Assembly (NCBI GenBank): GCA_012516175.1
Contig: JAAYWZ010000089.1
Location: 1-35,881, forward strand
Origin: Bacilli bacterium
GTDB lineage: Bacteria > Bacillota_I > Bacilli_A > Haloplasmatales > Haloplasmataceae
Reading direction: 5' to 3'
Length of the DNA: 35,881 bases
Position numbers and translations under genes: made by a program. A model generated the notes under the pieces. The model ran no database searches, was not told the DNA's origin, and was given only the letters and a program-made list of their open reading frames with translations. This document shows positions 1 through 35,881 of the stretch, piece after piece; position 1 is the first letter of the stretch, and every line of letters starts with the position of its first letter.

Positions 1-2
1 AT

Positions 3-254
3 TATCCTCATTTAAGAACTGATTTACCATTTAATGAACGTATAAATTTAAGAAATTATCTAAAAATGGATAATAAAGATGAAGTAAATATCTTAGAAAA
101 ATACCGAGTATATTTTAAGAATCGTAACATTAATATTGATTTTATTGAAAAAACAAATGAAGACATTGAAACTTGTTTATTTGATTACTTATTCTTACAT
201 AAAGATCCTCCTCCCAAAGATTATGATGAGGAAGCGATCTTAATGAAAAAGTAA
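3..254 (+). CDS. C-terminal fragment of an unidentified protein, cut by the window edge
   Basis: An open frame runs from the left edge to a TAA at 252-254. An internal Met lies at 66, but the reading is open and codes plausible protein before it, starting YPHLRTDLPFNERINLRNYL, so the gene probably begins outside the window. The visible 83 residues are charged, with no membrane segment and no Cys motif. The tail (IDFIEKTNEDIETCLFDYL) loosely resembles the end of small P-loop kinases or AAA-type nucleotide kinases, but no catalytic motif is visible and I do not assign a family. It is followed by 66 nt and then radA, which has its own candidate promoter. Confidence 0.55.
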   Translation, partial: YPHLRTDLPFNERINLRNYLKMDNKDEVNILEKYRVYFKNRNINIDFIEKTNEDIETCLFDYLFLHKDPPPKDYDEEAILMKK

Positions 255-264
255 GGGATATACA

Positions 265-293
265 TAGAATTATCGTGGTAAATACGATATAAT
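265..293 (+). promoter_or_regulatory. Candidate sigma-A promoter for the radA operon
   Basis: A perfect TATAAT lies at 288-293. Seventeen bases upstream is a weak -35 element, TAGAAT, at 265-270. It sits in the 66-nt gap before radA, about 28 nt upstream of the radA start. The -10 is convincing; the -35 is poor. Confidence 0.4.
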
Positions 294-320
294 TTTTATA
301 TACTATGGTGGAGGTAAAAT

Positions 321-1685
321 ATGGCAAAAACAAAAACCATCTACTACTGTACCGAGTGTGGCAATGAATCATTAAAATGGGTAGGTCGTTGTCCTGTTTG
401 TGGTGAATACAATACCATGGTCGAAGGTATTAAAGAGCCTAAAAATGAGATTATTATTCATAGTCCCATTACCATACCTGAAAAGTTGAAAGACTTAAAA
501 ATCGATGAAAAGATTAGAATTAAAACCAACATTAATGAGTTTAACCGTGTATTAGGTGGTGGCATTGTTTCAGGTTCATTAGTACTTATTGGTGGTGATC
601 CTGGTATTGGTAAATCTACCTTACTACTCCAAGTTAGCGAATCCATCGCTCAGCATGGCAAAGTATTATATGTGAGTGGTGAAGAAAGTCTCCAACAAAT
701 CAAAAGTCGTGCCCAACGTTTAAACATCCAAAGCGATAATTTATACATTTATGCAGAAACTAATTTAACTAATGTTATACCTCAAGTAGAGAATTTGCAA
801 CCGCAGTTTTTAATCATTGACTCCATCCAAACAATCTATTTAGACTATATTGATTCCACCCCAGGTAGTGTACCGCAAGTAAAAGAGTGTACCCAAACGC
901 TTATGAAGTTGGCTAAAACAAAAAATATCCCTACCTTTATTGTAGGTCATGTCACTAAGGACGGTGCCATTGCTGGTCCAAGACTCCTTGAACATATGGT
1001 GGATACAGTTCTGTATTTTGAAGGTGATAATAACTTATCCTATCGCATCTTGCGAGCGGTCAAGAACCGCTTTGGTTCAACCAATGAGATTGGTGTATTT
1101 GAAATGCGTGAAACAGGGCTAATCGAAGTAGAAAATCCATCAGGTGTTTTTTTAGAAGATCGTTCCTTAGGTTATGCTGGTACTTCCGTCGTTGCGACGA
1201 TGGAAGGCACAAGACCGGTGCTTGTAGAAATTCAAGCACTTCTCACACCAACATCCTTCCACAACCCTAAGCGGATGGCTTCAGGACTTGATAATAATAA
1301 AATTGCTTTACTAATTGCTGTTTTAGAAAAACATCTTGGTTTTGTCTTACAGAACCAAGATGCTTACATTAAAGTTACAGGTGGTACCAAGATTACTGAA
1401 CCTGGGTGTGATTTGGCGATTCTGATGAGTATTGTTTCTAGTTATAAGAATAAACCTCTAAATCCCTCTGATGTCTTTATTGGTGAAGTAGGCTTAACCG
1501 GAGAGATAAGAAGAGCAACAAGAATTGAAGCTCGCTGCCAAGAAGCACATAAGATGGGCTTTAAAAGGGCATTTGTACCAAAGAAGGATATGGATAAATA
1601 TCAAGTACCAAAAGGTTTTACATTAGTAGGGGTTACTAATATTAAAGAGGTTGTTATGAAGGCATTTGAGAGCTCTGTGGAATAA
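321..1685 (+). CDS. radA: DNA repair protein RadA (Sms)
   Basis: RadA is a RecA-related ATPase that helps branch migration and processing of recombination intermediates. All family parts are present in 454 residues. These are an N-terminal zinc finger (C10, C13, C24, C27), Walker A GGDPGIGKST at 91-100, Walker B near LIIDSIQT at 164-171, the RadA-specific KNRFG at 248-252, and a Lon-protease-like C-terminal domain from about residue 275. The ATG at 321 has GGAGG 6-7 nt upstream. It is the first gene of an operon with the GNAT enzyme 14 nt downstream. In Bacillus it usually follows ctsR-mcsAB-clpC; that context is not seen here, because the upstream gene is cut off. Confidence 0.97.
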   Translation: MAKTKTIYYCTECGNESLKWVGRCPVCGEYNTMVEGIKEPKNEIIIHSPITIPEKLKDLKIDEKIRIKTNINEFNRVLGGGIVSGSLVLIGGDPGIGKSTLLLQVSESIAQHGKVLYVSGEESLQQIKSRAQRLNIQSDNLYIYAETNLTNVIPQVENLQPQFLIIDSIQTIYLDYIDSTPGSVPQVKECTQTLMKLAKTKNIPTFIVGHVTKDGAIAGPRLLEHMVDTVLYFEGDNNLSYRILRAVKNRFGSTNEIGVFEMRETGLIEVENPSGVFLEDRSLGYAGTSVVATMEGTRPVLVEIQALLTPTSFHNPKRMASGLDNNKIALLIAVLEKHLGFVLQNQDAYIKVTGGTKITEPGCDLAILMSIVSSYKNKPLNPSDVFIGEVGLTGEIRRATRIEARCQEAHKMGFKRAFVPKKDMDKYQVPKGFTLVGVTNIKEVVMKAFESSVE

Positions 1686-1699
1686 TTATGGAGGGGCAT

Positions 1700-2224
1700 A
1701 TGGACATTAAGTTTATGCCAATTAATTTTCATGATTTAAATGATTGTGCCATTTTAGCTAAATGGTTTAATGACCCAGAAATCAATTATTTGATTTCACC
1801 TAATTTTACCCAAGGTCCATTAGGGTATGTTAGTCCCGAAATTATCCAACAAATGAATCTCTATAGTCGTTATGATAAGTATTCTTATTTTATTGTCTGT
1901 GATAATATGATTGTTGGTGATATTAATATAACCGATAATCCAGATTTTTTATTAAAAAAAGATGGTTATTCAGCTTGGTTAGGAATAACGATTGGCGAGA
2001 AACCTTACCGTGGTAAGGGTGTAGGTAAAGTCGCCATTGATTTCATTGAAAACTTTGCGAGAGATATTGGTCTTAAGCGAATTGAATTAGGTGTGTTTTC
2101 TTTTAATACTGTAGCGATTAATTTCTATAAAAAGTTAGGGTATAAACAAATAGGGGTAATTCCCCACTTTACCTTCTATATTGATCGTTGGTATGATGAT
2201 ATTCGTTTTGAAAAACACATATAA
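1700..2224 (+). CDS. GNAT-family N-acetyltransferase (RimJ/RimL-like)
   Basis: This is a 174-aa GCN5-related acetyltransferase of the type that acetylates protein N termini or small amines with acetyl-CoA; the substrate is unknown. The acetyl-CoA loop is seen as EKPYRGKGVGKVAIDF (about residues 97-112), followed by the motif-B stretch FNTVAINFYKKLGY that is typical of RimJ-like enzymes. An in-frame ATG at 1688 exists, but the ATG at 1700 is preferred: GGAGG at 1690-1694 sits 5 nt before it, and this ribosome-binding site would lie inside the coding region of the longer form. It lies between radA (14 nt) and the methyltransferase (17 nt), so it is probably co-transcribed. Confidence 0.88.
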   Translation: MDIKFMPINFHDLNDCAILAKWFNDPEINYLISPNFTQGPLGYVSPEIIQQMNLYSRYDKYSYFIVCDNMIVGDINITDNPDFLLKKDGYSAWLGITIGEKPYRGKGVGKVAIDFIENFARDIGLKRIELGVFSFNTVAINFYKKLGYKQIGVIPHFTFYIDRWYDDIRFEKHI

Positions 2225-2241
2225 GTTTTTTAGGAGGAACT

Positions 2242-3108
2242 ATGCTTCTAGTTGCTGATAATTGGAAAGATTTCATGTTAATTGACGCAGGTGATAACGA
2301 AAAAATTGAAAAATGGGGTAAATACATCCTCCGCCGTCCTGACCCCCAAGCCATTTGGTCTAAGGGTAATCCTAAAATTTGGGACAAGTACGATGGTTAT
2401 TATGAGCGGAGTCAATCAGGCGGAGGAAAGTGGCGTGTAGCTAATTTCCCTGAATCTTGGACAATTAAATATAAGGATTTAACTTTTTTGATTAAACCAA
2501 CTGGCTTTAAACATACAGGTTTATTCCCTGAACAAGCAGTGAACTGGGATTTCATGATGGATAAAATTAAGCAGGCAAAGCGACCAATAAAAGTCCTTAA
2601 TCTCTTTGCCTATACAGGAGGAGCTACTGTTGCTTGTTGTTACGCAGGTGCAGAGGTTACCCATGTCGATAGTGCCAAAGGTGTGGTTCAATGGGCAAAA
2701 GAGAATATTAACCTATCTAATCTTGCACAAAGTAAGGTGCGGTTTATCATTGATGATGTAATTAAGTTCGTCGAAAGAGAAATTCGCCGTGGTAATAAAT
2801 ATGATGCCATCATCATGGATCCTCCTGTCTTTGGTCGAGGGACAAGCAGTGAAGTCTGGCGTATTGAAGAAAAGTTAGTAGATTTAATTAATTTAACTCT
2901 TAATGTACTTAGCAATAATCCTTTATTCTATATCATCAATAGTTACACTTCTGCTTTCTCTTCGATAGTTCTACATAACATCATGGAAACCACAGTAAAT
3001 AAGAGATACCCTGGCAAACTTACTTCTGGGGAAATTGGTTTACGGACACAAACCTCTAATTTAATCTTACCATGTGGAATCTTCTCACGGTGGGAACAAG
3101 AACTATGA
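2242..3108 (+). CDS. Class I SAM-dependent methyltransferase (RlmI/COG1092-like)
   Basis: This 288-aa protein has the AdoMet-binding motif I NLFAYTGGATVACCYAGA (about residues 120-137), an acidic end of strand 2 (VTHVDSAKG) and the catalytic-type motif IIMDPPVFGRG near 190-200. That motif matches the DPP(x)F loop of RlmI/YccW-type rRNA cytosine methyltransferases. It lacks the N-terminal PUA domain of RlmI, so the exact RNA target is uncertain. An AGGAGG ribosome-binding site lies 4-5 nt before the ATG. The TGA stop overlaps the ATG of the pseudouridine synthase (ATGA), suggesting translational coupling of two RNA-modifying enzymes. Confidence 0.88.
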   Translation: MLLVADNWKDFMLIDAGDNEKIEKWGKYILRRPDPQAIWSKGNPKIWDKYDGYYERSQSGGGKWRVANFPESWTIKYKDLTFLIKPTGFKHTGLFPEQAVNWDFMMDKIKQAKRPIKVLNLFAYTGGATVACCYAGAEVTHVDSAKGVVQWAKENINLSNLAQSKVRFIIDDVIKFVEREIRRGNKYDAIIMDPPVFGRGTSSEVWRIEEKLVDLINLTLNVLSNNPLFYIINSYTSAFSSIVLHNIMETTVNKRYPGKLTSGEIGLRTQTSNLILPCGIFSRWEQEL

Positions 3109-3767
3109 AAATTCTTTATGAAGATAACCACCTTATTGTAACTATTAAGGAACCTAATATCCTAAGTCAAGCTGACCAAACTGGCGATTTGGACATGCTT
3201 ACTTTACTTAAGAAATATTTAAAAGAAAAGTATCATAAACCAGGAAATGTTTATTTGGGTCTTGTTCATCGATTAGACCGAATGGTAGGCGGGGTCATGG
3301 TTTTCGCGAAAACTAGTAAAGCAGCAGCTCGCTTAAGTGAACAAGTTCGTACCCATGCCTTTACCAAAACATACTTAGCGGTAGTTCATGGTAAACCTAT
3401 AGAAAAGGATACTTTAATTAATTTTCTGGAAAAAGATGAGAAAAACAATACCGTTTATGTTAGGGCAAGAGAAAGCGATAAGGCAAAGTATGCTGAATTA
3501 AGTTATGAGTTATTAGAATCAAAAGGTAATCTAAGTCTCCTTAAAGTTAATCTAAAGACGGGAAGACCACATCAGATTCGGGTTCAATTAGCCCATATAG
3601 GTCATCCCCTTTTAGGTGATAAAAAATACGGAAATGAAGATAATGTTAAAAATATTGCCCTCTATGCCTATAAACTAAGTTTTTATCATCCAACCACTAA
3701 GGAACTCCTAACATTTACTTCCTATCCTACAGAATATCCTTTTAATCTGTTTAATATTAGAGATTGA
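3105..3767 (+). CDS. RluA-family RNA pseudouridine synthase
   Basis: Pseudouridine synthases of this family isomerise uridines in rRNA or tRNA. The catalytic motif VHRLDRMVGG holds the active-site Asp (about residue 56). Family motif II KTYLAVVHG and the C-terminal KTGRPHQIRVQLAHIGHPLLGD stretch are also clear. At 220 aa it lacks an N-terminal S4 domain, like the short RluA/TruC-type enzymes. An in-frame upstream codon at 3072 is possible, but the ATG at 3105 overlaps the methyltransferase stop as ATGA and begins the conserved MKILYEDNHLIV. It is the last gene of the radA operon. The stop is TGA, which supports the standard code. Confidence 0.93.
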   Translation: MKILYEDNHLIVTIKEPNILSQADQTGDLDMLTLLKKYLKEKYHKPGNVYLGLVHRLDRMVGGVMVFAKTSKAAARLSEQVRTHAFTKTYLAVVHGKPIEKDTLINFLEKDEKNNTVYVRARESDKAKYAELSYELLESKGNLSLLKVNLKTGRPHQIRVQLAHIGHPLLGDKKYGNEDNVKNIALYAYKLSFYHPTTKELLTFTSYPTEYPFNLFNIRD

Positions 3768-3792
3768 AATATATGGAAGTATTTGTTATAAT
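3764..3792 (+). promoter_or_regulatory. Strong sigma-A-type promoter for the Cys-rich small gene
   Basis: TTGAAA at 3764-3769 and TATAAT at 3787-3792 are 17 bp apart and end 31 nt before the ATG of the 82-aa gene. The -35 overlaps the TGA stop of the upstream pseudouridine synthase gene. Confidence 0.78.
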
Positions 3793-3823
3793 TTAACAGT
3801 AATTTATCCGCGAGGTAGATAAC

Positions 3824-4072
3824 ATGAGTAAAGTTGTATCAAAATGTGGATGTGAATTTGAAAATAATCAGGCAGTTGCGGATCGTGTTCGTGCTAAAGG
3901 AATGGACAAGCATCCAATGCCCACACCTGCCACCATTGAATGTGATTGTGGGCATACGATTGTGATGGACACCTTAGTCTATCAGTGTCCCCACTGCAAG
4001 ATGACTTATGCTGTCACACCTTGTTCATGCGATGATCATCGCTTCATCGTTAAAGCAGGAATTGATTATTAA
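3824..4072 (+). CDS. Small Cys-rich (zinc-ribbon-like) protein of unknown function
   Basis: This 82-aa protein has eight cysteines in four pairs: C8-x-C10, C40-x-C42, C55-x2-C58 and C67-x-C69. His residues lie close by at 30, 44, 57 and 72. The pattern suggests one or two structural metal sites, most likely zinc; a redox or Fe-S role cannot be excluded. It has no membrane segment or signal peptide. A GAGG sequence precedes the ATG. It is monocistronic, with its own near-consensus promoter (3764-3792) and its own terminator (4085-4110). I do not recognise the family and do not assign a function. Confidence 0.82.
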   Translation: MSKVVSKCGCEFENNQAVADRVRAKGMDKHPMPTPATIECDCGHTIVMDTLVYQCPHCKMTYAVTPCSCDDHRFIVKAGIDY

Positions 4073-4084
4073 TATTTTTTTGTT

Positions 4085-4110
4085 AACTTCACTTTTCGTG
4101 AAGTTTTTTT
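4085..4110 (+). terminator. Intrinsic terminator after the Cys-rich gene
   Basis: AACTTCAC at 4085-4092 pairs perfectly with GTGAAGTT at 4098-4105 around a 5-nt loop, followed by a T tract to 4110. It lies 13 nt after the stop codon and separates this gene from glpX. Confidence 0.88.
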
Positions 4111-4138
4111 ATGATATCAAGACATTTTGGAGGTATAC

Positions 4139-5149
4139 ATGAAACGCGAATTAGCTTTAGAGTTTTCCCGGGTTACAGAATTAGCTGCTTTAGCAGCTTA
4201 TAAATGGTTAGGTAGTGGTGACAAAAATAAAGCTGATGAAGCAAGTGTCATCGCCATGCGCACGATGTTAAATCGGATTAATATTCAGGGTGAAATTGTT
4301 ATTGGTGAAGGAGAGATTGATGAGGCTCCCATGCTTTATATCGGCGAAAAAGTTGGTAGCGGTATTGGTGATGAAGTCGATATTGCTGTTGACCCAATTG
4401 AAGGTACGCGGATGGTTGCCTTAGGACAATATAATGCGATATCCGTACTTGCAGTTGGAGAAAAAGGGTCGTTCTTACACGCACCTGATATGTATATGGA
4501 AAAACTAATCGTTGGGCCAGAGGCAAAGGGAGTAATCGACTTAGAACTACCAATTATTGATAACCTAATTAATATCGCCCATCATTTAAATAAACCTTTA
4601 TCTGAATTAACTGTTATTACACTCCATAAACCCCGCCACCTCGATTTAATCACAAAGATGCATAACTTAGGTATCAAAGTTTATGCCATCCCTGATGGAG
4701 ATGTGGCAGCTTCGATTCTAACTTGCATGCCCTACACTAATATCGATGTTCTCTACTGTATTGGTGGTGCGCCAGAAGGTGTGGTATCAGCGGCAGTAAT
4801 TCGTGCTTTAGGTGGCGATATGAACGGTAGATTACTATTAAGAAATGAAGCTAAAGGTGATACGGAAGAAAACCTTAAAATGGCTGAACGTGAACTACAA
4901 AAATGTAAAGAAATGGGTGTAAATCTTAGAAAAATCTATCGCTTAGATGACTTAGTTAAGAGCGACAATATCATCTTTTCAGCAACAGGCATTACTAAAG
5001 GTGATTTATTAGATGGAGTAGTCCGTAAAGGTAATATCAGCGAAACAGAAACACTCTTAATTAGAGGTAAAACAGGTACAATCAGAAAAATCAAATCTTA
5101 TCACGATCTTACAAAGAAAGATGCGGAATTACTTCCATATATATTTTAA
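4139..5149 (+). CDS. glpX: Class II fructose-1,6-bisphosphatase GlpX
   Basis: GlpX hydrolyses fructose 1,6-bisphosphate to fructose 6-phosphate in gluconeogenesis, using Mn2+ or Mg2+. The 336-aa product carries the family metal and substrate motifs GEGEIDEAPML (about residues 56-66) and DPIEGTR (about 85-91), and the downstream GGAPEGVVSAA segment. The chosen ATG at 4139 has TTGGAGG 5 nt upstream; a longer reading from a TTG at 4127 would place this ribosome-binding site inside the gene. It follows a terminator, so it needs its own promoter. A TATGAT at 4110-4115 is possible but weakly supported. The isoprenoid genes follow 39 nt downstream. Confidence 0.95.
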   Translation: MKRELALEFSRVTELAALAAYKWLGSGDKNKADEASVIAMRTMLNRINIQGEIVIGEGEIDEAPMLYIGEKVGSGIGDEVDIAVDPIEGTRMVALGQYNAISVLAVGEKGSFLHAPDMYMEKLIVGPEAKGVIDLELPIIDNLINIAHHLNKPLSELTVITLHKPRHLDLITKMHNLGIKVYAIPDGDVAASILTCMPYTNIDVLYCIGGAPEGVVSAAVIRALGGDMNGRLLLRNEAKGDTEENLKMAERELQKCKEMGVNLRKIYRLDDLVKSDNIIFSATGITKGDLLDGVVRKGNISETETLLIRGKTGTIRKIKSYHDLTKKDAELLPYIF

Positions 5150-5188
5150 TAATTAACTACTTATGTTAAAATCAACATTGGTGATACT

Positions 5189-5884
5189 ATGAGTTATGCA
5201 GCCATCATCTTAGCCGCAGGTAGTGGCACAAGAATGAATTTAGGATATAATAAAATGTTACTTAGGATAAAAGATCAACCATTGATTTCTTTATCTATTA
5301 AACCTTTTCTTAAGGATGAAAACTGTACTGAATTAATCATTGTGATTAATGAAACTGATGTTGAAGTAATAAGTAAATTGTTAGAAAAAGAAATAACTAA
5401 TAAGCAATATAAAATTGTAACAGGAAGTTATGAAAGACAATATAGCGTCTATAATGGGTTACAAGCAGTTACCAAAGAGTTAGTATTAGTTCATGATGGG
5501 GCAAGACCTTTTATCACTAATACTTTAATTACTGAACTTGTATATAATGCGAAAGAATATGGCTGTGCGATTCCTGGGGTTAAAGTTAAAGATACGATTA
5601 AAGTTATCGAAGATGAAACAGTTAAAGAAACTCTACCAAGAGAAATATTAGTAGCGGTTCAAACACCTCAAGCATGTCTGACTGACTTATTAAAAAGTGC
5701 CCATGAGAAAGCTAAAGAAGAAGATTACCTAGGTACTGATGAAGCGAGTTTAATTGAAAAATATACAAATGCTAAAGTAAAAGTAGTATTATCATCATAC
5801 GAAAATATCAAAATAACCACGCAAGAAGACCTCTATTATGCTGAGAAACTCTATGATAAATACTTTAGGATAAGTGAGGAATAG
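5189..5884 (+). CDS. ispD: 2-C-methyl-D-erythritol 4-phosphate cytidylyltransferase IspD
   Basis: IspD joins CTP and MEP to form CDP-methylerythritol, the third step of the MEP isoprenoid pathway. The N-terminal nucleotide-binding loop LAAGSGTRM (residues 8-16) with a following Lys (K22), the [10 protein letters not shown] signature (about residues 100-109) and the TPQAC segment near 161 are all intact in 231 aa. The ribosome-binding site (GGTGAT) is weak. Its TAG stop is 1 nt from the ispF ATG, so the two MEP enzymes are almost certainly co-translated from one mRNA. Confidence 0.95.
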
Positions 5885-5885
5885 T

Positions 5886-6362
5886 ATGTTTAGGATTGGT
5901 CATTCTACAGATATTCATCAATTGGTCCCGAATAGAAAATTAATTCTTGGTGGTGTGGAAATCCCCTACGAAAAGGGGCTTCTTGGTCATAGTGATGCTG
6001 ATGCTTTACTTCATGCAATTACAGAAGCGATAATTGGCGCTTTAGGTTTAGGTGATATTGGCAAGCACTTTCCTGATAATGACCCTGCTTATAAAAATAT
6101 CGATTCTAAACTTCTTTTACATAAAGCCTATCTGCTTGCTAAGGAGCGGGGATATAAAATAAATAATCTTGATTCAACCATCTTTGCAGAAAACCCTAAA
6201 ATGGCTCCTCATATTCCAGAAATGCGGAAAGTAATCGCGGCGATACTAGAAACAGATGAAGCTAATGTGAACATCAAAGCCACGCGAGGTGAAAAACTCG
6301 GATTTATCGGACGCGGTGAAGGTATTATGTGTGAAGCGGTAGTCTTATTAATAAAAGCGTAA
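5886..6362 (+). CDS. ispF: 2-C-methyl-D-erythritol 2,4-cyclodiphosphate synthase IspF
   Basis: IspF cyclises CDP-ME 2-phosphate to MEcPP with loss of CMP. The metal ligands are seen in HSTDIHQL (D9, H11) and in the [12 protein letters not shown] helix (His near 43); the [16 protein letters not shown] region completes the active site. The ATG at 5886, 1 nt after the ispD stop, has GTGAGGA upstream. It is preferred to an in-frame GTG at 5874, which gives an unconserved extension. The usual family length of about 157 fits this 158-aa product. A terminator hairpin begins a few bases after the stop. Confidence 0.96.
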
Positions 6363-6365
6363 AAT

Positions 6366-6392
6366 AAAAATGCACCGAAAGGTGCATTTTTT
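6366..6392. terminator. Bidirectional terminator between ispF and the GH2 gene
   Basis: The stem AAAAATGCACC / GGTGCATTTTT closes a GAAA tetraloop and has T tracts on both strands. It lies between the convergent ispF (+) and glycosidase (-) stops and can serve both. Confidence 0.92.
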
Positions 6393-6393
6393 C

Positions 6394-8166
6394 TTAGAAA
6401 CCAACAGTATCATTGATAGCTTTAATCTTATTCATATCTACTTTAGGTTGTCTTTTAATCGTTAGTAAACCATTTACTTCTTGGAAAACATCTGTTAACT
6501 GAGTGTAACAATATCCAACAATACAATCAGAAGCTCTAATTGCTTGAATTAGGCGCTCATATTCCTTGAGGAAGGTTTCTTCATCATTAACAGTTGTATA
6601 ACCCCACCCGTTTTGGTCCTTATCAAAGGAGATGCCACCAAACTCTGTAAGCAGAATGGGTTCGCCTTGATACTCATAACCACTTATATACATTGGCCGA
6701 TTAGCTGGCATTGAACTTAGCATCTCTTCTTTCGTACTTAAAGATTTAAGAAACTTTTCATGTTCTTCTATATTTGTTGGAGCACCATGCCGATAATTAT
6801 GAATGGCACAAATATCTGTCTTTAACATTTCCCAACCATCATTACATACGACTAAGCGGGTGTTGTCAAAACTCTTGGTTAAATGATACATGGTTAACAC
6901 ATGGTGTTGTTCTAAGGGGTTAGTTTTTAAATTAGGTACTCCCCAGGATTCATTAATAGGTACCCATGTGACAATGCAAGGATGATTGTAATCTCTTTTT
7001 ATTACTTCCATCCATTCATTAACCATTCTATTAACATACTCGCTACTAAAATTAGCACTATTAGCCATTTCACCCCAAACAAGGAAACCTAGACGGTCCG
7101 CATGATATAAGAAACGCGAATCACTAACCATTTGGTGGCGACGACAACCATTAAAGCCCATTGCTTTGGCTAATTTAATATCTTCGATGAAACATTCATC
7201 TTTTGGTGCTGTTAATAATCCACCATCGTAATAACCTTGGTCTAACACTAGTTTTTGGTAGTAAGGTTTATTATTCAGATAAACTAAACCATTTTGCTGA
7301 TGAATTTTTCGCATCCCAAAATAACTCTTAACTTCATCAATGATTTCCTCATCCCTAATTAGACGGAAATAAATATCAAATAAGTAGGGATGTTCTGGAC
7401 TCCATGTTTTACCATGACCATGGGTATTAGTCGCATCGATACTACCTTGGAAAACATCAAAAGTAATCGTTAAGGTTTTATTTCTTACTTTAATTGAACT
7501 TTCAACTATTGTTTGTCCTTGATCAATAATTTCTACTTCTAAGTAAACATCAGCACATTTGGATAGATTAGTTTCAATTTTAACAGTACCTGTATCAATA
7601 TCTGGTGTTAAACGGAAGTCTGTAATATGTACATCATCCACAAACTCTAACCAGATTGGTTGCCAAATACCTGAAGTACGGGTGTACCAGATACCCGCAT
7701 TTTCCTCATGCCAATATTGCTTACCACGCGGAATAAATTCATCCTTTGATGGATCATAGACATAGATGACTATCTCTTCATTGGTATATGTTAAATAATC
7801 TGTGATATCCACAGAGAAGCTACTATTACCACCTATGTGATGTTTGACAAGTCTTTGATTAATATACACTTCGCTTTCATAATCACAAGCACCAACATGC
7901 AAAATAACTCTTTTATCTAGATACTTATTAGGTATAGAGAAAGTTCTTCTATACCACATGTGATCATGAAAACTTTGGTCATTAATACCACTTAATTCCG
8001 CTTGATAAGGAAAAGGTACTTGAATCTTTAAAGGGAACTGATGCCCCTCATACCACTTTTCTGCATGTCCGACATTTTCATCATCAAAACAGAATTCCCA
8101 TACCCCATTAAGACACAACCAATCCTCGCGCGCAAATTGCGGACGAGGATACTCGCTTCTATACAT
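6394..8166 (-). CDS. Glycoside hydrolase family 2 enzyme (beta-galactosidase/beta-glucuronidase type)
   Basis: This 590-aa retaining glycosidase has the GH2 order: an N-terminal jelly-roll sugar-binding domain (about 1-180), an immunoglobulin-like domain (about 180-285) and a TIM-barrel catalytic domain. The acid/base Glu is in WVPINESWG (near residue 406) and the nucleophile in LLTEFGG (near 508). There is no signal peptide, so it acts in the cytosol on a sugar or oligosaccharide brought inside; the true substrate cannot be told from sequence. The ATG at 8166 has GAGGGAG 7 nt upstream; a GTG one codon earlier is an alternative. No sugar transporter is adjacent. The upstream acyltransferase-like gene is only 27 nt away and probably shares the mRNA. 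Confidence 0.92.
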   Translation of the reverse strand: MYRSEYPRPQFAREDWLCLNGVWEFCFDDENVGHAEKWYEGHQFPLKIQVPFPYQAELSGINDQSFHDHMWYRRTFSIPNKYLDKRVILHVGACDYESEVYINQRLVKHHIGGNSSFSVDITDYLTYTNEEIVIYVYDPSKDEFIPRGKQYWHEENAGIWYTRTSGIWQPIWLEFVDDVHITDFRLTPDIDTGTVKIETNLSKCADVYLEVEIIDQGQTIVESSIKVRNKTLTITFDVFQGSIDATNTHGHGKTWSPEHPYLFDIYFRLIRDEEIIDEVKSYFGMRKIHQQNGLVYLNNKPYYQKLVLDQGYYDGGLLTAPKDECFIEDIKLAKAMGFNGCRRHQMVSDSRFLYHADRLGFLVWGEMANSANFSSEYVNRMVNEWMEVIKRDYNHPCIVTWVPINESWGVPNLKTNPLEQHHVLTMYHLTKSFDNTRLVVCNDGWEMLKTDICAIHNYRHGAPTNIEEHEKFLKSLSTKEEMLSSMPANRPMYISGYEYQGEPILLTEFGGISFDKDQNGWGYTTVNDEETFLKEYERLIQAIRASDCIVGYCYTQLTDVFQEVNGLLTIKRQPKVDMNKIKAINDTVGF

Positions 8167-8193
8167 CACATATCTCCCTCGCTAACATAATAA

Positions 8194-9072
8194 TTAGATT
8201 TCGTTATCCTCTACTACTTTTTCCGGTGCAACTTCTAATAAGTGAGGATTTTCTACAAGGCGGCGGAATATTCTAAATGCTTTCGCATAATAATATCCAT
8301 CACAAATCCGTTCATCAACAACAACCTTGACATTGACATACTTTTGTTCAACGATATTATGATTGCGGTCGATGATGCGTTCTTTATTCTTAATCCCAAA
8401 GGCCACGAAAATCGATGTTGTCCCAAATTCATAAATATGGTGATAAACAGGTTGAATTCCCACAGAGCCTAAATCTGTTATAAATACACTTGTGTGGAAA
8501 GGACTGACACGATTAAGTACCTTAGGCATCTTGCCCCGATGATCTAACCAAGTTAAAAATCCTACCAAGAATCGTACAAGGAAACCTGGACACATCATGA
8601 TTAATTTAGCCGTTTTATCGGTATCGTTGGTCGCATTTGCTTGTTTGTTTTCACTAATAGCCTTATCAATTTTCTCCATTACTTCAAAGAGCGTATCAGT
8701 AGGTTCAAATTCTAATTTAATGGTGGTTTCTGGACTATCTTCCGACATATCTCGCTTCACCGCTAAACTGACATAGATGCCATTACGTGCATAAATCTTA
8801 CGACCTGACACAAAGCGGTTTAATCGTGGTTTTAGTGCCATTGTTCTTACCATTGCGGCGATAACGACATGTAAGAAACCTATATTGATATTTTGCGCCC
8901 GTTTTTCTTGAATATATTTTTCCGTTTTTTCAAGGATGATTTTATCATCAAAAAAGATTTGTGAATCAACGCGAGTTTTCATAATATAAGGGATGATCTT
9001 ATAGAATGGATCGACTTTTCTAAGTAATCTACCATCGTAACGATCGCCAAAACGTCTTCTTGTTTTTTTCAT
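8194..9072 (-). CDS. Stand-alone 2-oxoacid dehydrogenase E2-like acyltransferase domain, catalytic His replaced
   Basis: The 292-aa product matches the catalytic (CAT-like) domain of dihydrolipoamide acyltransferases, with a HVVIAAMVRTMA helix, a conserved FITDLGSVG segment and a C-terminal active-site loop. It has no lipoyl domain and no subunit-binding domain, and no E1 or E3 gene is near. In the loop the family motif DHRxxDG reads DERICDG (Glu at about 254). The general-base His is therefore missing while the Asp-Gly is kept. It may bind CoA or an acyl group without normal transferase chemistry, or play a structural role. A GGGAG ribosome-binding site precedes the ATG. It lies upstream of and close to the GH2 gene. 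Confidence 0.82.
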   Translation of the reverse strand: MKKTRRRFGDRYDGRLLRKVDPFYKIIPYIMKTRVDSQIFFDDKIILEKTEKYIQEKRAQNINIGFLHVVIAAMVRTMALKPRLNRFVSGRKIYARNGIYVSLAVKRDMSEDSPETTIKLEFEPTDTLFEVMEKIDKAISENKQANATNDTDKTAKLIMMCPGFLVRFLVGFLTWLDHRGKMPKVLNRVSPFHTSVFITDLGSVGIQPVYHHIYEFGTTSIFVAFGIKNKERIIDRNHNIVEQKYVNVKVVVDERICDGYYYAKAFRIFRRLVENPHLLEVAPEKVVEDNEI

Positions 9073-9102
9073 TTTCTACACTCCCGCTTAAGTCTTTCTC
9101 AC

Positions 9103-9111
9103 ATTATACCA
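9103..9111 (-). promoter_or_regulatory. Extended -10 promoter for the acyltransferase-GH2 operon
   Basis: On the minus strand TGGTATAAT (TGn plus a perfect -10) ends 30 nt before the acyltransferase ATG. No good -35 is seen at 17 bp, which is common for extended -10 promoters. Confidence 0.5.
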
Positions 9112-9159
9112 TAAGAAAAGACAAAATAAAACTTATTTTGATATCTATATAATACTAGA

Positions 9160-9196
9160 AAAGGAAAAGGATGTAAAATACTTGTCTTACATCCTT
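9160..9196 (-). terminator. Terminator downstream of lysS
   Basis: On the minus strand AAGGATGTAA (9196-9187) pairs with TTACATCCTT (9176-9167) around a 10-nt loop. A T-rich tract (TTCCTTTT) follows. It begins 7 nt after the lysS stop codon. Confidence 0.68.
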
Positions 9197-9202
9197 ATAA
9201 GT

Positions 9203-10732
<1,530 letters not shown>

Positions 10733-10751
10733 TTAATCTTCAACTTTTTAT

Positions 10752-10780
10752 ATTATACAAATATATTATGAAGTTTTCAA
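10752..10780 (-). promoter_or_regulatory. Sigma-A promoter of lysS
   Basis: Minus-strand TTGAAA (10780-10775) and TATAAT (10757-10752) are 17 bp apart and lie about 32 nt upstream of the TTG start. This leaves a 5' UTR of roughly 25 nt. Confidence 0.8.
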
Positions 10781-10826
10781 CTATAGTTTATTTATTTTTC
10801 CGGAATAATCTCTTCTTGGGTTTTTC

Positions 10827-11249
10827 TTATTCTTCAGGTTCTTTTTTCAGTACTTTTGTTTTTAGGTAATAATCGTGTAAAGTTTGTTTCTTAATGAGAT
10901 AAAAAAAGATTTCCACAATAATCCCAATGATTGTTATATAGAGGATTTGTTTCAAGAAAATCTCTCGAAAGAGAATTCTCCCATAAGTGATATGGCCTAA
11001 TGTCGGTTCAATATATAAATCATTGAGCGATTTACCTAAAGATCCCTTTAACTTTAAACAAATAAGAGGATAAATAATAAAATAAAATACTGCTTCGATG
11101 ACAATTATGACAATAATAAAGTAGGGGATTTTTATCACCTGATCATTTAAGTAATATAGACCGAAAGCAATAAATCCCATTATTATTATCACAAACAAAT
11201 AATCATAACATAACGACATTAAGCGATCAAAAAAGTAATTCTTTTTCAT
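10827..11249 (-). CDS. RDD-family membrane protein
   Basis: This 140-aa protein has about four hydrophobic segments (near residues 15-32, 40-62, 85-100 and 103-118). The RDD-family marks are RLMSLCYDYLF at the N terminus and a closing LHDYYLKTKV that matches the usual LHD...T+V. Function is unknown in most members; some act in ion or osmolyte transport. Its ATG directly abuts the dusB TAA stop with no spacer, so translation is probably coupled to dusB. Confidence 0.78.
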   Translation of the reverse strand: MKKNYFFDRLMSLCYDYLFVIIIMGFIAFGLYYLNDQVIKIPYFIIVIIVIEAVFYFIIYPLICLKLKGSLGKSLNDLYIEPTLGHITYGRILFREIFLKQILYITIIGIIVEIFFYLIKKQTLHDYYLKTKVLKKEPEE

Positions 11250-12254
11250 TTACACCGCCCCATCTTCATTAGGCTTCTCTTCTAAGAATTTTAAGTACCT
11301 TTCTAATAGAATCTTGATATCTTCAGCATTGGTTAATGAGTTTACTTCTCGTTTAACAGTTGTCGCATTATACAGTCCTTTAATATACCAAGGAATGTGG
11401 CTCCGCATTTCTAAAATTGCCACTTTTTCACCTTTTAACTCAATTAATGAATACATATGATTGATAGCCTGGAGAATACGCTCTTGTGGTGTAGGTTCTG
11501 GTAATAATTCTCCCGTTTCTAAATAATGCACCGTTTGTTTAATTAACCAAGGATTACCAAGCACGGCTCTCCCAATCATTACTGCATCAACCTTGGTTTC
11601 TTCTAGCATCCGTTTTGCATCTTGTGGAGATTTTACATCGCCATTCCCGATTACTGGTATCGCTTTAACAGTTTCTTTTACTTGTTTAATAATGTTCCAA
11701 TCAGCTTGACCAGTATACATTTGCGCTCGGGTTCTCCCATGAATCGCAATGGCTTTAGCCCCCGCTTTTTCACATTTTTGGGCTATCTCTACCGCATAAA
11801 TAGTTTTGCTATCCCAGCCAGCTCGCATCTTTACAGTTACTGGCTTACTTACTGTATCAACAACACGACTCACAATATCATAAATCTTATCAGGATATAA
11901 CAATAACTTGGCACCAGCGTCACTCTTAATTACTTTAGGTACTGGACAACCGAGATTAATATCAATTATCTTCGCGTTACAATATTTATCAATAATCTTA
12001 GCCGCCTCTACTATGGAATTAATATCCCCACCAAAAACTTGCATAGATACGGGTTGCTCATCATCATCAACCCTTAACATTTCAAGGGTGCGTTCATTTT
12101 CAAAGATTAATGCTTTATCGCTGACCATTTCGGCATAGATTAAGCCCGCTCCCATTGCTTTACAAATCTTCCGAAAACTAACATTACCAATTCCCGCCAT
12201 AGGAGCAATTACCACTTGGTTGTCAATTTCAATGTCAGCTATTTTCCATTTCAT
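11250..12254 (-). CDS. dusB: tRNA-dihydrouridine synthase DusB
   Basis: DusB reduces specific uridines in the tRNA D-loop with FMN and NADPH. The FMN-binding TIM barrel starts with VVIAPMAGIGNVSFR. The catalytic Cys is in NLGCPVPKV, and the phosphate-binding IPVIGNGDV and DAVMIGRAVLGNPW segments are intact. The ATG at 12254 (MKWKIADIE) has AGGTGA upstream and gives 334 aa, the usual family size. A longer reading from 12311 has no ribosome-binding site and an unconserved start. As in Bacillus, dusB lies just upstream of lysS, here with an RDD gene between. Confidence 0.95.
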   Translation of the reverse strand: MKWKIADIEIDNQVVIAPMAGIGNVSFRKICKAMGAGLIYAEMVSDKALIFENERTLEMLRVDDDEQPVSMQVFGGDINSIVEAAKIIDKYCNAKIIDINLGCPVPKVIKSDAGAKLLLYPDKIYDIVSRVVDTVSKPVTVKMRAGWDSKTIYAVEIAQKCEKAGAKAIAIHGRTRAQMYTGQADWNIIKQVKETVKAIPVIGNGDVKSPQDAKRMLEETKVDAVMIGRAVLGNPWLIKQTVHYLETGELLPEPTPQERILQAINHMYSLIELKGEKVAILEMRSHIPWYIKGLYNATTVKREVNSLTNAEDIKILLERYLKFLEEKPNEDGAV

Positions 12255-12270
12255 GCTATCACCTAAATTT

Positions 12271-12299
12271 ATTTTACAATTTTTTACCCTATTAAGCAA
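12271..12299 (-). promoter_or_regulatory. Possible promoter for dusB
   Basis: Minus-strand TTGCTT (12299-12294) and TAAAAT (12276-12271) are 17 bp apart in the 69-nt gap upstream of dusB. The match is moderate, and dusB may also be read through from the phosphodiesterase gene. Confidence 0.4.
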
Positions 12300-12323
12300 A
12301 TTGTTTTTCATTTCGACACTTAT

Positions 12324-12860
12324 TTATAATGGTAATTCCCACAAAACCTTATTTTCAAAGGTTTTAATAATAATTTTACCATCTTCATATAAAGCATAAG
12401 TAGGTTCATAATTTTCTTTAGGTAAAGAAAGTGAACCAGGATTAAGTTTTACATAACCGGTCTTTTCTAACACAGGTATATGTGTATGTCCATAAACAAA
12501 AACACTTTTATTAGTTAATGGCAATTGTTCTGGATTATATAGATGTCCATGGGTAAGAAAGAAAGTATAATTATCTATAAAAAGATAAGAATAATCGCTT
12601 GTAATGGGGAATTCTAACATTAACTGATCAACTTCACTATCACAATTACCCCTAACACATATTATCCTATCTCTATATTGATTTAAGAGTATTGCGACTT
12701 CTTTGGGTTGATAATCCTTAGGAAGAGGATTTCGTGGTCCATGATATAAGATATCACCCAATAAAATCAATTTATCACATTCTTCTTCATTAAACTTATC
12801 TATAAGCATTCTTGTGTAGTATAATGAACCATGGATATCAGAAGCTATTAATAGTTTCAT
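12324..12860 (-). CDS. yfcE: YfcE/MJ0936-type metallophosphodiesterase
   Basis: This 178-aa calcineurin-like phosphoesterase carries all the metal-ligand blocks: ASDIHGS (about 7-13), LLGDILYHGPRN, VRGNCDSE, LTHGHLYN and VYGHTHIP. Size and motif order match the single-domain YfcE/MJ0936 group of small bimetal phosphodiesterases. The biological substrate is not known; artificial diesters are cleaved by homologues. An AAGGTGA ribosome-binding site precedes the ATG. It is divergent from maf, with a 92-nt intergenic region that holds candidate promoters for both. Confidence 0.9.
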   Translation of the reverse strand: MKLLIASDIHGSLYYTRMLIDKFNEEECDKLILLGDILYHGPRNPLPKDYQPKEVAILLNQYRDRIICVRGNCDSEVDQLMLEFPITSDYSYLFIDNYTFFLTHGHLYNPEQLPLTNKSVFVYGHTHIPVLEKTGYVKLNPGSLSLPKENYEPTYALYEDGKIIIKTFENKVLWELPL

Positions 12861-12890
12861 TCAATTCACCTTTTTTCTAGAATATAGTCA

Positions 12891-12899
12891 TGATATAAT
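12891..12899 (+). promoter_or_regulatory. Extended -10 promoter for maf
   Basis: TGATATAAT (TGn plus a perfect -10) lies 53 nt before the chosen maf ATG. The -35 region at 17 bp is only T-rich. Confidence 0.5.
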
Positions 12900-12911
12900 T
12901 AAATCATTCTA

Positions 12912-12940
12912 ATTATACACTAAAATTCGACATGCTTGAA
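12912..12940 (-). promoter_or_regulatory. Possible promoter for the phosphodiesterase gene
   Basis: Minus-strand TATAAT (12917-12912) lies 17 bp from a weak -35, TTCAAG (12940-12935). It would overlap the maf leader and fire divergently from the maf promoter. Confidence 0.38.
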
Positions 12941-12952
12941 AGGATGAATCAG

Positions 12953-13507
12953 ATGAAAATCATACTTGCTAGTAATTCACCAAGAAGAAAAGAGTTATTC
13001 AAATATATTGTGGATGATTTTACAGTTCATGTGAGTGAAATAATAGAAGATTATGACCCCACTTTCAAACCTGAAGAGATTGTAACCTATTTATCCAAAC
13101 AAAAAGCTTTAGCAGTTAGTAAAACATTCCCAACTGATGTAATTGTTGGTAGTGATACGATTGTCTATATCGATGGAGAAGTGTTAGGTAAACCCCATTC
13201 TAAAGAAGAAGCTTATAAGATGTTAAGAAAACTCGCTGGACGTACCCACAAAGTTTATACTGGAGTAACTATTATCTATCATAACCAAATTGAAAGTTTT
13301 TACAGTGAGACTTCTGTTACCTTTTACGAGATGAGCGATGCAGAAATCTATCAGTACATTGAAACCAATGAACCTATGGATAAAGCTGGTGCCTATGGCA
13401 TCCAAGGTTATGGGGCAAAATTTATTAAAAGCATCGAAGGTGATTATTTTACTGTCGTGGGACTACCAGTAGCCTTATTATATCAACATTTAAAAAAGTA
13501 CCTTTAA
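12953..13507 (+). CDS. maf: Maf-family nucleotide pyrophosphatase / septum-associated protein
   Basis: Maf proteins hydrolyse dTTP, UTP and modified nucleotides to the monophosphate. The signature IILASNSPRRKEL opens the protein. VIVGSDTIVYIDGEVLGKP holds the conserved catalytic Asp, and the KAGAYGIQGYGAKFI motif follows in a 184-aa product. Three in-frame ATGs occur (12932, 12944, 12953). The last starts the conserved MKIILAS and has AAAGG 9 nt upstream, so it is preferred. Its stop overlaps the hslO stop on the other strand by 4 bp, inside a shared terminator hairpin. Confidence 0.94.
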   Translation: MKIILASNSPRRKELFKYIVDDFTVHVSEIIEDYDPTFKPEEIVTYLSKQKALAVSKTFPTDVIVGSDTIVYIDGEVLGKPHSKEEAYKMLRKLAGRTHKVYTGVTIIYHNQIESFYSETSVTFYEMSDAEIYQYIETNEPMDKAGAYGIQGYGAKFIKSIEGDYFTVVGLPVALLYQHLKKYL

Positions 13508-13520
13508 TTGGTACTTTTTT
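13492..13520. terminator. Bidirectional terminator shared by maf and hslO
   Basis: AAAAAAGTACC (13492-13502) pairs perfectly with GGTACTTTTTT (13510-13520) around a 7-nt loop. The loop contains both stop codons, which overlap at 13504-13507. Confidence 0.88.
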
Positions 13521-14391
13521 CACTCTCATTAATAATATCAAGTAGTTCGGTTTCTGTATATTGATACTTCTCACGACAGAAATGACATTCTACCTCGGCT
13601 CCATGATCCTCTTCTATGATTTTCTTAAGTTCATCTTTACCTAAGCTTGCAAGTCCTTCCGCAAAACGTTCCTTACTACAATGACAAACAAATTTGATAT
13701 CTAGTTTAGAGAGGATTTGGTAATCATTACCCTGACAGATTTCCTTCACGATATCTTCTGGAGTATATCCTTCATATAACATTTGAGATACTGGTTTAAT
13801 TGTCTTTAAAATGTTTTCTAAAGTAGTTATCGTTTCATCGGTCGCTCCAGGCATAACCTGAATAATAAAACCACCAGCTGATAGCACGGAATTATCAGTA
13901 TCAACATAAACACCACAACCAACACTTGAAGGTGTTTGTTCACTCTTCGCAAAATAATAGGTAAAGTCTTCTCCTAATTCACCACTAATTAAATTAACTG
14001 AGGAAATGAAGAAATCTTTCAAACCTAAATCTTTGATAACGGTGATTTCACCATTAGTACCAACAGCTGCACTCACATTTAATTTACCATCAGGATATTG
14101 AAAATGCACATCAGGATTGGATACATACCCTTTAATTTCACCTATCGCATTAGCATCCACTAATATTTCACCAATAGGACCATCACCTGTTACTTTAACA
14201 GTTAAACTTTCTTGGCCTTTTAACATCGCTCCCATCATAGCAGCCACAGCCATAGTTCTACCTAAGGCAGCAGTAGCAGCGGGGAGAGTTTGATGGCGTT
14301 TTTGGGCTTCTTGTACAGTTTCCGTCACATTAACCGCATAAATCCTAATTGTGCCATTAAACGCAATAGCGCGTACTAAATAATCTTTCAT
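13504..14391 (-). CDS. hslO: Redox-regulated chaperone Hsp33
   Basis: Hsp33 is a holdase switched on by oxidation and heat. The 295-aa protein has the N-terminal HslO fold (MKDYLVRAIAFNGTIRIYAV) and the C-terminal zinc switch VCHCSKERF plus ECHFCREKY (CxC and CxxC, about residues 235-270). Both pairs are complete, so redox control should work. An AAAGGTG ribosome-binding site precedes the ATG. It follows ftsH directly; coaX, which lies between them in B. subtilis, is absent. Confidence 0.97.
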   Translation of the reverse strand: MKDYLVRAIAFNGTIRIYAVNVTETVQEAQKRHQTLPAATAALGRTMAVAAMMGAMLKGQESLTVKVTGDGPIGEILVDANAIGEIKGYVSNPDVHFQYPDGKLNVSAAVGTNGEITVIKDLGLKDFFISSVNLISGELGEDFTYYFAKSEQTPSSVGCGVYVDTDNSVLSAGGFIIQVMPGATDETITTLENILKTIKPVSQMLYEGYTPEDIVKEICQGNDYQILSKLDIKFVCHCSKERFAEGLASLGKDELKKIIEEDHGAEVECHFCREKYQYTETELLDIINESEKSTN

Positions 14392-14427
14392 ATAAACACC
14401 TTTCTCTATCTTGATTAGTCTTCGTGT

Positions 14428-14462
14428 AAAAAATCCCTTAAACGAAAGTTTTAAGGGATTTT
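14428..14462 (-). terminator. Intrinsic terminator after ftsH
   Basis: AATCCCTTAAA and TTTAAGGGATT form a long perfect stem with a short loop, flanked by A and T tracts. It ends the ftsH operon. hslO then needs read-through or its own promoter, and I see no clear promoter in the remaining 36 nt. Confidence 0.8.
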
Positions 14463-14468
14463 AATCTA

Positions 14469-16418
14469 TTAATTAGTATTTGTATTGTTGGCTTCCTTAT
14501 TATTATTCTTGGCTTCTTCAGTTTCTCTAGCCTTCTTTTCTTCCCACCAAGCAACTTTACCAGTAGCCACTAATTCTTCGATATCTTCTTTGGTGAGGGT
14601 TTCCATCTCAATTAGTTGATGGGCAATAAGATCTAATAAGCTTCGGTGCTCTGTTATTACACTCTTCGCCCGTTCATAACATTCTTCAATGATGCTCCGA
14701 ATTTCAATATCGATTTCATGAGCAATTTGGCTTGAGAAGTTCTTATCCTTCATGTAATCTCTTCCTAAGAAGACATCACCTGTACGTTGTTCATATTGAA
14801 CAGGACCTAACTTACTCATACCGTATTCTGTTACCATGGACCGTGCGATTTTGGTTGCTCGTTCAAAGTCATTGTGAGCACCAGTGGTTATTTCATTAAA
14901 TACCACTTCTTCTGCTACCCGACCAGCTAGTAAACCAGTAATTTCATCAAGTAAGTCTTGTTTTGTTTGCACAAAGCGTTCTTCTTCTGGAAGCATTAAG
15001 TTATAGCCACCCGCTTGTCCACGGGGAATAATCGTTACTTTATGCACAGTAGCGGCATGTTTTAACTTTAAACCAATAACCGCATGTCCCGCTTCATGAT
15101 AAGCGATGATATTCTTATCACGATCAGAGTATTTACGACTCTTTTTCGCAGGTCCCATTAAGACTCTATCCATCGCTTCATCAATATCTGGCATTTCAAT
15201 AACCTTGCGGTTATAACGAGCTGCAAGTAAGGCTGCTTCGTTTAAGAGATTTTCTAAGTCAGCGCCACTGAAGCCCGGTGTACGTTTAGCAACATCAGCT
15301 AAGCGAACACTTGGTGAAAACTTCTTATTTCTTGCATGAACTTTCAGGATTTCTTCCCGACCTTTAACATCAGGTAAATTAACCATGATTTGCCGGTCGA
15401 ATCGACCAGGACGGAGTAAGGCTGGGTCTAAAACGTCAGGACGGTTTGTCGCAGCCATTACGATGACACCAGCATTAGAACCAAAGCCATCCATTTCTGC
15501 TAATAATTGGTTAAGGGTTTGTTCACGTTCATCATGACCCCCACCTAAACCAGCGCCTCTTTGCCGACCTACAGCATCGATTTCATCGATGAAAATGATA
15601 CATGGTGCATTTTGCTTAGCAGTCTTGAACATATCACGAACACGACTAGCCCCAACCCCAACGAACATTTCCACGAAGTCGGAACCGGAAATTGAATAGA
15701 ATGGTACATTCGCTTCACCAGCACATGCCCGTGCTAAGAGCGTCTTCCCTGTTCCTGGAGGACCATAAAGCAAGACCCCTTTAGGAATTCGTGCCCCAAC
15801 TTCATTATATTTACGAGGATTCTTGAGGAAGTCGACGATTTCAATTAATTCTTGTTTTTCTTCTTCTTGACCAGCAACATCTTCGAAAGTAACATCCTTC
15901 GTTTTGTTTAGTCTTGCCCGAGAACGTGCAAAATCGAAGGCTTTATTGTTGCTACCAGCACTACGTAAAAAGATGATGATAAAGACAACAATCAGAACAA
16001 TTGGTAAGAGGAATGATAGTAACGCCAACAGTCCACCATAGGACCTGACAGCTTCACTCTCCATTACAATATTCTTCGTTCTGGCTTTTTCTTGGATTTG
16101 TTCTAGTAAGAAATCACCATAGATTTTTGCTTCATAGACAACATTTTTGTTTTTAGTGTAAATTTTCAGATGATGGATATTATAGTTATAATCACCTGTT
16201 TGTGGTGAGAAAATAATCTTCGTAACAATTTTCGCATCATCGGTTGCTTGATCACTGTTTTCAATTAAAGTAATTACTTCATTATAGTTTATTTCTTCAA
16301 TTGTACCATGACCTTTCATGATATATACAATGATGAGAAAGATAACCGAGATTGCTAGAAAATATACTAGATAGCCGCTCCAGCCACTGTTTGGTTTCTT
16401 TTTTATCGCATTAGCCAT
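14469..16418 (-). CDS. ftsH: ATP-dependent zinc metalloprotease FtsH
   Basis: FtsH is the membrane-anchored AAA+ protease that degrades misfolded membrane proteins and regulatory factors. The 649-aa chain has two membrane segments (about 16-33 and 128-151) with an external loop between. Walker A GPPGTGKT is at 219-226 and Walker B IIFIDEID around 274-281. The second region of homology ends near 343, and the zinc site HEAGH is at 441-445. The C-terminal tail is rich in Asn and Glu. An AGGAGG ribosome-binding site precedes the ATG. It follows hpt by 11 nt in the conserved tilS-hpt-ftsH order. Confidence 0.98.
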
Positions 16419-16429
16419 CTTTGACCTCC

Positions 16430-16969
16430 TTATTTGGTATATACTTCTTCCTTCAATACTCCTATGTATGGTAAATTGCGGTAATATTCATTATAGTCTA
16501 ATCCGTATCCAACGACGAATTCTTTAGGAATCACAAAGCCTACATAATCTGGCTTGAAGTCAATCACACGGCCTTCTGGCTTGTCTAATAAGGTAACAAC
16601 TTTGATGCTTTTAGCACCTTTAACCGATAACATTTCCATGACTTTCTTTAATGTTTGTCCTGTATCAATGATATCTTCAGCGATTAAAACATCATAGCCT
16701 TGGATTGACATATCGAGGTCCTTATTAACTCTTACATTACCAGATGAGGCTGTAGTGCCATGATAACTGGAAACGGACATATAATCGAGATGAATAGGAA
16801 TTGAAATATGTTTAACTAAATCGCTCATAAAAGGAATACATCCTTTTAATAGCCCTATTACTATTAGTTTCTTGCCTTCATAATCTTTAGAGATAATTTC
16901 ACCTAACTCTTTACACTTTTGTTCAATTTGTTCTTGAGACACAAGAACCTTTTTAATATCTTGATGCAT
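16430..16969 (-). CDS. hpt: Hypoxanthine-guanine phosphoribosyltransferase
   Basis: Hpt salvages hypoxanthine and guanine with PRPP to form IMP and GMP. The PRPP-binding motif [14 protein letters not shown] is clear, preceded by [13 protein letters not shown] and followed by the base-binding PDYVGFVIP. The start at 16969 (MHQDIKKVL) has GGAGG 7 nt upstream and gives 179 aa, the usual size. A second ATG two codons earlier is too near the ribosome-binding site, and a reading from 17041 overlaps tilS. It sits 13 nt after tilS. Confidence 0.96.
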
Positions 16970-16982
16970 AACCATACCTCCA

Positions 16983-18329
16983 TCAACTAATAATTTCGAT
17001 TTCAATATATTCCCCACATTTGGGAAAGGCTCGGTAATCACATTTCTGTAAACCGATTACCCACAAAACATTGTCATTTCTATCAACTAATAACGGCCAG
17101 GTTTTTCTTTCTTGTGCCGGTATTTTTTCATCAATGAATACTCTATTTACTTTTTTACGTCCGACTTGTGTATTTATGTAATCACCAGTTAATCTTGTTC
17201 TAATCATTAGTGGCCATATAGTGCTATTATAACATAAAAACAGTTTTTTGTTATTAGTTTTTGCGATTTCTTCGACTTTTTTCAGGCGAATTTTCATTCC
17301 ATTTGGTAGCATATATTCTTTCAACTCGTCAATAATAATGGCATATTCTTCTACCTTTGGTAAACCCTTTTGAAAGCTAATTTTATCGTAAGCTTTTACA
17401 CAGTAGATATTCTTACCTAAATCATAATACAAGTTAGGTTTGGTACTATTAATAATGTTAATTAAGGTATTAGTTTTTTCATAAGTTAGTTCCAGGTCCA
17501 CTTCATTAAGCTTCTTAATAACATTTAATAATATTACCCGTAAAACAGTTAAAGGTATGGTTTTTAATTTATTACAATCAAGTATTATTCTCTCTTGTTC
17601 AGTTAAAATTATCAATTCTTTAGATAATATTTGTGCATTTTTCTGAAGAAATGCATCGACTTCACTTAACTGTTCATGTAATTGGATGATTTTCGTATTA
17701 AAATCGGGCTGTAACTCTTTAAATAAAGGTATTATTCGATTTCTTAAGAAATTTCTAGCATATTTATCACTAAGATTCGAGGAATCAACAAGGTAAGGAA
17801 TATCATTCGTTTCACAATATGTAATTAACGCTTGTTTAGTTAGGCTTAATAAAGGTCTAATTACATGAATTCCCTGTTCGATTTCATAAGTAGATTTCAT
17901 TCCCACATATCCACCTAGTTGATTACCGCGCATAATCTTAAACAGTACTGTTTCTACTTGATCATCTTCATGATGAGCTAATGCGATTTTGTTCGCGCCA
18001 CAAGTCTTCGCAACCTTAACGAAAAACTCATACCGAAATTTCCTAGCTTCATCATGAAAGTTTTCACTACCACTTTTATGAAAATGACCAATATAGAAAG
18101 GAATTTGATATCTATTACAATAAGCTGCAATTAGTTGTGCTTCTTGTTCATTTTCATATCCACGGGTATGGTGATTCACATGCGCTACGAAAAGTTTTAA
18201 TTGCCATTTTTCGCGTAAAGATAATAAAATGGCTAATAAAGCCATCGAATCAGCGCCACCTGATACTCCTATGACGATTGAATCACCTTTTTTAATTAAA
18301 TTGTGGCTTAACACCTTATCGGTAAACAT
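16983..18329 (-). CDS. tilS: tRNA(Ile)-lysidine synthase TilS
   Basis: TilS turns C34 of tRNA-Ile2 (anticodon CAU) into lysidine, which is needed to read AUA codons. The N-type ATP pyrophosphatase P-loop VSGGADSMALL is at residues 22-32, and the second motif AHHEDDQVETVLFKIMRG is intact. A C-terminal TilS substrate-binding domain ends the 448-aa protein. AUA (ATA) codons are frequent in this window, which fits the need. It has its own promoter (18348-18375) downstream of the spoIIE terminator. Confidence 0.96.
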   Translation of the reverse strand: MFTDKVLSHNLIKKGDSIVIGVSGGADSMALLAILLSLREKWQLKLFVAHVNHHTRGYENEQEAQLIAAYCNRYQIPFYIGHFHKSGSENFHDEARKFRYEFFVKVAKTCGANKIALAHHEDDQVETVLFKIMRGNQLGGYVGMKSTYEIEQGIHVIRPLLSLTKQALITYCETNDIPYLVDSSNLSDKYARNFLRNRIIPLFKELQPDFNTKIIQLHEQLSEVDAFLQKNAQILSKELIILTEQERIILDCNKLKTIPLTVLRVILLNVIKKLNEVDLELTYEKTNTLINIINSTKPNLYYDLGKNIYCVKAYDKISFQKGLPKVEEYAIIIDELKEYMLPNGMKIRLKKVEEIAKTNNKKLFLCYNSTIWPLMIRTRLTGDYINTQVGRKKVNRVFIDEKIPAQERKTWPLLVDRNDNVLWVIGLQKCDYRAFPKCGEYIEIEIIS

Positions 18330-18347
18330 TATATACTCACCAATTGT

Positions 18348-18375
18348 ATTATAGAATGATATGGAAAAAAGTCAA
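18348..18375 (-). promoter_or_regulatory. Sigma-A promoter of tilS-hpt-ftsH
   Basis: Minus-strand TTGACT (18375-18370) and TATAAT (18353-18348) are 16 bp apart. The -35 is the downstream arm and start of the T tract of the spoIIE terminator hairpin, so terminator and promoter share bases. Confidence 0.76.
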
Positions 18376-18389
18376 GAAAACCTTGACTT
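18365..18389 (-). terminator. Terminator after spoIIE
   Basis: Minus-strand AAGTCAAG (18389-18382) pairs with CTTGACTT (18376-18369) around a 5-nt loop, followed by six Ts. It lies 39 nt past the spoIIE stop. Confidence 0.82.
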
Positions 18390-18427
18390 ACCTATATTAT
18401 AACTCATTTCAATATAAGCATAAATAA

Positions 18428-20746
18428 TTATGCACTTAGTTTACTCTTACAAGGATTTACCTTAATCACAATTGCCGTCATATCATCGGGAATCTTACCA
18501 CCAAATTCGGTAATCGCTGCTCTAATGATATCATGGGCAATTTGAATCGAAGATGAGCGTAAAATTTGTACCAAGGTCTTTTCAAATTTATTAATATTAT
18601 TGTAGCGTTCGATAACTCCATCACTTACCATAACTATGACATCATTAACCATCAGTTCACAGGTAACTTTATCAATATCAGCAGAATGCCCCATCGGTAG
18701 ATTCGCATTATCAATGCGAATTACCTTATTTCCACGAATGATGAAGCTTGGCGCACTGCCAATTTTATAAAAATCAATTGTTCCTTTACTCTTATTAATG
18801 GTCGCGTAATCAAGGGTAGAATAACGTTCATTATATTCTTTTAAAGAAAGTAGAGTATTAAGAATACTAACTGCTGTTTTATCGTTAGTGCCTGTTTGTA
18901 ACATCTTATTGAGTAATTCTAAGGTGCTCTTACTTTCAATATGGGCTGAATAACCACTACCCATACCATCACTTAATGCTACAACTGTATTACCGTTATG
19001 CATCTCACATTTTAAGAAATTATCACCTGAGATGCGTGAGCCATCCTTGCCAATATAACTTGTCCCAAATTCTAATTCAAAAATTTGCTTAGAAGTAACT
19101 TTTATTTTCGTTAGATTCTTAGCTGACTTAAGAAGAGAAACTTCAACATCTTCTTTAAACAAATCATTAATGAAATTTAAAAGAAGATTATCATGATGAC
19201 TTTCATAATTCCTTATACCAAAATCAATATCAATATTTTTTCTCTTAGTACTATTTACCTTAACATATATAACATTAACACCAGCTTTCATTAGCTTGTC
19301 CCTTAATCGTTCAATCTTAATCGCATCGCTTTCATATTCATTATGAACTTCGATGGCGTATTCTTGGATAATTTGAGCTAGTCCTTGAAGTTGCGATTGA
19401 AACAATAAGTTGGTATTACTTTGACTCTTGCTACTTAAGAGATATTCTTGATTAAGTTCAATGGCGGAATTTATGACTGCATAAGCTTCAAGACAATACA
19501 TACCAAAGAGATCTAAGAATCTTTTTTTATCAGTACTTAATACTTCTTCGCCTTCTTTAAGTATTTGACTAAAATAATTATAAGTTTTTATATGGTTACA
19601 ATTTAAACACAATTCTTTCTTTAAACACTTCTTACAATGTCGTTCTGTTAACTCCTCAATCGCATCATCAAGTTTTAATAATTCAGCACTCGATTCTAAG
19701 GATTTATACGCAAATGTGTTAAATAGTTCCGCAAAATTTAGTAGGCGTTGGCTAACATCTTCCCGAAAATTTTCCACATAAATATGATAATACTTAGCAT
19801 CTTCATGTTTTGGTAGTAAAGTATTTAGCAATTGATCTTTACAGAAGAAACTAACAATATAATAAACTGTTGTAACTAAAGCATTACTGAGGAAGAAACC
19901 TAACAAATCTCCTGTTAAGTATCCTAAGTAGTATATAACAACTGGACCTAAAAAGAAACTGAAAGTTTTAACAGAAAAGTTTTCTTTAGGTAGAAAAGCT
20001 GAGAAAATTCCCAGATAGGGAATAATCGCGCTTCCCTGTATATCTATCCCAGTAAAAACTAACGCGAAATAAGCTAGAAAAGTTGTTATCAAAGTATTTA
20101 GGGATGAAGTTGTCATTCCCAAAAACATAATTGTGATACTTAAAGTTAATAAACCAAGATTAAAACCATATACATTAATAGTTAATAAACCAAACTGGAG
20201 ATTAAAAAGCAGTGCGATAATCGCATATATATCCTCTTTAAACAAAAACTGTTTTTTTGTATGGTTTATCTCTAAAGATTTTAAATAGATTGTGTAAAAA
20301 GCACTAATGTATAAGCAGATAAAGATAATGCTAGTAAATAAAATATCTTTTTGTTTTAAGATACAATTGAAACTATAGGATATTAATCCGAGGAGATTAA
20401 GAATCATGTAATTTATTTTATAATTATTTTCTCGATGAATAAAAAAGATTAAAGGCAAAAAGGCAATAATAAGGTTTAAAACCTGCTCATAATCGATAAA
20501 GAGTGTTAAAACAACGATCACAGCCATCGTTAATAAACCTTGACGCTTATCACGTTCTGTTAAGAAACATAATAATGGTATACAGAAACAGGCACCTAAA
20601 CCAAAGTTTATCGAAAAGGCTAGAGGCGAAAATATCAAGGATATCAGTATTTGACCTAACAGTTCTTTTGAGATTGGTTTACTCTTGTCCTTAACGATTT
20701 GTTTCGTTAGTTTGTCATTTAGTGCTGAAAGTGTCTCTGCCATCAT
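18428..20746 (-). CDS. spoIIE: Stage II sporulation protein E (PP2C phosphatase)
   Basis: SpoIIE sits at the polar septum and dephosphorylates SpoIIAA to free sigma-F in the forespore. The 772-aa chain has about ten membrane segments (about 30-300), a central regulatory region and a C-terminal PP2C domain (from about 590). PP2C motifs ALSDGMGSG, VMVSDGVIERY and IPDDMTAIVI hold the metal-binding Asp residues. A Cys cluster near 370-385 (HCKKCLKKELCLNC) is kept. Length is slightly below the 827 aa of B. subtilis. The start lies in a run of three ATGs (20749, 20746, 20743); the second or third gives proper spacing from GGGAG. The ribosome-binding site is one arm of an inverted repeat. Confidence 0.96.
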   Translation of the reverse strand: MMAETLSALNDKLTKQIVKDKSKPISKELLGQILISLIFSPLAFSINFGLGACFCIPLLCFLTERDKRQGLLTMAVIVVLTLFIDYEQVLNLIIAFLPLIFFIHRENNYKINYMILNLLGLISYSFNCILKQKDILFTSIIFICLYISAFYTIYLKSLEINHTKKQFLFKEDIYAIIALLFNLQFGLLTINVYGFNLGLLTLSITIMFLGMTTSSLNTLITTFLAYFALVFTGIDIQGSAIIPYLGIFSAFLPKENFSVKTFSFFLGPVVIYYLGYLTGDLLGFFLSNALVTTVYYIVSFFCKDQLLNTLLPKHEDAKYYHIYVENFREDVSQRLLNFAELFNTFAYKSLESSAELLKLDDAIEELTERHCKKCLKKELCLNCNHIKTYNYFSQILKEGEEVLSTDKKRFLDLFGMYCLEAYAVINSAIELNQEYLLSSKSQSNTNLLFQSQLQGLAQIIQEYAIEVHNEYESDAIKIERLRDKLMKAGVNVIYVKVNSTKRKNIDIDFGIRNYESHHDNLLLNFINDLFKEDVEVSLLKSAKNLTKIKVTSKQIFELEFGTSYIGKDGSRISGDNFLKCEMHNGNTVVALSDGMGSGYSAHIESKSTLELLNKMLQTGTNDKTAVSILNTLLSLKEYNERYSTLDYATINKSKGTIDFYKIGSAPSFIIRGNKVIRIDNANLPMGHSADIDKVTCELMVNDVIVMVSDGVIERYNNINKFEKTLVQILRSSSIQIAHDIIRAAITEFGGKIPDDMTAIVIKVNPCKSKLSA

Positions 20747-20749
20747 CAT

Positions 20750-20820
20750 CTCTCCCTCAATATACATTTTGTATTATTATAAGTTATTGATTTTTATTAT
20801 TGTGTTGAATTATGGGAGAG
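20750..20820 (-). promoter_or_regulatory. Inverted repeat that can cover the spoIIE ribosome-binding site
   Basis: Minus-strand CTCTCCC (20820-20814) is the exact complement of GGGAGAG (20756-20750), which is the spoIIE Shine-Dalgarno. An extra AAT/ATT pair lies after a 2-nt mismatch. The candidate promoter lies between the arms, so only read-through mRNA carries both. Confidence 0.45.
20776..20808 (-). promoter_or_regulatory. Candidate Spo0A-type spoIIE promoter with a 21-bp spacer
   Basis: A perfect -10 TATAAT (20781-20776) is 21 bp from TCAACA (20808-20803), a 4/6 match to TTGACA. The -35 overlaps TTCAACA, one mismatch from the Spo0A box TTCGACA. A second box-like site (TATCGAA on +) is at 20851-20857. 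B. subtilis spoIIE is known to use a sigma-A promoter with a 21-bp spacer and 0A boxes. The region is AT-rich, so chance matches are possible. Confidence 0.45.
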
Positions 20821-20865
20821 ACTTATATTTTATATTTAATAACTAAATTTTATCGAAATATCTAT

Positions 20866-21024
20866 TTATAATTGCTTAAGTTGATGAGTGATAATAGTAG
20901 CCGCAAAATAGAAGAGTAATATATAAATTACAATGATGAACATTAGCCACGGAAGTTTAAGTCGAATCTTGCTTAATCTTAAATTTTTTTCGCATTTTTT
21001 GAATTTTGATTTTTTTACTGACAT
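20866..21024 (-). CDS. Small single-pass membrane protein in the divIC position
   Basis: A 52-codon frame starts at ATG 21024 inside the end of yabQ (68-nt overlap) and stops at 20866. It begins MSVKKSKFKKCEKNLRLSKI, strongly basic, then has one membrane helix (LMFIIVIYILLFYFAATII, residues 27-45), and ends QLKQL. In B. subtilis the gene between yabQ and spoIIE is divIC, a protein with a basic cytoplasmic N terminus, one membrane segment and an outer coiled coil. Position and shape match, but the coiled coil is missing. It may be a cut-down divIC or a chance frame. The ribosome-binding site (GTGGG) is weak. Confidence 0.42.
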   Translation of the reverse strand: MSVKKSKFKKCEKNLRLSKIRLKLPWLMFIIVIYILLFYFAATIITHQLKQL

Positions 21025-21457
21025 ATTTCCCACAACCTATTAATTTCTTGATGATATAACTAAATATCTGTTTAAGAAATAAATAAGTATCTACAAATGG
21101 TTTAATAAAGATGTATCTTAAGATTTTTAAGAGCCGATTAATTAAATAATAAACTAGTTTCCGAAATGGATATAAACTTTTTTCATAATATTGATTCGCA
21201 AAATGATAATATAAGAGAAAACTAATAATCATAATACCGTAACAATAAAACGGAATGATGCCATCACTAATTTTGTATATTACAGTAAAAATGATACATC
21301 CCTGAATTACGAAAAAACAAAGATCTAGGACAAACTTAACTGTCTTTTTTAGGTGAATTAAGATAAAGTAATAGACTAAATCATAGGAAGCCCCTAAATA
21401 GATTCCGGATAAAATTGAATACAGAAGTAATAAAAACTGGGTTTTTAAATCAATCAT
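20957..21457 (-). CDS. yabQ: Spore cortex biosynthesis protein YabQ
   Basis: YabQ is a membrane protein needed for spore cortex formation, made in the mother cell in B. subtilis. The 166-aa product has about three to four hydrophobic segments (near 7-30, 40-62 and 68-88). The family-like opening QFLLLLYSILSGIYLGASYDLVYYF is followed by a very basic C-terminal tail (KKLIGCGKYVSKKIKIQKM). Its ATG overlaps the yabP stop by 4 nt, so the two are translationally coupled, as in Bacillus. Its end overlaps a small divIC-like frame. Confidence 0.85.
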   Translation of the reverse strand: MIDLKTQFLLLLYSILSGIYLGASYDLVYYFILIHLKKTVKFVLDLCFFVIQGCIIFTVIYKISDGIIPFYCYGIMIISFLLYYHFANQYYEKSLYPFRKLVYYLINRLLKILRYIFIKPFVDTYLFLKQIFSYIIKKLIGCGKYVSKKIKIQKMRKKFKIKQDST

Positions 21458-21771
21458 TTGAATAACTTGCTAAAGAATCCTTTAGAGGCTTTCTCATTAT
21501 CCTCATGGTCATAATACTCGACTTTAGTCACATATCCCGTAATTAACATTTCACCTTTTTCTACACTGAAATTGATCATTTCTAATTCCTGACCAGAAAG
21601 TGTCATATACCCTAAAATGGTTTCTAGGATAAACTCTTCACTATTTAGACTTTCAATTTTAGTAATACCAGTTAATTCGATTGATTTCCGGTCGCGAATG
21701 AACATGTGATGACTCTTAAAATTAGTATTTGTTTCTCTAGTTGTTTTATTATAGAAATCACTTTGATTCAT
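21454..21771 (-). CDS. yabP: Sporulation protein YabP (YabP/YqfC family)
   Basis: This 105-aa protein matches the YabP/YqfC family, with the conserved central part MFIRDRKSIELTGITKIESL and the LSGQELEMINFSVEKGEM segment. Homologues are sigma-E-dependent and needed for a normal cortex. The AAAGGAGG ribosome-binding site is strong (8-nt spacing) but lies in the arm of a long inverted repeat. Local order rqcP-yabP-yabQ is as in B. subtilis. Confidence 0.9.
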   Translation of the reverse strand: MNQSDFYNKTTRETNTNFKSHHMFIRDRKSIELTGITKIESLNSEEFILETILGYMTLSGQELEMINFSVEKGEMLITGYVTKVEYYDHEDNEKASKGFFSKLFK

Positions 21772-21776
21772 AGAAA

Positions 21777-21844
21777 AAACCTCCTTTATTAACTATCAGT
21801 AAATTATATTAATTAACTCTGATAGTTATGATTAAAGGAGGTTT
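21777..21844 (-). promoter_or_regulatory. Long inverted repeat covering the yabP ribosome-binding site
   Basis: AAACCTCCTTTA at 21777-21788 pairs perfectly with TAAAGGAGGTTT at 21833-21844 (12 bp). AACTATCAG at 21791-21799 pairs with CTGATAGTT at 21819-21827 (9 bp), leaving a 19-nt loop. On the minus-strand mRNA the left arm begins in the rqcP stop codon and the right arm holds the yabP Shine-Dalgarno. A T tract follows the stem, so it could also terminate. Confidence 0.72.
21803..21832 (-). promoter_or_regulatory. Candidate sigma-E-like promoter for yabP-yabQ inside the repeat
   Basis: Minus-strand ATCATAAC (21832-21825) and AATATAAT (21810-21803) are 14 bp apart. They match the sigma-E consensus GTCATATT-N14-CATACAAT at 5/8 and 6/8. 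TATAAT is also a perfect sigma-A -10, but with a poor -35 (TCATAA). Initiation near 21796 would drop the left arm of the hairpin. Confidence 0.42.
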
Positions 21845-22097
21845 ATAACCGTTCTTCACTGACGATTTCGTACATGTTTTCCGCATCAGCTTTTTTAGAT
21901 GACTCACTGATTTGTGTCACTCTGATTGTGACTTTTTTATTACCATAAGTTATAGTAACTAAATCACCAACTTTTACTTCACTACTAGGTTTGGCAGTTT
22001 TATTATTTATCTCAATACGTTCATGTTCTGCTACTTCTTTGGCAACTGTTCGTCTTTTGATTAAACGCGATACTTTTAAATACTTATCTACTCGCAT
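21843..22097 (-). CDS. rqcP: RqcP (YabO), S4-domain RNA-binding protein of ribosome quality control
   Basis: RqcP stabilises peptidyl-tRNA on stalled 50S subunits so that RqcH can add C-terminal Ala tails. The 84-aa product is essentially one S4 domain: MRVDKYLKVSRLIKRRTVAKE, then the INNKTAKPSSEVKVGD turn and a DLVTITYG strand. Alternative S4 proteins (HslR) look alike, but the position before yabP-yabQ fits YabO/RqcP. It follows the GNAT gene by 9 nt. Confidence 0.9.
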   Translation of the reverse strand: MRVDKYLKVSRLIKRRTVAKEVAEHERIEINNKTAKPSSEVKVGDLVTITYGNKKVTIRVTQISESSKKADAENMYEIVSEERL

Positions 22098-22106
22098 TAT
22101 TCTCTC

Positions 22107-22604
22107 CTATTCTAACACTTTCTCATAACAGTTAAAGGGATCAGGAACCTTGCGTAGATTAATTTGTCCAACAAATTTAAAACCATGTTTCTGAAAGAAG
22201 GCATTCATTTTTCTGTTTTTGGAGTTAGTGTCGACTTTCAAATAGTTAATGCCTTTATTACGAGCTAAATTTTCCGCAAACTCAAGTAATTTTGAACCAA
22301 TGCGTTGATTTTGATAACTCCGTTTTACCGCAAAACGGTGAATAACGATCGCTTCATTTTCTTTTTGCCAGTTTACTGATTTGTAAGCTTCATCTTCTAG
22401 TTTATTTAAACAAATAAACCCAGCCACTTCGTTATTCCGCTCAAAAATGTATAAACTGGCTGTTTTAATATCTTCTAAGAAATGTTCCTTGGTAGGATAA
22501 TCATCGCCCCATTGATAATTACCATCATTTTGTAAGTCCTCTATCGTTTCTTTTACGATATTAAGAATCTGTTCGATATCGTCATAGCGCGCTATTCTAA
22601 TCAT
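22107..22604 (-). CDS. GNAT-family N-acetyltransferase
   Basis: This 165-aa acetyltransferase has the acetyl-CoA loop seen as RSYQNQRIGSKLLEFAENLA (about 97-116) and the following YLKVDTNSKNRKMNAFFQKHGF block of the GNAT fold. The substrate cannot be told. AGGAG lies 10 nt before the ATG. It is probably co-transcribed with rqcP downstream, which places it upstream of the sporulation pair. Confidence 0.88.
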   Translation of the reverse strand: MIRIARYDDIEQILNIVKETIEDLQNDGNYQWGDDYPTKEHFLEDIKTASLYIFERNNEVAGFICLNKLEDEAYKSVNWQKENEAIVIHRFAVKRSYQNQRIGSKLLEFAENLARNKGINYLKVDTNSKNRKMNAFFQKHGFKFVGQINLRKVPDPFNCYEKVLE

Positions 22605-22641
22605 CTAAGTCACTACTCCTAACAATTTAATCATTCTATTT

Positions 22642-23358
22642 TTAAAATACCAATGTGATCAAATAATAGATAATTGGTAAGAAGATTCCTGGAAGCATAT
22701 CCGCAATATTAATTTTTTTAAGTTCTAATAAATCTAAACCAATACCAATTATTAAAATATTACCAACAATCGTCATCTGATTAATCACAACTTGTGGTAA
22801 GAAATCTTTAAAGAAATAAGCTATAGTGGTGATTAAGCCTTGATATACTAAAACCGATACAAAAGAGAACAACACACCAATCCCTAATGTAGAAGCAAGA
22901 ATCATTGAAGTAATACCATCTAAGATGGATTTAATGGCAAGAATAGAAATATCACCTGCCATACCATCATTTATTGCCCCCATTATAGCCATAGCTCCAA
23001 CACTAAAGATTAATGATGCTGTCACAAAGCCCTTCGCAAAGCCATTTTCTTGAGCGAATTTTCTTTCTACGTAGATACCTATATTATTTAACCTAACTTG
23101 GATTTTTAATAAGGTACCTAATACTCCACCTAATACTAAAGAGATAATAATTATTAAAAACAAGAACTTATTATTAGAATCAAGAAAACCGCCGACAGCA
23201 CCTGTAACACCAATGACAATGGTTGTAAGTCCAACTCCTTGGATCATAATGTTCTTATAATTATCTTTAAGATTATGTTTAAGTACTAGTCCAATGGTAC
23301 TACCGATTATGATTGATATTACATTGATGATTGTGCCTAATCCAATCAAGTAAATCAC
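22642..23358 (-). CDS. DUF554-family membrane protein (YqgA/YdfK-like)
   Basis: This 238-aa protein has about seven hydrophobic stretches rich in Gly and Ile. The start LIGLGTIINVISIIIGSTIG and the middle SVGAMAIMGAINDGMAGD match the DUF554 family of predicted integral membrane proteins. Function is unknown; a transporter role is only a guess. It is transcribed towards the GNAT gene (37-nt gap) and is divergent from folT. Confidence 0.84.
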   Translation of the reverse strand: MIYLIGLGTIINVISIIIGSTIGLVLKHNLKDNYKNIMIQGVGLTTIVIGVTGAVGGFLDSNNKFLFLIIIISLVLGGVLGTLLKIQVRLNNIGIYVERKFAQENGFAKGFVTASLIFSVGAMAIMGAINDGMAGDISILAIKSILDGITSMILASTLGIGVLFSFVSVLVYQGLITTIAYFFKDFLPQVVINQMTIVGNILIIGIGLDLLELKKINIADMLPGIFLPIIYYLITLVF

Positions 23359-23490
23359 CTACTAACTTATTATTTTAATACAAATTGCCTGATTTTTCTA
23401 CTATTTTCGCAGAAGTTGTTAACTTAGGAATTTTTACCATGATCATCATAACATGTAATTGCCATTTTTGTTTCATCATATATCAAGATA

Positions 23491-23499
23491 TGTTATAAT
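23491..23499 (+). promoter_or_regulatory. Extended -10 promoter for the folT riboswitch transcript
   Basis: TGTTATAAT (TGn plus a perfect -10) ends 8 nt before the first aptamer base, so transcription would start at the aptamer. The -35 at 17 bp (TTTCAT) is weak. Confidence 0.58.
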
Positions 23500-23506
23500 A
23501 ATCATC

Positions 23507-23598
23507 GCAGAGTAGATAAGAAGCGTTAAGTGCTATAGGATGGGATGTTGCCTATAGACGAAAGGGATGTCCCTGCGATTTCTTATCGCGTCCGCTGT
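23507..23598 (+). ncRNA. Tetrahydrofolate (THF) riboswitch aptamer
   Basis: The conserved bases of the THF class are all present in order: AGTAGAT, GCGTTAAGTG, GGGATGTTG, ACGAAAGGGATGTCCCTGCGA and CGCGTCCGCT. Stems are clear: CAG 508-510 with CTG 595-597 (closing), GATAAGAA 515-522 with TTCTTATC 580-587, and CTATAGG 533-539 with CCTATAG 551-557. The small GGGA/TCCC arm forms the pseudoknot loop. It senses reduced folates and lies directly before a FolT-type transporter, the usual partner. Confidence 0.94.
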
Positions 23599-23623
23599 AA
23601 AAATATGTAAATATTTTTATGTG

Positions 23624-23658
23624 GACTTCTGTAAACTTATTTAACGGAGGTCTTTTTT
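23624..23658 (+). promoter_or_regulatory. folT expression platform: hairpin that hides the ribosome-binding site
   Basis: GACTTCTGT (23624-23632) pairs over 9 bp (two G-U) with ACGGAGGTC (23644-23652), covering the GGAGG Shine-Dalgarno. Six Ts follow, so it may also terminate. The aptamer end GTCCGC (23590-23595) can instead pair with GTGGAC (23621-23626), which excludes this hairpin. Confidence 0.66.
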
Positions 23659-24216
23659 ATGATTAACACAACAATCATCACCCGTAAAATTGTATTCGGG
23701 GCGATATTCGCTAGTATCGCTATTATTATGAAGTTATTTATTACCTATGAAACGCAGTTTTTTGCGGTAAGATTCTTTGAAATACCAATTATGATTGCGG
23801 GTATCCTTATTGGCCCACTATATGGTGGGTTAGTTGGTTTAGTAACCGATTTAGTTTACTCAATGATTAATATAAGAGGGTTAAATGTAGGATTCAATCT
23901 CTTTACATTAGAAGCGATGATTTATGGCATATTACCGGGAGTAATCTTCACTTTTGCACGCTACAACAAAATTAACATTATTCTCTCTATAGTTTTCACC
24001 CTTATCATCGCCTTTATCATTTCATCAACGCAATTATATATCTGGCAATATCCTCAAACAGCTAGTTTCTTTGCCCTCCTTCCTTATCGGTTGGTTGTAA
24101 TGGTAATTAAAATACCATTAGAAGTTATATTAATCCACTATTTAATCTTGAATAAAGGTTTTAGTTCGATTAAAGTCTTTAGCGATTTTTATGAGAGACA
24201 TAATATAAAAGCTTAA
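23659..24216 (+). CDS. folT: Folate ECF transporter S component (FolT-like)
   Basis: FolT is the substrate-binding membrane subunit that works with the shared ECF module (EcfA, EcfA' and EcfT, not in this window) to import folates. The 185-aa protein has about six membrane segments. It opens with TRKIVFGAIFASIAIIMKL, and the central VRFFEIPIMIAGILIGPLYG has the features of the ECF S family. The upstream THF riboswitch is the main reason to assign folate rather than another vitamin. It is a single-gene unit ended by its own terminator. Confidence 0.88.
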   Translation: MINTTIITRKIVFGAIFASIAIIMKLFITYETQFFAVRFFEIPIMIAGILIGPLYGGLVGLVTDLVYSMINIRGLNVGFNLFTLEAMIYGILPGVIFTFARYNKINIILSIVFTLIIAFIISSTQLYIWQYPQTASFFALLPYRLVVMVIKIPLEVILIHYLILNKGFSSIKVFSDFYERHNIKA

Positions 24217-24236
24217 CCCGAAGGTTAAGCTTTTTT
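24207..24236. terminator. Terminator after folT
   Basis: AAAAGCTTAACC (24207-24218) pairs with GGTTAAGCTTTT (24223-24234) around a CGAA tetraloop, with T tracts on both strands. It includes the folT stop and can also serve the convergent SPFH gene. Confidence 0.9.
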
Positions 24237-24251
24237 CATATATATTTAATA

Positions 24252-25223
24252 TTATTCAGTTACACTTTCATCAGTTTTAACATCAGCAGCTAATTCTTTG
24301 ATGCTTGTCACAAGTCCAGCAAGGTTTTGAATTTCCGAAGGAATAATAATCTTAGTAGACTTGCCATCAGCGACTTTCATTAATGCTTCATAAGCTTTAA
24401 GTGTTAAAACTTTTTCCGTTGGATTAGCTTCATTTAATTTCTTTATGCTATCAGCAAGCGCTTGTTGAACTTTAAGAATGGCTTCGGCTTCTCCTTCAGC
24501 CTTCTTTATTTGCGCTTCTTTTTCCGCTTCTGCTGCCAGAATCCTAGCTTCTTTATCAGCTTCTGCTTGTAAAATCTTCGACCGTTTATCCCCTTCAGCT
24601 AATTTAATTGCTGCTTCTCTTTGTCCATCGGCTGTTAAGATAGTAGCTCGTCTTTCTCGTTCAGCCCGCATTTGTTTTTCCATCGCATCTTGAATATCTT
24701 TAGGTGGTAAGATATTTTTCACTTCTACGCGTGTTACTTTAATTCCCCAAGGATCAGTTGCCTCATCAAGAATAATCCGCATTTTAGAGTTAATTACTTC
24801 GCGGCTAGTTAGAGTTTCATCAAGTTCTAATTCACCAATGATATTCCGCAATGTAGTTGCGGTTAAGTTTTCAATTGCGGCTACAGGATTTGATACCCCA
24901 TATGTATATAATTTAGGATCGGTTATTTGCGCAAATACTACAGTATCGATTTGCATCGTAACATTATCTCTGGTAATAACTGGTTGTGGTTTAAAATCAA
25001 AAACTTGTTCTTTTAATAAAACCTTTTGAGCTACTCGATCAATAAATGGTATCTTAAAGTGAATTCCAGCATACCATGTAAATTTATAAGAACCCATCCG
25101 TTCAACAATGTAAGCATAGGATTGAGGAACAATGTGAACTGATAAAAGAATCCATAGAACCAATAAAGGAATAATGATGAATAAAAACACTACCCAACCA
25201 GAACTCGCTAAGATTAAAGTCAT
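24252..25223 (-). CDS. SPFH/band-7 (stomatin-like) membrane protein
   Basis: The 323-aa protein has an N-terminal membrane anchor (about 9-30), an SPFH domain (about 32-190; VERMGSYKFTWYAGIHFKIPFID, then LTATTLRNIIGELELDE) and a long Ala/Glu/Lys-rich coiled coil (about 190-265). It is of the QmcA/stomatin type that forms membrane scaffolds with NfeD proteins. The role is usually in membrane domain organisation and protease control. GGAGGAG lies 6 nt before the ATG, and NfeD is just upstream (15 nt), supporting the pair. Confidence 0.93.
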   Translation of the reverse strand: MTLILASSGWVVFLFIIIPLLVLWILLSVHIVPQSYAYIVERMGSYKFTWYAGIHFKIPFIDRVAQKVLLKEQVFDFKPQPVITRDNVTMQIDTVVFAQITDPKLYTYGVSNPVAAIENLTATTLRNIIGELELDETLTSREVINSKMRIILDEATDPWGIKVTRVEVKNILPPKDIQDAMEKQMRAERERRATILTADGQREAAIKLAEGDKRSKILQAEADKEARILAAEAEKEAQIKKAEGEAEAILKVQQALADSIKKLNEANPTEKVLTLKAYEALMKVADGKSTKIIIPSEIQNLAGLVTSIKELAADVKTDESVTE

Positions 25224-25238
25224 AATAATCTCCTCCTT

Positions 25239-25676
25239 TTAATTTACTTTCTTCACAATTAGTTTAACACCGCTAATCTCGACAATTTCTACTACAGCAT
25301 CTTTTTCTATAATTTGCCCATCAACACTTTTAGCGGTCCAGTATGTGCCATCAATCTTAATTTCACCATAATTGAATTCATCTATTTTTTGTGTCACTAC
25401 TGCGCGCCTTCCAATTAAAGAGTTCACATTAGTCTTCACTTGTGAAGCCCTTAATTTCTTTACCGCATAATTTCTTATGGTAAAGAACATTAAGAGAGAA
25501 ACAACGATAAACACTAAGAATTGTAGCCACACCATTTCTGGCACAATTAGTGCTACTACTAAACTTGCGAGAGCACCACCCGCAAACCAAATGGTAATTA
25601 GATTTAACGTAACTGCTTCAACCACAATGAATACTATTGCCACAAGAAACCAAATAAATGGTATAATCCAATACAT
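25239..25676 (-). CDS. NfeD-family membrane protein
   Basis: This short-form NfeD protein has 145 aa: about three membrane segments (about 3-70), then an OB-fold (about 85-145, IGRRAVVTQKIDEFNYGEIKIDGTYW). The start at 25676 (MYWIIPFIW) has GAGGTGAG 5 nt upstream. A longer frame from 25715 gives a polar unconserved extension that runs over the promoter. It forms an operon with the SPFH gene, as is typical. Confidence 0.9.
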   Translation of the reverse strand: MYWIIPFIWFLVAIVFIVVEAVTLNLITIWFAGGALASLVVALIVPEMVWLQFLVFIVVSLLMFFTIRNYAVKKLRASQVKTNVNSLIGRRAVVTQKIDEFNYGEIKIDGTYWTAKSVDGQIIEKDAVVEIVEISGVKLIVKKVN

Positions 25677-25713
25677 CTTACTCACCTCACTACTCCTGTT
25701 TATTTCCACTTTC

Positions 25714-25741
25714 ATTATATGATTTAAAAAATAAAAGTAAA
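25714..25741 (-). promoter_or_regulatory. Sigma-A promoter for nfeD-SPFH
   Basis: Minus-strand TTTACT (25741-25736) and TATAAT (25719-25714) are 16 bp apart, about 38 nt before the chosen NfeD ATG. Confidence 0.52.
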
Positions 25742-25797
25742 GAAATCTGAATATTTTGAAAGAAGTAGCTATTCTATCCCCCTTTTTCTTTAAATAT

Positions 25798-27015
25798 TCA
25801 TATCTTATATTTTTCCGCTAATTCAAGTGCCTTTTTATATTTCTTCTTTGCTTTATAGTCATTATATAATTCGATTAAAATAAGCCTTTGAATGAGATAA
25901 TCATACATATTAAGTTTTCCTTCAATGTTTTCTTCAAAAAAGATTTCTTTATCATCTGTTTTAAAAAACCGATAAAGATCTAGATATTTATCACTAAGTA
26001 ACTCTTCATCGACATCTTGATTCAGTTTTAATTTAACCATTACTTTTAGTAATCTGCTGAGTTCATCATCTCTAATCAAAGATACCTCATCTATATAAGT
26101 GATAGCTTCATGGTATTTATTGGTGAGATATAGATTCACAATATAAAGGGTATAAATTGGTACTAATAATTCTCTTTTGTGTAGATTTTGCGCAATATCT
26201 AAAGCTTTATTTAACATGAGATAACTAACATCATATTCCTTGTTTAAGGTGTAAAGCAGGCCATAATATAAATAGATTTTACCCAATGTAATCTTATTGT
26301 TTGTATTTAGATATAGCCCTAAAGCCCTGCCCAAATAATAACTAGCTTGAATATAATATTGGCGTTTAATCTCATTAATCGCAATATCTAGATAAATCAC
26401 TTGATTATTTAGTCCATTTTTATGCATATGTTCAAGACTTAATAAATAATATTTATTAGCCACATCATATTTATTAATTGCGTAATAATATTTTCCCAAA
26501 TAATGTAAAGTAAGTGTTAGTAATTTCGGGGGTAGGGCATCAATTGTTTTTTCTACATGCTCAAGTAAAGACGAAGCTTCCTCAACGTCCTCATTCAAAA
26601 TTGTCAAGATAAATTCTAAAGCATAATTGTAGTGGGTGTAAATGATGTTATTCTTAAACACATTTTGAAAATGATTAATCATTAAGACATACTCATTATA
26701 ATTAATCGCTAACTGATCATTATTTTGATACTCATAAATGTATTCATAATATGATTCAAATGTCACAATTTCCTTAGTTGATACTTTTTCATAGTTTAAA
26801 TATAGTTTATCTAATAATAACCAATAGATTTCATAGTCTTTTAATGGTTCACCATTTTCTAAACGCGATAATTGCGCTTGTGAGCATACCCCTCGACAAA
26901 AATTAACTTGTTTAAAATTTTCATTATCAGCACGATTACTACGGAAATAAGAAGTGCGATAATAATAGATTAATAATCCTAATTGACGTTTTTCTTCATC
27001 ATTTAATCTTTTCAT
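25798..27015 (-). CDS. XRE-type transcription regulator with TPR-like C-terminal region
   Basis: The 405-aa protein starts with an HTH (about 10-75). NFCRGVCSQAQLSRLENGEPL matches the GICSxSxLSKIENG form seen in XRE regulators with helical-repeat sensors. Residues about 110-400 are all helical and hold several TPR-like units, for example YLGRALGLYLNTNNKITLGK and YLMLNKALDIAQNL. Such regulators often bind a peptide or other small ligand (RNPP-like); the ligand here is unknown. It lacks any enzyme motif. It is divergent from the MntP/YtaF-like gene with only 29 bp between, so promoters must overlap or lie inside the genes. Control of that neighbour is a reasonable guess. Confidence 0.78.
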   Translation of the reverse strand: MKRLNDEEKRQLGLLIYYYRTSYFRSNRADNENFKQVNFCRGVCSQAQLSRLENGEPLKDYEIYWLLLDKLYLNYEKVSTKEIVTFESYYEYIYEYQNNDQLAINYNEYVLMINHFQNVFKNNIIYTHYNYALEFILTILNEDVEEASSLLEHVEKTIDALPPKLLTLTLHYLGKYYYAINKYDVANKYYLLSLEHMHKNGLNNQVIYLDIAINEIKRQYYIQASYYLGRALGLYLNTNNKITLGKIYLYYGLLYTLNKEYDVSYLMLNKALDIAQNLHKRELLVPIYTLYIVNLYLTNKYHEAITYIDEVSLIRDDELSRLLKVMVKLKLNQDVDEELLSDKYLDLYRFFKTDDKEIFFEENIEGKLNMYDYLIQRLILIELYNDYKAKKKYKKALELAEKYKI

Positions 27016-27044
27016 ATTACCACCCTATCAGTTTGAGGAAGATT

Positions 27045-27614
27045 ATGGTTGATGTGATTATTTCCTGTTTTTATGGTATTACTTTAGGTATAACCTTAAG
27101 TATCGATGTCTTTATGTTTAGTCTACTATTTGGTTCAACAATTAAATATCGTCGTGAACGAATATTCACAAGCATCATTGTTGGATTTTTTCATTTCATC
27201 CTAACCCTATGTGGATATTACCTAACAAATTTTCTCTTTACTCATACTAATCTATATCAGTATATCGAGCATCGCATAGAATTTCTCGCTTTTATCATCC
27301 TCGTATTTTTAGGTCTCATGATGATCAATAAGAAGGATAACGACGTTAAATACGATATCTCTTTTTTTCTCCATAAATGCCTTTTCGCCTTTTCCGTAAG
27401 TGTTGATAGTTTCTTTATGGGTATCGCTTTAAAGGCTATTGACCACATCATTATTTTAATTTCCGCTCCCTTATTTGCTTGTGTTAGTTGTCTATTAACT
27501 TTTATTGCCTTAAATGTCAGTAAGAGAACTAGTAATAAATTCATCGATATTAATTTAAATATCTATGCAGGAATTCTCTTAATCATCCTCGCTATTATAT
27601 CGTTATTTATTTAA
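27045..27614 (+). CDS. MntP/YtaF-like membrane protein (DUF204-type)
   Basis: This 189-aa protein has about six membrane segments in two related halves. Each half begins with an Asp-bearing helix: GITLSIDVFMFSLLFG (about 13-28) and FSVSVDSFFMGIALKA (about 115-130). This pattern is typical of MntP manganese exporters and the sporulation protein YtaF, which share the fold. I cannot choose between them. No yybP-ykoY-type Mn riboswitch fits in the short upstream gap. The ATG at 27045 with GAGG 7-8 nt upstream is preferred to a TTG at 27033. Confidence 0.78.
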   Translation: MVDVIISCFYGITLGITLSIDVFMFSLLFGSTIKYRRERIFTSIIVGFFHFILTLCGYYLTNFLFTHTNLYQYIEHRIEFLAFIILVFLGLMMINKKDNDVKYDISFFLHKCLFAFSVSVDSFFMGIALKAIDHIIILISAPLFACVSCLLTFIALNVSKRTSNKFIDINLNIYAGILLIILAIISLFI

Positions 27615-27664
27615 TTATATAACATAATAATTAAAAAAGAGTCGAATAGATAAATATTTAGAGA

Positions 27665-27700
27665 AAAAATGAAGATATGTGTTACCATATCTTCATTTTT
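27665..27700. terminator. Bidirectional terminator between the YtaF-like gene and the amidohydrolase
   Basis: AAAAATGAAGATATG (27665-27679) pairs over 15 bp with CATATCTTCATTTTT (27686-27700) around a 6-nt loop. T tracts face both ways, so it serves both convergent genes. Confidence 0.92.
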
Positions 27701-27708
27701 CTATTCTA

Positions 27709-28871
27709 TTATTGTTTATTATAGACTATGTCACCATTAACAATCGTTGTATAAACAAAATTTTGAATATTAAGTGCATCCCCGCTCCAGATTACCACAT
27801 CAGCATCTTTATCAACTTCTATTGACCCAACACGGTTCGCAATTCCCATGATTTCCGCAGGGTTAATGGTAATCGCTTTAAGCGCTTCATAGGAATCCAT
27901 TCCTGCTGCCACCGCATAAGAAGCACACATGTTAAGATGATGTAAGGGGATTACAGGACATCGGTATTAATAGCCACTTTAACTCCCGCTTCTTGGAGGA
28001 TTTTCGGAGTAATAAAGGATTTTTCTTTTAATTCAAACTTGGAGCGGTTACCGAAACTTGGCCCCACAATCGCTGGATAACCTTCCTTAGCAAGGATATC
28101 AGCAATTAAGTGGCCTTCCGTACAATGGTCAAGCGTTAACCGTAAATTAAATTCTTTCGCAATCCTAATAGCAGTAAAAATATCATCAGCTCGATGGGCA
28201 TGCGCTTTTAATGGTACTTCTCGTTTAAGTAGGGGAATAAGCGCTTCATATTGCATGTTGAAAGCAGGTAACTTACTTTCATCATCCTTACTCTTTTCTT
28301 TCTTTTCCATGTATTCTTTGGCTTTATAAAGGGTGTCTCTTAATCGCGCTGCGGTCCCCATTCTTGTTTCTGGTCCTTTACCACGATAACACCGCTTCGG
28401 GTTTTCCCCAAAAGCACATTTCATCGCAGAGTAAGGATTTACCACCATATCATCAACACGACGTCCTGCTAATTTGATAATCGCAAATTGTCATCCAATC
28501 ACATTGGCACTACCAGGTCCTGTATGCGCAATTGTTACGCCGCCTTGTAGTGCTTCTGTAAACGCGATATCCATGGGGTTAATCCCATCAATCGCCCGGA
28601 GTTCTGGGGTTATGGGGTTAGTAATTTCATTCCCATCATTACCTTCAAAGCCAATCGCTTCTTCAAATAAGCCGATGTGACAATGCGCATCGATAAATCC
28701 AGGGTAGATATGTTTACCACTTGCATCGATGACAGTAGCTGCATCTGTCATAGAAAGATCTTTGCCTATAGCTTTGATCTTTGTACCTTCAATTAAGATA
28801 TCGACATTTTCTAAAATGCCTTCCTGCCCCATAGTAAAGACTTTCTGAGCATTCTTAATCAATATCATCAT
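27709..28871 (-). pseudogene. Imidazolonepropionase-like amidohydrolase, broken by a nonsense codon and a frameshift
   Basis: Three consecutive frames together rebuild a full-length metal-dependent amidohydrolase of about 387 aa. The first part holds the metal motif DAHCHIG, the second HAHRADDI and DHCTEGH, the third the C-terminal NPAEIMGIANRVGSIE and DADVVIW segments. After GPGSANVIG an in-frame TGA (28493-28491) replaces what the family has as a second Gly (GGA to TGA), and the frame then goes on as QFAIIKLAGRRVDDM. Near 27955-27958 one base is missing, so INTDV runs into a TAA; restoring one C gives VPVIPLHHLNMCASYAVA. A GGGAG ribosome-binding site precedes the ATG. Sequencing error cannot be excluded. 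It lies downstream of the NUDIX gene. Confidence 0.88.
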
Positions 28872-28894
28872 TCTTCTCTCCCATCTCTATTTAC

Positions 28895-29362
28895 TTAATC
28901 TAATTCTTGTCTACTTACATTATGGGTTATTATTTGAGTATCACTAGATGTGTCTAAATCACTTAAGAGGAATTCCGGTTTAAAGTTAACATTTATAAGT
29001 TCTTTATAAGGTACAAAACTAAAACTTTTATGCGGTTCTTGTTTACTTTGGGTATTAACATCTTTGATTTCTTCATTAACCTCGCATAAATAGACTAGTA
29101 ATAATTCATGGTAGTGATCTTCACCATAATCGAAAAAGTTCTCATTAATCGATAATAACTTCACGATATTAATCTCAACATTTAATTCTTCTTTCACAAT
29201 ACGTTTTAACGCTTTCTCTGTGGTTTCCCCAAAGAGGACTCTTCCACCTGGTAAAGTATAAAAATCACCATCCCATGAAAGAAGTATCTTATCATCTTTT
29301 TTTATGACGGAAGCTACACGTAGATTAAAACATTTATTATCATGACGGAAGTTGATATACAT
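28895..29362 (-). CDS. NUDIX hydrolase-family protein with an altered Nudix box
   Basis: The 155-aa protein has the Nudix region GGRVLFGETTEKALKRIVKE followed by ELN, flanked by the usual strands (KILLSWDGDFYTLPGG). The catalytic Glu pair in KEEL is present, but the preceding RE of the REUxEE motif reads RI. Activity may therefore be changed. NUDIX proteins cleave nucleoside diphosphate linkages; the substrate is unknown. The ATG at 29362 has GGAGG 7 nt upstream; an ATG two codons earlier is too close to it. It sits 13 nt after the U32 gene. Confidence 0.84.
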   Translation of the reverse strand: MYINFRHDNKCFNLRVASVIKKDDKILLSWDGDFYTLPGGRVLFGETTEKALKRIVKEELNVEINIVKLLSINENFFDYGEDHYHELLLVYLCEVNEEIKDVNTQSKQEPHKSFSFVPYKELINVNFKPEFLLSDLDTSSDTQIITHNVSRQELD

Positions 29363-29375
29363 AACCATACCTCCT

Positions 29376-31685
29376 TTACATAATTGCTTTATTAAAATAG
29401 CCTCTCGTATAATTATTGTTTACTTTATTTTTAGTTATGATTTCCTCAATTGAATTAATATTATTATTCATGATTAACTCTTGGTAAGCTTTAATAACCG
29501 TGAGAGATTCTTGATAATCTTCACAAGTAAGATTTATCCTAAACTTTTTATATCCATAGTCTTTTAATTTTAATACTTCTTTAGACAGGATTAAGTTTTT
29601 ACTATTATAAATATGCATTTTGCACGCTTTATCCATTCTAATCGGAAAATATTCATTAATTTCATCAATAAAATAATAATGTTTTGAATTATTTCTTGGA
29701 CAGTGTTTACAACCGTTTATACTACTGAAAAGACAATACTTTGTAATCATAACTTCTTGATACCCATAAACTATGATTTCTAACTTGGTTTTATCAGAAT
29801 AGCGTAAATTCTTAAATGCTGCTTCATTCATTTCTAGAGATAAAGTAACTCTACTAACGTTATTAAAAAGTAAATAATTAATCGTTTCTGAATTAACCAC
29901 ATTGAAATTATAGTTAGAAATAACCTCATATTTATGGTTAAGTGCCTTATATAGAGCACCTAAGTCTGAGATAACTAGTTTCCGATTAGGTAAGGCTTGA
30001 TCTTGATGATTAATCCGCCTTTTTACTAGATAAGCATCATCATCTACTAATTTTACAATATCTTCATCAACATAGATGCGTTTTATTCCACTGTCTTTCG
30101 CTGCTCGATACTGATCATATGTTTCACAATAGACCGCTAACTCTAATTCTTCATTAAATCTCCTATAATCTTCTTCATGATACTTATAAGTTAACGGTGG
30201 TCTTCGCTTATGATGGGTTTCTCTCAGTTTAATTAATGCATCTACCGCTTTACGCCGCAACTCATTTAAGGCACTAGTAACCACAAAGATATTCGCATCA
30301 CGCTTAATATCTAAATTATTTAAAACAAAATGGGTATTACCTAACTTACCTATTTGTGCTGTAATTCTTTCACTATCTAGAGTTTGATTGATGCTTGGTT
30401 GTACAATAAAGTCACTTTCTATAGTGATTTCATTTTGTCTATCATCAATTAAAGTAAGTTTAGCTTTTTGATTAATAAATAATTCAATACTGCCATTAAT
30501 AGGAATCTTAGGAAGTTCAAAATCCTGCACACTTGTTTCTAACATTACATCTTTTGTCTTATAAACTTCATCATTTAGGATAACTGGATTAGCTACTTCA
30601 ATGGTCGCAAGGTCATTATCTAGGCTTAATTTTGTCACTACTAAACCAAGATTAGACTTATTAAAGTAAATACCATCCCCAACATGTAAGGGTAAATCTA
30701 GTTTTATAGTTACCTTATTTCCTTTAACTCCAACAACCTTACCACATTTTACCCCCGCATTATTGTTCTTATCGTGGTTAATGAAATCTTTACTAGTCGC
30801 ATTAAAGATGAATCCTTTTGTAAAACCACGGTTAAAGATTTGTCTAAGTTCATGTAAATCTTTCTCAGTAATTTGAATCTTACCAGTTGCATAATAACTA
30901 TCGATCGCTTTTCGGTAAGTTGAAACCACCACAGCTACATACTCAGGGTCCTTCATCCGTCCTTCAATTTTGAGTGAACTGACACCCGCTTCAATAATCT
31001 CCGCTAGATTTTCGATTGTGTTTAAATCTTTTGGACTAATTAAATACTTGTTTTTGATAAGTACATTGTCTTCTTCCATTAAACTATAACGTTTCCTACA
31101 AGGTTGAGCACAGCGACCGCGGTTTCCACTCCGACCACCAATCAAACTACTCATCAAACATTGCCCTGAGTAACAGACACATAAAGCACCATGAATAAAG
31201 ACTTCGGTTTCAATGCCAACTTCATCATTTATGTGCTTTATCTCATCAATAGTGTTTTCTCGTGCTAAAACGACTCTACTTAGTCCTTCATCTTTAAGAA
31301 GTTTAACCCCTGAAGGGTTATGAACAGTCATCTGAGTAGAAGCATGAAGCGGCAAATCAGGATAATGCTTTCTAATTGTTTTTAGTAAGCCTAAATCTTG
31401 CACAATGATGGCATCGACATCATGGTGATAGAGGAAATCGATGAACTTTAGTACCTCTGTAAATTCATAATCATAGATTAAGGTATTTACAGTCACATAT
31501 ACTTTAACGTTATATAAATGACTAAGTTTAATAGTTTCAACAATCTCTTCATTAGTAAAGTTTTTGGCATATGCTCGAGCACCAAATTGATTGCCACCTA
31601 AATAAACTGCATCAGCGCCACAAGCTATTGCCATTTTCAAAGCTGCCATTGAACCACATGGTGCTAGTAATTCTACTTTTTTCAT
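29376..31685 (-). CDS. Peptidase U32-family protein, RlhA-like, with C-terminal DUF3656-type region
   Basis: Despite the name, several U32 proteins act in RNA hydroxylation: TrhP on tRNA, RlhA on 23S C2501. The 769-aa protein opens with VELLAPCGSMAALKMAI. It carries the U32 signature around residues 165-200: EVFIHGALCVCYSGQC, then RSGNRGRCAQPCR, with the cluster-type Cys residues. A long C-terminal region ends with another Cys group (GCKHCPRN, DKACKMH). Length and the second half resemble the longer RlhA/DUF3656 group. The start at 31685 has AGGG upstream; a TTG two codons earlier is the alternative. The VIT1-type gene lies 15 nt upstream. Confidence 0.92.
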   Translation of the reverse strand: MKKVELLAPCGSMAALKMAIACGADAVYLGGNQFGARAYAKNFTNEEIVETIKLSHLYNVKVYVTVNTLIYDYEFTEVLKFIDFLYHHDVDAIIVQDLGLLKTIRKHYPDLPLHASTQMTVHNPSGVKLLKDEGLSRVVLARENTIDEIKHINDEVGIETEVFIHGALCVCYSGQCLMSSLIGGRSGNRGRCAQPCRKRYSLMEEDNVLIKNKYLISPKDLNTIENLAEIIEAGVSSLKIEGRMKDPEYVAVVVSTYRKAIDSYYATGKIQITEKDLHELRQIFNRGFTKGFIFNATSKDFINHDKNNNAGVKCGKVVGVKGNKVTIKLDLPLHVGDGIYFNKSNLGLVVTKLSLDNDLATIEVANPVILNDEVYKTKDVMLETSVQDFELPKIPINGSIELFINQKAKLTLIDDRQNEITIESDFIVQPSINQTLDSERITAQIGKLGNTHFVLNNLDIKRDANIFVVTSALNELRRKAVDALIKLRETHHKRRPPLTYKYHEEDYRRFNEELELAVYCETYDQYRAAKDSGIKRIYVDEDIVKLVDDDAYLVKRRINHQDQALPNRKLVISDLGALYKALNHKYEVISNYNFNVVNSETINYLLFNNVSRVTLSLEMNEAAFKNLRYSDKTKLEIIVYGYQEVMITKYCLFSSINGCKHCPRNNSKHYYFIDEINEYFPIRMDKACKMHIYNSKNLILSKEVLKLKDYGYKKFRINLTCEDYQESLTVIKAYQELIMNNNINSIEEIITKNKVNNNYTRGYFNKAIM

Positions 31686-31700
31686 TGACAATCCCTTTAA

Positions 31701-32561
31701 TTATTTAGAAATTATAGCCTCCGCAAAGTAACCAATCACAAAGGATAATGCGGCTACCCCTAAACTAATCGTAATCATTTCAAAGAACCGCTTCTTAAAG
31801 GAATAATCCTTAGCGACAGAAATGTAAAAGTTAAAGACAAAAATAATAAGTACAACTACAATAATAGTTACTAGTAAACTGATTAAAGAAGTAGTAAATA
31901 AGAAGTAGGGTAAAATCATAAAGATAACTGCTAAGATATACGCAAAACCTGTATATAAGGCTGATTTTAACGCAAAGCTCTTACTTTCTTCTTCCTTCGA
32001 GGATAAATATTCACTCGAAGCCATTGATAAACTAGCCGCAATACCTGTAATTAATCCTGCCAGACCAACAGTTCTTGCATCACTTAAAGCTAATGTTAAC
32101 CCTGCTAAGGTTCCTGTTAATTCTACTAAAGCATCATTAAGCCCCAAAACAATTGAACTAACATACTTTAATTTTTCTTCATTTAATGCGTCTATTAATT
32201 GCTTTTCATGTTCTTCTTCATCAGCAATTAATCTTTCAATACCTTCAACTTTACCAATTAGTTCATGGTAAATCGATTGTTGTTTTTCTTCACCACGCTC
32301 TAAGAGTTTAATCCCGAAAGTTAAACCAAAGATGCGGGCTAAGAAAAAGAAAAACATGACAGTAAAGCGGTTGGGATTAACTTTTTGGTTGGTAATTTTT
32401 TCTAAAAATTGATAATGACGCAGTTCATCTAACGCTATTCTTTCCAATAGGGTTCTGTTATGTTCATCTTTTTGTCTTGTCGCAAGTTTAGAATAAACCA
32501 CATAGTCAGTAATTTCACGTTTTTGTAGGAATAATAAACCTTTAAAAATTCTTTTATCCAT
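31701..32561 (-). CDS. Ferritin-like plus VIT1/CCC1 membrane protein (MbfA-like)
   Basis: This 286-aa fusion has an N-terminal rubrerythrin/ferritin-like four-helix domain (about 1-135) with iron-ligand motifs in QKREITDYVVY, DELRHYQFLE and ADEEEHEKQL. The VIT1/CCC1 membrane domain (about 140-286) has VLGLNDALVELTGTLAGLT and ASLSMASSEYLSSK. Such MbfA-type proteins are thought to export iron or manganese from the cytosol, with the ferritin domain sensing or feeding the metal. About five membrane helices are seen. AGGAG lies 10-12 nt before the ATG. Confidence 0.9.
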   Translation of the reverse strand: MDKRIFKGLLFLQKREITDYVVYSKLATRQKDEHNRTLLERIALDELRHYQFLEKITNQKVNPNRFTVMFFFFLARIFGLTFGIKLLERGEEKQQSIYHELIGKVEGIERLIADEEEHEKQLIDALNEEKLKYVSSIVLGLNDALVELTGTLAGLTLALSDARTVGLAGLITGIAASLSMASSEYLSSKEEESKSFALKSALYTGFAYILAVIFMILPYFLFTTSLISLLVTIIVVVLIIFVFNFYISVAKDYSFKKRFFEMITISLGVAALSFVIGYFAEAIISK

Positions 32562-32599
32562 AATCTTCTACGTCTCCTTCTTTTTTCGTTATCGAATAT

Positions 32600-32608
32600 A
32601 TTCTACCA
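32600..32608 (-). promoter_or_regulatory. Possible extended -10 promoter for the MbfA-like operon
   Basis: Minus-strand TGGTAGAAT (TGn plus a 5/6 -10) lies 38 nt before the ATG. No good -35 is present at 16-18 bp. Confidence 0.4.
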
Positions 32609-32620
32609 CAATCTGAAAAC

Positions 32621-32645
32621 AAAAAAAACAACCGTTAAGGTTGTT
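32621..32645 (-). terminator. Terminator after the FAD oxidoreductase gene
   Basis: Minus-strand AACAACC (32645-32639) pairs with GGTTGTT (32633-32627) around a 5-nt loop, followed by a run of Ts. It overlaps the stop of the FAD gene and ends the HAD-flippase-FAD operon. Confidence 0.86.
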
Positions 32646-33553
32646 AAATTGATATTTTCCGCGCTTCTCCATCATACTCATAACGTCTTTGATAATTTTG
32701 AACAAGTATAAGGCCGCCAATTAAGGTAGGTAAAACAGTATCATTGGTGAGATTATAAGCGATGTAGGGATACTCTTCATCAATCGCTATATAAGGAGCA
32801 CTTTCTTCTATTACTTCTAAATCACTTTGGACATGATAAAATACTTTCTTATCTTCAAGATGCGGTATTAAAGTTAATCTACAACTACCCGCTGCTCTTT
32901 TTCCTTCTAATGTTACTTCATGTTCTGTAAACTCCGCAAAATAACTGTTAATTAAAAACAGAGTACTTAACTGGGGTTTGTCAAAGAAAAGTTCACTTTC
33001 TTTGCGATTCGTAAATATAAGTTTACCAGTTTCAATCACTTTACCAGTGTTAGTAATAATATGAATGTTTGTATTATCAAGTGAAATTTCTGTAATATCT
33101 TCTTTAGCGAAGATATCAATAGTGTTTTCTGGACATTTTTTGATTAAGGCTTGATAGAGTTTTTGCGGATTAATGCGCGCAGAACTTTCATAACTTAACA
33201 TTGATGTGTTAAAAGGAAATAGAAACCGCTCAGGTTGCACAAACTGATAATCTAGTTGCGGGCATCTGGTAAACTCACATCGATCATCTAAATCTTCAAC
33301 TAAACCCATCAAAAGATATTGTGCTTCTAGATTTAGTTGAAATAAATCTAGATGAAACATTTCAGGATAAAACTTAATTAGGCTTTGAAAATCCCGATCA
33401 AAATCACTTATCCCTTCATACTGGTAAGCATCGATACCCAAAGGGTCAACTATGATTACCTTTGCTTGATTTCGATGAAAAATATATCCAGTTAACAACC
33501 CTTGTAGTCCGCCACCGATAATTAAGACATCACAAGTTAACTTAGGGACACAT
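32644..33553 (-). pseudogene. DAO-type FAD-dependent oxidoreductase with a 1-nt insertion in codon 3
   Basis: The open frame runs back past its first usable start codon (TTG at 33498) and codes a dinucleotide-binding fold, CDVLIIGGGLQGLLTG, then a DAO-like chain including SSARINPQKLYQALI. No ATG, GTG or TTG lies in that frame upstream of the GGGLQG loop. An ATG at 33553 with GGAGG 8 nt upstream starts a different frame: ATG TGT CCC then TAA. Removing one C gives ATG TGT CCT AAG and joins the two, so the true N terminus is probably MCPKLTCDVLIIGGG. A start at the TTG would lose the FAD loop. The substrate is unknown. The flippase gene upstream shares the mRNA. Confidence 0.75.
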
Positions 33554-33560
33554 AATTATG

Positions 33561-33606
33561 ACCTCCAATAAACTTTCCCCTTATTATTATGGAAAAGATT
33601 GGAGGT
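33561..33606 (-). promoter_or_regulatory. Inverted repeat covering the FAD-gene ribosome-binding site
   Basis: ACCTCCAAT (33561-33569) pairs perfectly with ATTGGAGGT (33598-33606). Inside it CTTTCCC (33573-33579) faces GGAAAAG (33591-33597), a 7-bp inner stem with one G-U on the minus-strand RNA. The minus-strand Shine-Dalgarno GGAGG is in the downstream arm. Confidence 0.68.
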
Positions 33607-33615
33607 AATCATTTA

Positions 33616-35010
33616 TTATTGATAAAAATCCTGATGGATTTTTAACAGATAAAAAGTTATTCCATAGATAACGATGCCGATTAGAATCGTAATGTAGAGA
33701 TTTTTGACGAGAAATAAGAAAGGAATCATAACTATGACTGCGATAATCACTTTTAATATTGATTTAGATGGCAATACTAACTCTTTTTGATTCACTATTA
33801 TTAGTAATACCAACATTATAATTAAAGCGATGATGTTACTTACACTTGCACCTAAAATACCACCATAATTAATTAATACTACATTACCAACAAGTTTAAT
33901 CAATAAACCACTAAGAACGATGAGAAGTAGTTTCTTACTAGGTTTCATCATTGTAGCATAAGTTAATACTAAAGCATAAAGAACAATAATTAGCGCATTT
34001 ACTTGTAACACTTGAGTTAAATTACGATCTTTAAATAGTAGTAAATTAACATCTGGCATTACTTTAATTAATCCTACTGTCGCAGGAAGGGCAAAACTGA
34101 TAATGGCTAAGATAATTCTTTGATAATCTTGTTGGTTTCTCGCGTGAGGGACGAAGGTGGTTAGTAGTGGAAAAGCATAGAATATAGCTGTTTGGATGAG
34201 TGGTAAACTGCGATCATAAATTCCTTTTATCACCATCGCTTCTTCTAATGTCATTTGTTTACCTAGGGTGTTAATAATCGTAAAACTATCGATTACCTGC
34301 ATGAATAAGAGAATGGTAGCAGTAAGAAGCAAGAAGAAACTTCGCTTTAAAATTACTGTACCATATTTTAGATCAATTTTGGTAAGGGATATACTTTTTA
34401 GGTTAAACCTCCAAATTACAACAAGTAATCCTGTAATCATGCCACAAGCATATCCTATTAAACTAAGAAAAGCCACATGATAAAGGTTAGTTATTTTATG
34501 ATGTACATACATCTGTAAAACAATGATAATAACTAGGATTCTAAATAATTGTTCAAAGGTCGTTGAAATACCTACTAAACCAAGCGTATCTTCTTGATGA
34601 TATAAATAACCCCTAACTATAGCAACTATCGGTAGAAGTAATAACACAAGGATTAATGGTAAAAAGAGAACATTTAGATTACTATCACCCATGATTTTAC
34701 CTAAAAAGGGGTAAAAGCTGATTATGCCAAATGACAATATTAGACCACAAATTAGTGTTAATACGAAACTCGAACTAAGGACCCGCTCTTTGTCTTTATC
34801 CTTTAACATAGCTTCGCTAACCGCGAGCGGTAAGGCAAAACTACCAACCTGTTGGATTAAGGCATAAAGCGGGTAAATTTGTTGATAAATATAAAAACCC
34901 TTATCACCGGTAAGGTTTTGATAAGGTATTTTATAAACTATCGACAATACTTTTACAAATAAAGAGGCTAAGGTTACCCAAAAAGCCCCTTTTAATAACT
35001 TCTGTTTCAT
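33616..35010 (-). CDS. Polysaccharide/lipid flippase of the MOP superfamily (SpoVB/YabM-like)
   Basis: This 464-aa protein has about 12-14 membrane segments. It opens with the family pattern KGAFWVTLASLFVKVLSIVYKIPYQNLTG and a following GSFALPLAVSEAML, typical of the PST/MurJ/SpoVB exporter group that moves lipid-linked sugars across the membrane. In B. subtilis yabM (SpoVB-like) lies near yabO; here the flippase is about 11 kb away. SpoVB, MurJ and O-antigen flippases cannot be told apart safely. AGGTGAT precedes the ATG, and the HAD stop is 4 nt upstream. Confidence 0.9.
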   Translation of the reverse strand: MKQKLLKGAFWVTLASLFVKVLSIVYKIPYQNLTGDKGFYIYQQIYPLYALIQQVGSFALPLAVSEAMLKDKDKERVLSSSFVLTLICGLILSFGIISFYPFLGKIMGDSNLNVLFLPLILVLLLLPIVAIVRGYLYHQEDTLGLVGISTTFEQLFRILVIIIVLQMYVHHKITNLYHVAFLSLIGYACGMITGLLVVIWRFNLKSISLTKIDLKYGTVILKRSFFLLLTATILLFMQVIDSFTIINTLGKQMTLEEAMVIKGIYDRSLPLIQTAIFYAFPLLTTFVPHARNQQDYQRIILAIISFALPATVGLIKVMPDVNLLLFKDRNLTQVLQVNALIIVLYALVLTYATMMKPSKKLLLIVLSGLLIKLVGNVVLINYGGILGASVSNIIALIIMLVLLIIVNQKELVLPSKSILKVIIAVIVMIPFLFLVKNLYITILIGIVIYGITFYLLKIHQDFYQ

Positions 35011-35014
35011 AACA

Positions 35015-35800
35015 TCACCTATTAGCTAGGATGTGCTCGACCGCTTCCTTTACGCTTTTTACTTCCCATTTAGCTGCGCTTTTCACAATATAATCAGAAT
35101 TAGCCATGACATAACTATTGTTTATAAGTTCAAACATAGACAGGTCATTTTGGCTGTCACCAATAACGGCGATTTCGTCTAGATTTAAGTTATATTTTTG
35201 GGATATCACTCTTATCGCATTACCTTTAGAGTTATCTTTACTGGTAATATCCATAGTATATTTACTTGAAATGTAACTCTCGATATGCATTGGTAATCGC
35301 GCATCTAAGCGCTTCTTTACTTCAATATTTGTATTTTTTTCTTGCCAAGTGGAGATGGTAATGATTTTATGGTTAGGTAGTTCACAAATAATATAAGGAT
35401 TCTCAATATATGTGATTAAATCTTGGGATTTTTCAAACTCAGTGATAATTGGTAACTTCTTTTCTATATAATAGTGATCAATAGTCTGAAAGAATATAAT
35501 TACTGGTTCACTTTTCAGTGCTTCAAGAATTAATAATACATCTTCATAAGCTAGGCTTTTTTCATAGATTAAATTATCATTTTCACTAACTACTACCGCC
35601 CCGTTTTGACTAATCCGAAAGCCCCTAAAATTGTACCGTTCCATGATTTTCTTAATCTCATAATCTAAACGGCCTGTCGCAATGGAAATGGTAATACCTC
35701 TGGCTTGGGCTTCTTGTAAAGCTTTAATATCTTCGGAATCGATTCTCCGAAAATCCTTTAATAGTGTACCATCTAAATCGCAGAAAATGTGTTTTATCAT
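35015..35800 (-). CDS. Cof-type HAD-IIB phosphatase
   Basis: This 261-aa HAD-superfamily hydrolase has motif I FCDLDGTLL (nucleophile Asp near 8), motif II SIATGRLDYE (Thr near 42), a C2-type cap and motif IV VIGDSQNDLSMFE (about 211-223). Cof/YidA-type enzymes dephosphorylate sugar phosphates and other small metabolites; the exact substrate is unknown. GGGAG lies 8 nt before the ATG. It is the first gene of the HAD-flippase-FAD operon and has a near-consensus promoter. Confidence 0.93.
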   Translation of the reverse strand: MIKHIFCDLDGTLLKDFRRIDSEDIKALQEAQARGITISIATGRLDYEIKKIMERYNFRGFRISQNGAVVVSENDNLIYEKSLAYEDVLLILEALKSEPVIIFFQTIDHYYIEKKLPIITEFEKSQDLITYIENPYIICELPNHKIITISTWQEKNTNIEVKKRLDARLPMHIESYISSKYTMDITSKDNSKGNAIRVISQKYNLNLDEIAVIGDSQNDLSMFELINNSYVMANSDYIVKSAAKWEVKSVKEAVEHILANR

Positions 35801-35826
35801 GTCACCACTCCCTTTACATGACTTTT

Positions 35827-35855
35827 ATTATATAGGATTAATATTATTATGTAAA
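35827..35855 (-). promoter_or_regulatory. Sigma-A promoter of the HAD-flippase-FAD operon
   Basis: Minus-strand TTTACA (35855-35850) and TATAAT (35832-35827) are 17 bp apart and about 26 nt before the HAD ATG. Confidence 0.8.
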
Positions 35856-35881
35856 CATTAAAAATTAGTACTGTAATATAA

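Follow-up and report, generated by a model that had tools for sequence, protein, structure and literature searches.

Long transcripts that hide the ribosome-binding site of a gene, with a second promoter giving a translatable short transcript, have been described before. In phage T4, the long early RNAs hide the ribosome-binding site of gene e (lysozyme), and I-TevI is treated likewise. Lysozyme synthesis from the long RNAs is ~100-fold lower. The stretch of DNA that encodes the 5′ strand of this structure also holds the late promoter, so the late RNA lacks that strand and is translated (PMC3014915). In Bacillus subtilis, sigG (spoIIIG) lies behind spoIIGA-sigE, and a hairpin of at least 20 pairs was proposed to block translation of the read-through RNA (PMC5942855). 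The mechanism class is thus already known from T4 gene e and has been proposed for B. subtilis sigG.

The window analysed here is the whole stretch of 35,881 nt. On its minus strand, the gene order is DUF554 gene, GNAT gene, rqcP, yabP, yabQ and spoIIE. The upstream housekeeping gene rqcP (21843–22097) encodes an S4-domain protein (RqcP/YabO; Pfam S4, 5.3e-10). It was named from this domain and from its position ahead of yabP, and its best NCBIfam match (Hsp15-like) was under the cut-off. Its stop codon TAA (21845–21843) ends 71 nt before the ATG (21771–21769) of yabP on the same strand. The yabP gene (21454–21771) encodes the sporulation protein YabP (Pfam YabP, 3.3e-13; NCBIfam TIGR02892 above cut-off). 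It overlaps by 4 nt with the spore cortex protein gene yabQ (20957–21457; Pfam Spore_YabQ, TIGR02893), which belongs to the same transcription unit. In B. subtilis, yabPQ are within the larger operon yabMNOPQ-divIC-yabR and are sigma-E-regulated (PMC1925097).

An earlier note on this DNA had placed a hairpin at 21777–21844, and it was found there, on the minus strand. The outer block pairs AAACCTCCTTTA (21844–21833) with TAAAGGAGGTTT (21788–21777) over 12 bp, and the inner block pairs TAACTATCAG (21828–21819) with CTGATAGTTA (21799–21790) over 10 bp; both are perfect complements. An asymmetric internal loop of 4/1 nt parts the two blocks. The note had described one 21-bp stem of 12 + 9 bp. Its 12-bp block stands, but the inner block has 10 bp, and there are 22 pairs in two blocks. 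The 19-nt loop of the note was located at 21818–21800. Also as described there, the left arm, an anti-Shine-Dalgarno sequence, begins inside the rqcP stop codon, whose final two bases it includes, and the yabP Shine-Dalgarno (SD) sequence AAAGGAGG (21787–21780) is part of the right arm. T6CT directly follows the outer stem, whose 3′ arm includes GGAGG, giving the stem and U tract of an intrinsic terminator. The T6 tract (21774–21779) is the spacer between SD and ATG and a terminator-like tail at once.

The hairpin at the rqcP-yabP boundary was confirmed as real and far beyond chance. Its minimum free energy (MFE) was −31 kcal/mol (z −5.3), and none of 200 dinucleotide shuffles was equally stable. 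When only the 60 nt upstream of the −35 were shuffled, none of 300 randomised versions matched the real sequence in hiding the SD. The part from promoter to ATG was kept fixed because it could be constrained for other reasons. The pattern CCTCCTTT-N25-55-AAAGGAGG occurred a single time in the 2.26-Mb genome. A looser anti-SD...SD pattern gave, besides yabP, only an ordinary terminator by a PadR-like gene and a tRNA-like stretch in this genome. Among its 16 GGAGG-N-TTTT sites before an ATG, yabP had the lowest SD accessibility (0.001). The next lowest values (0.010 and 0.018) belonged to an ATG without a real ORF and to a gene whose SD pairs with a partner far inside the upstream coding sequence. 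A genome-wide style of SD hairpins was rejected, as only yabP of these 16 sites has a strong local SD hairpin. In the comparison with Rfam, nothing came near the gathering score of any family for the hairpin interval.

Some other leader hairpins of this genome were recorded. An SSB-like gene (G000:C175:6002-6014), whose upstream gene is divergent, has its SD in the hairpin GAAAATCTCC...GGAGGTTTTT (unpaired 0.15; 20 of 200 shuffles as low). Two copies of the short ORF start MTEKEKTRLDWEKRIDDF (G000:C15:53-68 and C57:28026-28041) share the same leader hairpin over GGAGG and are probably a repeated or mobile element.

A promoter-like sequence, TCATAAC-14-AATATAAT, spans 21831–21803. It was assigned by consensus matching alone: the putative −35 TCATAAC (21825–21831), the −10 AATATAAT (21803–21810) and their spacing of ~14 nt agree with sigma-E. 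The −35 overlaps the internal loop and the inner left arm. In Haloplasmataceae, the −10 starts with A, where C is usual. Both SigE and SigG are encoded in the genome. A scan found no sigma-70-type hexamer pair at this site. A vegetative promoter at the loop TATAAT was rejected, as no acceptable TTGACA-like element was present at 16–18 nt. The start is predicted ~7 nt after the −10, near 21796, and RNA from there would be without both left arms. Of the earlier proposal of a promoter in the loop with RNA starting there, the first part holds: the −10 is in the loop. The predicted start falls in the inner right arm.

In folding predictions, the accessibility of the yabP SD depended on the 5′ end of the RNA. 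The probability of the SD being unpaired was 0.001–0.003 in RNA whose 5′ end is 21844 or further upstream, 0.26 for a 5′ end at 21838 and 0.68–0.82 once the RNA begins at 21832 or further downstream. For the predicted sporulation 5′ end at 21796, it was 0.80. Two claims of the earlier note were borne out by these predictions: that a read-through mRNA hides the yabP ribosome-binding site (SD unpaired 0.003, and the related genomes agree), and that an RNA started inside the hairpin lacks the left arm and has a free site (~0.7–0.8 for 5′ ends from 21832 downstream).

From what is established in general, a stem with T6 behind it should work as an intrinsic terminator, and 30S binding should fail at an SD buried in a 12-bp helix. 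We think it probable that one hairpin is both the terminator of rqcP and a translation lock on yabP, and that the sigma-E transcript bypasses it. RNA polymerase reading through rqcP would produce an RNA in which AAACCUCCUUUA is paired to the yabP ribosome-binding site. The hairpin and its U6 would halt much of this read-through transcription, and RNA that escapes would be closed to ribosomes at yabP. During sporulation, the promoter with its −10 in the loop would be used by sigma-E RNA polymerase of the mother cell. This RNA would begin at ~21796, without the left arms, and carry an open ribosome-binding site near its 5′ end, with a leader of ~25 nt. We infer the termination, the translation block, the use of sigma-E and a gain from the absence of YabP and YabQ in growth. 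As this layout is found again in many relatives with spore genes, the boundary looks selected to hold a spore gene silent in growth.

The arrangement resembles T4 gene e in that a long RNA would hide the ribosome-binding site and a promoter inside the structure would give an RNA without its 5′ strand. It differs in its setting, which is endospore development here and the timing of phage lysis there. The available part of the T4 source does not describe a terminator U tract fused to the SD, which is present at yabP (PMC3014915). As at B. subtilis sigG, a sporulation gene lies behind another operon, and the hairpin is impossible in RNA from the gene's own promoter. In contrast to sigG, whose upstream operon also serves sporulation, a housekeeping gene precedes yabP and the gene's own promoter is sigma-E-like. 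The hairpin at yabP is terminator-like, whereas the available part of the sigG source describes no terminator role (PMC5942855). Finally, stem and T tract at the end of rqcP are those of an intrinsic (Rho-independent) terminator. Unlike in such a terminator, the yabP SD is the 3′ arm, the T tract is the SD-ATG spacer and the yabP −10 is in the loop. At the sigE-sigG boundary of the same genome (G000:C207:6678-6692), a terminator-like hairpin AAAAGCC...GGAGGCTTTT overlaps the sigG SD. Its sequestration is weak (0.25; 42–43 of 200 shuffles as low).

Eight Haloplasmataceae genomes (G000–G007) were compared, including a Haloplasma contractile MAG, Inordinaticella fortuita and uncultured Haloplasmataceae. 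The promoter, including its −35, was retained in seven of the eight; G006 deviates. Five genomes (G000, G001, G003, G005 and G006) have rqcP as the immediate upstream neighbour of yabP; in G004, the two are parted by a small same-strand ORF. The SD was hidden in all six of these genomes with a same-strand gene just upstream (unpaired 0.001–0.064). Of 300 shuffles each, as low a value was reached by none in G000, G003 and G005, by 1 in G001, by 6 in G004 and by 8 in G006. In G003 and G005, the pairing of the SD was kept with changed sequence, including an A-U to U-A change right after GGAGG. In G006, the SD is paired through the unrelated pair ATATTCCCTC/GGGGGAATAT. The promoter was kept and the anti-SD arm was absent in G002 and G007, where SD accessibility was ordinary against shuffles. 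G002 has a divergent gene upstream (SD unpaired 0.35; 30 of 300 shuffles as low). In G007, a gap of 495 bp separates yabP from the end of the nearest same-strand gene that was recognised (0.62; 278 of 300). These two genomes are one genus, and the absence of the lock there may be one event. The earlier note had named loss of pairing without compensation in relatives as grounds for giving it up. Pairing was kept wherever a same-strand gene lay just upstream, which favours the note.

Two details of the Haloplasmataceae loci stand apart. In two of them, a short ORF lies between rqcP and yabP (L036 6508-6909 and L039 7028-7450); the L039 ORF, probably a truncated copy, has a match to part of SPFH/Band 7, and the L036 ORF has no Pfam match. 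In G006, a DivIC gene (Pfam DivIC; L038 5313-5654) lies between yabQ and spoIIE, a place where divIC is absent from the window and from the other Haloplasmataceae loci reaching spoIIE. The yabP hairpin of G006 is the only one in Haloplasmataceae without a T tract.

For the wider comparison, YabP loci of the same phylum were gathered with PF07873, their flanks were fetched and rqcP was located by a profile built from the family. Loci with rqcP ≤150 nt upstream were counted as rqcP-adjacent (43 loci, Haloplasmataceae included). The comparison set comprised 55 loci without rqcP within 400 nt upstream, some of them owing to a short flank. The SD was hidden (unpaired <0.05) in 21 of 43 rqcP-adjacent loci versus 2 of 55 loci without rqcP (Fisher 1.1e-7, a value overstated by kinship). 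The two exceptions include G004, whose upstream neighbour is on the same strand. Between SD and ATG, 24 of 43 versus 3 of 55 loci carried a T run of ≥5 (Fisher 2.5e-8, likewise overstated by kinship), and all three of the latter are Haloplasmataceae. The T run accompanied the SD hairpin in 20 of 21 loci.

An SD hairpin was assigned to 28 of the 43 rqcP-adjacent loci and a separate intrinsic terminator to 12; 3 have neither. Classes came from a scan, followed by correction by eye where loops were long or, in one case, the start had been miscalled: to the 25 SD-hairpin loci of the scan were added L130, L092 and L038, which has no T tract, and to its 10 terminator loci L061 and L063, which have larger loops. 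SD hairpins occurred in five families (f1, f7, f18, f19 and f30) and, counting G004, in 14 genera. They nearly always carried the T tract. The anti-SD arm lay upstream of the predicted start in 27 of the 28; the exception is L038, whose left arm was cut off by the folding window. The −10 lay between the arms in 26 of the 28. Outside Haloplasmataceae, the hairpin is shorter, and its loop contains the CATA of the −10, which all 16 aligned sequences share. There, the anti-SD is often in the spacer between −35 and −10, and the −35 lies over the rqcP stop codon, e.g. GAATAAG-14-CATATAAT in L136. The three loci with neither SD hairpin nor recognisable terminator (L106, L109 and L080) all belong to genus g88, in which yabP might be read during growth.

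Co-variation across the predicted start was assessed by a swap test. Hairpins from outside Haloplasmataceae were cut at the −10, left halves were exchanged within families and SD accessibility was used as the statistic. Swapped halves hid the SD as well as own halves did in 0 of 20,000 permutations. By family, this number was 54 (f18), 211 (f19) and 790 (f30) of 20,000. The controls gave 19,113 of 20,000 for loci with a separate terminator and 4,228 of 20,000 for loci without adjacent rqcP. Only SD accessibility was used because a test based on free energy gave a low value for the non-adjacent control too (102 of 20,000). The swap test shows that, outside Haloplasmataceae, what lies before the predicted sigma-E start evolves together with what lies after it. 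As only an RNA spanning both sides needs their pairing, the co-variation means that pairing was selected in the read-through RNA. Within Haloplasmataceae alone, swapping gave 4,918 of 20,000; the test has no power there (n=4), because all left arms are generally anti-SD, and the family by itself is too small for proof of co-variation. Counting of pairs on MAFFT alignments of the interval was dropped, since the distance of the arm to the −35 or −10 varies and the left arms were out of register. Pair types taken from each sequence's own MFE structure are canonical by construction and are no proof of co-variation.

The main rival to a dual barrier is that the hairpin is simply the intrinsic terminator of rqcP, that the yabP SD serves as its G-rich 3′ arm because the intergenic space is short, and that the hiding has no role. 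The T tract directly after the stem and the co-occurrence of T runs with SD hairpins are consistent with this. So are the 12 relatives with a separate, ordinary terminator at the same boundary, and a standard terminator elsewhere in the genome looks alike (AAACCTCCTATC...GATAGGAGGTTTTTT). However, the stem exceeds the length needed for termination, and in G006 the SD stays paired without any T tract. Moreover, the predicted SD accessibility is ~0 however complete termination is, and an effect on the translation of escaping RNA would be hard to avoid. We consider this explanation unlikely, though it is the strongest of those weighed against the dual barrier.

The converse is that the hairpin only locks translation and the T tract is a plain spacer causing little termination. 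G006 carries such a lock, and the Haloplasmataceae hairpin (68 nt) is longer and more interrupted than a typical terminator, so that its shape in the window is not the classical one. Nevertheless, T runs of ≥5 are strongly tied to the SD hairpin and rare without rqcP upstream, which makes this very improbable. A DNA site, either bound by a regulator or forming a cruciform, is less probable still. Operators may take the form of perfect inverted repeats flanking a promoter, and B. subtilis yabPQ are among the cortex genes repressed by SpoIIID (PMC517825). Yet the paired sequence differs among relatives while pairing is kept, and this pairing always includes the SD and depends on a same-strand upstream gene. 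Chance complementarity in an AT-rich interval can practically be dismissed: short two-copy inverted repeats are common and promoter and SD constrain part of the sequence, but no shuffle matched the hairpin (0/300 and 0/200), which is unique in the genome and recurs in five families.

A single hairpin that terminates rqcP transcripts and locks yabP thus remains the preferred reading. A broader one sees a compact insulator that recurs at the rqcP-yabP boundary: a hairpin of ~35–70 nt would be terminator, lock on the ribosome-binding site and housing of the sigma-E −10. This insulator would have been kept or rebuilt in at least five families and lost where no same-strand gene is near, and its T tract would have been lost where the division gene divIC downstream must be transcribed in growth. 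We judge the chances of this broader reading to be about even. The lock of G006, kept with its T tract gone, is what would be expected if growth RNA must reach divIC, a hint from one genome against the terminator-only reading.

In a literature search, which was weak on subscription papers, we found no description of such a lock at yabP, of one fused to a terminator or of one recurring at a single gene boundary. The yabP gene as the site, the terminator fusion and the recurrence appear to be new. The natural contrasts found (lock, separate terminator and divergent neighbour) make the hypothesis falsifiable. If true, it answers how a spore-cortex gene can sit unexpressed behind a ribosome-rescue gene used in growth. 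It suggests that the insulation of spore genes from read-through can be encoded in <75 bp, with one sequence that acts as the terminator, houses the promoter and provides the ribosome-binding site. In an annotation, such sites would pass for an ordinary operon junction, and locks at other borders between growth and development may be overlooked.
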